Below, one piece after another: positions 1-53,953 of a stretch of 53,953 nt of DNA. The stretch spans positions 1 through 53,953 of the forward strand of contig NZ_JAGSOI010000011.1 in NCBI RefSeq assembly GCF_023684405.1. Reading direction: 5' to 3'. Positions within the stretch are counted from its first letter, which is position 1. Every line of letters starts with the position of its first letter. A program made the position numbers and the translations under genes. The DNA comes from Methanococcoides seepicolus. Its GTDB lineage: Archaea; Halobacteriota; Methanosarcinia; Methanosarcinales; Methanosarcinaceae. The notes below the pieces were generated by a model. The model searched no databases. It was not told the origin of the DNA and saw nothing but the letters and a program-made list of their open reading frames with translations.

Positions 1-402
1 ATCATTGGTCTCTAGAGTTTCAAGTAAACTCTCGCAATTGCTACATTTGTGCACTTCATGAAGTACAATTTCATCAGGATCATCTACCATTCTGAGCGTG
101 GTTCCAGGATGGCCTTTCTGACCACCTGGTTTCTTTCCACTCCTTTTACGTCTGCTTTGTGGGTTTGGCTTCTCATGAACAAAAACATCAGTTGAAGGTG
201 GTTTACTACTATTACGACTGTTTTTGTTGAGTTGGCTTTCTAATTTTTCAACTCGTTCTTCGAGTTCTGTTATTCTAGCAGCCTGTAACTCGATGATCTT
301 TTGTTGTTCAGCAATTATGTCGTATAACGTGGTGACAAGAGTAACAACTGCTTCTGGACCTTGTTCATAAACTGCTAGGATTTCTTTGCGTTTCGTAATC
401 AA
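1..402 (-). CDS. IS66-family transposase (TnpC type), N-terminal part cut by the window edge
   Basis: The visible 134 codons start at a TTG (402) seven bases after a GAGGTGA ribosome-binding site. They show the N-terminal layout of IS66 transposases: a leucine-zipper-like coiled coil (about residues 25-62, ARITELEERVEKLESQL), then the hallmark NKNSRNSSKPPSTD (about 63-76), a basic GKKPGGQKGHPGTTL segment (about 92-106), and the start of the zinc-binding region with CSNC. The catalytic DDE domain lies outside the window, so I cannot tell whether the gene is intact. No tnpA/tnpB partners lie upstream, which fits single-gene IS66 subgroups. I did not find a convincing terminal inverted repeat. 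Confidence 0.85.
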   Translation of the reverse strand, partial: MITKRKEILAVYEQGPEAVVTLVTTLYDIIAEQQKIIELQAARITELEERVEKLESQLNKNSRNSSKPPSTDVFVHEKPNPQSRRKRSGKKPGGQKGHPGTTLRMVDDPDEIVLHEVHKCSNCESLLETLETND

Positions 403-636
403 TCACCTCGTGCCTGGTAAAAACCAGGTTGAATTTCAGGGAGTGACTAAAATAGAGACATAGTATATTGTTTTTTGGTAAAATCAATATCAAGCACTGA
501 TGGAATGGTGTTGAGTATTCTAAGTTTATATCAAAAACGCGAGGATGGCTGAATAGTTACGAAAAAACTAGAGTTTACAAAAAGTTTTGGATCAACCCAT
601 TTAAAGTAATAAAATTTTTAGAGCTCGGTTTTTTCA
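403..636. other. non-coding stretch with a short perfect hairpin
   Basis: No supported gene. A perfect six-base-pair hairpin (CCTGGT, AAAA loop, ACCAGG) lies at 413-428, just upstream of the transposase start, and could be the leader or terminal structure of the insertion sequence. The rest is A+T-rich with no clear signal. Confidence 0.4.
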
Positions 637-766
637 CGTTACCTATATCCCCGACTTGTTATGCGAGGGATTTGATTTGAACACACAAATCCCATCTAAA
701 TCTTAATTTTTACCTTCCTTGTCAGGATGTTAGATATTGAAGAATTACAAATGTACCTTTAATGTC
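637..766 (+). repeat. dispersed direct repeat, copy 1
   Basis: First of three same-orientation copies (others at 1453 and 2656). The shared core begins with TTACCTATATCCCC, continues TTGTTATGCGAGGGATTTG, and contains the palindrome GGGATTTG (668-675), an A+T-rich loop, and CAAATCCC (686-693). It ends in a conserved GAAGAATTACAAATGTAC tail shared with copy 2. No protein reading is evident. The function is unknown. Confidence 0.75.
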
Positions 767-850
767 AGGTATAAGCAGTTACACTTCACAAGCGTACATA
801 ATTTGACATTCTTGAATGAAATGTTAAAGATAAGGTGATAAGGTGATAAG

Positions 851-940
851 ATGAAGATCTTAATTGCATGTGAGTTATCAGCAACCATAAGAGAAGCAAT
901 GCTCATGAGAGGGAAAGGGTGGAAGGGTGGGAATAGGTAG
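851..940 (+). pseudogene. truncated start of a phage-type DNA methylase-like protein
   Basis: A 29-codon reading frame follows a strong AGGTGATAAG ribosome-binding site. Its start, MKILIACELSATIREAM, resembles the N-terminus of phage and archaeal C-5 methylase-like proteins (pattern MKxLIACExSGxVRxAF). Similarity stops after about 20 residues and the frame closes at a TAG, so this looks like a decayed fragment. The match is from memory of the family pattern and is weak because of its length. Confidence 0.35.
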
Positions 941-1172
941 TTTCTGTTGTTTCATGATGGAAATAATATTTTCCACACAAATAATATATATATGATTATT
1001 CGCTTTTAAGATAGACGATTTATACCGAGTTAAGTTCTTTTTTGTTACCAGGTTGTATATCAAAATAAATTAATAGTTTTAAAACATATTATCTATTACC
1101 GTACCATAAATAGTACGGTGAGGCAGTGAATCAGAAGGTAGAACGCCATTGGGTGTGAAAGCCCATAAATAT

Positions 1173-1283
1173 TCAAAGTTTATTTGGCATTTGTAAATCC
1201 TTTAGATCGACCTCAGACATTGGGACAGGGTCGCCCAATGATTGCATGATGAGGTCGGCAATTCGATCCCTGATCACTGCCAT
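1173..1283 (-). CDS. possible 36-residue ORF of unknown function
   Basis: A short frame starting MAVIRDRIADLIMQSLGD, preceded by AGGATAG seven bases from the ATG. It lies 25 bases downstream of another small ORF on the same strand. I recognise no family. It may be a fragment of a larger decayed gene or not a gene at all. Confidence 0.2.
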   Translation of the reverse strand: MAVIRDRIADLIMQSLGDPVPMSEVDLKDLQMPNKL

Positions 1284-1308
1284 TAAATTACTATCCTACT
1301 ATTTATTT

Positions 1309-1443
1309 TCAATCCGCTTTGGCTTTATTTTTCCATCCATCTCTATATTCCTTGATTATTTCTTCGAATTTCAAATATATGTGTTGCCATTTTGTAGTAC
1401 GAATAATTGGCTGTGCGATATAGCCACAACACCCCGTTGCCAT
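1309..1443 (-). CDS. possible 44-residue ORF of unknown function
   Basis: A short frame starting MATGCCGYIAQPIIRTTKW with a charged C-terminal helix (FEEIIKEYRDGWKNKAKAD). It sits between repeat copies 1 and 2 and would be read away from copy 2. No good ribosome-binding site is visible. The protein-like composition of its second half is the only argument for it. Confidence 0.22.
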   Translation of the reverse strand: MATGCCGYIAQPIIRTTKWQHIYLKFEEIIKEYRDGWKNKAKAD

Positions 1444-1452
1444 ATTTTTCTT

Positions 1453-1569
1453 CGTTACCTATATCCCCTACTTGTTATGCGAGAGATTAGATTTGAACCT
1501 ACAAATCTATCTAAGTCTTAATATCAACCTTCCTTGTTTAGATGTAGAAGAATTACAAATGTACATATT
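1453..1569 (+). repeat. dispersed direct repeat, copy 2
   Basis: Second copy of the repeat, same orientation. It shares TTACCTATATCCCCTACTTG, the central dyad (here degraded to AGATTAGATTTGAACCTACAAATCT), the ACCTTCCTTGT block, and GAAGAATTACAAATGTAC. Differences from copy 1 are scattered substitutions and a short deletion, so the copies are old or fast-evolving. Confidence 0.75.
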
Positions 1570-1846
1570 TTGACAAATTACACATAAATGTCAGTATTAG
1601 GGGGAATGACAATGAATAACAAATATGGATTTGCGGGACTTGATTTTGAACCACATGGTATCTTTCCAGTGTTTAATGGAAACTGGTAACTTGCAAGTAG
1701 GTGGATTGAAAGGTGGTATCTTGGTATGACTTGGTATTATGACATTGCGTGGGTACACGAACTCCAATAATTCACATTCCTTCATAAAAGCGACATCATA
1801 AGGATTTTACGAAATACACATAAAGAATAGCGTTATTATATAATCC
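1570..1846. other. non-coding stretch before the orphan nuclease-like gene
   Basis: No supported gene. A TATA-like ATTATATAATC element lies at about 1833-1843, immediately before the ATG at 1847. If that is the true promoter, transcription would begin inside the first codons and the real start would be the ATG at 1913. Confidence 0.35.
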
Positions 1847-2644
1847 ATGATTGAATATTCTGATGTTTATGAAAATTATCCACATGTTGAGAAATGGTTC
1901 CCTCAAAAATGGATGGAATCTGAAATTGAAAAAAATAAGCATTTGCTCATAAAGCAACTAATTCTTGATGATAAACAATCATTCAAGTTCTTAGATAATC
2001 TTGAAGATTGTTTGGAACTCGTGAACGAGGAAATGAGCAAACATAAGACCCATTTCCGAACACTACAGAATACAGATCAATTCAATAGCACATTCGCCGA
2101 ACTAAAAGTTGGTCGTTTTTTTAAAAATATGGGTTTTAACATTGAATTTGAGCCTTCTCTTAAAAATGGAAAAAAAGCTGATCTAAAAACAGTTCTAAAT
2201 GATGAAGAATTGTATATAGAAGTTTCAACCAGAAAAGGAATTCCAAAAGGTGAAGTTGTTGAAAACAATCCTTTTGAAATAACAACTATCAAAAAAAGAG
2301 AGCCTATAGCGTTCAAAGATAAGATACTAGAAGAAGGTGAACAGTTATTTAAAAACAAACCAGGTATTGTGGCCCTTTATTTACATCCATCCTCTGCACC
2401 TGAAAAAAGAAATGTTATACGTGCTTTTGGGTTTGACTTTGTATGGGATAAAGAAAAAGGTATAATTGAATATGGGGAAAGGCACGAAACTCCCATGATT
2501 TCGGCTCTCTTGATAATTATTGATCATGCTGATGATTTCACATTGTGCTTGAACCCTAAAGCAGCTAATCCTCTACCAAGTGGCATAATAAAAAAGCTTG
2601 GGGAAAATAACGTAGAAATAATAGATCCTGAAATTATAATCTAA
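1847..2644 (+). CDS. orphan protein, possible PD-(D/E)XK nuclease-superfamily member
   Basis: 265 residues, of no family I can name with certainty. The middle has a layout typical of restriction-like nuclease folds: FAELKVGRFFKNMGF (about 83-97, conserved-Glu helix), then KKADLKTV (about 109-116), then a short linker and ELYIEVSTRKG (about 121-131). The last would be an E-x-S/K variant of the catalytic (D/E)xK. The N-terminal 80 residues are charged and helical. The gene is visibly more A+T-rich than the core genes and lies between repeat copies 2 and 3, suggesting lateral acquisition. The start is uncertain, with an alternative ATG at 1913. No methylase or specificity partner is next to it, so a restriction-modification role is not supported by context alone. 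Confidence 0.6.
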   Translation: MIEYSDVYENYPHVEKWFPQKWMESEIEKNKHLLIKQLILDDKQSFKFLDNLEDCLELVNEEMSKHKTHFRTLQNTDQFNSTFAELKVGRFFKNMGFNIEFEPSLKNGKKADLKTVLNDEELYIEVSTRKGIPKGEVVENNPFEITTIKKREPIAFKDKILEEGEQLFKNKPGIVALYLHPSSAPEKRNVIRAFGFDFVWDKEKGIIEYGERHETPMISALLIIIDHADDFTLCLNPKAANPLPSGIIKKLGENNVEIIDPEIII

Positions 2645-2655
2645 ACAATTAATTG

Positions 2656-2760
2656 CCTTGCCTATATCCCCTGCTTGCCATGGGAGGGATTTGATTTGAA
2701 CCCACAAATCCCATCATGTCTTAATCTTAACATTCCTAATGCGGAAATGTCAGATATAAG
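2656..2760 (+). repeat. dispersed direct repeat, copy 3
   Basis: Third copy, beginning 11 bases after the orphan gene's stop codon. It keeps TTGCCTATATCCCCTGCTTG and the cleanest version of the dyad: GGGATTTG (2685-2692), an 11-base loop ATTTGAACCCA, and CAAATCCC (2704-2711). The tail diverges from copies 1 and 2 after the CTTAA block. Confidence 0.75.
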
Positions 2761-2939
2761 GAACAAAAGCAAGGGGGTTATTTTTAGCTATATCTTTTCT
2801 ATTTTTGTCATTATCTGTTTAATGTCTTACATTTCTTCATTTTGTCTATTCTAACCTTATCATTTCTGGTGCAACTACTGGAAAGAATCTGTACCAATGG
2901 TACTATTCATCAAAATAACAACTATGGTGATTGCTATCG

Positions 2940-3020
2940 ATTATAAAAGTAACCGGAAAACTTTTTGCGTTTGCCTCCGGCAACGATTGCGGCACAAAGT
3001 GCCGCATGTGGCTTTTTTAC
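2940..3020 (+). ncRNA. possible small RNA or terminator: two hairpins plus T-run
   Basis: A TATA-like ATTATAAAAG lies at about 2940-2949. About 25 bases further on begins TTGCC-TCC-GGCAA (2971-2983), then an eight-base-pair perfect hairpin TGCGGCAC-AAA-GTGCCGCA (2988-3006), then a T-run at 3013-3018. Either this is a terminator for something upstream (the nearest gene ends 300 bases earlier) or a short independent transcript. Both readings are inference from structure. Confidence 0.35.
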
Positions 3021-3090
3021 CCAGTTCCCTTAGGTACACCTTTAAGAACTTTGCCTAACTATTGAGACATTCAGCTCAAGATCGCTCAAA

Positions 3091-3100
3091 TTTATATAAA
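3091..3100 (+). promoter_or_regulatory. TATA box for the mptN-pth2-truD gene group
   Basis: TTTATATAAA, preceded by an A-rich stretch, lies 52 bases upstream of the ATG at 3152. Transcription would start near 3120-3125, leaving a short leader of about 30 bases. Confidence 0.5.
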
Positions 3101-3151
3101 GATCGATCACTTTGCGATATATTGATGTACTTATAAAAGATATTCATTCTA

Positions 3152-4072
3152 ATGAAGCATATTGGAATCATCATTACGGACCAGAGCGATCCAACGGCTC
3201 AGGCATTTCAGAAGGCTTGTGTGTCGAACGACATAAGACCCCACATGATCGACCTTCGGCAAAGGAACGTCACCGTTGGAGAAAGTCTAAGCTCACAGAT
3301 CACAGATATTGACATTCAACAACTGGATGCGATAATAGTAAGGGATGTTGGAGCAGGGGCTTTTGATGGGGTTTCGTTCCGTTTCGATGTACTAAGGCAG
3401 CTGGAACACGAAGGTGTGCTGATAGTAAATTCCCCGGCATCGATACAGAGCGCTGCCAACAAGTATTATGCATCCAGCCTCATAGCAAAGGCAGGACTAC
3501 CCATTCCCAAAACAATGGTATTTCAGGACACAGGAGATGCATTGGAGATCCTTGACACCATGGAAGATGCGGTAATCAAGCCTATTTTCGGATATAAGGG
3601 GAAAGACATTGTTCGAATAAAGAATGGTGCGATCATCAACAATGATGGAACGATAAATGACTCCGACCTGGAAGGAACAATAGATGCGATCCTTGAGCAG
3701 AGAGGAATGCTCCATATACAGAAATATATTGTCAATCCGGGAAGGGACATACGTGCATTCGTAGTCAATGGAAAAGTGATAGCAGCAATATACAGAACTG
3801 CACCGGAAGGTGCATGGATCAATAATCTGAGCCAGGGTGGCAATGAGTCCCGCTGCGAACTGTCATCGTATCAGAAGGAACTTTGCATAAAGGCTTCAAG
3901 ATCAATAGGCACATACTTTGCAGGAGTCGATCTGATAGAGGATATGAATGGAGACAGTGACAAAAGCTTGATACTGGAAATCAATGCTACACCTTCTGTG
4001 GCAGGGATTTATAAAGCATGGGGAATTAATGCTGCAGAATATATAGTCAAAGATGTAAGCAGCGAGTTATAA
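3152..4072 (+). CDS. mptN: RimK-type ATP-grasp glutamate ligase, probable tetrahydromethanopterin:L-glutamate ligase
   Basis: 306 residues, usual length for the archaeal RimK branch that adds alpha-linked glutamate to a cofactor. A pre-ATP domain (about 1-90) is followed by the conserved NSPASIQSAANKYYA (93-107), ATP-binding KPIFGYKGKDI (143-153), GRDIRAFVV (197-205) and metal-binding EINATP (276-281). Two archaeal paralogues share this architecture: MptN (makes tetrahydrosarcinapterin) and CofF (caps F420 side chains). I favour MptN because of length and the methanogen context, but motif inspection cannot separate them. First gene of a same-strand series with pth2, a transglutaminase-like gene and truD. 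Confidence 0.72.
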   Translation: MKHIGIIITDQSDPTAQAFQKACVSNDIRPHMIDLRQRNVTVGESLSSQITDIDIQQLDAIIVRDVGAGAFDGVSFRFDVLRQLEHEGVLIVNSPASIQSAANKYYASSLIAKAGLPIPKTMVFQDTGDALEILDTMEDAVIKPIFGYKGKDIVRIKNGAIINNDGTINDSDLEGTIDAILEQRGMLHIQKYIVNPGRDIRAFVVNGKVIAAIYRTAPEGAWINNLSQGGNESRCELSSYQKELCIKASRSIGTYFAGVDLIEDMNGDSDKSLILEINATPSVAGIYKAWGINAAEYIVKDVSSEL

Positions 4073-4114
4073 TAATGAATATATAATACTCGTTATTCAC
4101 CGGAGAACTTTCAG

Positions 4115-4462
4115 ATGGCAGAATATAAGCAGTGTATCATTATCAGGGATGACCTGAAACTTTCAAAGGGAAAGCTTGCAGTACAGGTAGCTCATGCTGC
4201 TGTATCTGCTGCAGAGTGGGCAAGCAGATCAGATATTGAGAACTGGAAAGAAGGCGGACAAAAAAAAGTAGTATTGCGTGTCGAGAAACTTCAGGACCTT
4301 TTCGAACTTAAAGAAAAGGCAAGACGAGAAGGATTATCTACCGCACTGATAACGGATGCAGGACTTACTGAGATAGCTCCCGGAACAGTTACCGTTTTGG
4401 GCATAGGTCCTGCCAGAGCGGACTACATCGACAAGGTCACAGGTAACCTTAAACTGGTTTAA
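4115..4462 (+). CDS. pth2: peptidyl-tRNA hydrolase, archaeal/eukaryotic type
   Basis: 115 residues, full length for Pth2. It frees tRNA from peptidyl-tRNAs that fall off ribosomes. Visible signatures are LKLSKGKLAVQVAHAAV (14-30), a lysine/histidine-rich helix that forms part of the active site, and TDAGLTEIAPGTVTVLGIGP (80-99), whose Asp81 is in the conserved DAG triplet. Start chosen at the ATG following CGGAGAACTTTCAG. Located 42 bases after the ligase gene; pth2 and truD are frequent neighbours in archaea. Confidence 0.95.
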   Translation: MAEYKQCIIIRDDLKLSKGKLAVQVAHAAVSAAEWASRSDIENWKEGGQKKVVLRVEKLQDLFELKEKARREGLSTALITDAGLTEIAPGTVTVLGIGPARADYIDKVTGNLKLV

Positions 4463-4477
4463 GAAAGAGGCTATAGA

Positions 4478-5644
4478 ATGAGATATGTTAGGTCATTGCT
4501 GACAACATTGGTTACTATAATGGTAGTTCTAATTGTTGCAATGTTCCTGACATTCGCTTCGACTATAGATGTCGCAGATGTAAAGGATCTGCCGATAAAC
4601 AATTTGTTTTCAGGTAATAGCAAAGACATTCTGGAGAACGGTGAACTGACCATCCCAAAAGTGTATGGAGAACAAATTACGCCAATAGCGATCAAGCCGC
4701 ATTCAAGCTCAACGTTTTCACCGGGTTACGAAATATCGACATCTTACCAGCATGCCGGACTTTACAAAGGAACTACAGGGGTATTGGATATCACGGTTGA
4801 GAATACTGGACAAACTACTCTTTTCATATACAAATACGGTATAGAGCCCTACGACGGAAGTTTCAGGGGTTATGACACCGGACAAACCATCGAACCGGGA
4901 GATGAACAACATATAGGATTAATTTCCATTGAGGTTCCATCGAATACAGACAACGTTGAGATGAAGATCGGATTGGGAATTCTTGCCAAAGGAAGCTCAG
5001 GTACATGGTACGATTACGGAACTGAGTTCCTCGATGAAATCGTGATCGATACCGAACCTGTCCCAACAACTACCGAGTTAGAATACTTTTACAATACAGA
5101 ACCATTCTTTACGGCTACCAATGACAAGATCGACCCACGCAACGAGGACGTTCGGGCAGTTGCTGCATCTGGCATTGCCATGTATCCGGGAGAATATAAT
5201 GTTTACCAGCTCTGTGCTTTGTTCGATTATGTAAAGAACGATATCAAATACATGAGCGATCCAAGGGGAAATGATTACTGGGCAACTCCAAATGAAACTC
5301 TAAAAGTTAAGGCTGGTGACTGTGATGATTCGGCAATTCTCCTTTCATCCCTTATTGAAGCCATTGGAGGTACAAGCCGGTTATATATCACCGACACCCA
5401 TGTCTTTGCCACTGCATATATAGGAAAAGGTGAAGAAGCCTCGAAGATAACCGATGCTGTGAAAGATAAGTATGGTGGTGTACCTGTCTATTATACGACC
5501 GATGAATATGGTTCATGGCTTATAATGGACACAACATCAGGACTTTATGCAGGCGACATTTCTGCAGATGCTACACCTTCCGCAAATGGCTGGAAGTTCA
5601 CTGATACTGAAGAAGTAATTATCATCGACATAGTCCCCAAATAA
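4478..5644 (+). CDS. membrane-anchored transglutaminase-like protein
   Basis: 388 residues. One N-terminal membrane helix (about 7-28) is followed by a region probably facing outside. An Ig-like segment (about 85-190) with the VLDITVENTGQTTLF strand precedes a transglutaminase-like papain-fold domain at about 230-355. The catalytic triad is visible as Cys282 in AGDCDDSAILL, His308 in DTHVFATAY and Asp351 in WLIMDTTSG. Such domains may act as cysteine proteases or amide-bond enzymes, so the substrate is unknown. A GAGG site sits eight bases before the ATG and the gene starts 15 bases after pth2, so the two are likely cotranscribed. The protein could serve the cell envelope (inference). Confidence 0.8.
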   Translation: MRYVRSLLTTLVTIMVVLIVAMFLTFASTIDVADVKDLPINNLFSGNSKDILENGELTIPKVYGEQITPIAIKPHSSSTFSPGYEISTSYQHAGLYKGTTGVLDITVENTGQTTLFIYKYGIEPYDGSFRGYDTGQTIEPGDEQHIGLISIEVPSNTDNVEMKIGLGILAKGSSGTWYDYGTEFLDEIVIDTEPVPTTTELEYFYNTEPFFTATNDKIDPRNEDVRAVAASGIAMYPGEYNVYQLCALFDYVKNDIKYMSDPRGNDYWATPNETLKVKAGDCDDSAILLSSLIEAIGGTSRLYITDTHVFATAYIGKGEEASKITDAVKDKYGGVPVYYTTDEYGSWLIMDTTSGLYAGDISADATPSANGWKFTDTEEVIIIDIVPK

Positions 5645-5655
5645 AGGAGAGACAC

Positions 5656-6975
5656 ATGAATAACGTTCCAAATGTAGAAAAAAAGATAGGCATTGACCTA
5701 TACACAACTAAAACTCCAGGCATTGGAGGTACACTGCGCCAACAGACCGAGGACTTCGGGGTCATAGAGATCACGAACAGGGAAGAGGGTGCCGAAGGAA
5801 AATATCTGATAGTAGAACTTACAAAGCGTAACTGGGAAACCCACCACCTTATCAGGGACCTGACACGGATATTAAGGATCAGCCAGAAACGCATTGGGTT
5901 TGCAGGTACCAAGGATAAGAGAGCTGTGACAACACAGAAGATCAGTATCTATGACGTAGATGAGGAAGAAGTACAAAATGTCCATCTTAAAGATACAGAG
6001 TTGAAGATACTGGGCCGCTCAAATAAGGGTCTGGAACTTGGAGATTTAACCGGAAATGAGTTCATCATCACGGTAAGAGATATCGACATCGATGAGAATG
6101 AGCTTGAGAGCAGGCTTTCCCAGACCACAGCATCCATTAAGGAACAGGGCGGCGTACCTAACTTTTTCGGCATACAGCGGTTCGGAGCATTAAGACCCAT
6201 AACGCATGTGGTAGGCGAATCAATTGTAAGAAATGATATTGAAAAAGCGGCACTGGCATATATTGCAGCATCATATCCCGATGAACCTGAAGATACACAA
6301 CAAGTACGCGACCGCGTGTTCGAAACAAGGAACTACATCGAAGGGCTGAAAGAATATCCCCTGCAATTAAGGTATGAACGTGCCATGATGCATCACCTTG
6401 TCTCCAGCCCTGAAGACTATGCAGGTTCTTTTGAGACACTCCCGGCAAACATCAGGAAGATGTTCGTCCATGCTTACCAGTCGTACATATATAACACCAT
6501 AATATGTGCCAGGATAAAGAAGGGATTGCCTTTGAACCGCGCTGTTGTGGGAGATATCGTCTGTTTTAAGAACAAGGCAGGACTGCCTGATAACTCCCGT
6601 AATGAAAGGGTCACAGAAGACAATATCGATGGCATGAACAATCTTGTCAGAAGGAACCGGGCCTTTATCACAGCACCTCTAATAGGACATAGCTCAGAAC
6701 TTGCATCCGGAGTTCCCGGAGAGATAGAGAGAGAGGTCATTGAGGAGTTGAACGTGCCCATCGAAGGTTTCAAGGTGCCTTCCATGGAAGAGCTGAGCTC
6801 AAAGGGATTGAGACGAGAGATATTGTTATCAGCGGATCCGAAATACACCATCGGAGAGGATGAACTCAACGAAGGGAAATACAAGGTGACACTTGATTTC
6901 AGCCTCCCAAAAGGCAGTTACGCCACAACTATACTGAGAGAATATATGAAGGTCGAACCTTTGAAGATGAGCTGA
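5656..6975 (+). CDS. truD: tRNA pseudouridine(13) synthase TruD
   Basis: 439 residues, typical for archaeal TruD, which makes pseudouridine 13 in tRNA. The catalytic aspartate is Asp87 in GFAGTKDKRAVT (81-92). The second family signature NFFGIQRFG lies at 169-177 and the TRUD insertion domain occupies roughly 175-390. The ATG follows AAAGGAGAGACAC and the gene begins 11 bases after the transglutaminase-like gene. It ends in TGA. Confidence 0.95.
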   Translation: MNNVPNVEKKIGIDLYTTKTPGIGGTLRQQTEDFGVIEITNREEGAEGKYLIVELTKRNWETHHLIRDLTRILRISQKRIGFAGTKDKRAVTTQKISIYDVDEEEVQNVHLKDTELKILGRSNKGLELGDLTGNEFIITVRDIDIDENELESRLSQTTASIKEQGGVPNFFGIQRFGALRPITHVVGESIVRNDIEKAALAYIAASYPDEPEDTQQVRDRVFETRNYIEGLKEYPLQLRYERAMMHHLVSSPEDYAGSFETLPANIRKMFVHAYQSYIYNTIICARIKKGLPLNRAVVGDIVCFKNKAGLPDNSRNERVTEDNIDGMNNLVRRNRAFITAPLIGHSSELASGVPGEIEREVIEELNVPIEGFKVPSMEELSSKGLRREILLSADPKYTIGEDELNEGKYKVTLDFSLPKGSYATTILREYMKVEPLKMS

Positions 6976-7039
6976 GCTTTAGCAAGAATAAATTAAGAGC
7001 ATTTAGAGAAGACAGAGATATACAGAAATAAATAGAATT

Positions 7040-7108
7040 GTAACACTGATCAAAAGGTGTTACAAATAAGAATATGAAAGGAAGAAAGATCGCTTACTGA
7101 TCTTTCTT
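7040..7108. terminator. paired hairpins between convergent truD and pyrG
   Basis: Two inverted repeats: GTAACAC at 7040-7046 with GTGTTAC at 7057-7063, and AAGAAAGATC at 7082-7091 with GATCTTTCTT at 7099-7108. The second overlaps the pyrG stop codon and gives T-rich ends on either strand. This is a plausible bidirectional terminator region. Confidence 0.45.
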
Positions 7109-8704
7109 ATCTTTGCTCTTTTTAAGCATTGCATCCATAAAGGCCTTGAAGGGTGGGGAAGGCCTGCCAGGTCGGGATTTGAACTCCGGGTGGAATTGGG
7201 ATGCGAAGTAGAAATCATTTGAAGGGACTTCTGCAATTTCCATCCTGTTCTTGTTCTTTCCGGAAAAGATCATTCCAGATTCTTCGATCCGGTCCACATA
7301 GTTAGGGTTTACTTCATACCTATGCCTATGGCGCTCAGTAATGACCGATTCACCGTATATGGATTCAGCAAGAGAACCCTCCTTAAGAGTGGCCTCATAA
7401 TCACCAAGACGCATGGTAGCTCCCATATCCACTACATCCTCCTGTTCAGGCAACAGATCGATGACCGGATAAGGGGTGTTCTCATCGAACTCACTGCTAT
7501 TTGCACCTTCGAGCCCAGCGACATTCCTTGCAAACTCTATGACAGCAAGCTGCATACCCAGACAAAGTCCAAGATATGGGATGTTGTTCTCACGGGCATA
7601 TCTGATCGCGAGCATCTTTCCTTCGGTCCCACGTTCACCAAATCCTCCGGGAACGAGAATTCCGTCAAACCCACTCAATTTTTCGACCTCATTGGAATCG
7701 TCATCGAACGCTTCAGCATCGAACCATGTTATATCGAAATTACAACCGGTTTCAATAGCTCCGTGTTTGAGGGATTCCACAATACTGATATATGAATCCT
7801 CGAGGTGTGTGTATTTACCGACAATTGCCACATTCACTTTGCCCGTGCAATTGTTCATCCTCACGACCATTTCTTTCCAGCTGGTATCCTCGACCTCAAG
7901 TTTGGATTCGAGGAGGAGCTTCTTTAGGAGGAAATTGCTCAGACCCTCATTTTCAAGCTGGAGCGGTACTTCATAAATGTCGGCGGAGTCATGTGCACTA
8001 ATGACCGCCTCGACAGGCACATCACAGAAAAGAGCGATCTTGGACCGGGTACTTTCCGTAAGTGCTTTTTTGCATCTTGCAACAATTACATGCGGAGTCA
8101 GACCCAGTTCCCTTAGTTCTTTAACAGAATGCTGTGTTGGCTTTGTTTTTTGATCCCCTTGAGAGTCAATGGGCACCAGAGTCACATGAAGGAATGCAAT
8201 ATTCTCAGGTGCTTCTTCCCGGTACATCTGCCTTACTGCTTCAAGGAAAGGCATACTTTCAATATCACCGACAGTTCCACCTACTTCAATGAGACAGACA
8301 TCAGCACCACTTTTAGCAGCGATCCTCCTAATACGACCCTTGATCTCGTTCGTTATATGAGGGATGATTTGTACGGTCTTACCCAGGTATTCACCTTTTC
8401 GTTCCTTGTCAATGACCGTCTGATAGATCTTTCCAGTAGTTAGGTTGTGGTCCCTTGTGAGTTCAGTATCAAGGAACCTTTCATAATTACCCAGATCAAG
8501 ATCGACCTCGCCCCCGTCTTTAAGGACATAGACCTCACCGTGCTGGTAAGGACTCATTGTACCTGCATCAATATTGATGTAGGGGTCGATCTTTATTGCT
8601 GTTACCTTATAACCTTTGTTTTTCAGATTCCTGCCGACTGAAGCCGTTGTGATCCCTTTTCCAAGACCACTCATGACACCGCCGGTAACTATGATATATT
8701 TCAT
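7094..8704 (-). CDS. pyrG: CTP synthase
   Basis: 536 residues, full length. It converts UTP to CTP with ammonia from glutamine. The N-terminal synthetase domain has the P-loop [18 protein letters not shown] (8-25) and [15 protein letters not shown] (46-60). The C-terminal class I glutaminase domain has PGGFGERG (352-359), nucleophile Cys381 in GLCLGMQLA, and His505/Glu507 in [11 protein letters not shown]. All key residues are present. Transcribed first from a likely promoter before the Trm112 gene; the upstream membrane-protein gene ends 19 bases before the ATG. Confidence 0.97.
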
Positions 8705-8723
8705 ATGGACTCAACTACCTCAA

Positions 8724-9398
8724 TTACTTTTTCAACGTTGAAAGTTTGATGAACAGATATGCCATCAGTGAAGTGAACAATATAGATAATGCTATGGCGG
8801 GATAAAAGCCGATATTAATGCTGTAACTCGTATCGCCTGAAGGTAATGAACGTATCAACATGTAGATAAGAGCTACGATAACAATGGATGACAATACAAC
8901 GATGATATGTTTTATATTAATTGACTGGTCAAAAGATGAAAGGAGCGTTGAAAACCTGTCTGAGAACTGCATATTGAGATCGTTCTTCCTTTGAACAGGA
9001 ATTGCCTTCGAGGGTAACGAGAGACTTTCATCGATGTCAATTGGAGCAAGACCATCACCGGACCCTGCACCACCTATTCTCACAGAAAAGCTTTCGGTCT
9101 TTGAACCATAGCCAACAGTTACAGACACTTTGCCTTTGTTCACCAGGCGACCATCAAAGGGTATCCTTGCAATGACCGGAATATATTCTTCGTGTGAAAC
9201 GTAAGGGTTGTCTTCAAGAAATGTCAGATTGTCATAGAAATCGTCACTTGCAGACAGATGAACATGTGTTGGGGTGCCATAGTTGATTATCACGATCTCA
9301 AAACTTTGTTCTCCACCAGGAGACAGGGGTATATCCAATATATCTGTTTCAAATTCAATGGAATTAACACCAAGACGGTTAATGTGTACCTGCTGCAA
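8724..9398 (-). CDS. conserved archaeal membrane protein, unknown function
   Basis: 224 residues. Residues 1-120 look like a beta-sandwich of the kind found in archaeal surface proteins (LSPGGEQSFEIVIINYG). A linker (about 120-160) and two membrane helices follow (about 164-183 and 198-218). The start is a TTG seven bases after TGAGGTT; no earlier ATG exists in frame, and the upstream Trm112 gene ends 20 bases before. The position between trm112 and pyrG suggests cotranscription but says little about role. I recall similar proteins in methanogens only as uncharacterised. Confidence 0.6.
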   Translation of the reverse strand: MQQVHINRLGVNSIEFETDILDIPLSPGGEQSFEIVIINYGTPTHVHLSASDDFYDNLTFLEDNPYVSHEEYIPVIARIPFDGRLVNKGKVSVTVGYGSKTESFSVRIGGAGSGDGLAPIDIDESLSLPSKAIPVQRKNDLNMQFSDRFSTLLSSFDQSINIKHIIVVLSSIVIVALIYMLIRSLPSGDTSYSINIGFYPAIALSILFTSLMAYLFIKLSTLKK

Positions 9399-9418
9399 GA
9401 ATTCAACCTCAGTTTATA

Positions 9419-9601
9419 TTATTCCCGCAATTCTGGAGGGAGCATGTTAGGAATCCCATCCGTGATCGGGTAATATTCATTACATTTTGAACAATAAAGA
9501 GTTCCTGAAATAATCTCTTTTTCATCTTCTTTGGTAATATTCAGAACAAGGTCGCCTTTGCATATAGGGCACGCCAAAATATCCATGAGATCTTTCTTCA
9601 T
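9419..9601 (-). CDS. Trm112-like zinc protein, methyltransferase partner
   Basis: 60 residues, the normal size of prokaryotic Trm112. The N-terminal MKKDLMDILACPICKGDL carries the first zinc pair (Cys11, Cys14) and LYCSKCNEYYPI the second (Cys37, Cys40), followed by the conserved DGIPNMLPPE tail. In archaea and eukaryotes Trm112 activates several SAM-dependent methyltransferases acting on tRNA, rRNA and release factor. A GGTGA site lies eight bases before the ATG. Lead gene of the trm112 / membrane protein / pyrG series. Confidence 0.9.
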   Translation of the reverse strand: MKKDLMDILACPICKGDLVLNITKEDEKEIISGTLYCSKCNEYYPITDGIPNMLPPELRE

Positions 9602-9745
9602 TTAATTTCACCAGACGAAAAAGCATTGCAATTCATATCAAGGTTTTGGTTTTAGACGGTCCTTTATGATACTACCGAATACACTTGCAATAAGTAGAAC
9701 GCATGGTAGATAAACTTAATTTACATCTTCTATAATCATACATAT

Positions 9746-10690
9746 ATGTTCGATCTGTTCACCCGGGTTCTTGATTTTGCATTCCCCGTCATAATTACAA
9801 TTTTCATTGGCCTTTTCGGGACAGGTGTTCTAATTGAGATGGGACTCATGCAAAAGCTTTCACGGTTCACAGAACCCATTTTCAAACATACCCATCTTCC
9901 ACAGGCATGTGCATCCGCATTCATGGTATCCCTCGGATCCACAGTGGCTGCAAATAGCATGGTCATGAAAGTAAAGGACGAGGGGTTTATTGATGATCGC
10001 GAAATGATGTTATGTGCTATTTTGAACAGCACACCAGCTTATATAAGAGAGATATTGACCTACCAGATCCCGATAGTCCTTCCTGCACTTGGCCCTATTG
10101 TGGGGGGATTCTACGTGATGGTATTCATTATAAGTGCGGTCGTGAAAGTTAGTGTGGTCATAATTCTGAGCAGGATCTGGTTCAAGGAACATAACGGTGC
10201 ATTAATAGAACCCGAAACGATAGAGAGACCAAAATTAAAAGAGGCTATTCGAAAAGCATTCAACAGACAAAAGAGGCTTTTCACTAAAATAGCCATCATT
10301 TACCTTACGATGACCACGCTTGTCTTCGCTTTGAGGGAAAGAGGTGCTTTCGAGACATTCAACGTATTGCCACTGGCAGATATATTTGGAATCCCGGCAG
10401 AGAGCATAATTCCCCTTACGACCTATATGGCAAGCCCTATCATTGGAATATCGTTACTGGGACCACTGATAAGTGACGGTGGGATAACATATCTTCAGGC
10501 AATGATAGTGCTCATGCTTGGAAGTATGTTCATGCTACCCATACTAAGCATCAGGTCGATCCTCCCACGTTATGTATCCATATTCGGACCTAAGGTCGGT
10601 TTTAGGATAGTGGCGTTCTCCACAGGAATGAGCATGGCGATAAGGTTCATCATTTTGATAATACTATTATCAATAGCGAAAATGCAATGA
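9746..10690 (+). CDS. nucleoside-recognition (Gate) domain membrane protein
   Basis: 314 residues with about eight hydrophobic helices. Two Gate-like halves are visible, each with a helix pair around a conserved glycine-rich turn: GTGVLIEMGLMQKL near residue 27 and SPIIGISLLGPLISDGG near 230. The family has been tied to nucleoside or ion movement and, in bacteria, to spore maturation proteins; the substrate here is unknown. The ATG has no Shine-Dalgarno sequence, consistent with a leaderless transcript. Divergent from the trm112 gene and convergent with fpo. Confidence 0.75.
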   Translation: MFDLFTRVLDFAFPVIITIFIGLFGTGVLIEMGLMQKLSRFTEPIFKHTHLPQACASAFMVSLGSTVAANSMVMKVKDEGFIDDREMMLCAILNSTPAYIREILTYQIPIVLPALGPIVGGFYVMVFIISAVVKVSVVIILSRIWFKEHNGALIEPETIERPKLKEAIRKAFNRQKRLFTKIAIIYLTMTTLVFALRERGAFETFNVLPLADIFGIPAESIIPLTTYMASPIIGISLLGPLISDGGITYLQAMIVLMLGSMFMLPILSIRSILPRYVSIFGPKVGFRIVAFSTGMSMAIRFIILIILLSIAKMQ

Positions 10691-10691
10691 G

Positions 10692-10735
10692 ATAAAAAAG
10701 AAAAAAAAGGAAAGGTCAGTATTATTACTGACCTT
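10692..10735 (-). terminator. terminator of the fpo operon
   Basis: A perfect ten-base-pair hairpin (AAGGTCAGTA at 10712-10721, loop TTAT, TACTGACCTT at 10726-10735) is followed on the minus strand by a long T-rich tract (complement of 10692-10711). It touches the fpoO stop codon. It can also stop transcripts of the Gate-domain gene coming from the other side. Confidence 0.8.
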
Positions 10736-11085
10736 CAGTGATGTTCACCACACAGTTCATCCTTTTTCTCAAAGGACTCACTGGATTCTTCAAGGCATTT
10801 CAGGCATATCTTTCTGGTTTTAACAATAGACCCTTTTGAAAATGAGGGGACGTTTACCCCTACATCTTGCAACTGGGTCTTTGTACCACAAAGATCACAT
10901 TTTCCAAATGTGCCTGCAGCCACTTTTTCACTAGATTCGTCATAGGCCTTTTTAGCAGCAGCCAGACAGCCGCCACAAAGACCTTTCCATACACCTTCAG
11001 GGTAGGATTGCTCAAACCTTGGTGAGAATACCCTTACAGGACATACGGTTGGAATCGATACTCCGCAAAGATCACAATCTGCCAT
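10735..11085 (-). CDS. fpoO: F420H2 dehydrogenase subunit FpoO
   Basis: 116 residues, last gene of the fpo operon. Four cysteine pairs are visible: CDLC (4-7), CGGC (37-40), CDLC (63-66) and CLKC (94-97). FpoO is a small methanogen-specific subunit thought to carry an iron-sulfur centre or zinc and to help pass electrons; its exact place in the complex is unsettled. Strong GGAGGAATAAGAT site before the ATG; it begins 15 bases after fpoN. Confidence 0.88.
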   Translation of the reverse strand: MADCDLCGVSIPTVCPVRVFSPRFEQSYPEGVWKGLCGGCLAAAKKAYDESSEKVAAGTFGKCDLCGTKTQLQDVGVNVPSFSKGSIVKTRKICLKCLEESSESFEKKDELCGEHH

Positions 11086-11099
11086 ATCTTATTCCTCCA

Positions 11100-12542
11100 T
11101 TAGATCAATACACTTGCGGCTTCCATTGCCATGCTTACGAAAGGCTCTGGCCAGATACCTATTACCAATACACCTGCAACTGCAAGAAGCAGTGCAATGA
11201 CGTATGGAAGTGGTTCTGAGACCCTATCTCCATCAGTTGGTTTTGCATACATGTACCTGACAACCCTTGCATAGTAGTACAGTGAAAGTGCGCTGTTAAG
11301 AATAGCGATCACTGCGAGCCATACAAGACCTGACTGGATGGTTGATGAGAACAAGATGAACTTGCTCATGTAACCTGCTGTTGGTGGGATACCGGACAGT
11401 GCGAATACGAACACGGTCATACTGAGAGCAGTTATTGGCATTCTCCTGCCAAGACCCTTGAAGTTGTCAAGATGGTCAGCATTTAGAATGTCCTTGTTCT
11501 CTGATGTGACCATGTAGACCACAGCTGCTGTTGCAATGAAAGCTCCTGCTTTCATGAAACCGTGTGATAATGCATAGAGGATACCACCAGTTAATGCCAT
11601 AGGGGTCATGACCACAAATGCCATTGTGATGTATCCTGCCTGTGCAAGAGACGAGTAAGCAAGCATGCGTTTTACACTTGTCTGGGACAGAGCAACGATG
11701 TTACCATAGGTCATTGTCAGGACTGCGAGGATAGCAAAAGCGATCTGCCAGTCTGCCTGAAGGGCAATGAGAGCTCCTATGAAAACTTTGAAAGCTGCGA
11801 TGATACCCATCTTCTTGGAACCTGCTGCCAGAAGCGCAGACACAAGGGAAGGTGCTCCCTGATAGGTGTCAGGTGCCCACATGTGGAATGGCACAAGAGC
11901 TATCTTGAAACCGAATCCTGCGATCAGCAGTACAAGGGAAAGAATTCCCATTGGGCTGTTAAGCAGAAGATCGATGTTCTGAGCAATTCCCTCAATGTTG
12001 GTAGTGCCAGTTGCACCATAGACATATCCGATACCAAGCAGCAACAGAGCAGCTGAAAGGGAACCTATGATGAAGTACTTCATTGAAGCTTCAATGGAAG
12101 CAGGGTTCTTTTTCTCGAAACCTGCAAGACCATAGGTTGCAAGACTTGCCAGTTCGAATGCAACGAACAGAACCATAAGGTCATTCGCAGATGCTACCAT
12201 CATCATACCGATGGTCGCGAAGAGCACCAGTACATAGTATTCATCTGCATGGTCGTTGCCATCAGTGTATTTTACGGATGCAATACACACAAGGGTCGTA
12301 ACTGTAAGGAACACTATCTTAAAGAACTGAGATAGTGCATCAATGCTCAGTGAGTTCGAAAACATCACTGCTGTGGTACCAAAGCTGCTGATGGTCAGCA
12401 GCATGGCGACGACGCAACCAAGTATTGCTATGTATCCGACTATTTTCTTAGACTGGGCTGACAGGAAAAGACCTGCCAAAAGCACGATCAAGCCTGTTAC
12501 CAGAATTGTGATCTCAGGTGCAAGTAACATTAGATTCACCAT
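11100..12542 (-). CDS. fpoN: F420H2 dehydrogenase membrane subunit FpoN
   Basis: 480 residues with about 14 membrane helices, homologous to complex I NuoN/ND2 and to Mrp antiporters. It forms part of the proton-pumping arm of the Fpo complex, which oxidises F420H2 and reduces methanophenazine. Family features include the helix-7 lysine region (ALVPFHMWAPDTYQGAPSLV, about 217-236) and the broken-helix segment around AGIPPTAGY. It starts three bases after fpoM, with GGGGTG before the ATG. Confidence 0.95.
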   Translation of the reverse strand: MVNLMLLAPEITILVTGLIVLLAGLFLSAQSKKIVGYIAILGCVVAMLLTISSFGTTAVMFSNSLSIDALSQFFKIVFLTVTTLVCIASVKYTDGNDHADEYYVLVLFATIGMMMVASANDLMVLFVAFELASLATYGLAGFEKKNPASIEASMKYFIIGSLSAALLLLGIGYVYGATGTTNIEGIAQNIDLLLNSPMGILSLVLLIAGFGFKIALVPFHMWAPDTYQGAPSLVSALLAAGSKKMGIIAAFKVFIGALIALQADWQIAFAILAVLTMTYGNIVALSQTSVKRMLAYSSLAQAGYITMAFVVMTPMALTGGILYALSHGFMKAGAFIATAAVVYMVTSENKDILNADHLDNFKGLGRRMPITALSMTVFVFALSGIPPTAGYMSKFILFSSTIQSGLVWLAVIAILNSALSLYYYARVVRYMYAKPTDGDRVSEPLPYVIALLLAVAGVLVIGIWPEPFVSMAMEAASVLI

Positions 12543-12545
12543 TGC

Positions 12546-14033
12546 TTACACCCCCATTACAGCCATTAGGCTGACAATATGTTCTGAATTCGTTATCATC
12601 ATATCCAGCACCGGGCTTGGGTGCCATCCGAAGTACACTACGAGCAGAGCAATAACTCCCATGGAGAACGCCTGATAGGACGAGATATCCACGATATCCC
12701 CAAGCTTTTCATTGAAAGTACCAAACATTGCCCTTTGCAATGCCCACAGGTGATATGCTGCTGTAATAACAATAGCCAGCAGAGCGATTATCACGTAAAT
12801 AGGCATGTTAATGAAACTGAATGTCAACACGAGGAACTCTGCGATAAAACCGGTAAGTCCCGGCAATCCAAGTGAAGCCATGAAACCAAGTACCATGATC
12901 ACTGTGAGCTTAGGCATCTTCTGTGCAAGACCACCGAGATTATTGATGATACTTGTACCAGTTTTGGTCTGGATCACACCACATGACATGAACATAATGC
13001 TCATGATCAAACCGTGTGAGAACTGCTGGAACATTGCACCGGATATTGAAAGGCTCACAAGGCCAGCAGCACCAAGGGTTACGTATCCCATGTGGCTGAT
13101 ACTGGAATATGCGATCATTCTCTTAAGGTCCTTCTGTGCGAGTGCAAGGAATGCACCGTAAATAATGCTTATTGCACCAAGAGCTCCCATGATAGTTATC
13201 ATAAGGCTTGGAGTTGCTGTGAATGGCAACATTGGAAGCATTACCCTGAACAATCCATATCCACCGATCTTGAGCAATATAAAGAGCACACTGCCTGCGG
13301 TAGGTGCTTCAGAATATGCATCCGGTAACCAGGAATGGAATGGTACTACAGGTGTCTTCACAATGAAACCGAACAGCAATGCAAGGAAGATCGCATCCCT
13401 GGCAATTTCGGATTCCAAGAACTGGAACTGACCTATAAGGTAAGCCATATCCATATTTGGAACTCCGTTAAGAGACCATGCATTGTAGTACAATCCAAAG
13501 ATACCCAACAGCATCACAAGAGATGCTACGTGAGTGTAGATGAAGAACTTGATAGCTGCATGTTTCTTGTTGGCTCCTCCCCATATATTGACCATGAAGA
13601 ACAATGGTACAAGGGTAAGCTCCCAGAATACGTAGAACAGGAAGAAGTCCAGTGATACGAAAACACCGATGACTGCACCCTGCATTGCAAGAATTAGAGC
13701 ATAGAACCTGTTAGGTGCTGCTCTGACATCATTCCAGGTGTAGATGATCAACAGTGGAATGACTATTGCATTGAGCAATATAAGAGGCATAGAAACACCA
13801 TCGACACCAAGGTGATAGGTGATACCCAATGAAGGGATCCAGTTAGCCGCTTCTTCGAACTGCATTGCTGCAGATGTACTATCGAATGAGAAGTACATGT
13901 ACATTGTCAGGACCAGGGTAATAAGAGTACCCACTAGTGCGGATATCCTTGCCTGCTCCTTTGTTTTTGTAAAGAATGTTACGGCTGAGAACAAAATTGG
14001 GATCAGCACGATCAAAGATAATATTGGTAACAT
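12546..14033 (-). CDS. fpoM: F420H2 dehydrogenase membrane subunit FpoM
   Basis: 495 residues, about 14 helices, homologue of NuoM/ND4. It is one of three antiporter-like proton channels in the membrane arm. The pumping-site motif is visible in KTPVVPFHSWLPDAYSEAPT, and the conserved helix-5 glutamate in YVFWELTLVPLFFM. Its ATG overlaps the fpoL stop as TAATG, so translation is probably coupled; GGAGGT lies just upstream. Confidence 0.96.
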   Translation of the reverse strand: MLPILSLIVLIPILFSAVTFFTKTKEQARISALVGTLITLVLTMYMYFSFDSTSAAMQFEEAANWIPSLGITYHLGVDGVSMPLILLNAIVIPLLIIYTWNDVRAAPNRFYALILAMQGAVIGVFVSLDFFLFYVFWELTLVPLFFMVNIWGGANKKHAAIKFFIYTHVASLVMLLGIFGLYYNAWSLNGVPNMDMAYLIGQFQFLESEIARDAIFLALLFGFIVKTPVVPFHSWLPDAYSEAPTAGSVLFILLKIGGYGLFRVMLPMLPFTATPSLMITIMGALGAISIIYGAFLALAQKDLKRMIAYSSISHMGYVTLGAAGLVSLSISGAMFQQFSHGLIMSIMFMSCGVIQTKTGTSIINNLGGLAQKMPKLTVIMVLGFMASLGLPGLTGFIAEFLVLTFSFINMPIYVIIALLAIVITAAYHLWALQRAMFGTFNEKLGDIVDISSYQAFSMGVIALLVVYFGWHPSPVLDMMITNSEHIVSLMAVMGV

Positions 14034-16030
14034 TAGAAGACCTCCATGATCAGCTTGACCAATATTACCAGTAGTCCGACTCCTGCAACAACTGCTGCTG
14101 CATAATCCTGTATAACTCCGGTCTGGAATTTCCTGAGGGAGTCTCCTGCCTCAATAAGGAAGGTACTGGTTCCGTTGACAAGCCAATCCAGCATCTTGTC
14201 TGAATAGAAGCTTGCAAGTGCAAGACCTTCATAGATGATCTTTACGGAAAAGATCTCAACAAATATCTGATGCTGATAATATCTGTTATAGAGCAACTTG
14301 TAAACAGGATTTTCACTTGATACGATTCTGCTCATGTCAATGACCCTCTTGTTGTAGATCAGATAAGCGATCACAAGACCTGCAACTGCCACGATCAGAG
14401 GCATCCAGAGGATAAGAAGTGGTTCGTGCCCATGAGGTCCAAGATGATAGCCACCGAGTTCTGCAAGTGCATTCATATCAAGATGTTCAAAGTTCGATTC
14501 AATGAACGTCATGAACTTACCTCTGGTAAGTGCACCGAAGATCACTGCGAAGACACCAAGTGTTGCCAATGGAATTGTCATGGATGATGGGGACTCGTGT
14601 CCACCATAATCACTCCTTGGTTTTCCTGTAAAGGTCATGAAGATCAACCTGAAGATATACAGGGATGTCAGGAATGCAGCTGAGATAGCGAACAGGTATG
14701 GGATCCAGTTACCGGTCTGTGTTGCGAACACGTATGCGCCTTCGATTATCGGATCCTTACTGAGGAAACCACTGAAACCAATGCTGGTGCCAGGAATACC
14801 AAAACCTGCCAATGCAAGTGCTGCTGCAGTCATTGTAGCGAATGTTATAGGCATTACTTTACCTACACCACCGAGCTGCCTCATGTCATGTGTACCTACA
14901 GCGTGAATAACACTTCCTGCACAGAGGAAGAGCAATGCCTTGAAGAATGCATGGTTGATGAGGTGGAACATTGAAACTCCAACAGCCTCTGCACCAATAA
15001 CTGCACCAAGACCAAGACCAAGCACCATGTAACCAAGCTGGCTGATAGTCGAGAAAGCAAGAACTCTCTTAAGATCGTTCATCACTATACCCATTGTTGC
15101 TGCGAACAGTGCAGTGAAAGCACCGAGCATTGCAACGACCATCAAAGTACCAGGTGCTGCAAGGAACATTGGGAACGTACGTGCTACAAGATAGACACCG
15201 GCTGTAACCATTGTTGCTGCGTGGATAAGTGCTGAAACGGTAGTTGGACCTTCCATTGCATCAGGAAGCCACACATGTAGTGGGAACTGACCTGACTTAC
15301 CAACCGCACCACCGAAGAACAACAGTGTTACAAGGGTCAAATGACTTACTTCCATACCAAGGATCGTTGAGTTGATCGCAACGAGGTCAGGTATGAACTT
15401 GAATATCTCTTCGAACTGAAGGAGATAGACGCCTTCTGGAAGCTTGCCTTCGAGTATTGCGAATATGTCTGCGAAAAGCAAAACGATACCTGCAAGGAAC
15501 ATGACATCTCCGATCCTGGTGGTCAAGAATGCCTTCTTTGCTGCTGAAGCAGCTCCAGGCTTGTGGAACCAGAATCCGATAAGCAAGTATGAGCTAAGGC
15601 CAACAAGTTCCCAGCAAACGAAAAGCTGAAGAATGTTGTCTGAAAGGATCAGACCAAGCATTGCTGCTGTGAAGAGTGCGGTCTCTGCAAAGTAACGTGG
15701 CTTTGCAGGGTCATGTGACATGTAACCCACAGCATAGATGTGGATAAGCAAGCTCACAAAAGAGACCATTGAAAGCATTACCGCTGCAAGCGGGTCGATC
15801 AATATTCCGAGATTGAGTATTGCAAACCAGTGAACAGATTGTGTTACAACATGTCCGGGGTTAGCTAACAGACCTGCTGTGATAGAAAGAGAGATCACAC
15901 AGGATATCGCTATTGCAATGATCGGAATAATTGCACCACCGGATGGTAACTTCTTCCCAAGGAAGAAAGTCAGCACAAAGGCGAGTGCAGGGAGTAGTGG
16001 TATTAAAAATGCAAGATTTTCCATTGCCAT
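14033..16030 (-). CDS. fpoL: F420H2 dehydrogenase membrane subunit FpoL
   Basis: 665 residues, homologue of NuoL/ND5, the distal antiporter-like subunit with the long lateral helix. The core motif GKSGQFPLHVWLPDAMEGPT and the helix-5 VCWELVGLSSYLLIGFW are present. The extended C-terminus (about 500-665) has the amphipathic helix that clamps the membrane arm and a final membrane span. I chose the ATG at 16030, which has GAGGTGG five bases upstream and sits two bases after fpoK; an in-frame GTG at 16039 is less likely. Confidence 0.95.
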   Translation of the reverse strand: MAMENLAFLIPLLPALAFVLTFFLGKKLPSGGAIIPIIAIAISCVISLSITAGLLANPGHVVTQSVHWFAILNLGILIDPLAAVMLSMVSFVSLLIHIYAVGYMSHDPAKPRYFAETALFTAAMLGLILSDNILQLFVCWELVGLSSYLLIGFWFHKPGAASAAKKAFLTTRIGDVMFLAGIVLLFADIFAILEGKLPEGVYLLQFEEIFKFIPDLVAINSTILGMEVSHLTLVTLLFFGGAVGKSGQFPLHVWLPDAMEGPTTVSALIHAATMVTAGVYLVARTFPMFLAAPGTLMVVAMLGAFTALFAATMGIVMNDLKRVLAFSTISQLGYMVLGLGLGAVIGAEAVGVSMFHLINHAFFKALLFLCAGSVIHAVGTHDMRQLGGVGKVMPITFATMTAAALALAGFGIPGTSIGFSGFLSKDPIIEGAYVFATQTGNWIPYLFAISAAFLTSLYIFRLIFMTFTGKPRSDYGGHESPSSMTIPLATLGVFAVIFGALTRGKFMTFIESNFEHLDMNALAELGGYHLGPHGHEPLLILWMPLIVAVAGLVIAYLIYNKRVIDMSRIVSSENPVYKLLYNRYYQHQIFVEIFSVKIIYEGLALASFYSDKMLDWLVNGTSTFLIEAGDSLRKFQTGVIQDYAAAVVAGVGLLVILVKLIMEVF

Positions 16031-16032
16031 TT

Positions 16033-16335
16033 TTACCACCTCAATATGTTAAGTTTATCGACATCGATCATATCTCGCATCCTGTAAATTGACATGAGTA
16101 TTGCAAATCCGATAGCTGCTTCTGCTGCAGCAATTGCAATGGAGAACAGAGCAAATACCTGTCCTGTCATATCGTCATTGTAACTTGAGAAGGCAACAAG
16201 GTTAATGTTTGCGGAGTTTAGCATAAGTTCCACGCACATCAGCATCCTGATACCGTTCTTATGTGTCATCAAACCATAGAGTCCTATGGAGAACACGATA
16301 GCTGAAAGAGCCAGATACCAATTCAATGGGATCAT
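16033..16335 (-). CDS. fpoK: F420H2 dehydrogenase membrane subunit FpoK
   Basis: 100 residues, three membrane helices, homologue of NuoK/ND4L. The conserved glutamate of helix 2 is visible in [17 protein letters not shown], and a second acidic position in [16 protein letters not shown] of helix 3; these belong to the proton path next to the quinone-type site. The start ATG overlaps the previous gene's stop (TGATG). Confidence 0.95.
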
Positions 16336-16685
16336 CAGTTATCATCTCCTTTTGCCATGTATATTGCACCGATCAATGAAGAGAGCAATACTATGGAAAG
16401 TATCTCAAATGGAATCACAAAGTCTGTGAATATCAATACACCCAGCGCTTTGATGTTACTTTGGTCAGCAATATTCTGAGGAAGCTGATCCACCGTTGTC
16501 CACCCGGTACCATATAATGATACAAAGATCACCGCAAGGAACAGAGCCGCGATGGTTAACCTGAACATCGTATCAAGGACCCCTCTCAAAGAAGGTGCCT
16601 CTATGTCCAGCAACTTTACGATCTGTTTCTTAGGATGGAACTGGTGAATGAATGAATCCAGAATTGTTGGACGATCATTAGTCAT
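16335..16685 (-). CDS. fpoJ: F420H2 dehydrogenase subunit FpoJ, C-terminal half
   Basis: 116 residues. This and the next upstream gene together correspond to the single NuoJ/ND6 of bacteria; the split is normal for Methanosarcina-type fpo operons (fpoJJ). A cytoplasmic N-terminus (about 1-40) is followed by a helix ([19 protein letters not shown]) and a second pair ending in [16 protein letters not shown], the familiar NuoJ C-terminus. I chose the ATG at 16685 over a GTG at 16694. It overlaps the preceding gene by eight bases. Confidence 0.9.
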
Positions 16686-16947
16686 TGTTCTCACGCCCCA
16701 TTGTTTTCTTAGTCAGCATCACTGCGAACAGTATAAGAACTCCAATTGCTCCTACATACACAAGGATCTGGACAACACCCAAAAACTGTGCATTCAGCAT
16801 TATGTAAACAGCGGCTACTGTGAACATAGAGATGATCAGTGCAAGTGCTGCACGGACTATATCCCTTGTTACTACTGAAAGGATCGCAAATGAGATCAGT
16901 ACAAGAGCAACGATCAAGAAAATGATGCCTTCGATTATACCTACCAT
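16678..16947 (-). CDS. fpoJ: F420H2 dehydrogenase subunit FpoJ, N-terminal half
   Basis: 89 residues with three membrane helices, equivalent to the first half of NuoJ. It contains the glycine-rich helix with pi-bulge character, ILVYVGAIGVLILFAVMLT, which is the most conserved NuoJ segment and links quinone reduction to pumping. I chose the ATG at 16947, preceded by GGTGAG and one base after the fpoI stop; an ATG at 16959 is possible. Confidence 0.9.
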   Translation of the reverse strand: MVGIIEGIIFLIVALVLISFAILSVVTRDIVRAALALIISMFTVAAVYIMLNAQFLGVVQILVYVGAIGVLILFAVMLTKKTMGRENND

Positions 16948-16948
16948 T

Positions 16949-17356
16949 TCACTCACCATTCTCCCCTACCGGAGTTTCACGTGCTAACATGTCCGGAGTG
17001 TACAATAATTCTTCATGGGTCAATCTGATCACACCAGTTGTGTAGACCTTTGTGCTTGAAAGCGCATCTTTTGGACACTGATCGATACAAAGACCACAGA
17101 ACATACAGTGGCTAATATCGATAGCAGGGAACCATCTTGTTTTGTCACTGCCTTTGCTGACCCTTGCCCTTACGATCTTGATCGCACTGTTGGGGCAGGT
17201 GTTTGCGCAAATACCACAGCCTATACATTTACTTTTATCAAGTTTTTGAAGCCCTCTGAACCTGTCAGGTAATTCGGTGGGCACCTCAGGATACCTTCTG
17301 GTAATAGGGGGCTTGTAGATATTCTTAACAGCTCTAACAATATTTTTCAATACCAT
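16949..17356 (-). CDS. fpoI: F420H2 dehydrogenase iron-sulfur subunit FpoI
   Basis: 135 residues, homologue of NuoI. Two [4Fe-4S] motifs are present: CIGCGICANTCP (44-55) and CMFCGLCIDQCP (84-95), each with all four cysteines. They pass electrons from the FpoF input module to FpoB. The N-terminal amphipathic stretch (1-25) should lie on the membrane, as in complex I. It begins four bases after fpoH. Confidence 0.96.
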   Translation of the reverse strand: MVLKNIVRAVKNIYKPPITRRYPEVPTELPDRFRGLQKLDKSKCIGCGICANTCPNSAIKIVRARVSKGSDKTRWFPAIDISHCMFCGLCIDQCPKDALSSTKVYTTGVIRLTHEELLYTPDMLARETPVGENGE

Positions 17357-17360
17357 GGTA

Positions 17361-18395
17361 TCACATTCCCAGGTAAATACCCAGCATTATTGCCCATCCG
17401 AGGTTCAATAATGAAAGTGGGAGAAGTCTTTTCCAGCTCAGGTCAACAACCTGATCGATCCTGAACCTTGGAACAGCCCATCTAAGCATGATGATGGTCA
17501 GTATAACAAGAGCAACCTTCAACAGATAGAATAATGTTGGAAGGAAAAATCCAAGTATCGTGACATTTGTCAGGAATGAAGGGAGGTTCCAGCCACCGAG
17601 GAACAACAATACAACAAGCATTGAACCAAGGATCAGGTGGATATATTCAGCAAAGAAACCAAGGCCGAATCTCATACCAGTATATTCTGTGATCCATCCT
17701 GCGACCAGTTCTTCTTCAGATTCGTTCTGATCGAACGGAAGACGACCCATATCGGCCATCAATGCAATAAAGAACACGATGAATCCGAGAGGTTGAAGGA
17801 ATATGAACCAGATAGGGCTCTGTGCCTGTGCTATCTCAATAATGTTCAATGAACCTACCATTACAGCCACACTGACTATAGTGATACCGAGTGGAACTTC
17901 ATATCCGATCATCCTTGCAAAGTTCCTGAAAGCACCAAGAAGTGAATACTTGTTGTTGGAACTGTATGCATACATGAAAGCACCGATAATAGAGATCGAA
18001 GACACTGCTTCAATATAAAGAATACTTATATCCATCTCAGTACCCACGATCGGGTACTCGACACCGTTGACAAAAACTGCACCGAATGGAATTGCGACAA
18101 GCATCATGAACACTGAGCCCATGAGCACGATCGGTGCTGATACGAACAGTAAGCGATCTGCTTTCGATGGGATCAGATCTTCTTTGGTCATCAGCTTGAT
18201 AGCATCGGCTACAAGCTGGAATATACCAAATGGACCTACATATTTAGGACCAAGCCTGAACTGAATATCGCCTGATAGTTTACGTTCGAACCAGACAACT
18301 AACATGGCACCGCCGAAGACCACACCGATCAGACAAAGACCGAGCAGAGTGCGAACCCAGGGATTGAAAAGAATATCTATAACTTCTGAAGACAT
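17361..18395 (-). CDS. fpoH: F420H2 dehydrogenase membrane subunit FpoH
   Basis: 344 residues, eight helices, homologue of NuoH/ND1, which joins the peripheral arm to the membrane and helps form the methanophenazine site. Signature segments are FERKLSGDIQFRLGPKYVGP and MADMGRLPFDQNESEEELVA, the latter with the acidic cluster essential in NuoH. I chose the ATG at 18395, five bases after AGGTGA; an ATG at 18398 and a GTG at 18404 are alternatives, the latter overlapping the fpoD stop. Confidence 0.94.
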   Translation of the reverse strand: MSSEVIDILFNPWVRTLLGLCLIGVVFGGAMLVVWFERKLSGDIQFRLGPKYVGPFGIFQLVADAIKLMTKEDLIPSKADRLLFVSAPIVLMGSVFMMLVAIPFGAVFVNGVEYPIVGTEMDISILYIEAVSSISIIGAFMYAYSSNNKYSLLGAFRNFARMIGYEVPLGITIVSVAVMVGSLNIIEIAQAQSPIWFIFLQPLGFIVFFIALMADMGRLPFDQNESEEELVAGWITEYTGMRFGLGFFAEYIHLILGSMLVVLLFLGGWNLPSFLTNVTILGFFLPTLFYLLKVALVILTIIMLRWAVPRFRIDQVVDLSWKRLLPLSLLNLGWAIMLGIYLGM

Positions 18396-18400
18396 CATGA

Positions 18401-19525
18401 TCACCTGTCCGCCTCACTTGTACATCCGTCCATACTACCTGCAATTGCAGCCACATCAGCAAGAGTAGTGCCTTTTATCAGTGGAGGCAATGCCTGCATT
18501 GTTGGATATACCGGTCCCCTTATCTTTACACGATATGGTTTGTCAGAACCATCTGATACCATATAGAATCCCATTTCTCCACGCGGATCTTCTACCCTGT
18601 GGAAAACATCTCCTTCAGGAACTCTCATCACAGGGGTCCTTACACCGTATGATGAATCCTCAAAGAAGAGAGGACCGTTTGGCATCTGATCAAGACATTG
18701 TTCGATTATGTACATGCTCTCAAGCATTTCTTCGAGCCTCACATTGATACGGGCTGCGATATCACCGTCAGTAGCTGTACATACTTTGAAATCAAGGTCC
18801 TTGTAAACAAGATAAGGCTCATCTTTCCTTATATCGAAAGCGACACCTGTTGCACGAAGTGCTGGTCCTGATAGCCCAAGGTCCCTTGCGGTCTTTGCTT
18901 CAAGAATACCGACACCGAAACAACGCTGTTTGTAGATCTCATCATGATTGAACAACCTTTCATAATCGGCGATCTGTTCCCTGAGACTTGCGAACACGGC
19001 TGCAGATCTTTCCTTGAATCCTTCAGGAAGATCGTCACGTACACCACCAAACCTGAGGAAGGTGTGTGTAATACGTGCTCCTGTCACCATGTCCATCAAA
19101 GAAAGAATATCTTCCCTCTCCTTGATCGTATACATGAACATTGATACGAAACCAATGAACGCGCCGAACTCACCCATTCCAAGAAGGTGGCTCTGTAATC
19201 TTGACAGTTCTTCAACAATAACCCTGATATACTGGGATCTTTCAGGAACTTCAATGTCTGCAAGTTTTTCAACAGCACCAACATAAGCCTCTTCGTTTGT
19301 CATTGCTGTAAGATAACAGATCCTGTCAACGATAGGTATGCCTTGAAGGTACGTTTTGTTTTCTAAGATCTTTTCAATACCCTTGTGAATAAATCCCAAC
19401 TCGATATCAGCATCGACCACGGTTTCACCTTTAAGTTTCAGGTTTAACCTAAATGGTCCTGGTTGCATCGGATGTTGAGGTCCAAGGTGAACGATCATTT
19501 CTGATGGGCCAACTGTTTCATCCAT
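18401..19525 (-). CDS. fpoD: F420H2 dehydrogenase subunit FpoD
   Basis: 374 residues, homologue of NuoD (49-kDa subunit), related to the hydrogenase large subunit but without the nickel ligands. Near the N-terminus lies HLGPQHPMQPGPFRL, which in complex I helps form the quinone pocket. The start is the ATG at 19525, with GAGGGT seven bases upstream; an upstream in-frame start at 19576 would run into fpoC and is rejected. Fused NuoCD forms exist elsewhere; here C and D are separate. Confidence 0.96.
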   Translation of the reverse strand: MDETVGPSEMIVHLGPQHPMQPGPFRLNLKLKGETVVDADIELGFIHKGIEKILENKTYLQGIPIVDRICYLTAMTNEEAYVGAVEKLADIEVPERSQYIRVIVEELSRLQSHLLGMGEFGAFIGFVSMFMYTIKEREDILSLMDMVTGARITHTFLRFGGVRDDLPEGFKERSAAVFASLREQIADYERLFNHDEIYKQRCFGVGILEAKTARDLGLSGPALRATGVAFDIRKDEPYLVYKDLDFKVCTATDGDIAARINVRLEEMLESMYIIEQCLDQMPNGPLFFEDSSYGVRTPVMRVPEGDVFHRVEDPRGEMGFYMVSDGSDKPYRVKIRGPVYPTMQALPPLIKGTTLADVAAIAGSMDGCTSEADR

Positions 19526-19535
19526 ATTTATACCC

Positions 19536-20012
19536 TCACACCAAATTTCTGGCAGTTCTGTTCGGGAAGCCTTCATAATCCTTTCTCAAAGGCCAATCTC
19601 CCATCAATTCATCTGGAAGGACCAGAGGTTTGAGGTAGGGATGATTGTTAAATTTAACACCGAACAGTTCGTATGTTTCTCTTTCATACCAATTTGCATT
19701 CCAATAAACAGGAACTATAGACTCGATCTCCGGAGCATCACGAGGAAGCTTAACTTTGATGGTCATTAGAACAGAGTGATCATATGAACCAATATGATAG
19801 ACCACCACGATCTCGTTCCTTTTAGGATAATCTACAGCAGTCTCGCTTGAGAGATGATCAAATAAAAGTTCATCTTTCATGTACTGGCAGACTTCCACGA
19901 TCTTTTCCGGTTCCAGATAAGCAGAGACCCTGATATCAGAATCCACTTTTGCATCCACGAGGGAGTCCTGGAACTTATTAACCAATGAATCAATAATGCT
20001 TTTTGCATCCAT
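19536..20012 (-). CDS. fpoC: F420H2 dehydrogenase subunit FpoC
   Basis: 158 residues, homologue of NuoC (30-kDa subunit), a structural part of the hydrophilic arm. The family signature is in ANWYERETYELFGVKFNNHP (about 107-126), followed by the conserved LPDELMGDWPLRKDYEG. GAGGTGATCAC precedes the ATG, nine bases after the fpoB stop. Confidence 0.95.
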   Translation of the reverse strand: MDAKSIIDSLVNKFQDSLVDAKVDSDIRVSAYLEPEKIVEVCQYMKDELLFDHLSSETAVDYPKRNEIVVVYHIGSYDHSVLMTIKVKLPRDAPEIESIVPVYWNANWYERETYELFGVKFNNHPYLKPLVLPDELMGDWPLRKDYEGFPNRTARNLV

Positions 20013-20021
20013 GTGATCACC

Positions 20022-20576
20022 TCAATAATCCGTCCCATGGTCCTTCTTGGCCATGATCTTCTTCTGAAGCTCAATGAATCCCTGAAGCAGGGCTTCCGGC
20101 CTTGGCGGACATCCTGGAATAAAAACATCTATAGGGAACATTTTATCGATGTTCTGCACTGTGCTGTAAGATTCATAGAAAGGACCACCACTAATAGAGC
20201 AGTCACCCATGCAAATTACCCACTTTGGTGCAGCCATCTGTTCCCAGAGCGTATTAAGAGCAGGAAGGTATTTCTTTGTCACATATCCACTAATGATCAT
20301 GACATCTGCAGCCCTTGGGGAATTACGTGGTATAATACCGAACCTGTCAGTATCATAGTGTGCACAACCTGTAGCGATCATTTCCACACCACAACAACCC
20401 ATTGGCTGGGTCAGGAACCACAGAGAGTTCTTCCTACCCCAGTTAATTACATCCTGGGCCTTTGTCTTTTTCAAGAATTCAGTGATAGCCATGGAAGTGG
20501 TGGTGATTACACCGGGGACCTCTTCCACATACTCCTCCTGATTCCCTACTGTTTCGTTATCGTTTAATTCATCCAT
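20022..20576 (-). CDS. fpoB: F420H2 dehydrogenase subunit FpoB (N2 cluster)
   Basis: 184 residues, homologue of NuoB (PSST). All four ligands of the terminal [4Fe-4S] cluster N2 are present: the tandem Cys61-Cys62 in PMGCCGVEM, Cys126 in MGDCSISGG and Cys156 in PGCPPRPEALL. This centre hands electrons to methanophenazine. The start overlaps the fpoA stop region by 13 bases, suggesting translational coupling. Confidence 0.97.
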   Translation of the reverse strand: MDELNDNETVGNQEEYVEEVPGVITTTSMAITEFLKKTKAQDVINWGRKNSLWFLTQPMGCCGVEMIATGCAHYDTDRFGIIPRNSPRAADVMIISGYVTKKYLPALNTLWEQMAAPKWVICMGDCSISGGPFYESYSTVQNIDKMFPIDVFIPGCPPRPEALLQGFIELQKKIMAKKDHGTDY

Positions 20577-20959
20577 TTAAGAGCACCCTTCTTCCATAAG
20601 TATGCATATCCGAACAACAGAACAAAAATGAAGATAAGCATCTCAACGATCGCTGTTACCATATCGACAGAGGTACCCTGATAGATCATTGCCCATGGGT
20701 ACAGGAAAAGAACTTCGATATCGAACAGAACAAATGCTATCGCATAAAGATAATACTCAACATTGAACTGTATTCGCGCATCTCCTAACGGATCTGAACC
20801 ACATTCATAGGTCGTGTATTTGTTAGGTGATTTGCTTCTGGGGCTTACCAACTTAACCATAGCCATCGTTGCCGGAGGCATCAGAAGCGAAACAACAAGA
20901 AACACAGCAACCGGAATGTAACTATTGATAATACTGCTACTATCGATTATTACTGACAT
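20564..20959 (-). CDS. fpoA: F420H2 dehydrogenase membrane subunit FpoA
   Basis: 131 residues with three membrane helices, homologue of NuoA/ND3. The conserved loop YECGSDPLGDARIQFNVEYY lies at about 51-70; its cysteine marks the flexible loop near the quinone site in complex I. First gene of the operon, with CAGGTGATTCA before the ATG. FpoF, the F420H2-oxidising subunit, is not in this window; in Methanosarcina it is encoded elsewhere. Confidence 0.96.
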   Translation of the reverse strand: MSVIIDSSSIINSYIPVAVFLVVSLLMPPATMAMVKLVSPRSKSPNKYTTYECGSDPLGDARIQFNVEYYLYAIAFVLFDIEVLFLYPWAMIYQGTSVDMVTAIVEMLIFIFVLLFGYAYLWKKGALKWMN

Positions 20960-20999
20960 TGAATCACCTGAAGATTAATAATCGTAGATATAGTATTCT

Positions 21000-21012
21000 C
21001 TATATAACTATT
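21000..21012 (-). promoter_or_regulatory. probable TATA box of the fpo operon
   Basis: On the minus strand AAATAGTTATATAGA lies about 45 bases upstream of the fpoA ATG, giving a predicted transcription start near 20980 and a leader of about 20 bases that includes the CAGGTGA site. This is the only TATA-like element I see before fpoA. Confidence 0.5.
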
Positions 21013-21201
21013 TCCAAAAAACACACATTCATAACAAAACATGACGAAATATTAACAGGAGAAGAATAGAAGGACTGTGCGGATTTTGAATAGAAATTTA
21101 GCAGAAAAACGCAGATTTAAACTTATTACAAGTACCAAAAGTACGTATTCAGTAAAATTTAAAAAAGTCAAAGAAAGCAGGATATACCTGCTTTACAAAT
21201 A

Positions 21202-21708
21202 TCAGATCATCTTTGGAGAGTAATACTTCTTGACCATTTCGCCACAATTGGAACAAGTTATCACAAGCCACTCACCCACTTCTTCAGTTTCATACATATC
21301 AAAGATTGAGGAATCACAGCTCGGACAAGTGTAATATTCCTTGAAATAATAATGATAGAACTGTGGCGTCTTCTCAAGCCAATCAAGCACCTCATGCATT
21401 CGTTCAAAATAACGCTGCTTTGAGGGCGTCTTAGTCTCATGAAGAGCATCATCTGCCCGTTCAGAAGCATCTACAGTATACTTGTGTGATTTAGAGAGGA
21501 TCTTCTTGTAATCACTCACATATCGACTAGTGCTATCAAGATAGTGCAGATAGCCTTCATGCGCCTTCGGTTTTGTAGCATCACTCACCGTTTTCATGAA
21601 ATACTCGCTCATCACATCTTCCATGATATCGGCACAGGAGGTACAGATATTATAGCCCTCATATTGCTTGAAATCCTGATCCTCCCCACAGATCACGCAT
21701 TTTTCCAT
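21202..21708 (-). CDS. two-zinc-ribbon protein, unknown function
   Basis: 168 residues. An N-terminal ribbon uses CVICG (4-8) with CTSC (22-25); a C-terminal ribbon uses CPSC (about 127-130) and CSNCG (about 151-155). Between them is a helical, charged region rich in Tyr and Lys. I recognise no family. The ends resemble nucleic-acid- or protein-binding zinc ribbons. GGGGG precedes the ATG. A separate unit from fpo, with 240 bases between. Confidence 0.6.
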   Translation of the reverse strand: MEKCVICGEDQDFKQYEGYNICTSCADIMEDVMSEYFMKTVSDATKPKAHEGYLHYLDSTSRYVSDYKKILSKSHKYTVDASERADDALHETKTPSKQRYFERMHEVLDWLEKTPQFYHYYFKEYYTCPSCDSSIFDMYETEEVGEWLVITCSNCGEMVKKYYSPKMI

Positions 21709-21731
21709 TTAAAAACCCCCTTTGGATCAGT

Positions 21732-22151
21732 TCATTTTACAAGAACAGGTTTCATAGCTTCCCTTGTGAACATGATAGGGAAGACATTCAATACCCCAAG
21801 CAGGTCCCCTGCCCTAACCTTCCCGGTCTCCTGTCCGAATACATAAGCATGATTGATGGTACGCGGACTTTCAACAAGGCAATTCCCTTCCTTTGAAGAG
21901 ACCTTCAGAACGGAAGCGACTGCATGATAAGTGAACGCACATGGAATTGCAAGTGTGTCAGCATCCAATGTGACTTCCTTAATTGCGATCTTCTTATATT
22001 CGCCAGCACGAAGTTCCAGGTCCTCATCAGATATCACCATCTTCCACTTTGCGCGGGTGGCGATAGTAAATTCATAAGGCGCAGCCTTGAACTTCTTCGA
22101 AACCATTTCACCGTCTTTACGAGCTACTACTTGTATAGTTTCCGTGGACAT
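21732..22151 (-). CDS. DUF22-like archaeal protein
   Basis: 139 residues. The sequence has the features I associate with the archaeal DUF22 family: a small beta-rich domain with the LRAGEYKKIAIKEVTLDADT segment and a C-terminal KVRAGDLLGVLNVFPIMF. The function is unknown. I chose the ATG at 22151, preceded by GGTGATATAC, over an in-frame ATG at 22178 without a ribosome-binding site. It ends 23 bases before the zinc-ribbon gene and may be cotranscribed with it. Confidence 0.6.
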   Translation of the reverse strand: MSTETIQVVARKDGEMVSKKFKAAPYEFTIATRAKWKMVISDEDLELRAGEYKKIAIKEVTLDADTLAIPCAFTYHAVASVLKVSSKEGNCLVESPRTINHAYVFGQETGKVRAGDLLGVLNVFPIMFTREAMKPVLVK

Positions 22152-22179
22152 GTATATCACCAAAGTATAATCTGACATA

Positions 22180-22431
22180 TTACTATAAAAGGATTGTCAT
22201 TATTGATAATGATAATTAGAGTACATTGCCAAATACAAAACAGACCAACAAAAAAACTATACGCCCACACATAATAGTACAATAAAGATAGAACGCATCA
22301 GTATTAATACATTGCTTATGTTACAGGACACACATAAGACAACATCAAAATATTGTATTACACTTCCATAAATTAGAACAAAATACTTTTACTATTAAGG
22401 AACTAAAAGAACTCCAACTCGAGGAAGATTC
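22180..22431. other. intergenic stretch between divergent units
   Basis: A+T-rich, 250 bases, no ORF worth reporting. It must carry the promoters for the DUF22 gene (minus) and the ferredoxin-flavoprotein pair (plus). Several TATA-like stretches exist and I cannot pick between them. Confidence 0.4.
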
Positions 22432-22593
22432 ATGAAGATCAACGACAACTGTGTTGGATGCGGCCAATGTACAGCATTTTGTAAAATAGATGCAATCATC
22501 GTAAAAAGTAAGGCACACATCACCGATACATGTGTAAATTGTGGCGTATGTGCAACATATTGCCCCATGAAAGCGATTGAGGCAGATGAATGA
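22432..22593 (+). CDS. small 2[4Fe-4S] ferredoxin
   Basis: 53 residues. Two clusters of cysteines are visible: CVGCGQCTAFC (7-17) and CVNCGVCATYCP (34-45). The first motif lacks the usual proline after the fourth cysteine (FCKID). GAGGAAGATTC precedes the ATG. Its stop overlaps the start of the next gene (ATGA), so the ferredoxin is probably made with, and reduces or oxidises, the flavoprotein that follows. It is too short to be seen in a 60-residue ORF screen. Confidence 0.9.
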   Translation: MKINDNCVGCGQCTAFCKIDAIIVKSKAHITDTCVNCGVCATYCPMKAIEADE

Positions 22594-23867
22594 AGGCCAT
22601 CGTTATCGGATCCGGACTGGGAGGGTTGCTCAGCGCAGCCAAACTATCCGGAGCAGGTTATGAAGTAGAAGTGTTCGAACGCCTCGCAATGATCGGAGGA
22701 AGGTTCACGAACTTCAACATCAACGGTTATCAATTGACCACCGGCGCACTTCACATGCTACCCCATGGACCAACCGGACCACTTGCACACCTTATCAAAG
22801 AAGTCAATGCCGATGTCATTATTGAAAGACAGGATGATACCGCTTTCATGAGAATACATGAAGACCTTGAGAAAGGAATATACAAAGATGTCCCATTTGG
22901 GAAGTTCGGTTCGACCTTTTCAGCATGGAACCGCATAAAACTTGCATTATTATTACTCTCGACCAGAAAATGGTCACCTAAAAACTGCTCTTTTGGAGAA
23001 TGGATAACAAAGAACCTTAACATGCCCATTGCCCATCAGATGGCAGACTCGTTCTGTGGCTGGGCACTGAGCCTGAAAGCAGCAGATACCCCAGTAGAAG
23101 AGGCCTTTGAGATATTCGAGAACCTCTATCGACACGGAGGCCCGGGAGTCCCGATAGGCGGCTGTAAAGCAGTCACCGATGCCCTTGCAGACGTTGTAAG
23201 GAGAAACGGCGGGAGCATAGAGACAAAAACAGAGGTCACAGAGATATTGGTGGAGAACGGAAAAGCCGTTGGCGTGCTAATTGATGGACAAAAGCACATG
23301 GCAGACATCGTCATCAGCAACATTGGACACCCATTCACAAATGACCTTTGCAAAGATGCACCCACCACAACCCAATATGAGCAATACCTTGACAAGATAA
23401 GAACGATAAACCCCTCTGCCGGAGTGAAGATATGTCTTGCTGCCAATGAACCTCTCATAGGTCATGGAGGAGTGCTTTTCACGCCATCGGCAAAAAGGGT
23501 CAATGGTATCAATGAGGTCACTAACATCGACCCGAACCTCGCACCCCCGGGAAAACATCTGGTCATGGCACACCAGACAGTGCAATGGGACAGGATACCC
23601 TACCTCGAAGAAGAGATCGACATGGGGATAGCGGACCTCGAAAGAATATTCCCGAACAAGGACTACGAGATAATTCTCGCACAATCATATTACGACGGCT
23701 GGCCTGTCAACAGGTCTTCATCAGGAACCGATATTGGCAATACCACTCCGATAGAAGGACTGTATGTGGTCGGAGATGGTGCAAAGGGCAAAGGTGGGAT
23801 CGAGGTGGAAGGGGTCGCCCTTGGTGTCAAAAATACAATGAACATCATTTTAGGCGAAGGAAATTGA
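22590..23867 (+). CDS. FAD-dependent oxidoreductase, phytoene desaturase-like
   Basis: 425 residues. The dinucleotide-binding motif GSGLGGLLSAAKL (7-19) and the MIGGRFTNF segment (34-42), followed by the C-terminal IEGLYVVGDGAKGKGGIEVEG FAD-contact region, are those of the phytoene desaturase / amine oxidase superfamily. Methanosarcinales members are uncharacterised; plausible substrates are isoprenoid chains of lipids or methanophenazine (inference). The ATGA overlap with the ferredoxin gene suggests a ferredoxin-linked reaction. A T-rich terminator follows at about 23880-23900. Confidence 0.8.
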   Translation: MKAIVIGSGLGGLLSAAKLSGAGYEVEVFERLAMIGGRFTNFNINGYQLTTGALHMLPHGPTGPLAHLIKEVNADVIIERQDDTAFMRIHEDLEKGIYKDVPFGKFGSTFSAWNRIKLALLLLSTRKWSPKNCSFGEWITKNLNMPIAHQMADSFCGWALSLKAADTPVEEAFEIFENLYRHGGPGVPIGGCKAVTDALADVVRRNGGSIETKTEVTEILVENGKAVGVLIDGQKHMADIVISNIGHPFTNDLCKDAPTTTQYEQYLDKIRTINPSAGVKICLAANEPLIGHGGVLFTPSAKRVNGINEVTNIDPNLAPPGKHLVMAHQTVQWDRIPYLEEEIDMGIADLERIFPNKDYEIILAQSYYDGWPVNRSSSGTDIGNTTPIEGLYVVGDGAKGKGGIEVEGVALGVKNTMNIILGEGN

Positions 23868-23875
23868 TCATTTCG

Positions 23876-23902
23876 CCCGTTCCTTTTTTATTATTTATTT
23901 TC
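23876..23902 (+). terminator. T-rich terminator after the flavoprotein gene
   Basis: TCCTTTTTTTATTATTTATTTT, a run typical of archaeal intrinsic termination, starts about ten bases after the stop codon. No strong hairpin is needed in archaea. Confidence 0.5.
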
Positions 23903-24000
23903 AGGCAATTTCAAGAATATTAGATAGTTCCCAACAAAAATCTATTAGTTGGAACCTTCAATTAAGCTTATGTACTAAATCCTTCATTCATTGACCAATT

Positions 24001-24993
24001 ATGCCCGAATTTGTGACATTCTCGCGCAATGTTTTCATTCCTGTTACCAATATTTGCAGGAACCATTGCGGCTACTGCACCTTTAGGCGCGATGCCGGAC
24101 ATCCTGAAGCCCGCCTAATGAACATATCAGAGATAAGGCAGATCCTTGAAAAAGGAGAAAAGGCAGGATGTACTGAAGCCCTTTTTGTTTTTGGAGAATA
24201 TGCTGAAGAAGTTCCGGAATATCTACTGGAACTTGAAAAGCTTGGATATTCCAGCACTGTTGAGTATGTCGCGGACCTTTGCGAGCTTGCTATAGAAATA
24301 GGACTACTGCCGCATACCAATGCCGGCATCCTTACCCAGCATGAGCTCGAGATATTAAAGCCTTTGAACATAAGCATGGGCCTTATGCTGGAAACCACTG
24401 CTGAACTGAAAGCACATTCCGAATCTCCTGGAAAAGCCCCATCCACCCGCATAGAGATGATAAGGACCGCCGGAAAGTTACAGATACCATTCACCACAGG
24501 CATACTGGTGGGTATCGGGGAAACAAAGGCTGACCGCAAACGTTCACTCAATGTCATTGCGGATATGCACAGGGAATTCGGACACATACAGGAAGTCATA
24601 ATCCAGAACTTCATGCCAAAACCTGACACCCCAATGGCAGACCATGCCCCACCATCAAAAGAAGAAATGATAGAAACCGTTTCCATTGCAAGGGAAATAC
24701 TACCGGATGATGTTGCAGTTCAGGTCGCGCCAAACCTTATCGACCCATATATATTGATAAAAGCAGGCGCATCTGACCTTGGAGGAGTATCCCCCACAAC
24801 CATTGACTGGATAAATCCGGAAGCTGAGTGGCCGGATGTCATCGAGCTTCAAAGGATGACAAAAGAAATAGAACTTAGAGAAAGATTGCCCATATACCCA
24901 CAGCATATAAAGAAAGGATGGTACAGCAGCAACCTTTCCGACCTGATAGAAACACTTACTGATAAAAACGGATTTAAGAGGAAGCAGCAATGA
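24001..24993 (+). CDS. cofG: 7,8-didemethyl-8-hydroxy-5-deazariboflavin synthase, CofG subunit
   Basis: 330 residues, radical SAM enzyme of the F420 pathway. With CofH it builds the deazaflavin ring Fo. The cluster motif is Cys19-x3-Cys23-x2-Cys26 (NICRNHCGYCTF). GIGETKADR and PNLIDPYILIKAGASDLGG are CofG signatures. The ATG lacks a Shine-Dalgarno sequence, so the mRNA may be leaderless. Start of a tight four-gene operon, since CofH begins inside its last codons. Confidence 0.95.
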   Translation: MPEFVTFSRNVFIPVTNICRNHCGYCTFRRDAGHPEARLMNISEIRQILEKGEKAGCTEALFVFGEYAEEVPEYLLELEKLGYSSTVEYVADLCELAIEIGLLPHTNAGILTQHELEILKPLNISMGLMLETTAELKAHSESPGKAPSTRIEMIRTAGKLQIPFTTGILVGIGETKADRKRSLNVIADMHREFGHIQEVIIQNFMPKPDTPMADHAPPSKEEMIETVSIAREILPDDVAVQVAPNLIDPYILIKAGASDLGGVSPTTIDWINPEAEWPDVIELQRMTKEIELRERLPIYPQHIKKGWYSSNLSDLIETLTDKNGFKRKQQ

Positions 24994-26057
24994 TCCCCGA
25001 AGATATCTTAGAAAGAGCATATCAGGGTACTACTACCAAAGAAGATGCTCTTACCCTACTGAAAATAAAACCCTTTGAACTGTTCGCACTTGCAGACCAG
25101 ATCAGAGCTGAAACCGTTGGAGATAACGTCACCTACATCATCAACCGTAACATCAATTTCACGGACATATGCATCGGAACATGTGGTTTCTGTGCATTCA
25201 AAGATAAAAAAGGATATCTACTCTCCATTGACCAGATAAAGGAAAAAATAAAGGAAGCCCATGTTTCCGGTGCGACCGAAGTCTGCATCCAGGGTGGATT
25301 GCTACCTAATGCAGATATAGACCTCTATATTGATATTCTCAGAGCGGTCAAGTCCGAATATCCACACCTCCACACCCACTGCTTCTCCCCAATGGAGATC
25401 AATCATGCTGCAAGGGCCAGCGGTCTTTCAGTCGAAGAAACACTGAAAAAGCTCAAGGATAACGGATTGAACACAATGCCCGGAACCGCAGCGGAAATTC
25501 TTGTAGACAAAGTACGAAAGATCATCTGCCCGGACAAGTTAACAAGACAGGAATGGATAGACACTGTGACCCTTGCCCACAATATAGGAATTCAGACCAC
25601 TGCAACAATGATGTACGGCCACGTGGATACGTGGGAGGACAGGATCGACCACATCCTCACCATCAGGGAAATTCAGAAGGAGACAGGCGGCTTCTCTGAG
25701 TTCGTACCCCTTTCGTTCATGCCTTACAATAACCCCATAGGCGAGAAAATGCTGGAAGAAGGCAGATTCATGAACACCGGTATAGACGACCTAAAGGTCT
25801 ATGCCATTGCACGCATATTGCTCAATACGCACATCGACAACATACAGACAAGCTGGGTTAAACTTGGAAAGAAGCTTGCACAAATAGCGCTGTCCTGTGG
25901 TGCGAACGACATGGGTGGCACGCTCATGGAAGAAAGTATTTCAAGATCAGCAGGAGCATTCAGTGGAGAAGTCATCTCTGTGGAAGAACTGGAATGGATC
26001 ATAAGGGCCACAGAAAGGACACCAGTTCAGAGAGACACCCTTTACAGGAGCATATGA
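24990..26057 (+). CDS. cofH: Fo synthase subunit CofH, first copy
   Basis: 355 residues, radical SAM. CofH condenses tyrosine with the ribityl-uracil precursor to give the intermediate CofG uses. The cluster motif is Cys61-x3-Cys65-x2-Cys68 (ICIGTCGFCAFKDKKGY). CSPME and GTAAEILVDKVRKIICPDK are family hallmarks. The start ATG overlaps the cofG stop (ATGA). Adjacent to a second cofH copy (next entry). Confidence 0.95.
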   Translation: MIPEDILERAYQGTTTKEDALTLLKIKPFELFALADQIRAETVGDNVTYIINRNINFTDICIGTCGFCAFKDKKGYLLSIDQIKEKIKEAHVSGATEVCIQGGLLPNADIDLYIDILRAVKSEYPHLHTHCFSPMEINHAARASGLSVEETLKKLKDNGLNTMPGTAAEILVDKVRKIICPDKLTRQEWIDTVTLAHNIGIQTTATMMYGHVDTWEDRIDHILTIREIQKETGGFSEFVPLSFMPYNNPIGEKMLEEGRFMNTGIDDLKVYAIARILLNTHIDNIQTSWVKLGKKLAQIALSCGANDMGGTLMEESISRSAGAFSGEVISVEELEWIIRATERTPVQRDTLYRSI

Positions 26058-26059
26058 TA

Positions 26060-27130
26060 ATGACCATTCCCGAAGAGATCATTGAACGGGCCCACAGGGG
26101 AAAAGCAACAAAGGAAGATGCAATTGCACTTCTGGATGTAAATCCCTTCGAACTTTACACACTCGCAGACAACCTGCGTAAAGAAGCCGTTGGTGATACA
26201 GTGACCTATGTCACCAACAGGAACATCTACATCACCAATATGTGCAAGGGACACTGCGGTTTCTGCGGTTTCAGAGAAGAAAAAGGGTACATACTGACCA
26301 TTGAAGAGATACTTGAACAGGTCGGACAGGCAGAAAAGGCAGGTGCTGTGGAGATCTGCATCCAGGGCGGTTATCTTCCACAACTGGACCTTGAATTCTA
26401 TAATGAGATCGTGAAGAGCATCCACACCAACTATCCTAATATGACCATACATGGATTCTCACCCATGGAGATCCACTATGCTTCATCCCTTTCAAAAACA
26501 CCTATCGAAGATGCCTTTAGCGAACTGAAAAAAAGCGGTCTGGGCACACTTACTGGGACATCCGCAGAGATACTTGTGGACCGTGTACGAAAGATCATCT
26601 GCGAGGATAAGATCACAACAGACCAGTGGATAGAGACCATCAAGGCATCCCACAGGGTCGGCCTGCGCACCAATGCCACCATAATGTACGGTCATGTGGA
26701 GACCTGGGAAGAACGGTTCGATCACATACTGACAATACGTGATATACAGGAAGAGACCGGTGCGTTCACCGAACTGATAACCATGCCTTTCATGCCCTAC
26801 AACAACAGTGTTGGAGAGGAGATGCTACGTTCAGGGAAGTTTATGACAACCGGAATGGAAGACCTCAAAATGATAGCTATTGCAAGAGTACTGCTCAACA
26901 AACACGTGGATAACCTTCAGGCATGCTGGGTAAAACTTGGCAAGAAGCTTGCACATGTAGCTTTGTCCTGTGGTGCAAATGATCTTGGAGGCACTCTTAT
27001 GGAAGACCAGATCACCCTGGCATCCGGAGGGGCGAATGGGGAATATCTATCACCAGAAGAGCTGGAATGGATCATCAAAAGTGCAGGTCGCAAGCCGATG
27101 CTAAGGAATGCATTATACGAGGAAATATAA
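26060..27130 (+). CDS. cofH: Fo synthase subunit CofH, second copy
   Basis: 356 residues, clearly a tandem duplicate of the preceding gene: similar start (IPEEIIERAHRGKATKEDA versus IPEDILERAYQGTTTKEDA) and the same blocks through the length. The cluster cysteines are 62, 66 and 69 (NMCKGHCGFCGF); all are intact. It keeps FSPMEIHYAS and GTSAEILVDRVRKIICEDK. I chose the ATG at 26060, nine bases after CAGGAG; an ATG at 26054 overlaps the previous stop and is the alternative. Paired cofH genes are known in Methanosarcina. Confidence 0.92.
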   Translation: MTIPEEIIERAHRGKATKEDAIALLDVNPFELYTLADNLRKEAVGDTVTYVTNRNIYITNMCKGHCGFCGFREEKGYILTIEEILEQVGQAEKAGAVEICIQGGYLPQLDLEFYNEIVKSIHTNYPNMTIHGFSPMEIHYASSLSKTPIEDAFSELKKSGLGTLTGTSAEILVDRVRKIICEDKITTDQWIETIKASHRVGLRTNATIMYGHVETWEERFDHILTIRDIQEETGAFTELITMPFMPYNNSVGEEMLRSGKFMTTGMEDLKMIAIARVLLNKHVDNLQACWVKLGKKLAHVALSCGANDLGGTLMEDQITLASGGANGEYLSPEELEWIIKSAGRKPMLRNALYEEI

Positions 27131-27131
27131 T

Positions 27132-27779
27132 ATGAGAGCGGTCATTCCTTATAAGAACGAAAATGCAAAATCAAGGCTATCTCCAGTCCTCTCAAAGGAA
27201 GAAAGAGAAGAGTTCGTAGAGCTTATGCTAGAAGATGTCATTAAAGCCCTTAACGATGCAGGAATGACAACTGTAGACATCCTCACTACCTCAACGGAAG
27301 GAATTCCAAAGGAGTTCAAGGGGGATCTCATTGTCACAGAACCCGGACTGAACGATTCTATAAATGAATACTTGCAAAATGCCAGCGAACCCGTATTGAT
27401 AATCATGGCTGACCTGCCCCTTGTGACCGGCGACCATATCAGAAAGATAACATCAGTTTCAGAAGATGTCGTCATCGTTCCGGGAAAAGGCGGAGGAACT
27501 AACATCCTGTTCATACGCCATCCGAACGAGTTCACTGTAAAATATCACGATTGCAGTTTCACAAGCCATTGTGAGATCACTGAAGATCTCGACAAGAGCA
27601 TGCACATATTCGATTCATTCCTTGCAAGTACCGATATCGATGAACCCCATGATATTGTTGAGCTCATGCTTCACGGAAAAGGAAAGGCAAAAGAATATGC
27701 AGAGAAACGGTTCGGTTCTGAGACCGGAAAAGGAAGAGTGAAGATCTCACCCCTATCAAAGCTTTCCAGTTTCATCTGA
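27132..27779 (+). CDS. cofC: 2-phospho-L-lactate guanylyltransferase
   Basis: 215 residues, nucleotidyltransferase that activates 2-phospholactate with GTP for attachment to Fo. The start MRAVIPYKNENAKSRLSPVL contains the CofC nucleotide-binding loop; MADLPLVTGDHI (about 96-107) supplies the metal-binding aspartate, and PGKGGGTNILF (about 121-131) the third motif. It starts one base after the second cofH and completes the cofG-cofH-cofH-cofC operon. Its 3' end overlaps the convergent cutA by 24 bases. Confidence 0.93.
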   Translation: MRAVIPYKNENAKSRLSPVLSKEEREEFVELMLEDVIKALNDAGMTTVDILTTSTEGIPKEFKGDLIVTEPGLNDSINEYLQNASEPVLIIMADLPLVTGDHIRKITSVSEDVVIVPGKGGGTNILFIRHPNEFTVKYHDCSFTSHCEITEDLDKSMHIFDSFLASTDIDEPHDIVELMLHGKGKAKEYAEKRFGSETGKGRVKISPLSKLSSFI

Positions 27780-28070
27780 GATCCACTGCAAATACTCCTC
27801 ATCCCCGGAAATATCCCAGCAGACGATACATGGAAGCTCATAGCTATGCAGCGACCTTACTGTTTCTTTCAATTCATCAAATCTTTCAGAGATCGTTTTT
27901 AGCACGACTGCAACTTCCTGATCTTCAACAATCTTACCACCCCAACGGTAAACAGAGTCCATACGATGAAAATTAGCACATGCTGCAAGATTCCTTGATA
28001 CCAGCTCTTTCCCCAACATTCGAGCTTCATCCATACTTCCCGCAGTAACGTAGACCATGATATGATGCAT
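27756..28070 (-). CDS. cutA: CutA divalent-ion tolerance protein
   Basis: 104 residues, usual size. CutA forms trimers like PII signalling proteins and has been associated with copper tolerance in bacteria; the role in archaea is open. Signature segments are VYVTAGSMDEARMLGKELV, NLAACANFHRMDSVYRWGGKI and LPCIVCWDISGDEEYLQWI. It is transcribed against the cof operon and overlaps cofC. Confidence 0.95.
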   Translation of the reverse strand: MHHIMVYVTAGSMDEARMLGKELVSRNLAACANFHRMDSVYRWGGKIVEDQEVAVVLKTISERFDELKETVRSLHSYELPCIVCWDISGDEEYLQWISDETGKL

Positions 28071-28392
28071 ATAAAGAAGGACTGTTGTTAGAACATATCA
28101 AAATGTCGTTCCGTCCAACATAAGAAAATAGTATAAGTTGTTTTGTACGGCACTATTAGCAATATTACCTGCAATATTGCCAAAAGCCACATACAATACG
28201 AACAAAAGATAGATCCTGAAATAACTGATAGTAGTATTATTGTCCTAAAAGAGAAAACTTGTCCACTATTTTTAGCGTCTTATAAGTACTAACATATAAA
28301 TATCACCATTATGAAAAATGGATGCCACGAAACATATATTATAATGGAAGTAATAATGATAGCAACACATCTGAACTATTCGGTGATAATCA
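28071..28392. other. intergenic stretch between cutA and the second ferredoxin gene
   Basis: 322 bases without a gene. It holds a perfect inverted repeat GCAATATT-ACCTGC-AATATTGC (28159-28180), of a form that could bind a dimeric regulator or form a hairpin. A TATA-like CATATAAATATC lies at about 28297-28308. The repeat is a fair candidate operator for one of the divergent units. Confidence 0.4.
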
Positions 28393-28566
28393 ATGAGCAT
28401 CAGTGTAAATAAATATATATGTGGATACTGCGGTGCATGTGTAGGAGTATGTCCAACGGGAGCTCTGGAACTTGTCGAAACATGGATAGAAGTAGACAAT
28501 AAATGTACTGGATGTGGCATTTGTCAGAAAATATGCCCGCTCGGAGCCATCGAGGTGAACAGATGA
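28393..28566 (+). CDS. small 2[4Fe-4S] ferredoxin paired with geranylgeranyl reductase
   Basis: 57 residues. Two complete motifs: [12 protein letters not shown] (10-21) and [12 protein letters not shown] (38-49). GGTGATAATCA precedes the ATG, and the stop overlaps the next start (ATGA). In Methanosarcina acetivorans a ferredoxin gene next to geranylgeranyl reductase is needed for full saturation of archaeal lipids when both are expressed in E. coli, so this is most likely the same electron donor (established for the homologue, inferred here). Confidence 0.92.
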
Positions 28567-29786
28567 AAGACCACTACGATGTCATTGTTGTTGGCGCAGG
28601 GCCGGGAGGATCCATTGCTGCAAAAACCGCAGCAAAGGAAGGACTCGACGTATTGATGATCGAAAAAAGACAGGAGATTGGCGATCCTATCAGATGCGCT
28701 GAAGGCGTAGGTAAATTTCATTTAAAACAACATATTGAACCAGATCCACGATGGATATGTGCAGACGTAAAGGGATCATGTATCATTTCCCCGGATGGAA
28801 CAAAGGTCAAAATGGCAGAGGAGATGTCAGGCGGGGAAGTGGGTTATGTACTCGAGCGGAAGATATTTGACAGGGCACTTGCTAACGAAAGCGCATTAGC
28901 AGGCGCTGAGGTTATGGTCAAGACAAGAGCAACTGACCTGATAATTGAAAATGATACTGTCTGTGGAATAAAGCTCATGCATTTGGGGAAAATGCATGAA
29001 GTGCGCTCAAAGATAGTTATTGGCGCAGACGGAATGGAATCAAAGGTCGGACGTTGGGCAGGTATTGAAACAGCAGTAAAACCATCCGACATGGAAACCT
29101 GTGCACAGTATCTTGTGAGCAATGCCAATATTGACCAGGAATTCTGCTATTTCTATCTTGGGAATGAGATAGCACCTGCCGGTTATGTATGGATGTTCCC
29201 AAAAGGTGGCAACAAGGCAAATGTGGGAATAGGTATACTGGGTAGCAAATCCGGAGAGGACAGACCCATAGATCTTCTTAATGCCTTCATGGAAAAGAAC
29301 ATGCCTGATGCCAAGATCATCGAAATGGTCATCGGAGGCGTACCTGTTTGTGGAACTATCGATAGAACGATAGCCAATGGACTTATGCTTGTAGGAGATG
29401 CTGCACGCCAGTCAGACCCAATAACAGGTGGTGGGATCATCAATGCCATGGATGCAGGCAAGATAGCCGGAGAAATAGCTGCCAAGGCGATCAGAAATGG
29501 AGATTGCTCCACAGATACACTCCAGGAATATGAAGAACTCTGGAGAAAGACGATAGGAAAAGAAATCAACAATAGCCTTATTGTCAAAGAAACTTTTGTC
29601 AAATTCACTGACGAAGACCTTAATTCCCTTGCATATTCCCTTAAGGATATTAACTTCACAAGCATGAGCCTTCTTGACCTTTTGAAGGCCTTGTTCAAAG
29701 CAAATAAGAAGCTTCTCTGGGACCTCAGAGGAATATTCAAAGATTTCATCAAGAACGACGTTGATTTCAAGTACAAAGCAGAATAA
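28563..29786 (+). CDS. digeranylgeranylglycerophospholipid reductase (geranylgeranyl reductase family)
   Basis: 407 residues, FAD-dependent. It reduces the double bonds of the geranylgeranyl chains of archaeal lipids. The N-terminal [17 protein letters not shown] (about 11-27) binds [16 protein letters not shown] (about 42-54) carries the family cysteine; [22 protein letters not shown] is the second FAD site. The start is at the ATG overlapping the ferredoxin stop; an earlier in-frame start would lie inside the ferredoxin gene. A hairpin terminator follows. Confidence 0.92.
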
Positions 29787-29797
29787 AGCATCTTTTC

Positions 29798-29833
29798 GCT
29801 TCATCCAAGGCTGATGAAGCAATATCTTTTTTT
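29798..29833 (+). terminator. hairpin terminator after the lipid reductase gene
   Basis: GCTTCATC (29798-29805), seven-base loop, GATGAAGC (29813-29820), then a T-run at 29827-29833. It also forms the boundary with the convergent trkH gene. Confidence 0.75.
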
Positions 29834-31275
29834 CACCGTTTCCAGAACTCAGGGGTCAGCATCACTATAACAGTGAATACTTCCAACCGTCCGACCCACA
29901 TATTGGCAATAAGGACAAGTTTCCCTATCGCAGGAACCGTGCTAAAGTTTGCCATTGGCCCTACCAGATTGAAACCCGGACCAATATTACCCAATGTTGC
30001 GATCGACGCAGTTATGGAACTTGTAAGGTCCATGCCAAGAATTGTAAGAATTGTAGAACTTAGCAAGAAGATAAGTAAATAGATGACAACAAAGGAAATA
30101 ATTGCATGCATAATGTCTCCTGGCACACTTTTCCCATTGAACTTCACTGGCCTTATAGCCTTAGGATGAATTGCCTTAAAAAGTTCACGGCGGGCATATT
30201 TCAGTAATATAAGGACTCTGACGACCTTAATTCCCCCCGCAGTTGAACCGGCACATCCCCCGATGAACATTATAGCCAGCAGTATGACCTTTCCTGAGTC
30301 AGACCATAAATTAAAATCAGCAGTTGCATACCCGGTCGTAGTCAGAATGGAAAGAACCTGAAATACCGCATATCTGAATGCTGTGGGTATCGTATCATAA
30401 GTATCCCTCAGAAGGATCCCGGTCAACAGAATAGTTGCGATAGCCACGATCACAAAATAGAACTTGAATTCATTGTCTTTTATGAGACTTTTTTTGTCAG
30501 AATATAAGGTCTTGTAATGCAAAGCAAAGTTTGCACCTGCTATGAACATGAACAATGTGATTATACCTTCTATCAAAGGACTGTTAAAAGCAGCAACACT
30601 ATCAGCATATGTGGAAAAACCACCACAAGCCATTGTGGTGAACGTATGTGTAGAAGCATCGTAGAATGACATCCCTGCTGCAAGTAACAGTATAAGTTCA
30701 AGTACCGATATCGAGACATAGACCGCCCACAGTATCTTTGCGGTTTCCCTTATTCTCGGCTTGATCTGATCCTCTTTTGGACCTGGAGCTTCTGCGCGGA
30801 ACATCTGTCTGCCAGCAACCCCCAATTTCGGAAGAATGGCAATGAACAACATAATGATACCCATTCCACCTATCCACTGGGTCATACTTCTCCAGAACAA
30901 AAGGCTTCTCGAATGACTTTCAATATCCACGAAGATCGTTGCCCCAGTAGTTGTAAAGCCTGACATGGATTCGAACAGAGCATTAAGAGGAGTTACACCA
31001 TCGAACATGTAAGGGATAGAACCAAATAAAGCAGCTGCAAACCATCCAAATGCAACTATGGCAAACCCTTCTCTTTTTTCCCATTCGTCCTCACCGGTGG
31101 ATACGAACCTAAAGGAAAGCAGAGACCCAACAATTGTCGTCACTGCGAAAGATACTGCAAAAGGATAGGGGGACTCGCCGTAATACATTGCGACTACCAG
31201 AGGTATAAGCATCAAAGGCCCAAGAAAACAAAGAAGAGAACCCAATACGTTAAATACTACCCTATAGTTTATCAA
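29833..31275 (-). CDS. trkH: Trk-type potassium uptake protein TrkH
   Basis: 480 residues, about ten to twelve helices in four pore repeats. The selectivity-filter regions are visible as SGFTTTGAT (about 105-113), TMACGGFSTY, LTTTGYATADF and TLGNIGPGFNLVGP. This forms the K+ pore, opened by the TrkA ring. The start is a TTG at 31275, with GGAAGGTC upstream, 18 bases after trkA. Potassium is the main compatible cation in methanogens of salty habitats. Confidence 0.94.
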   Translation of the reverse strand: MINYRVVFNVLGSLLCFLGPLMLIPLVVAMYYGESPYPFAVSFAVTTIVGSLLSFRFVSTGEDEWEKREGFAIVAFGWFAAALFGSIPYMFDGVTPLNALFESMSGFTTTGATIFVDIESHSRSLLFWRSMTQWIGGMGIIMLFIAILPKLGVAGRQMFRAEAPGPKEDQIKPRIRETAKILWAVYVSISVLELILLLAAGMSFYDASTHTFTTMACGGFSTYADSVAAFNSPLIEGIITLFMFIAGANFALHYKTLYSDKKSLIKDNEFKFYFVIVAIATILLTGILLRDTYDTIPTAFRYAVFQVLSILTTTGYATADFNLWSDSGKVILLAIMFIGGCAGSTAGGIKVVRVLILLKYARRELFKAIHPKAIRPVKFNGKSVPGDIMHAIISFVVIYLLIFLLSSTILTILGMDLTSSITASIATLGNIGPGFNLVGPMANFSTVPAIGKLVLIANMWVGRLEVFTVIVMLTPEFWKR

Positions 31276-31293
31276 AATAGAGACCTTCCGATT

Positions 31294-32628
31294 TTACTTG
31301 AACAACCGTTCAACTTTTTGATGTGCAGAAGGTAATAAGAACACAAGGACACGATCCCCTTCTTTAATGATATAATTACCACGGGGAACGAATGTATCCC
31401 CTTTATGCACCACCATACATACCAGAGCACCTTCAGGGAAGGGTACGTTCTTCAAAGGTTTACCGGTCACTTTGGAGGTACTGGATGCATTATACTCTAT
31501 GATCTCGGCCTTTTCACCTTCGATCATTGTCAATGCTTCAATACCAGTACCCATCGTCAATTTCAGAACTTCATTGATCGTAGCTTCCCTTGGACTTACC
31601 GCACGGTCCACGCCCACCAATTCGAACAATGGCACATAATCAAGATGGTCAGCCCTTACAATAACCTTCTTTGCACCAAGTTGCTTGGACAGAAGAGCAC
31701 ATAACAGATTTTTCTCATCACTGTCAGTAACGGAGATGACGACATCCATATCCTGGACACCTTCTTCTTTTAGAAGATGTATATCGGTCCCATTTCCTTT
31801 CAAGACAAGAACTTTAGGAAGGAGATCTGCAATAGATTCACATCTATCCAGATTCTTTTCAATTATCTTGATACTCGTGTTGCTTTTCTCCAGAAGCTTT
31901 GCAAGATAGAAACCAACTGTCCCACCGCCGATAATGAGAACTCGCTTCACACTGTCCGTATGTCCGGCAAAGAGGTTACCAATGTCCATCATGGCATCGG
32001 ATTTGCCGATGACCACAACATGGTCACCTTTGTGAATGACATCGTCACCATGTGGAATGATAATATTTGATTCTCTATAGAGTGCACTCACGATACAACA
32101 TTCAGAAAGATCAAGGTCTTTCATTTTTTTGTCAACAAGATCGCTTTCATCCGATACAACGAATTCCATCATCTTGACCTTTCCATCTGCAAACACCTCA
32201 GCATCTATTGCAGAAGGCATAGAAAGGATCTCAGCGACCTCAGAAGCCAAAGCAAGCTCAGGGCATATCATGACATCGATACCTACCTGAGTGCGCGTTG
32301 CAACAGGCCTGTCGATATAATCAGGGTTCGTTACCCTCGCCATTGTCTTGAGCTGTTTGTGTAAAGGAGATATCAGCTTGGCAGTCGTGCAGGTAACAAT
32401 GTTCAATTCATCTGAACCCGTTACGGCAACAAGGAGATCAGCATCGTTTATCAGACGCTCAAGAATAGAAACATTAGCACCATTCCCCTGGATCACCTGT
32501 ACATCAAGTTCATCAGCTCTTGCACATGCATCCTCATCAATATCAATGACAACAACATCATTGTTGAGATAGAGAGAACTTGCAATATGAAATCCTACTT
32601 CTCCAGCACCTACGATAATGATCTTCAT
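31294..32628 (-). CDS. trkA: Trk potassium system regulator TrkA
   Basis: 444 residues: two RCK modules, each with a nucleotide-binding domain and a TrkA-C domain. The Rossmann motifs are GAGEVGFHIAS (7-17) and GGGTVGFYLAKLLEKS (about 235-250), each followed by the conserved acidic residue that holds NAD. It binds TrkH and gates it in response to NADH or ATP. Lead gene of the trkA-trkH operon. Confidence 0.95.
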   Translation of the reverse strand: MKIIIVGAGEVGFHIASSLYLNNDVVVIDIDEDACARADELDVQVIQGNGANVSILERLINDADLLVAVTGSDELNIVTCTTAKLISPLHKQLKTMARVTNPDYIDRPVATRTQVGIDVMICPELALASEVAEILSMPSAIDAEVFADGKVKMMEFVVSDESDLVDKKMKDLDLSECCIVSALYRESNIIIPHGDDVIHKGDHVVVIGKSDAMMDIGNLFAGHTDSVKRVLIIGGGTVGFYLAKLLEKSNTSIKIIEKNLDRCESIADLLPKVLVLKGNGTDIHLLKEEGVQDMDVVISVTDSDEKNLLCALLSKQLGAKKVIVRADHLDYVPLFELVGVDRAVSPREATINEVLKLTMGTGIEALTMIEGEKAEIIEYNASSTSKVTGKPLKNVPFPEGALVCMVVHKGDTFVPRGNYIIKEGDRVLVFLLPSAHQKVERLFK

Positions 32629-32699
32629 AAATCACACAGCCCTGTGAAAATAATTGAAATTATAAAGAATGGTTAATGAAACATATCTATGTTAAAGCT

Positions 32700-32740
32700 T
32701 ACTGCAAAAATAAAAGAATAAAAAAAGAAAAATGTTTAGG
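32700..32740 (-). terminator. T-rich terminator of the grpE-dnaK-dnaJ group
   Basis: Minus strand after the dnaJ stop reads CATTTTTCTTTTTTTATTC and then TTTTATTTTTGC, a stretch typical of archaeal termination. Confidence 0.5.
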
Positions 32741-32748
32741 CACGTGTC

Positions 32749-33939
32749 TCAATCGACAGTGCCAGAAGAATTATCAGAGGTGGAACTTTCAAATGCGTCC
32801 TTCAGCTTATCAAAGAACCCCTTTCCTTTCGAACCCTTATGATCACCGTTACTGAGCATCTCGAATTCTTCAAGTAGCTCCTTTTGTTTACCGGTAAGGT
32901 TCGTAGGTGTTTCGACGATCACTCTGACAAGCTGGTCACCCTGGCCATGCCCGTGAAGATGAGGCATACCTTTACCCTTTAAGCGTAATACAGAATGCGT
33001 CTGAGTACCCGGTTTGATCTTCATCTTCACTTTCCCGTGAAGTGTCGGAACCTTTATCTCAGTACCCAGGGCTGCCTGTGAGAATGATATTGGAATTCCA
33101 TAGACAATGTCATCGCCAACACGCTCGAATTTATCGTGTTGTTTGACATGGATGACAATATATAGATCACCTGGTGGTGCACCGGAGCTACCAGCTTCGC
33201 CTTCTCCAGACATCTTCAGGCGCAGACCTGTATCAGCACCCTTTGGAACTGAGACACCCATCTTACGCACTTTCTTTTGCTTGCCTGAACCTCTACAGAC
33301 AGGACAGGGAGATTCAATGACCTGACCCTTTCCATGGCAAACATCACAAGTGGTTGTGGTCATGAAATTTCCAAGCGGTGTTCTCCTGGCATGGGTTACC
33401 TGGCCGCTGCCACGACATGTGGCACATGTCTTAGGGCTTGTGCCTTCCTTTGCACCGGTTCCCCCACATGTTTCACAATTCTCTGCACGTGGGATATTGA
33501 TCTGTACCTTTTCTCCGAAAGCAGCCTGTTCCAGCGTTACGCCAAGGTCATACCTCAGGTCCGAGCCTCTTGTAGGTCCCTGCCTGCGGCGCCCTCCGCC
33601 ACCAAAACCGCCGAAGCCGCCACCGCCTCCGAAAATACTGCCAAAAATATCACCGAGGTCACCAAAATCGCCAAAATCAGCATTTCTAAAGATATCTTCT
33701 GTACTGTATCGACCATCGATACCCGCATGTCCAAAACGATCATACTGCGCTTTTTTCTCAGCATCTGAAAGGACAGCATAAGCTTCGGAGATCTCCTTGA
33801 ACTTCTCTTCAGCATCCGCTTCTTTGTTCTTGTCAGGATGATGTTTCATCGCAAGTTTGCGGTAAGCTTTTTTCAACTCAGTATCAGATGCATCTTTCGA
33901 TACACCAAGTATTTCATAATAATCTCGCGTGGTCGACAT
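32749..33939 (-). CDS. dnaJ: chaperone DnaJ
   Basis: 396 residues, full-length type I Hsp40. J domain 1-70 with HPD at 34-36; Gly/Phe-rich linker (about 85-125); zinc-binding domain with four CxxCxGxG repeats beginning [24 protein letters not shown] and CPVCRGSG; then the C-terminal substrate-binding domain. It delivers clients to DnaK and stimulates its ATPase. AAAGGAG lies before the ATG. Archaea probably gained the dnaKJ-grpE set from bacteria. Confidence 0.97.
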
Positions 33940-33965
33940 TAGAACTCCTTTAAAGGTAAATTAAA

Positions 33966-33988
33966 GTGCAGATGGAAATCATCTGCAC
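33966..33988. other. hairpin between dnaK and dnaJ
   Basis: GTGCAGAT (33966-33973), seven-base loop, ATCTGCAC (33981-33988). It lies in the 66-base gap after the dnaK stop and before dnaJ. No T-run follows on the minus strand, so it more likely modulates read-through or mRNA stability than terminates. Confidence 0.45.
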
Positions 33989-34005
33989 ATATTGCCTTCA
34001 GGTAT

Positions 34006-35880
34006 TTATTTGTCTTCGTCAACGACTTCATAGTCCGCATCAACGACATTATCATCTGATGCAGAGCCAGCTGATGAAGGACCACTTGCATCTTCAGAAG
34101 CTTCAGCACCAGCACCAGCACCAGCACCAGCCTCTTTCTGAGCTTTCTCGTACATTGCAGCAGAAACCTTATAGACAGCTTCCTGAAGTGCTTCGGTCTT
34201 GCTCTTGATAGCCTCGAGGTCTTCCCCTTCAAGTGCAGTGTTCAGCTCAGCTATCGCAGCTTCGATCTGCTCTTTCTGCTCATCGGTTGCAACATCTCCA
34301 GCTTCCTTCACGGTCTTTTCAGCAGCATTGACAAGAGAGTCAGCATTGTTCCTGATCTCGACCTCTTCCTTGCGTGCCTGATCTTCCTCAGCGTGCAACT
34401 CTGCGTCCTTTACCATCCTTTCGATCTCCTCATCGGACAATCCGCCAGGTTTCTGTATGGATATGGACTGTTCCTTACCAGTTCCGAGATCCTTTGCATT
34501 GACATGAAGGATACCATTGGAATCGATATCGAATGTTACTTCGATCTGTGGCATTCCCCTTGGTGCAGGTGGTATGCCGTCAAGCACAAAACGACCGAGG
34601 GTCTTGTTCGCAGATGCGATACCACGTTCACCCTGCAAGATATGGATCTCCACAGATGGCTGGCTATCTGCTGCAGTTGAGAATATCTGGCTCTTCTTAA
34701 CAGGAATAGTAGTGTTCCTCTCGATAAGTGGTGTTGCAACGCCTCCGAGAGTTTCTATACCCATTGTCAGTGGTGTGACATCGAGAAGAAGAACATCATG
34801 GACCTCTCCACTAAGTACGCCTGCCTGAATAGCTGCACCAACTGCAACTGCCTCATCTGGATTGATGTTCTTGTATGGGTCCTTTCCAATGAAGTTCTTG
34901 ACAAGATCATATACTGCAGGGGTCCTTGTAGAACCGCCGATAAGAAGTACACGGTCAATGTCCTTTGTGGTCAACTTCGCATCACTAAGAGCCATCTTCA
35001 TTGATTCGAGAGTCTTAGCCACAAGGTCTTCGGTCATCTTCTCGAACTGTGCCCTTGTAATGTCAATATCGATATGTTTTGGCTGACCATTGGAATCCGC
35101 TGTAATGAACGGAAGGTTCACATTTGTAGAAGCAACACCGGAAAGTTCGATCTTTGCTTTTTCTGCAGCATCACTGAGACGCTGGAGAGCAGCCTTGTCA
35201 TTTGACAGATCGATACCTTCAGCCTTCTTGAATTCCTCAACAAGGAACTCTGTGATCCTCTGATCGAAATCATCTCCACCAAGGTGAGTATCACCGCTTG
35301 TGGAAAGTACTTCGAATATACCATCGCCTAACTCAAGGATTGATACATCGAAGGTACCTCCTCCGAGATCGTAAACGAGGATCTTGTGGTCGCCTTCCTC
35401 TTTGTCAAGACCATATGCAAGAGATGCTGCAGTAGGCTCATTGATGATCCTTAGGACCTCAAGACCTGCGATCTGCCCTGCATCTTTGGTTGCCTGTCTC
35501 TGAGAATCATTAAAATAAGCAGGTACAGTGATAACCGTCTGAGTGATGGTCTCACCGAGATAAGCCTCAGCGTCATCCTTGAGCTTCCTCAGGATCATAG
35601 CGGAAACTTCCTGCGGAGTGTAATCCTTACCGTTGAGATTGACATTATAGTCACCTTCACCGATATGACGTTTGATAGAACTTACACTGTTCCCAGGGTT
35701 AGCTATCATCTGTCTTTTTGCTACCTGACCTACAAGCTTGTCTCCCTTCTTAGAAAAACCAACCACTGATGGAGTTGTCCTTCCACCTTCAGCGTTTGGA
35801 ATTACAGTAGGTTTACCGCCTTCGATCACAGCCATACATGAATTAGTAGTTCCAAGGTCAATACCCAATATCTTTCCCAT
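34006..35880 (-). CDS. dnaK: chaperone DnaK (Hsp70)
   Basis: 624 residues, complete. Nucleotide-binding domain with [13 protein letters not shown] (5-17), [19 protein letters not shown] and [11 protein letters not shown]; substrate-binding domain from about 360; lid and tail to the end, finishing in [10 protein letters not shown]. The tail contains an [12 protein letters not shown] run encoded by a hexanucleotide repeat (about 34104-34130). GAGGT site before the ATG. It sits between grpE and dnaJ, the classic order grpE-dnaK-dnaJ. Confidence 0.98.
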
Positions 35881-35959
35881 AATAATACCTCACTTATATT
35901 TGATTAAAATCAGATTAACGATAGATCTAGTTATTTCTTTCGTAAACGATACGATCCGT

Positions 35960-36535
35960 TCATTCCTCATCCGGATTCTGTGCAACTGTGACCATCGCAT
36001 GACGGATGACCTTTGAGTTTAGCTCATAACCGGCTTTGCAGACATCAACAACATGGTTGTCAGCATGCTCAGTGGTCTGCACATGCATCATGGCCTCATG
36101 AAAATGGGGATCAAATTCCTTGCCATCGCAATCTATCATCTTAAGACCTTCTTTTTCGAGGATAGATGTAAATTGCTTGAACACCATTTCAACGCCTTCT
36201 ATAATGGAGTTAACATCATCTGCCTTTTTAGCAGATTCGAGAGCACGCTCAAAGTTGTCACGTACCTCAAGCAACTCGACCATTATTTTTTCAAGAGCAA
36301 ATTTTCGAAATTCTTCTTTTTCCCGCAGGCTTCGATTTCTGAAATTCTCAAATTCTGCCCTCTGGCGCATTATTTGTTCATTTAGTTCAGCGATCTGAGA
36401 ATCACAGGAAGTTTGCAGATCCTCTGTGCTATCAGAAGCATTTTCCTTTAAGGCTTCTACATCCTCATCTGCACAGCAAGTACAAGGATCGGACTTCTTC
36501 TCAGATTTAGATTTCTTTCCAAATTTACCTGTCAT
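35960..36535 (-). CDS. grpE: nucleotide exchange factor GrpE
   Basis: 191 residues. Charged N-terminal tail with CTCC near 18-21, a long coiled coil (about 45-115, INELNEQIMRQRAEFENFRNR type pattern with FRNRSLREKEE), and the C-terminal beta domain with FDPHFHEAMMHVQT and VVDVCKAGYELNSKVIRHAMV. It releases ADP from DnaK. GGCGGAG precedes the ATG by about nine bases. First gene of the heat-shock set; upstream ATTAATTATACC is the likely TATA element. Confidence 0.95.
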   Translation of the reverse strand: MTGKFGKKSKSEKKSDPCTCCADEDVEALKENASDSTEDLQTSCDSQIAELNEQIMRQRAEFENFRNRSLREKEEFRKFALEKIMVELLEVRDNFERALESAKKADDVNSIIEGVEMVFKQFTSILEKEGLKMIDCDGKEFDPHFHEAMMHVQTTEHADNHVVDVCKAGYELNSKVIRHAMVTVAQNPDEE

Positions 36536-36687
36536 TTCTCACGACTCCGCCATAATTTGTGAGCGGTATAATTAATAACAGCTGATTGTTTGATGTTCTA
36601 TAAATAGGCATCGGTTAGAAAAAATACGTAATACTAAATATCATAGACAAAAAAACAAGCACAAACGCGGGTCCTGATCAGATAGGA

Positions 36688-37101
36688 TCAGGCATAATCG
36701 GTTTGCATCTTATAAGATAATAATTTGACAAGCAACATACTGGCGATCATACACAACGCAAGTGCGGAGACCATCTTATCCCAACCCAGTGCCTCAAGCC
36801 CACCAGTTCGCACAAGCTCAACGCCTCCAAAGAATGAAAAAATGGAGATCGTAGCTGCAAATGAGACCACACACCCGCCAATAAGTGCACCGACCTGATC
36901 GGCACCCCTCATTTCAAAGAAGACAGAACCTACAATGAACAATACAGCAAAGATCAGTAATATCATTGAAGATGGCATCGGACTTTTACCGGTCGCGAAA
37001 ATGTTCATTACACCCAAGGCCATGCCTACCATGAATAAAGACAATGTGCCTGAAACTGCCAGTGCCTGTACAAAAGGATTATCTGAAATATCTACATCCA
37101 T
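36688..37101 (-). CDS. four-helix membrane protein, unknown function
   Basis: 137 residues with four hydrophobic helices (about 12-31, 43-60, 70-92 and 107-127). No charged or catalytic motif stands out. I do not recognise the family. It is followed by grpE at a distance of 150 bases and is probably a separate unit. Confidence 0.55.
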   Translation of the reverse strand: MDVDISDNPFVQALAVSGTLSLFMVGMALGVMNIFATGKSPMPSSMILLIFAVLFIVGSVFFEMRGADQVGALIGGCVVSFAATISIFSFFGGVELVRTGGLEALGWDKMVSALALCMIASMLLVKLLSYKMQTDYA

Positions 37102-37232
37102 CCTTTACATCCCTCGTTCACTAATTGTATTGCTGCTATATATATTAATTGTTAAGAATATAGCCTTAAAAGAATCGAATATAGAATAAAGTCACAGTAA
37201 ATAACAAATAAGATGATATAATCTCAACTTAT

Positions 37233-38156
37233 ATGAAAATACTTCTTTCTGAATACGCTGTCAGCACAGGGATGAGCGGCACCTACCTCCTGGAAGGAAA
37301 AGCAATGCTATCCACCCTGACATCCAGCTTTTCGCGTCTCGGGCACGAAGTGATATACACAACCTCCGATACGACCATCTAGCATGGGAAACCTGTCAGA
37401 TCATCCGAAGAAGATATCGAAGCAACGATAAGGAAATGTGCCAAAAAATGTGATGCGGGACTCGTTATAGCCCCCGAAGAGATCCTTCCGGGACTTACAG
37501 CAATAATTGAAGATAATACACTGAACCTTGGTTGTTCCCCGGATGCAGTATCCATCTGCTCGGATAAACTTGAGTGCACCAGAATGCTCGAAAATGCAGG
37601 GCTTGCAGTCCCCAGAACATATGCACCCGGACAAAGGATGCCACTGGAAGGATGCTGGGTAACAAAACCCAGATATGGTTGTGCATCTGAAGATACTTTT
37701 GTTTGCCACCGACCAGATATTAAAAGCAGCCATATTGCGACCGAATATATCAAAGGCGAACATCTAAGTGTTAGCCTGATATGCGGAAAAGAACAGCTCC
37801 CCCTCACAGTGAACGCACAGAGGATGGAGATAGACCCCACAAAGGATGCTTCCAAGATCGAATATTGCGGTTGTACAACCCCATACAGAACAGATAGAGA
37901 ACAAGAGCTCTATGATGTAGCAAAGAAAGCTACAAGAGCATTAGGCTGCAATGGATACATAGGCGTGGACATCATACTTGGGGACAGACCGTACATCGTA
38001 GATGTCAATCCAAGACCTACAACATCCCTTGTGGGCATTACAAAGATAATGGACAAAGAGATAGCAGAACTTCTCCTCAAGAACGGGATGAGAGAAACAC
38101 TGCCAGAAATAAAGATAACCGGAGAATATTCATTCACCAAAGAGGAACTGAGATGA
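37233..38156 (+). CDS. mfnD: tyramine--L-glutamate ligase MfnD, with in-frame TAG (codon 50)
   Basis: 308 codons from the ATG at 37233 to TGA at 38154-38156, interrupted only by TAG at 37380-37382 (codon 50), between SDTTI and HGKPVRSS. Both sides read as one ATP-grasp protein: N-terminal MKILLSEYAVSTGMSGTYLL, pre-ATP region with LVIAPEEILPGLTAIIEDNT, SDKLECTRMLENAGL, GCWVTKPRYGCASEDT, and metal-binding VDVNPRPTTSLVGI. MfnD joins tyramine and glutamate in methanofuran synthesis; the next two genes are mfnF and mfnE. The first start codon after TAG is ATG 37584, which would remove the whole pre-ATP domain. In pyrrolysine-using methanogens TAG can be read as pyrrolysine, so this gene is probably read through. 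Sequencing error or mutation cannot be excluded. Confidence 0.82.
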
Positions 38157-39130
38157 GATATATAGGAATAGACATCGGCGGAGCAAACACCAAAGTTGCA
38201 TCAAGTGATGGCGAGATTACAGAATTGCTCTACATTCCGCTCTGGAAAGACACGACCCTTCCATCCGCACTTAAGGAACTGGCAAATAGGCTTCGACCCG
38301 ACGGATTGGCAGTTGTTATGACAGGAGAGCTGGCAGACTGTTTTGTCGACAAGGATGAAGGTATCAAGTTCATAATGGATGCAGTGAACAACGCCTTCGA
38401 CTGTGAAGTGAAATACGTCAACAATACAGGGAATTTCCAGGAAAGGACACAAAGCAGCAGAGAACTTGCCGCTGCAAACTGGGCTGCATCTGCCCGCCTG
38501 ATAGGAGAAGAAGTTGGAGATTGCATTTTTGTGGACGTAGGCAGCACCACCAGTGATGTGATACCCATCAAGAACGGAAAACATATTGCAGGACACACTG
38601 ATTTTTCAAGATTGCTTAGAGATGAACTGTTCTATGCAGGTACACTGCGCACGAACCTTGCGGCATTACTTGAAACCGTGGACCTTGATGCTGGTACATG
38701 CAGAGTATCATCTGAGCTCTTTGCAAATACCGCAGATGCATATATGCTGCTTGGAGATATCGATAAAGAACTCTATACATGCGAAACCGCAGACGGTGCA
38801 GGCAAAAACATGATCGACTGCATGAGAAGACTTGCGCGCGTGGTCTGTGCAGACCTTACCGAAATATCAGAAGATGATATATACAGGCTAGCAAAGAACG
38901 TTAAGGAAAGACAGATAGAACTGCTATGTAATTCAATATCCACAGTTGCCGAAAAGAATGACCTTGATATGATAGTATCGGCAGGTTTGGGAGAGTTCAT
39001 GGTAGAAGAGGCTGCAAAAAGGCTCGGTTATGACTGTTTCTCAACTGCGGACAAGTGGGGCAAGGATATATCAAAGGTATTTCCCGCATATGCTGCGGCC
39101 AGATCGATGGATAAGGAAAAGAACGAATGA
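38153..39130 (+). CDS. mfnF: methanofuran biosynthesis protein MfnF (hydantoinase/oxoprolinase-like)
   Basis: 325 residues of the ASKHA fold. N-terminal phosphate loop GIDIGGANTKVA (4-15), DVGSTTSDVIPI (about 125-136) as phosphate 2, and a C-terminal VSAGLGEFMVEEAAKRLG adenosine loop. MfnF couples the aminomethylfuran moiety to gamma-glutamyltyramine. Its ATG overlaps the mfnD stop (ATGA), so it depends on ribosomes arriving from mfnD; this supports translation through the mfnD TAG. Confidence 0.9.
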   Translation: MRYIGIDIGGANTKVASSDGEITELLYIPLWKDTTLPSALKELANRLRPDGLAVVMTGELADCFVDKDEGIKFIMDAVNNAFDCEVKYVNNTGNFQERTQSSRELAAANWAASARLIGEEVGDCIFVDVGSTTSDVIPIKNGKHIAGHTDFSRLLRDELFYAGTLRTNLAALLETVDLDAGTCRVSSELFANTADAYMLLGDIDKELYTCETADGAGKNMIDCMRRLARVVCADLTEISEDDIYRLAKNVKERQIELLCNSISTVAEKNDLDMIVSAGLGEFMVEEAAKRLGYDCFSTADKWGKDISKVFPAYAAARSMDKEKNE

Positions 39131-39145
39131 TAAGGGAAATTGCTC

Positions 39146-39778
39146 ATGAAGGTCGTCCTTAAACTTGGAGGAAGTCTGATAGACAGATCAGCAGACCTCA
39201 TAGAGGCCATATCTGACCACTTTGCCGGAACCGAAGGGAATACGCAAGTGATCATCGTACCCGGCGGTGGGATCTTTGCCGATAATATACGCAGGATATC
39301 CGAAGAGTATTCACTCACGGAAAAAGCATCCCACTGGATGGCCATAGCAGCAATGGAACAATATGCACATCTCCTCGAAGATATGACAGGGATACCAACC
39401 ATAGAGGATACCAGCAATGTCAACGAAAAGGTATCAATTCTGCTCCCATACAGACTTTTGAAGGATACGGATGAACTACCCCATTCATGGGATGTTACCT
39501 CTGACACCATTGCAGCATGGGTGGCACAAAGAATGAATGCAAGATTTGTCAAAGCCACCGATGTTGATGGTATTTTCAATGATGGGAAAATGATAGAGGA
39601 GATGACCCAAAGAGAACTTGAGAGGATGGGAGAAACATGCGCCGACCGGATGTTGTCCACAATGCTGATAAAGCACGGTATGGACTGCATGATCGTGAAT
39701 GGAGATCATCCGGAGAGAGTGGTTGCAGCCATTGAAGGTAAAAAAGTTATAGGAACTTACATCAAGGGGAATACTTAA
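39146..39778 (+). CDS. mfnE: MfnE, 5-(aminomethyl)-3-furanmethanol phosphate kinase
   Basis: 210 residues, amino acid kinase fold. KLGGSLIDRSADL near the N-terminus (about 6-18), IIVPGGGIFADNIRR (about 36-50), TSDTIAAWVAQRMNA (about 118-132) and KATDVDGIF (about 136-144) are the kinase motifs. It makes the diphosphate substrate used by MfnF. I chose ATG 39146 rather than TTG 39140; AGGGAAA lies upstream. Last gene of the mfnDFE operon. Confidence 0.88.
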   Translation: MKVVLKLGGSLIDRSADLIEAISDHFAGTEGNTQVIIVPGGGIFADNIRRISEEYSLTEKASHWMAIAAMEQYAHLLEDMTGIPTIEDTSNVNEKVSILLPYRLLKDTDELPHSWDVTSDTIAAWVAQRMNARFVKATDVDGIFNDGKMIEEMTQRELERMGETCADRMLSTMLIKHGMDCMIVNGDHPERVVAAIEGKKVIGTYIKGNT

Positions 39779-39882
39779 ATTATATACCGCGTATGTACAG
39801 AAACCGTTAATAGCTTATAGCGATACAAAACGTTTCGTTCCAGCATCATACAATTTACTGAATTAAAAAGGAGATTTATAAT

Positions 39883-40047
39883 ATGGCAAAAGTTGAACAA
39901 TGCACATCATGCGGAATTCACCTTGTTGAGAAAGGGTTCACAAGACTCCCTTGCCCAACATGCGAAACCGAACTTGGAAGATGTACCAAGTGCAGACAAC
40001 AGAGCAACCCTTACACATGTCCAAAATGCGGATTTGTAGGACCCTGA
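39883..40047 (+). CDS. small zinc-finger protein of the HVO_2753 type
   Basis: 54 residues with four CxxC-type pairs: CTSC (7-10), CPTC (24-27), CTKC (34-37) and CPKC (46-49), giving two zinc sites. Members in haloarchaea are known as two-zinc-finger microproteins; many are encoded just before aEF-1beta, as here. AAAAAGGAG precedes the ATG. It is nine bases upstream of the elongation factor gene. Confidence 0.88.
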
Positions 40048-40056
40048 GGAATTATA

Positions 40057-40326
40057 ATGGGTGAAGTAGCAGCAACAATGAAGATCATGCCAGAAGGTGT
40101 AGATACCGACCTGGATGACCTTAAGATCAGGCTTGAAGCAGCATTACCAGAAGGCGCATCTATCTTCGGCTCAGAGATAGAACCTGTTGCATTTGGTTTG
40201 AAAGCGCTCAAACTAGTAGTCCTCGTTGGCGACCTCGAAGGCGGCACAGAGCCTGTAGAAGAAGCTTTTGCAGCAGTTCCTGGTGTAGAGAGCGTACAGG
40301 TCACCGAATTGGGAAGACCTGTTTAA
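40057..40326 (+). CDS. ef1b: translation elongation factor aEF-1beta
   Basis: 89 residues, standard size. It is the guanine nucleotide exchange factor that recharges aEF-1alpha with GTP. The sequence MGEVAATMKIMPEGVDTDLD and the C-terminal GTEPVEEAFAAVPGVESVQV are typical. Cotranscribed with the zinc-finger gene. T-rich tract directly follows the stop. Confidence 0.95.
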   Translation: MGEVAATMKIMPEGVDTDLDDLKIRLEAALPEGASIFGSEIEPVAFGLKALKLVVLVGDLEGGTEPVEEAFAAVPGVESVQVTELGRPV

Positions 40327-40361
40327 TTTTTAATTTTTTTTATTTCTCTTTTTATTATTTA
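40326..40361 (+). terminator. T-rich terminator after aEF-1beta
   Basis: Three T-runs (TTTTTAATTTTTTTT, then TTTCTCTTTTTATTATTT) with no hairpin, the archaeal type. The last part doubles as the A+T-rich upstream region of tRNA-Ala, where the TATA element TTATTATTTATC may lie. Confidence 0.55.
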
Positions 40362-40367
40362 TCTATA

Positions 40368-40439
40368 GGGCTCGTAGATCAGGGGGAGATCGTTACGTTC
40401 GCAACGTAAAGGCCGCGGGTTCAAATCCCGTCGAGTCCA
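40368..40439 (+). tRNA. tRNA-Ala (anticodon CGC)
   Basis: 72 bases. Acceptor GGGCTCG pairs with CGAGTCC and includes the G3:U70 pair that identifies alanine tRNAs. D arm GATC...GATC, anticodon stem TTACG/CGTAA with loop TTCGCAA (anticodon CGC), T arm GCGGG-TTCAAAT-CCCGT, discriminator A. No intron and no encoded CCA. Confidence 0.96.
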
Positions 40440-40495
40440 TTAGAGAGATCATTGAAATAAAGTAATAAGATGAATAAAAAAGAGTAATAAGAGGA

Positions 40496-41674
40496 TTATT
40501 CATCCCCCATATGGATCACTTTTGCGTTAGAGACCGCTTCATTAACAAGAGCTTCAATGTCCACTTTTTCTTCTTCTTTGACAATGGAACCAAATGTTGC
40601 TTTCACCTCTGGGTTAACAGGAACGGCACCACAGCCTGAAGTTGGCATTATTGAAATATCATAGGAACCAATGCGTTTGGCAATATCGATTATTTCGGTT
40701 TTGTCAAGCCCTATGAGAGGGTGATAAAGCGGAATTCCCAGACCATATATCTCAGCATGCATATTGGCAGCGGTCTGTGAAGCCACCTGACCGATGGATG
40801 AGCCTGTGATGATACCATCAGCATTCTCTTTTTTCATAATTTCATATGCCATACGATACATTGTGCGTTTACAGAGAAGACAGGTATTCTTCACAATACA
40901 CTTCTTCATAAACTCGTCAAGGTTCTTCCCATGAGGGACCTCATACATTTTCATATGATCCGCAGGAGACCATTTTTGAAGCAGTTCAACAGCTTTGATC
41001 GCACGTTCAAGTGCTCTCTCATCAGAAAAAGGTATGTTGTTCGCATACACCGGGATAACCTTCACACCACGCTTCATCATAAGCCATGCTGCAACCGGAG
41101 AATCGATGCCCCCTGACATCAAAGCGACCATCGTACCCTGACTACCAAGCGGAAGACCCCCCACACCTTTGACAATGTCTGTAAAAACATAGGCTTTGTT
41201 CTGCCTCATTTCAACGGAGATCTCACGATCAGGATTTGAAAGGTCCACCTTAGGAGTTTTTCCAATAGATTCAAGCCGGGTCCAGACCGCATCCCCGCAT
41301 AATCTGCCAATGTCCGTGGAAGAAGGGCCCTCTTTTCCCACACGACGTGCACGAATTCCGAAGGACTCGCCTTCATTTATAATATCGGTACCAATATCGG
41401 CACAAAGCTTTGCAGCTTCATCAACATCAGCCTCTATAATTTTAGCAGCCGATGTGGAAACAACACCAAAGACATCCGCGGCTGCTATTGCAGCTTCCGG
41501 GTCATCAGAAGTAATGAAGATACGACCCCATTCACGATGAACTCTGGAAAAAGATACTTTTTTCTGCCTCAACATAGCCTCAAGGTTCCTTACAAGGATC
41601 CTTTCATAGAGATTCCTGACACCCGGACTCTTGAGTGCTAGTTCTCCATACCTTACAATAACCACATCGAACAT
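40496..41674 (-). CDS. thiI: tRNA 4-thiouridine sulfurtransferase ThiI
   Basis: 392 residues. THUMP domain (about 55-165) followed by an adenylation domain with the PP-loop SGGIDSPVAAWLMM (187-200). It adenylates U8 of tRNA for sulfur transfer and may also serve thiazole synthesis. There is no C-terminal rhodanese domain, the usual archaeal form, so the sulfur source differs from E. coli. Conserved cysteines lie in CIVKNTCLLCKR (about 262-273) and SGCGAVPV. Confidence 0.93.
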   Translation of the reverse strand: MFDVVIVRYGELALKSPGVRNLYERILVRNLEAMLRQKKVSFSRVHREWGRIFITSDDPEAAIAAADVFGVVSTSAAKIIEADVDEAAKLCADIGTDIINEGESFGIRARRVGKEGPSSTDIGRLCGDAVWTRLESIGKTPKVDLSNPDREISVEMRQNKAYVFTDIVKGVGGLPLGSQGTMVALMSGGIDSPVAAWLMMKRGVKVIPVYANNIPFSDERALERAIKAVELLQKWSPADHMKMYEVPHGKNLDEFMKKCIVKNTCLLCKRTMYRMAYEIMKKENADGIITGSSIGQVASQTAANMHAEIYGLGIPLYHPLIGLDKTEIIDIAKRIGSYDISIMPTSGCGAVPVNPEVKATFGSIVKEEEKVDIEALVNEAVSNAKVIHMGDE

Positions 41675-41764
41675 GGAGCATAGTAATCATACATGGGTTT
41701 TAAGCTATTTGGTAGAGGCAAATGATAGCAATTATCAGAACATATAGGAAAGGTATATATATAG

Positions 41765-41923
41765 ATGAATCACCTATGTAGGGTTATCCATAAGGACGAA
41801 GACTATATTGAAATGCAATATAGAAGAAAAGAGTGGGTTTGGGGAGTGGGATTTCCAATACACTTTTTTACGCCACATAAACGCAATATTACTTACATAT
41901 CATTAATCGGTGGGGGTATATAA
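41765..41923 (+). CDS. possible 52-residue protein coupled to a zinc-ribbon gene
   Basis: A short frame beginning MNHLCRVIHKDEDYIEM and rich in aromatic residues (EWVWGVGFPIHFF). GGAAAGG lies about ten bases before the ATG, and its TAA overlaps the next ATG (TAATG). The end IGGGI is encoded by the strong ribosome-binding site of the next gene, which argues for a leader. No family recognised. Confidence 0.28.
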   Translation: MNHLCRVIHKDEDYIEMQYRRKEWVWGVGFPIHFFTPHKRNITYISLIGGGI

Positions 41924-42060
41924 TGAAAATATTAGACGAATGTCCAAAGTGCAACTCAGAGCTTGAGCTAGAAAATGACAGCTTGCAGGTATGCAAAGTA
42001 TGTAAATACTGGACAAAAGCAGGAACTGCAAGACTTGATTCGATCACAATAATGGGATAA
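41923..42060 (+). CDS. small zinc-ribbon protein, 45 residues
   Basis: Start MKILDECPKCNSELELE with CPKC (7-10) and CKVC (24-27), one zinc ribbon. GGTGGGGGT before the ATG is a very strong ribosome-binding site. The function is unknown. It forms a pair with the next zinc-binding gene nine bases downstream. Confidence 0.7.
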   Translation: MKILDECPKCNSELELENDSLQVCKVCKYWTKAGTARLDSITIMG

Positions 42061-42069
42061 GGCGATCTT

Positions 42070-42237
42070 ATGACAGGTTCACTAAAATGCCATCGTTGCG
42101 AGATCGATCTTAAGCGTATGAAGATGGGAAGCAATCTCATGCACTACTGCAGTAAATGTGGCAGTACAACATCAGTAGAGACCAGTTATAAAAGTGCCAC
42201 ACGATCAGGCACATATCGTGATCAGATATCGATCTGA
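42070..42237 (+). CDS. small zinc-ribbon protein, 55 residues
   Basis: Start MTGSLKCHRCEIDLKRMKMG with CHRC (7-10) and CSKC (27-30), one ribbon, followed by a Ser/Thr-rich basic tail. Its 3' end overlaps the convergent Toprim gene by 16 bases. Unknown function. Confidence 0.65.
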   Translation: MTGSLKCHRCEIDLKRMKMGSNLMHYCSKCGSTTSVETSYKSATRSGTYRDQISI

Positions 42238-42698
42238 TCACCAGTAACTATTTTCCTTAATTTTATAACATAAGTGTAAAGGCTTTCAACATCCTTGATC
42301 TCTTTTTTAACCAAAGAACTTAGCTTATCACGTAGCTGCATATCAACATCAGCACCGAGATATACCAAGTCCTCAGAAAGTTTCGCGGCAAGGATGTTAC
42401 CCCTCCGGTCCCAATCAGTAAGAACGATGACTCGTTTCTTCTCACTTGCAACCCTTTCAGAGATCTCTGTAAGAGGGGACTGAGTAACAAGTTCGATAGA
42501 ACCATTAATGCCAAGCTTTTTCAACGAAACAATGTCACGTTTCCCTTCAGCCAGAATAATATCCCCATTATTGGAAGATTCTATCAGCTCAGTAAGTATG
42601 AGCTCGATCGATTCGAGCCTCCACTGATAGTCAGAAAAGGGAGCTTTCAAATGATCCTTAATTGCAGAGGATCCACTGCCAGGAGGATATTTTGACAT
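42222..42698 (-). CDS. Toprim-domain protein (UPF0292-like)
   Basis: 158 residues. The Toprim signature is visible: acidic residue in IILAEGKRDIVSLKKLG (about 47-63) and the DxD-like LTDWDRRGNILAAKL (about 92-106). The domain is shared by primases, topoisomerases and RecR, and the archaeal stand-alone form is uncharacterised, possibly acting in RNA or DNA metabolism. Single gene with TATA-like sequence upstream. Confidence 0.85.
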   Translation of the reverse strand: MSKYPPGSGSSAIKDHLKAPFSDYQWRLESIELILTELIESSNNGDIILAEGKRDIVSLKKLGINGSIELVTQSPLTEISERVASEKKRVIVLTDWDRRGNILAAKLSEDLVYLGADVDMQLRDKLSSLVKKEIKDVESLYTYVIKLRKIVTGDQIDI

Positions 42699-42841
42699 TA
42701 ATATAGAATATCACACACAGCCCTAAATAATCATCCCAAACTGACATAATTTATTTCCCATAGAACGATAGCATTATATAGAGAGATTTATGAAACTTAT
42801 AATGGATGGGACAATTGATCGTGTCATCAGGAGTGGTAGAA

Positions 42842-43048
42842 ATGAGTTGTATATTTTGTGGAAAAACATGCCTGGAAGCAGGTGTTGAAGGAGACTATGG
42901 CAACGACATGCCCGAAGGCAGAATAATAGGTCGCAGCCATGTTTGCATGGATTGTATCATAGAACTAAAAGAGGTTCTGGGATTAGAGGATATTGAAAAA
43001 AAGGTTGCTGAAACTGAATATGAGATGTTCGAAGAAAGTAAACGCTGA
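42842..43048 (+). CDS. small zinc-binding protein, 68 residues
   Basis: MSCIFCGKTCLEAGVEGDYG start with CIFCGKTC (3-10) and C-terminal CMDC (about 35-38); the rest is an acidic helix. AGGAGTGG lies nine bases before the chosen ATG (42842); an in-frame ATG at 42806 lacks a ribosome-binding site. Not recognised as a named family. Confidence 0.6.
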   Translation: MSCIFCGKTCLEAGVEGDYGNDMPEGRIIGRSHVCMDCIIELKEVLGLEDIEKKVAETEYEMFEESKR

Positions 43049-43111
43049 ATTTTGAACATATCCTTTTGGAAAAAGAAATATCCCAGACAATAACGACCAT
43101 AGGTCGAACTA

Positions 43112-43402
43112 TCATCTTTTGATAAAAAAGTCTGTGAAAGTATCAGAGAGAGCTATCCAGCCAACTTCAATACTTTCAACATTTGATAGCTCAGGACCAA
43201 TATGTAAATGATCCAACAGTTCTGAAATGCAGGACCTTTTCCCCTGAGCAACCACTTTGACACGACCATCCGGGAGATTTTGGGCATACCCCATCAGACC
43301 TAAACTGGTAGCGGTCTTCTGAGTAAATCCCCTGAAATATACTCCCTGAACCCTGCCAGAGACATATATCTCCGCACAGGACACATCATCTGTCGCAGTC
43401 AT
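43112..43402 (-). CDS. acyP: acylphosphatase
   Basis: 96 residues. It hydrolyses acyl phosphates. The phosphate-binding VSGRVQGVYFRGFTQKTA (about 14-31) contains the catalytic arginine, and the GYAQNLPDGRVKVVAQG segment holds the conserved asparagine. I chose the ATG at 43402 with GGTG upstream over a TTG at 43420. It starts 22 bases after thrS, so the two may be cotranscribed. Confidence 0.92.
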   Translation of the reverse strand: MTATDDVSCAEIYVSGRVQGVYFRGFTQKTATSLGLMGYAQNLPDGRVKVVAQGKRSCISELLDHLHIGPELSNVESIEVGWIALSDTFTDFFIKR

Positions 43403-43424
43403 AAATTCAACACCAGACAAACCA

Positions 43425-45332
43425 TTAAATGAACTTTGGCCTCATGGAAAGCAGTTTTGCAAGAGGAAGACTGCGATACGGCATATCACCTATCTCGTTG
43501 AATACGCGTTCACTCAACTCTTCTGCAGTCATTTCCACCTTCATCGGCTTCTTTGGCTCAGATTCTGCACGAATTGTCACAGTAACCTTGCCGCTCTCGA
43601 CCTCACTATCACCTATCACTGCCACATAAGGTATCCACTCACGACCTGCATCGCGTATCTTCTTACCAACGGTCTCTTCCCGGTCATCAATATCTGCACG
43701 ACACAAGAGAGAATCAGCGACCTCTTGAGCGAAATCCATATGCCTTTCAGCAATTGGAATAACACGCACCTGAGTCGGTGAAAGCCAGACAGGAAGATTT
43801 GGAACCTTACCCCCTTCTGCATCCATTGCCGCCTTTTCAAGAAGTGCATAGATACACCTCTCGATCGCACCGCTTGGAGAACAATGCAATACAGTAGGAC
43901 GGTTCATCTCGCCATTGGCATCAACATAATTGATATCATAACGCTCTGCATTCTCCACGTCTATCTGCACAGTGGAAAGTGCACTCGCTTTTGCTGTCGC
44001 ATCAACGAAATTGAACTCGAACTTAAGTACGAAATAGAAGAATCGAGTATCCCACATCTCCACAAGAACAGGCTTATCGACCTTCTTTGCAAGCTCGGTT
44101 ATGAACTCCCTGTTATCTTCATAGAACTCACGGGTAAAGCGAATAGCAACCTCAAAGTCACTCACATCGATACCGATCTTACGAAGAATATCAATGCACA
44201 TACTGTACTGTTCGCCAAACTGGGAGATAGCAGCTTCCATGTCAGGACAGAGAGTATGCATATCAGGCATTGTGAACGCACGAAGTCTGCGAAGCCCGAC
44301 AAGCTCGCCACGTTGTTCTTTCCTGAAACTGTACCTCGTCATCTCGATCATCTTAAGAGGGAGATTCTTGTAAGAGATCGTCATGTCATGGTTCATGAGG
44401 AACTGCCCGAAACATGCAGCAAATCTCAAGAACATACTCCGTTTGTCAGACTCGATGGAGTACTGACGTGCCGGGAACCGGTCAAGGTACTTTTTCAAGG
44501 TCGGGTGATTCATATCATACATCAATGGAGTCTCAACTTCCATTGCCCCGATCTTTGAAGACTCCTCGAGAACGAAGTTCTCGATAAGTGATTTCATCAT
44601 CCTGCCTTTTGGGTAATAGCGCATGTTACCGGAATCAGACCCAGGTTCATAATCCGCGATCTCGAGGCGGCGCATAAGTTCAACGTGAGGAGGTGCCTTC
44701 TCGATGTTCCTGTTCTTGGATATCTCATAGTTCACGAACTTCTGAAGATTATCATGCCCTGTAAGATCAAAGGTTTCCGCATCGTGGAGCTCACCATCTG
44801 GTGTCAGGATACGCCAGTAGGACTTTGCAGAATCCTCTGCTTTAAGAGCCTCAGAAACAACCTCTTTCTTTTCAGCATCTATAGAGACGACCTCTCCACA
44901 AGGTACAGCACCTTCCGGCCTGATAGTACGTGAAAGTTCAGAAAGCGGATGTCCTTTACAACTGATACTGAATGCCTTGTACCAGCCAAATGGAGCCCTC
45001 ATGACATTGTACTTACCCTCAAGTGCCTTTTCAATACTTTTTAGGACTGAAACAGCTACTTTCGGAGACGAAAGGTCGGAGCTTAAATGCGCATAAGGAT
45101 AAAGCATTATGCTCTCTGCCTTGACCTGACCTGCAACATTCTCTATCTCAGAGACTGCACGATCTATTATCTCCTGAGGGTTTGCTTCATCGAAGCTCTC
45201 AACGGCCATGAATGCCGTAAGTGCGTCCTCAAGACGACCCTGCTTAAAGGACTCTTCGATATCTTCCGCTACAGGAGTGCTCTTTTTTACTTCGTATTCG
45301 ATATAATCGGAATGGATGAGTAATAATTGCAT
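43425..45332 (-). CDS. thrS: threonyl-tRNA synthetase, archaeal type
   Basis: 635 residues. The archaeal editing domain, D-tyrosyl-tRNA-deacylase-like (about 1-145), replaces the bacterial N2 editing domain. The class II core has motif 2 [22 protein letters not shown] (about 315-336) and motif 3 [14 protein letters not shown] (about 491-504), followed by the anticodon-binding domain. Zinc ligand cysteine in RFAACFGQF. It starts 290 bases after the previous gene with a long leader. Confidence 0.96.
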
Positions 45333-45470
45333 GATTTCACCGCTTGATGGCCCTGTTAACAGAACAAACTCTACAATGTTGAAGATAGATCAAGATCTGA
45401 GTATCTCCAGTAAAGATCGTAAAGACAGGATGATTACTTGATGTCTTGCGACATGTTATACATACATTCT
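45333..45470 (-). promoter_or_regulatory. long leader of thrS
   Basis: A TATA-like GGATATTTAAAG lies at about 45470-45480, placing transcription start near 45448, so the leader would be about 115 bases, unusually long for this window. It holds a small hairpin (ATGTC-TTGC-GACAT) and the palindromes AGATCTTGATCT-like and CTGTTAACAG. GGTGAAATC precedes the ATG. No riboswitch class recognised. Confidence 0.35.
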
Positions 45471-45626
45471 TTAAATATCCTTTGTGATGAGAACGCAATG
45501 GAATTTAGAAGAAAAGGACTATTCGCCAATTAAAGACCATACCCCATATTTTTGCATTGGGCTTAAATGAGAATAACAATGGAAGAAGCTCTATTTTAGC
45601 AAGTCCTGAACAACAGAGATAATAAG
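45471..45626. other. intergenic region between thrS promoter and the permease gene
   Basis: About 150 bases. No ORF with support. Contains A+T-rich stretches only. Confidence 0.4.
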
Positions 45627-46691
45627 TCATTCATCTACTGAAGTCTCAGGCGGAACATACTCCAGATTCTCCACATAAACACGGTAAGCTGATACCAAAG
45701 TACCAAGAAGTATGGGTGCTGCAAAGAAACCCGCGATACCGCCAACAAATGCACCGCCGAGGAAGGCCAGCATTATCAAGAAAGGATGAATGTGTGACTT
45801 GATGCTTGCAAGATAGGGACGCAGGAAAAATTCAGGCGGAGCATAGATAATTATCGATGATACAACAAAGAAGATCAGCGCACTTTCAAATCCCAAACTG
45901 AAATAACGTATGATCGTAAGCACTACCAAGACCATATACCCTGCAAACATTGGAATGGCCGATGCTACGAATATGAGAGTTGCCAGTGCAAGTACATGCG
46001 AAAGACCGAAAGCATAGAACACTATGACCGAAAGAGTGCTCACTGAGAGTGCTGCATAGGCATTTCCTATGAAGATCCCACTGAGGATAACATCCATGTG
46101 ATGGACATATCTTTTAACTACATGCTGATTACCATTTGGAATTATTCTAAGGACAGAACGATAAAGTCCATCCCCGTCCGCAAGAAGGAAATAACAAACT
46201 AGAACAGCAACTAACAGATTGATCATGAACATTGCGATACCGCGGGCATAGGATACGAAAACCAGATTTCCAAGAAGAGGAAGAATGGAGAGAGATGAAG
46301 TCCATATTGTCTGCTGAATGTTCTCGTAATAAGCATCAGGAATATTGAGATTGCCAATGAAATTGAGTAGAGATTCAATGACTGCGGCCTGATTCTCAGT
46401 GATCCATATAAACTGATTGGCGATCTCGATTATGCCCATTCCAAGTATCATCACAATAGGTGTCACAATGAACATCGTAGCCACCAGAGCACCGAGATGG
46501 CGTTTCATTTTTATAAAATTGTAGATCGGACGGGCAATATATGCGAATACGAGCCCTAGCATGATACCATCAGCAAGGGGTAGGAGAATGATGATGAATA
46601 GTGAAAAAAGTAGAACTAACGCTACACCAAGGATCAGCTTCCATTTGGAACTCATTTGAGGGAACAATTTGCCCGATATATCTGTGACCAT
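45627..46691 (-). CDS. AI-2E family transporter (UPF0118) permease
   Basis: 354 residues, seven to eight helices, of the PerM/YdiK/AI-2E family. Typical features are the pair of helices at the start (about 17-50), the amphipathic cytosolic stretch around 75-130, and the C-terminal GGAFVGGIAGFFAAPILLGTL. Members export autoinducer-2 or act as Na+/H+ antiporters in some bacteria; the substrate here is unknown. I chose ATG 46691; GTG at 46700 is the alternative, neither with a ribosome-binding site, suggesting a short or no leader. Confidence 0.8.
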   Translation of the reverse strand: MVTDISGKLFPQMSSKWKLILGVALVLLFSLFIIILLPLADGIMLGLVFAYIARPIYNFIKMKRHLGALVATMFIVTPIVMILGMGIIEIANQFIWITENQAAVIESLLNFIGNLNIPDAYYENIQQTIWTSSLSILPLLGNLVFVSYARGIAMFMINLLVAVLVCYFLLADGDGLYRSVLRIIPNGNQHVVKRYVHHMDVILSGIFIGNAYAALSVSTLSVIVFYAFGLSHVLALATLIFVASAIPMFAGYMVLVVLTIIRYFSLGFESALIFFVVSSIIIYAPPEFFLRPYLASIKSHIHPFLIMLAFLGGAFVGGIAGFFAAPILLGTLVSAYRVYVENLEYVPPETSVDE

Positions 46692-46780
46692 TGGATACAC
46701 GCTAAATATTTGTGAATAATATTAATAAGTATATAATATAACAGCTACACCCTATTAAAAGTTCACTCAAGAATGTATTT

Positions 46781-48784
46781 TCACTTCCTGCCATTCAACA
46801 TGGCAGAAAGGATCTTGTCCGAATATTTCAGCACTACACATCCATCAGTACATTTACCACAGCGTATACACGAATCATTTATGTATAACCTGCCTTTGTT
46901 CGAACCCAGTTCTATGGCATTTACAGGACATACCTTCAAACAGATCCCGCATTCAGTGCATTTATTTGCACGCAGAAGTTGCTTAGCTGTCGCTTCAAGA
47001 CAGGAATGTGCATCTTCTTTGGAATTCGCTGTGACCTTCAAACTACCTGATGAAAAGAATTTCACAGTGCTGGAATCCATTTTGAGAAGGACCATACCAA
47101 GTTCTTCAGAAAAGACAGTTGAGCCCAGAATGTTCAGAATAGCAGAAGCTTCGCTGACAAGTACGCCTTTGACACTTGCCTCCACAGTAAACCCACCGTC
47201 CCTACATGGAGAAAAACCAGATGTCAACGTAATATCAAAATCGTCACTTACGATCGAAGGTTCGGTCTCAATACCAAGTTCGCTCGCGAGCTTTAGCATT
47301 TTAGGAGGAAGTTCCTTCCAGCGCCACATACCGTGCCGAACATATTCATCAGAAAGGCCTTTAGACTTTGCCCATTTCAAAAGGAAACTGTTCCATCGTT
47401 CATAGATAGAAGGATGAAGGTCTTTCAGCCTTTCATACTCAGCAGACAGTTCCGCAGGACAAAGGTAACATCCCACCCGTTCAAAACCAACATCATAGAG
47501 TGGATTATAATCGAGCTTCCTCCAATAGATATAAAGCCATACCTCAATGGCACGCCAGTCACGAATAGGGAAGATGTTCAACTGGTTCGGAACAAAGGGG
47601 TTCTTTTCACTGGCAGAGATATTTGATCTGGAAAATGATTCAAATTTACGCTTTCCATCAATGGTCAGACATACACCTTTATCCTCACTGCATTGATCAA
47701 TGATAGCACCCGCAGGCGCAAGCTTACAAACCTTGCAGCACCAGCGGAAATCCTTTGCAGGAGGACCAAAGCTCTCAAGATTCTCCCAAAAGGCATTTTC
47801 GGCTTTTGATTCAATAAGTTCGATACCCCTTTTTTCGCAATGGGAATGAACGAATTCTACGGTTTCAGGGAATTCGATACCGGTATTAAGGAAAAATGCC
47901 CTTACATCCCTGCCTTTCAGGGCACTTAGAGTAAGGTCAAGAACAACAAGGCTATCTTTTCCACCACTGAATGAAACATGCACAGGAAGTTTGCGGTGCT
48001 CCTTCTGGCTCGCAATCCCTTTGATGGTATTCATTGCGTTCTTACCAATTTTTCGCAAGTGAGGAAGATTAGCGTTAATGGCATCCTCGAGGGTTGCTAC
48101 ATTGGAGCTTAGCTTAAGGTCACTACTGGAGATCTTCCGTATCCTTAACACAGGACCATCTGAAACTGCCATATTATCGCTATCTACAAGGGAGATCCCA
48201 ACTCCAACGAGATTACCCGACACAACTATTACAGGATCCCCTGCTTTTATGTCATCGGTAGAACTTTCGATCAATTCAGAACTGACCTTTTTTCCGTTCA
48301 GATGCATTTTGGTCTTTTTCAGGGTAACAGTCCTGCTTCCGATCAGACCATGAAATACCTGTGCTCCTGCTACCGATATCTCGAAGCGGTGTTCCATCAG
48401 GGACATATCAAAAAGAAGAGTGCCGATATCCAGACCGTCCACTATGACCTGAGCGGTCTTATCCTCCCCGGAGATCTTGTTCAACAGGACCAGCCTTTCC
48501 CCCAGAGGATCACGGCCAAATTCAGAAAGCAAAAGATTGCCGAGAAGTTCACGTTCATACGGTGAACAGAACCTTATGTCACCAGGCCCGGATAGCCTAA
48601 TTTCAAAGATCTCGCCGTTGCAGACACCACACTTCTTATCAAGAAGCGGAACATTGCAATCTTTACACCAGTATATTTGAGATGTCTCGTTAGACACCTG
48701 GTTCCTTGAATGCTTTTTTTTATCAACTACACCTTTTCTGGAAGGCATCTTGTGAATTCGGGCATCGCTCTTTTTCAAATGCAT
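46781..48784 (-). CDS. multidomain PAPS reductase-like protein with zinc ribbon, PUA-like and ferredoxin domains
   Basis: 667 residues. In order: N-terminal zinc ribbon (CKDC...CGVC, about 40-55), a PUA-like beta domain (about 120-195), a PAPS-reductase PP-loop domain with SGGKDS (273-278), CCKVC (349-353) and GCYLCP (438-443), then a 2[4Fe-4S] ferredoxin module with CTECGICLKVCP and CIRCGKCTDGC near the end. PUA-like RNA binding plus PP-loop chemistry suggests thiolation or sulfur transfer on RNA rather than sulfate reduction (inference). I chose ATG 48784; a TTG at 48793 is in frame. Other methanogens have related proteins, uncharacterised. Confidence 0.8.
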   Translation of the reverse strand: MHLKKSDARIHKMPSRKGVVDKKKHSRNQVSNETSQIYWCKDCNVPLLDKKCGVCNGEIFEIRLSGPGDIRFCSPYERELLGNLLLSEFGRDPLGERLVLLNKISGEDKTAQVIVDGLDIGTLLFDMSLMEHRFEISVAGAQVFHGLIGSRTVTLKKTKMHLNGKKVSSELIESSTDDIKAGDPVIVVSGNLVGVGISLVDSDNMAVSDGPVLRIRKISSSDLKLSSNVATLEDAINANLPHLRKIGKNAMNTIKGIASQKEHRKLPVHVSFSGGKDSLVVLDLTLSALKGRDVRAFFLNTGIEFPETVEFVHSHCEKRGIELIESKAENAFWENLESFGPPAKDFRWCCKVCKLAPAGAIIDQCSEDKGVCLTIDGKRKFESFSRSNISASEKNPFVPNQLNIFPIRDWRAIEVWLYIYWRKLDYNPLYDVGFERVGCYLCPAELSAEYERLKDLHPSIYERWNSFLLKWAKSKGLSDEYVRHGMWRWKELPPKMLKLASELGIETEPSIVSDDFDITLTSGFSPCRDGGFTVEASVKGVLVSEASAILNILGSTVFSEELGMVLLKMDSSTVKFFSSGSLKVTANSKEDAHSCLEATAKQLLRANKCTECGICLKVCPVNAIELGSNKGRLYINDSCIRCGKCTDGCVVLKYSDKILSAMLNGRK

Positions 48785-48835
48785 TGAATTCAAGAATAGA
48801 ACAGGCAGGTATTAAATACTTCCATATGGACAGAG

Positions 48836-48878
48836 CAAAAAACAAAAAAAATAGATGGCAGATCAATATATCTGCCAT
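48836..48878 (-). terminator. hairpin terminator after the glutamate-synthase-like gene
   Basis: A perfect nine-base-pair stem ATGGCAGAT (48855-48863) and ATCTGCCAT (48870-48878), followed on the minus strand by a T-rich tract (complement of 48835-48854). This separates the SudAB-like pair from the PAPS-reductase-like gene. Confidence 0.8.
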
Positions 48879-48887
48879 ACATAGAAC

Positions 48888-50255
48888 TTATTTTGAAAGG
48901 TAGTTGTTGATAGTATCAGCAGCCAGCTTACCTGCGCCCATTGCACTGATAACGGTTGCTGCACCGGTCACGGCATCGCCGCCGGCACAAACGCCTTCAA
49001 TGGATGACATACCCCCCTCATCTACGACAATTGTGCCCCACGGCGTAACCTCGAGACCTTTCGAACCATCGAAGATGATGGGGTTCGGTGAAGTGCCGAT
49101 GGCCATTATAACAATATCAGCATCGACTATGTGCTCAGAGCCTTCTACGACCCCAGGCCGCCTGCGTCCTGACTCATCAGGTTCGCCAAGTTCCATCCTG
49201 ACACATTCGACGCCATTGACAGACATGTTCTCGCCTTCGATGATACGCACAGGATTGGTCAATAAGCGGAATACGATACCCTCTTCCTTTGCATGCTCGA
49301 TCTCCTCACGCCTTGCAGGAAGTTCCTCATCGCTGCGTCTGTATACAATGCTGACCTCATCTGCACCAAGTCTCAAGGCACTGCGGGCAGCATCCATTGC
49401 CACATTACCGCCACCTACAACGATAACGTTGCGGCCTCGCTTTATTGGTGTGTCGAAATTATCATTGTATGCCTTCATCAGGTTCACACGGGTAAGGAAC
49501 TCATTGGCAGAATAGACACCATTGAGGTTCTCACCCTCTATCCCCATGAACTTTGGCAGACCTGCACCGGTTCCGAGGAAGACCGCATCGAATCTGTCAG
49601 TTAGCTGGTCAAGGGTCAGTATGCGACCGATAACGTAATCCATTTTGATATCAGCGCCGAGCTTTCGGATATAATCCACCTCTTCCTTTACAATGGCCTT
49701 TGGAAGCCTGAACTCAGGAATACCATAGATCAGTACACCGCCTGCCTCATGCAAAGCTTCGAATATGGTAACTGAATGACCTGCTCTTGCAAGGTCGGAA
49801 GCTGCCGTCAGACCTGCAGGGCCTGAACCGACTATTGCCACGGTCTTACCGGTAGATGGTGCTACAACAGGGTCCTTTACACCAACTTCACGCTCACGGT
49901 CCGCACAGATCCTTTCAAGGCGACCAATGGCAATTGGTTCGCTTTTCTTTCCGAGGATACAAAGTTTCTCACACTGCTCTTCCTGAGGGCATACACGGCC
50001 GCATACAGCAGGGAGAGTGTTCGTATATTTGATGATATTGATAGCTTCCTGGAAGTCGCCTTCCTTGATCTTTGAGATAAAGCCAGGAATATCAATGTTC
50101 ACAGGACAGCCTTCCACACATTTAGGGTTCTTGCACTCGAGGCAGCGCTCTGCTTCAAGGATAGCCTGTTCTTCAGTGTATCCTAAAGCGACTTCATCGA
50201 AATTAGTGACACGGTCTTCAGGAGCTTGCTGCGGCATTTCCGGTCTTATTGACAT
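48888..50255 (-). CDS. gltA: SudA/NfnB-like flavoprotein (NADPH-dependent glutamate synthase small-chain family)
   Basis: 455 residues. N-terminal iron-sulfur region with CLECKNPKCVEGCP (about 38-51) and CGRVCPQEEQC (about 85-95), then FAD-binding GSGPAGLTAASDLARAG (about 144-160) and NAD(P)-binding GGGNVAMDAARSALRLG (about 282-298). The same architecture serves glutamate synthase, sulfide dehydrogenase and NADH-dependent ferredoxin:NADP reductase. With the next gene it forms an electron-bifurcating-type pair; I found no glutamate synthase large subunit here. I chose ATG 50255, ten bases after GGAG; a TTG at 50261 is possible. It overlaps the partner's stop by ten bases. Confidence 0.9.
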   Translation of the reverse strand: MSIRPEMPQQAPEDRVTNFDEVALGYTEEQAILEAERCLECKNPKCVEGCPVNIDIPGFISKIKEGDFQEAINIIKYTNTLPAVCGRVCPQEEQCEKLCILGKKSEPIAIGRLERICADREREVGVKDPVVAPSTGKTVAIVGSGPAGLTAASDLARAGHSVTIFEALHEAGGVLIYGIPEFRLPKAIVKEEVDYIRKLGADIKMDYVIGRILTLDQLTDRFDAVFLGTGAGLPKFMGIEGENLNGVYSANEFLTRVNLMKAYNDNFDTPIKRGRNVIVVGGGNVAMDAARSALRLGADEVSIVYRRSDEELPARREEIEHAKEEGIVFRLLTNPVRIIEGENMSVNGVECVRMELGEPDESGRRRPGVVEGSEHIVDADIVIMAIGTSPNPIIFDGSKGLEVTPWGTIVVDEGGMSSIEGVCAGGDAVTGAATVISAMGAGKLAADTINNYLSK

Positions 50256-51097
50256 TTGCAATCATCTCCGCAGCCTTTCTGGGACTTTGTGATAGCATCA
50301 GCTTCTTCTTTACGATAGAAGGACAGACGGCTCATCAACAGATTGAAGTCCACATCCTTTGCGTTGAACTCAGGGCCGTCCACACAAGCAAATTTAACCT
50401 CACCGCCAACATTGACACGGCAGCCACCACACATGCCGGTACCATCGACCATTATAGGATTGAGGCTAACGAGTGTCTCAACATCATATGATCCAGTAAC
50501 CCCTGCAACTGCACGCATCATGATAGGAGGACCGATAGCTACTATCCTGTCGATATGTTCCTCACCATCAAGAAGTTGCTTGACAAGGTCCGTTACAAAA
50601 CCATGGTGGCCCTTTGAACCATCATCAGTGGCCACAAGAACCTCATCACTGGCAGCGATCATCTCATCTTCAAGTATGAGCATGTCCTTATTGCGTGCCC
50701 CGATAATGGAAATAACCTTATTCCCAGCTGCGCGATATGCTTTTGCCTGAGGATAGATAGGAGCGATACCAACACCGCCGCCAACAAGCACAACAGTACC
50801 GAGCTTTTCGATCTCGGACTCTTTGCCAAGAGGCCCTACAAAATCAAGAAGTTCCTCGCCGGCGCTCATCTTTGCGAGCTGTTTTGTAGTTTTTCCCATT
50901 TCCTGGAAAATAATGGTGACAGATCCCTCATCTGAGTCATAGTCTGCAATTGTAAGAGGGATCCTCTCACCGGCTTCATCGATGCGAAGAATAATGAACT
51001 GCCCTGCCTTTGCAGCCGCAGCCACATCGGAAGCCTGGATGTTCATCAGGTGCACATCCGGCACCAACTGACGTTTCTCTATTATTTTGTATGCCAT
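50246..51097 (-). CDS. SudB/NfnA-like FAD/NAD-binding subunit
   Basis: 283 residues, of the dihydroorotate dehydrogenase electron-transfer / sulfide dehydrogenase beta family. Ferredoxin-reductase FAD domain at about 1-95 with IPLTIADYDSDEG, NAD domain with VVLVGGGVGIAPIYPQAKAYR (about 102-122), and [2Fe-2S] site in GTGMCGGCRVNVGGEVKFACVDGP near residue 218-241. It ends in a cysteine-rich tail. Together with the flavoprotein above it probably shuttles between NAD(P)H and ferredoxin. GTGATCAC precedes the ATG. Confidence 0.9.
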   Translation of the reverse strand: MAYKIIEKRQLVPDVHLMNIQASDVAAAAKAGQFIILRIDEAGERIPLTIADYDSDEGSVTIIFQEMGKTTKQLAKMSAGEELLDFVGPLGKESEIEKLGTVVLVGGGVGIAPIYPQAKAYRAAGNKVISIIGARNKDMLILEDEMIAASDEVLVATDDGSKGHHGFVTDLVKQLLDGEEHIDRIVAIGPPIMMRAVAGVTGSYDVETLVSLNPIMVDGTGMCGGCRVNVGGEVKFACVDGPEFNAKDVDFNLLMSRLSFYRKEEADAITKSQKGCGDDCKCQ

Positions 51098-51273
51098 GTG
51101 ATCACTTTCATGCTACAGTCGGAAGTAAGTGTACTTTATAATATTATAATATTGTTTCTCGAGAACTGCTCATATAATATAAGGCTTTCTCAAAAATGCA
51201 AAACCCGAATCAGAAGGCAGTTTTAAAATTTTGAAAGAAAAAAACCAATGAGATTAATAATAACTCAAAATTT

Positions 51274-51315
51274 ACAAAAAAAAGATGGGTTTTACCGGCA
51301 TTTTCAGCCGGTAAA
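51274..51315 (-). terminator. terminator of the tRNA transcription unit
   Basis: On the minus strand a perfect hairpin TTTACCGGC/GCCGGTAAA (51290-51298 with 51307-51315) is followed by a T-run (complement of 51275-51282). It lies a few bases after tRNA-Asp. Confidence 0.75.
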
Positions 51316-51321
51316 TTTGTA

Positions 51322-51394
51322 CGCCCGAACCGGGATTCGAACCCGAGTCGGAGCCTCGACAGGGCTCCATGATAGGCCTCTACACTATTCGGAC
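51322..51394 (-). tRNA. tRNA-Asp (anticodon GTC)
   Basis: 73 bases. Acceptor GTCCGAA pairs with TTCGGGC (one G-U), T arm CCGGG-TTCGAAT-CCCGG in reverse order, anticodon stem GGAGCC/GGCTCC with loop CTGTCGA (anticodon GTC), discriminator G as in aspartate tRNAs. No encoded CCA. It is downstream of tRNA-Tyr and probably in the same transcript. Confidence 0.93.
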
Positions 51395-51473
51395 ATTGCG
51401 TTTGTTTGCTGTGTGAGCACACCCTTAATACGCTGCCAGGTATATAAACCTTTCGCGAATTTAGGATGTTAAG

Positions 51474-51582
51474 TCCCGCCTCCCAGACTCGAACCGGGGA
51501 CATCGCGGTGCCTGCGCGGTATGTGCGACAAGTCGCATATTCCATACTACAGCCGCGCACTCTACCACTGAGTTAAGGCGGG
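51474..51582 (-). tRNA. tRNA-Tyr (anticodon GTA) with 37-base intron
   Basis: 109 bases in the gene. Acceptor CCCGCCT pairs with AGGCGGG, with the C1:G72 pair typical of archaeal tRNA-Tyr; D arm ACTC...GAGT; anticodon stem CGCGG/CCGCG with loop CTGTAG|A; T arm CCCGG-TTCGAGT-CTGGG; discriminator A. Between positions 37 and 38 lies an intron, mapped to 51510-51546, which is removed by the archaeal endonuclease. A small uncertainty of a base or two in the intron boundary remains. Confidence 0.93.
51510..51546 (-). other. tRNA-Tyr intron
   Basis: 37 bases starting TATGGAATATGCGAC and ending CCGCGCAGGC on the minus strand. It has the internal stem TATGCGAC/GTCGCACATA; with the anticodon stem it can form the bulge-helix-bulge motif of archaeal tRNA splicing sites. 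Confidence 0.85.
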
Positions 51583-51834
51583 TCATACTGAGATCAGCAT
51601 CATCCCATCCCACTTGTGTGAGATACAACCCCTCCATAGCTATAATAATACTTATTCTTTTCGCCGCCTGAGCAAAAACAAAGCAAAGAATAGACCAAAT
51701 GGCAATGAAAACTACCAGAAAAGCGTGCTAAGTCAAAAAGAAAAGAGTGTAAACAACAAAAAAATAAAAAGAAATGGCAGTTACAAAGCCTATCCCAAAT
51801 AACTGCCCACTTATACAAACTGATTTAGTCCTTC
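51583..51834. other. intergenic stretch upstream of tRNA-Tyr
   Basis: About 250 bases. It holds the tRNA-Tyr promoter (TATA-like ATTATTATAGC on the minus strand at about 51637-51650) and a T-rich run on the minus strand (complement of about 51758-51772) that could terminate the truncated radical SAM gene. Confidence 0.4.
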
Positions 51835-52128
51835 TCAGAAGGTTGTGACGTCGCCGTTGACAACCATATCAGTGATCTTTGCGATCTCCTCAGGATCAAG
51901 TGTTGCCCTCATAGTATCCCGTTCACAGCGGTTTGGGCAATAAGCACACTCCCCTGCGCAGGAATTTGATAATAATGTCTTATAAAGCTGTATGCATCTT
52001 CCATCGGGACCGAACGCATGGCAGACCGCACTCTGGTTGCAACTGTCATATTTAGTTCCTGAGGAGAGTAATTTCATTCTCTCCGATAATGTCAGGTGTT
52101 GTTCGTTCGTTCTTTCAGCAATCATCAA
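51835..52128 (-). CDS. truncated radical SAM protein (COG4277-like N-terminus)
   Basis: 97 residues, ending after the first cluster region. Residues 20-78 show the pattern of the large radical SAM family proposed for DNA repair or modification: ALKYDSCNQSAVCHAFGPDG-type region, PDGRCIQLYKTLLSNSC, then C57-x3-C61-x2-C64 (SCAGECAYCPNRC) which binds the [4Fe-4S] cluster. The usual protein is several times longer, with the SAM-binding strands that are missing here. After the TGA the same frame has further stops. It is either a decayed gene or a small iron-sulfur protein that kept the motif. Confidence 0.65.
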   Translation of the reverse strand: MMIAERTNEQHLTLSERMKLLSSGTKYDSCNQSAVCHAFGPDGRCIQLYKTLLSNSCAGECAYCPNRCERDTMRATLDPEEIAKITDMVVNGDVTTF

Positions 52129-52201
52129 TTGATAGATTACAGCGTAGCCATATAATCGCCAGCCAAGCGAAGTGAAAGTATTATTTCTAAAAAAGAGAAG
52201 A

Positions 52202-52717
52202 TCATTCCTTCACATGTATATCAAGTTTGATCTTTGTTACAGGCTCCAGCTTCTTCCATTCTATTGTCGTGTCTTCCTCAAGAACACAGTTCTGAACGGA
52301 TTTTTCCGAGAACTCACCGTTTATCTCATAGACGTAAAGGCCTTCTTCACCATCGGTCGAAACGATAACTTCACGATCGCCTTTTTTCTGGACTTTGATA
52401 GCCGCAACTCCACGAAGAGCATCAAGCAACGTTGTACCTTTTTCTACCTCTATTGACTTGGTAGGTGCGAACACGTTCATAGCAAGATAGATATTCTCCC
52501 TGTTAGGCTTCAACACGTGGGTTTTCCCGAAGATCTTTCGCTCAACAAGATCAGCCTCTTCCAATATTTTAGCGTGTTTTGCAGCCACAGGTACGGAAAT
52601 ACCCAACATCCTGGCAAGTTCAGAGATGTGACGTTCCTCCTCATCAAGAAATTCAAGCATCCTGATACGTGTATCGCTTCCCAGGGCATGGAATACTTTA
52701 TTATCTAACTGACTCAT
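52202..52717 (-). CDS. ArsR-like winged-helix transcription regulator
   Basis: 171 residues. The N-terminal winged helix (about 5-70) has ALGSDTRIRMLEFLDEEERH, recognition helix region ISELARMLGISVPVAAKHAKI, and wing LVERKIFGKTHVLKP. The C-terminal half (about 75-171) is beta-rich, with EKGTTLLDALRGVAAIKVQKKGDREV, perhaps a ligand or dimerization domain. No cysteine metal site is visible, so it is not a classical metal sensor. TATA element 24-31 bases before the ATG implies a leaderless mRNA. Confidence 0.85.
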   Translation of the reverse strand: MSQLDNKVFHALGSDTRIRMLEFLDEEERHISELARMLGISVPVAAKHAKILEEADLVERKIFGKTHVLKPNRENIYLAMNVFAPTKSIEVEKGTTLLDALRGVAAIKVQKKGDREVIVSTDGEEGLYVYEINGEFSEKSVQNCVLEEDTTIEWKKLEPVTKIKLDIHVKE

Positions 52718-52740
52718 AAATGTAAAGAGATCTTTTTGGT

Positions 52741-52748
52741 ATATAAAT
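52741..52748 (-). promoter_or_regulatory. TATA box for the ArsR-like gene
   Basis: Minus strand CATTTATATACC ends about 24 bases before the ATG at 52717. The spacing predicts transcription start at or next to the start codon. Confidence 0.55.
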
Positions 52749-52806
52749 GTGTTGTCACAATGTTAACTCTTTGCTCATTTTTGTTATGTAATCGCGGAGC
52801 AGAGTT

Positions 52807-53463
52807 TCATTTAGTGCCCATTCTTTTAAGTGCTTCCAAACTTTTGAGCACATCCTCTTCACACTTATTCCCTATGATCTTAATTGCTTTACTTTTGTTA
52901 AGCAAACTGGAAAATGATGGAAAATCCATATTTCCTCCACCAATAAAGAAATGGTCATCAATTTCCCCATTATTATCGTGCAAGCGAAAATGTGAGATAG
53001 AGTCCCCCATTTCCAGGAAATTATTAAGGTTCCCCCATGTGTTCGCATGCCCAACATCCAGAGTAAAACCATTATCCCCAAGATCAATATCCGGATTCCT
53101 GAGCAAAAAGCAATCCCATTTTGGCATGTTCTCGATACACATCCTGACACCCGTATCCCTTGATATGTTCTCAAGGTCAACAATTGACCTCTCAAATGCC
53201 CTCTGTGCATGCATCATATCCACAGGATAGGAAAAATATCCGGGATGGACCACCAGAATATCGGAATCCAGTTCATTGCATATACCAGCCATCTGTTCGA
53301 CCAGACTGATAGCTGCAAGACGGATAGGTTCTCTCAGGCTGGAGAGGTTCATATCAGTACTCGGGGCATGGACAGTATACTTCAGGTCATAGGAAAATGC
53401 CAGTTCTTCCTCACGGAAGAGATCATGTAGCCCTTCAGAGAAGATCTCAGCACAATCTGTCAT
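52807..53463 (-). CDS. sugar phosphate isomerase/epimerase-like TIM-barrel protein, N-terminus frameshifted
   Basis: 218 residues from ATG 53463, of the xylose isomerase-like / AP endonuclease 2 family. Metal-binding residues are visible: LVVHPGYFS (about 70-78), CIENMPKWD (about 108-116), FTLDVGHANTWG (about 133-144) and HFRLHDNNGEIDDH (about 158-171). The first beta strand is absent from this frame. It is found 68 bases upstream in another frame, starting at ATG 53531 (MIGISSLLF). The natural gene probably spans 52807-53531 and lost one base. Function (sugar or sulfonate isomerisation) is unknown. Confidence 0.75.
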   Translation of the reverse strand: MTDCAEIFSEGLHDLFREEELAFSYDLKYTVHAPSTDMNLSSLREPIRLAAISLVEQMAGICNELDSDILVVHPGYFSYPVDMMHAQRAFERSIVDLENISRDTGVRMCIENMPKWDCFLLRNPDIDLGDNGFTLDVGHANTWGNLNNFLEMGDSISHFRLHDNNGEIDDHFFIGGGNMDFPSFSSLLNKSKAIKIIGNKCEEDVLKSLEALKRMGTK

Positions 53464-53531
53464 CGGTTCAATTTTTTCAAGTGCTTCCGAAAGTGGAAGC
53501 TCGTGAAAAGCAAGGATGAGATACCTATCAT

Positions 53532-53808
53532 ATAGCTATCCCCATACCTCACTACTAAGTAATCAAATCTATTTATGTTTGCTGAAAATTATCTGCAAAA
53601 TTGATCCTTTGAAATGAGGTCACTTAAAAGAATATGGCTAAGATTTCCATAATAATAAGTGATAGAATTAAATTGATTTTAAAAGTATTACTTTTTTACC
53701 CTCAACCTCCTCAAACGATCATCATCATGGCCTTATTTTGAGTTCGTTTATTCAAAATCGTTATATATTTAGAAAACAACAGTGACTATTCTAAATTATA
53801 AGGCATTG
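53532..53808. other. A+T-rich stretch between the TIM-barrel gene and the insertion sequence
   Basis: About 280 bases, no supported gene. Several TATA-like elements. The right-hand end (about 53800-53812, AAGGCATTGTTAACTAA) resembles the terminal inverted repeats of IS1-family elements in archaea, so the element boundary is probably here. Confidence 0.4.
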
Positions 53809-53953
53809 TTAACTAAACATAGCTAACTCTTTATTTCTGTACTTCATCAAAAGAAGAACAGAGTACTTCAGCATTTCAAGACTCTTAGTATAACACTTTG
53901 ACTTTCTTCTCAATCTTGCCAGAAAGTGCCTAATTATGCTGTTATATCCTTCA
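53809..53953 (-). CDS. IS1-family transposase, C-terminal part cut by the window edge
   Basis: 47 visible codons up to TAA. The segment beginning EGYNSIIRHFLARLRRKSKC and continuing YTKSLEMLKYSVLLLMKYRN matches the conserved C-terminus of IS1-type DDE transposases, where the catalytic E is followed by N-x-x-x-R-x-x-x-x-R. The rest is beyond the window, so it is unknown whether the element is complete. The stop lies in the presumed terminal repeat. Confidence 0.8.
   Translation of the reverse strand, partial: EGYNSIIRHFLARLRRKSKCYTKSLEMLKYSVLLLMKYRNKELAMFS

Follow-up and report, generated by a model that had tools for sequence, protein, structure and literature searches.

The mfnD-like gene of Methanococcoides seepicolus contains an in-frame TAG at codon 50, and we consider it likely that this codon recently changed from GAG, that it is decoded by the pyrrolysine tRNA (tRNA-Pyl), and that full-length MfnD with pyrrolysine (Pyl) at residue 50 is made, the change being close to neutral. 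The gene lies in a stretch of 53,953 nucleotides (NZ_JAGSOI010000011.1, referred to below as the window), which is contig C13 of a genome of 2,803,900 bases in 158 contigs (GCF_023684405.1), with an estimated completeness of 99.97% and contamination of 4.36%. Among named records, the closest that turned up belong to Methanococcoides, at 96-97% protein identity. The mfnD frame comprises 307 codons and ends in a TGA at 38154-38156, with the TAG as its sole internal stop. Since the remaining two forward frames over the same interval hold 23 and 11 stops, so long a frame interrupted just once cannot be put down to chance. Frame and translation bore out what a preliminary description had read from this region, namely that mfnD is open on both sides of the TAG, that the first ATG, GTG or TTG in frame past it is a distant ATG whose use would remove the pre-ATP domain, and that mfnF and mfnE follow intact, the former sharing an ATGA (38153-38156) with the end of mfnD (Table 1).

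Table 1. Coordinates of the mfnD region in the window
Feature	Coordinates	Strand	Remark
mfnD-like gene (tyramine--L-glutamate ligase type, ATP-grasp)	37233..38156	+	307 residues with TAG read through
In-frame TAG, codon 50, candidate pyrrolysine codon	37380..37382	+	GAG/GAA in 10 other genus genomes
Shorter 190-aa ORF from first in-frame start past TAG	37584..38156	+	without residues 1-117
mfnF-like gene, intact, ATGA overlap with mfnD	38153..39130	+	TIGR03123 394.3 bits, cut-off 244.1
mfnE-like gene, intact	39149..39778	+	MfnE NF040622 best match; mechanical ORF start is TTG 39140

In profile searches the product, translated through the TAG, matched PF02655 (ATP-grasp_3) with 135.8 bits over residues 109-265 and PF18301 (preATP-grasp_3) with 34.5 bits over residues 56-106, both above the Pfam cut-offs. 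Its best NCBIfam match was MfnD_Meth (NF040722) at 140.5 bits, below the equivalog cut-off of 400, and we therefore label the gene MfnD-like and its product a predicted ligase. Five intact relatives scored 123.5-154.1 bits on the same profile, likewise below the cut-off; low scores are therefore typical of the group and not peculiar to this copy. The gene order is that expected for MfnD, with the mfnF-like and mfnE-like genes directly downstream, although both products fall under their own Mfn cut-offs (MfnF NF040623, 293.9 bits against 520; MfnE NF040622, 158.5 bits against 300). The preliminary description had named a second intact mfnD elsewhere as an outcome that would count against its reading. 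A search of the genome's 158 contigs found no second full-length MfnD, the sole other match being a 381-aa ATP-grasp protein with 35% identity over about 100 residues, which we rejected as a candidate.

We compared codon 50 across relatives by aligning MfnD sequences at full length. Among 11 Methanococcoides genomes the stop occurs in this genome only, and in 10 of 10 others the codon is GAG or GAA (Glu). Because all ten carry one of these two codons, the TAG is a private one-base change, judged from the alignment to be G to T (GAG to TAG), and it falls at a highly variable position: across 19 loci from other genera residue 50 was Ser and Gln (four each), Ala (three), Glu (two), and Ile, Asp, Thr, Lys, Gly and Leu (one each). 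A wider family search returned an mfnD match at E <= 0.001 in 103 of 111 genomes, some of them weak only; among the matches listed, no other full-length mfnD had a stop, and a TAG stood in one weak match, in genome G088, that aligned elsewhere and not to the mfnD stretch. The preliminary description had also placed codon 50 in a surface loop. This placement is unproven, since an AlphaFold model built from five close sequences had a mean pLDDT of 35.8 and was unusable, though the position is very variable.

The absence of pyl genes, which the same description had named as a refutation, was not what we found. Contig C1 carries a tRNA-Pyl with anticodon CTA together with ORFs for PylS, PylB, PylC and PylD, all four above their NCBIfam cut-offs, so that the complete machinery resides in the same genome as the mfnD TAG; the Pfam model PylC-like_N had no match in the genome, though PylC is present by NCBIfam. 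The release factor aRF1 gave one match above cut-off and three more below. With regard to the use of TAG as a stop, the earlier remark that none of roughly 60 genes ends in TAG was right in substance: the window holds 53 coding-like ORFs (at least 60 aa, best-scoring of six frames), of which 29 end in TGA, 24 in TAA and none in TAG. In a sample of 641,023 of the genome's 2,803,900 bases (23%), TAG was the terminator of 5 of the 240 ORFs that reach 300 aa, and of 12 of the 529 coding-like ORFs that reach 100 aa, in keeping with the earlier claim that TAG is rarely a stop here.

Taken together, the simplest course of events would begin with a single recent G-to-T substitution that turned a glutamate codon into TAG. 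Because the cell has tRNA-Pyl (CTA), PylRS and three pyrrolysine-making enzymes, we infer that ribosomes would read this TAG as pyrrolysine at least part of the time, in competition with aRF1. The full-length MfnD so made would bear Pyl at residue 50, where it would take no part in catalysis, and no role for the pyrrolysine need be invoked; since the site tolerates many residues, the change would be near-neutral and the protein would be expected to work. The cell may require only little of a ligase that makes a coenzyme, and partial read-through may therefore suffice. As to how efficient such decoding might be, PMC2933860 describes a reporter in M. acetivorans that was given an amber codon, with read-through of about 20-30%, and according to PMC9499178 and PMC2933860 amber reading does not strictly require an mRNA element. 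The 101 bases past the mfnD TAG folded less stably than the mean of their shuffles (z +1.41); we therefore claim no PYLIS-like structure there, and this counts against the proposed decoding. In its favor are the single stop in a gene with no frameshift, the profile score of 140.5 bits within the range of intact relatives, and a dN/dS to genus member G002 of 0.174, near that of three other genus members (0.155, 0.164 and 0.192).

Among the alternatives, the one that survives best is that mfnD is a recent pseudogene or decaying allele, in which the TAG terminates translation, function is being lost, and methanofuran is made otherwise or is not needed. The pattern of substitution speaks for it and against read-through. 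Each of the four private mfnD substitutions (A30T, E50TAG, E72K and G287R) is non-synonymous, with no synonymous change, as against 7 non-synonymous and 19 synonymous private changes in seven neighboring genes together (Fisher's test, post hoc, p 0.012, or 0.033 without the TAG), and dN/dS to the two nearest relatives was raised (0.43 and 0.50, compared with 0.26 between those two). Selection on mfnD may be mildly relaxed, although dN/dS to G002 is ordinary. Yet decay would be expected to leave several disabling changes, and we found one TAG and no frameshift, in a gene that scores like its intact relatives, is followed by intact mfnF and mfnE, and has no other full-length MfnD in the genome to replace it. 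Two of the other private residues are also found in relatives: Lys at site 72 occurs in 9 of 19 loci from other genera, and Thr at site 30 (12 Ala and 7 Val in those loci) occurs in one genus relative, L017; site 287, by contrast, is Gly in 14, Glu in 4 and Asn in 1 of the 19, with Arg seen in none. On balance we regard a decaying mfnD as unlikely.

We also considered that the TAG might be a consensus or assembly error and the true codon GAG, as would be conceivable for a stop private to one draft genome in 158 contigs. An ortholog control of internal stops bears on this. With 1.2 Mb of G002 as reference, orthologs were accepted at no less than 75% identity and 60% coverage, and a coding filter was adopted since the unfiltered control was swamped by shadow ORFs; the filtered control covered 147 and 150 genes first and then 267 each way (267 of 957 coding-like G002 ORFs with an ortholog in this genome's sample, and 267 of 529 in the reverse direction). 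Stops in the first 30 or the last 15 residues were left out (10 in the first direction, namely 8 TAA and 2 TGA; 9 in the reverse, namely 4 TGA, 3 TAA and 2 TAG). In this genome the 267 orthologs held two internal TAG (mfnD and a gene for a 187-aa protein), two TGA and two TAA. Both TGA are read as gene boundaries because an in-frame ATG lies four or five codons beyond, and both TAA sit in a single leader that aligns badly. The reverse comparison gave two TAG (thiI and a poorly aligned N-terminus), two TGA in one decayed gene, and two TAA (a transposase and an N-terminal stretch). The raw counts of the three stops are equal, and the TAG excess rests on inspection and judgement alone, which weighs against the decoding we favor. 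Two points speak, though weakly, against an error: a second private TAG lies in another conserved gene (that for the 187-aa protein), at a codon that is Lys in 10 of 10 relatives, and no TAA or TGA case was judged a clean mid-gene substitution. The argument is weak because there are two TAG cases only, set against a TAG share of 38-43% expected for random stop gains from codon make-up. The control is too small either to prove sense reading or to exclude error or decay; we judge a sequence error quite improbable.

Finally, translation might restart at the internal ATG and the 190-aa product, which would hold nearly all of the ATP-grasp_3 match, might do the work; this we hold to be most improbable, given that such a product would lack the pre-ATP domain, that codons 51-117 still look constrained (one synonymous and one non-synonymous change to genome G007; dN/dS 0.139 to G002), and that no ribosome site was evident by eye in the 40 bases before the ATG.

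With decoding as pyrrolysine thus kept as the favored reading, the closest known case is Thg1 (tRNA-His guanylyltransferase) of Methanosarcina acetivorans, a non-methyltransferase gene in which a single species has an in-frame amber codon where its relatives encode an ordinary residue. In mfnD, too, an in-frame TAG stands between homologous flanks at a position where relatives have a sense codon, in a genome with complete pyl machinery in which, on the 23% sample, TAG is rare as a stop. The two differ in gene and genus, and in that Thg1 is experimentally supported whereas MfnD is known here from sequence alone. The Pyl of Thg1 is described as a product of neutral evolution (Heinemann et al., 2009, as cited in PMC8211752, PMC2933860 and PMC3639795) and as unneeded for activity (PMC2933860), and neutral gain of in-frame amber codons has been proposed for other genes too (PMC3639795). 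The methylamine methyltransferases MtmB, MtbB and MttB have their TAG read by the same machinery, and mttB of this genome carries its TAG. MfnD does not belong with them: it is an ATP-grasp protein whose TAG is private and at a variable position, unlike their Pyl, which is catalytic and conserved (PMC8211752). The preliminary description had suggested that a cofactor ligase would widen the set of Pyl proteins; the set is not newly widened, as Thg1 and transposases appear already in PMC8211752 and PMC2933860. Among the open-licence papers listed for methanofuran, MfnD or ATP-grasp together with pyrrolysine, no title or opening abstract line reports a pyrrolysine MfnD.

The mfnD TAG probably belongs to a type of change for which these organisms already offer examples, recent, confined to one letter and without harm, and by itself it shows no new function for pyrrolysine. 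Its interest lies in being a clean recent case in a cofactor gene, probably an indispensable one, that would need amber decoding to yield its full-length product, and the efficiency of read-through would therefore bear on metabolic function. The preliminary description had gone further in proposing that methanofuran cannot be made unless the TAG is read through, which may overstate the case. Archaea that read TAG generally as pyrrolysine have reportedly been described by Kivenson et al. in Science in 2025, and the present genome resembles them in that TAG is rare as a stop and lies within unrelated conserved genes. A broader proposal would be that Methanococcoides uses TAG proteome-wide as what amounts to a pyrrolysine codon, with some non-methyltransferase uses kept by selection (the fumarase/aspartase-type gene described below and possibly MfnD, whose read-through would then tie the supply of methanofuran to the availability of pyrrolysine and hence of methylamine); we think this rather unlikely.

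Of the sample's coding-like ORFs with 60 aa or more, 17 end in TAG; mfnD is not among them because its part before the TAG is shorter than 60 aa. In seven, a TAA or TGA follows 1-11 codons beyond the TAG (two of these on contigs below 5 kb). Six look interrupted, namely mttB, a fumarase/aspartase-type lyase, a histidine kinase, an integrase, hypF and the 187-aa protein, and in the first four one Pfam domain each runs across the TAG. The TAG lies within the ATPase domain of the histidine kinase (L037 1998) and within the N-terminal domain of the integrase (L048 1576), both on short contigs (4.9 and 3.2 kb, respectively) that may be contaminants. In hypF (L050 15887, minus strand) the in-frame TAG is at codon 104 and the NCBIfam match spans it; eight genus homologs at about 55-56% identity have Pro (seven) or Thr (one) there, and a second hypF copy in G007 also has a TAG. 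The 187-aa conserved protein (L032 15726, minus strand), with no Pfam or NCBIfam match, has full-length orthologs and a private TAG where 10 of 10 genus relatives have Lys. The remaining four ORFs (pylB, L047, L058 and L061) were placed in neither group; in L061 (6545, minus strand) the TAG falls past residue 729 of a D5-type primase and the frame stays open for 155 codons more. In thiI, which is open in the window (40496-41674), G002 has an internal TAG at Tyr position 310 (L115 2771).

The lyase gene is the strongest single piece of evidence for TAG as a sense codon. Its TAG at codon 249 (L062 290, minus strand; L080; genus loci L083-L088) was compared in the nine genus genomes with the full stretch (G002 has a fragment and G001 no match), and was present in seven, the other two having CAG and TGG, each one base from TAG. 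The six other TAG-bearing copies are 75-82% identical to that of this genome, and no other stop occurred past codon 30 in 30 family loci read. A TAG kept despite such divergence, with no other stops, would be hard to explain unless it is read, and we put it forward as a candidate for a long-standing use of pyrrolysine in a gene that encodes no methyltransferase. In 21 loci outside the genus the site was Leu (nine), Lys (seven), Glu (two), Ala (two) or Gly (one). Together with mfnD, this gene suggests that real Methanococcoides genes are cut short or broken in two by standard gene calling.

As a separate observation, TAG is the stop codon of pylB in all 11 genus genomes and in 23 of 30 family loci read, out of 95 genomes with a match (L005 8379-8381; L102-L112, L152-L170). 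We set this aside as a novelty, since PMC2933860 gives the same ending for M. mazei, M. acetivorans and M. burtonii. In Methanococcoides the pylC start (ATG or GTG) lies one base past the pylB TAG, and because TAG ends only about 2% of ORFs, one can conceive that Pyl supply feeds back on the translation of pylB/pylC.
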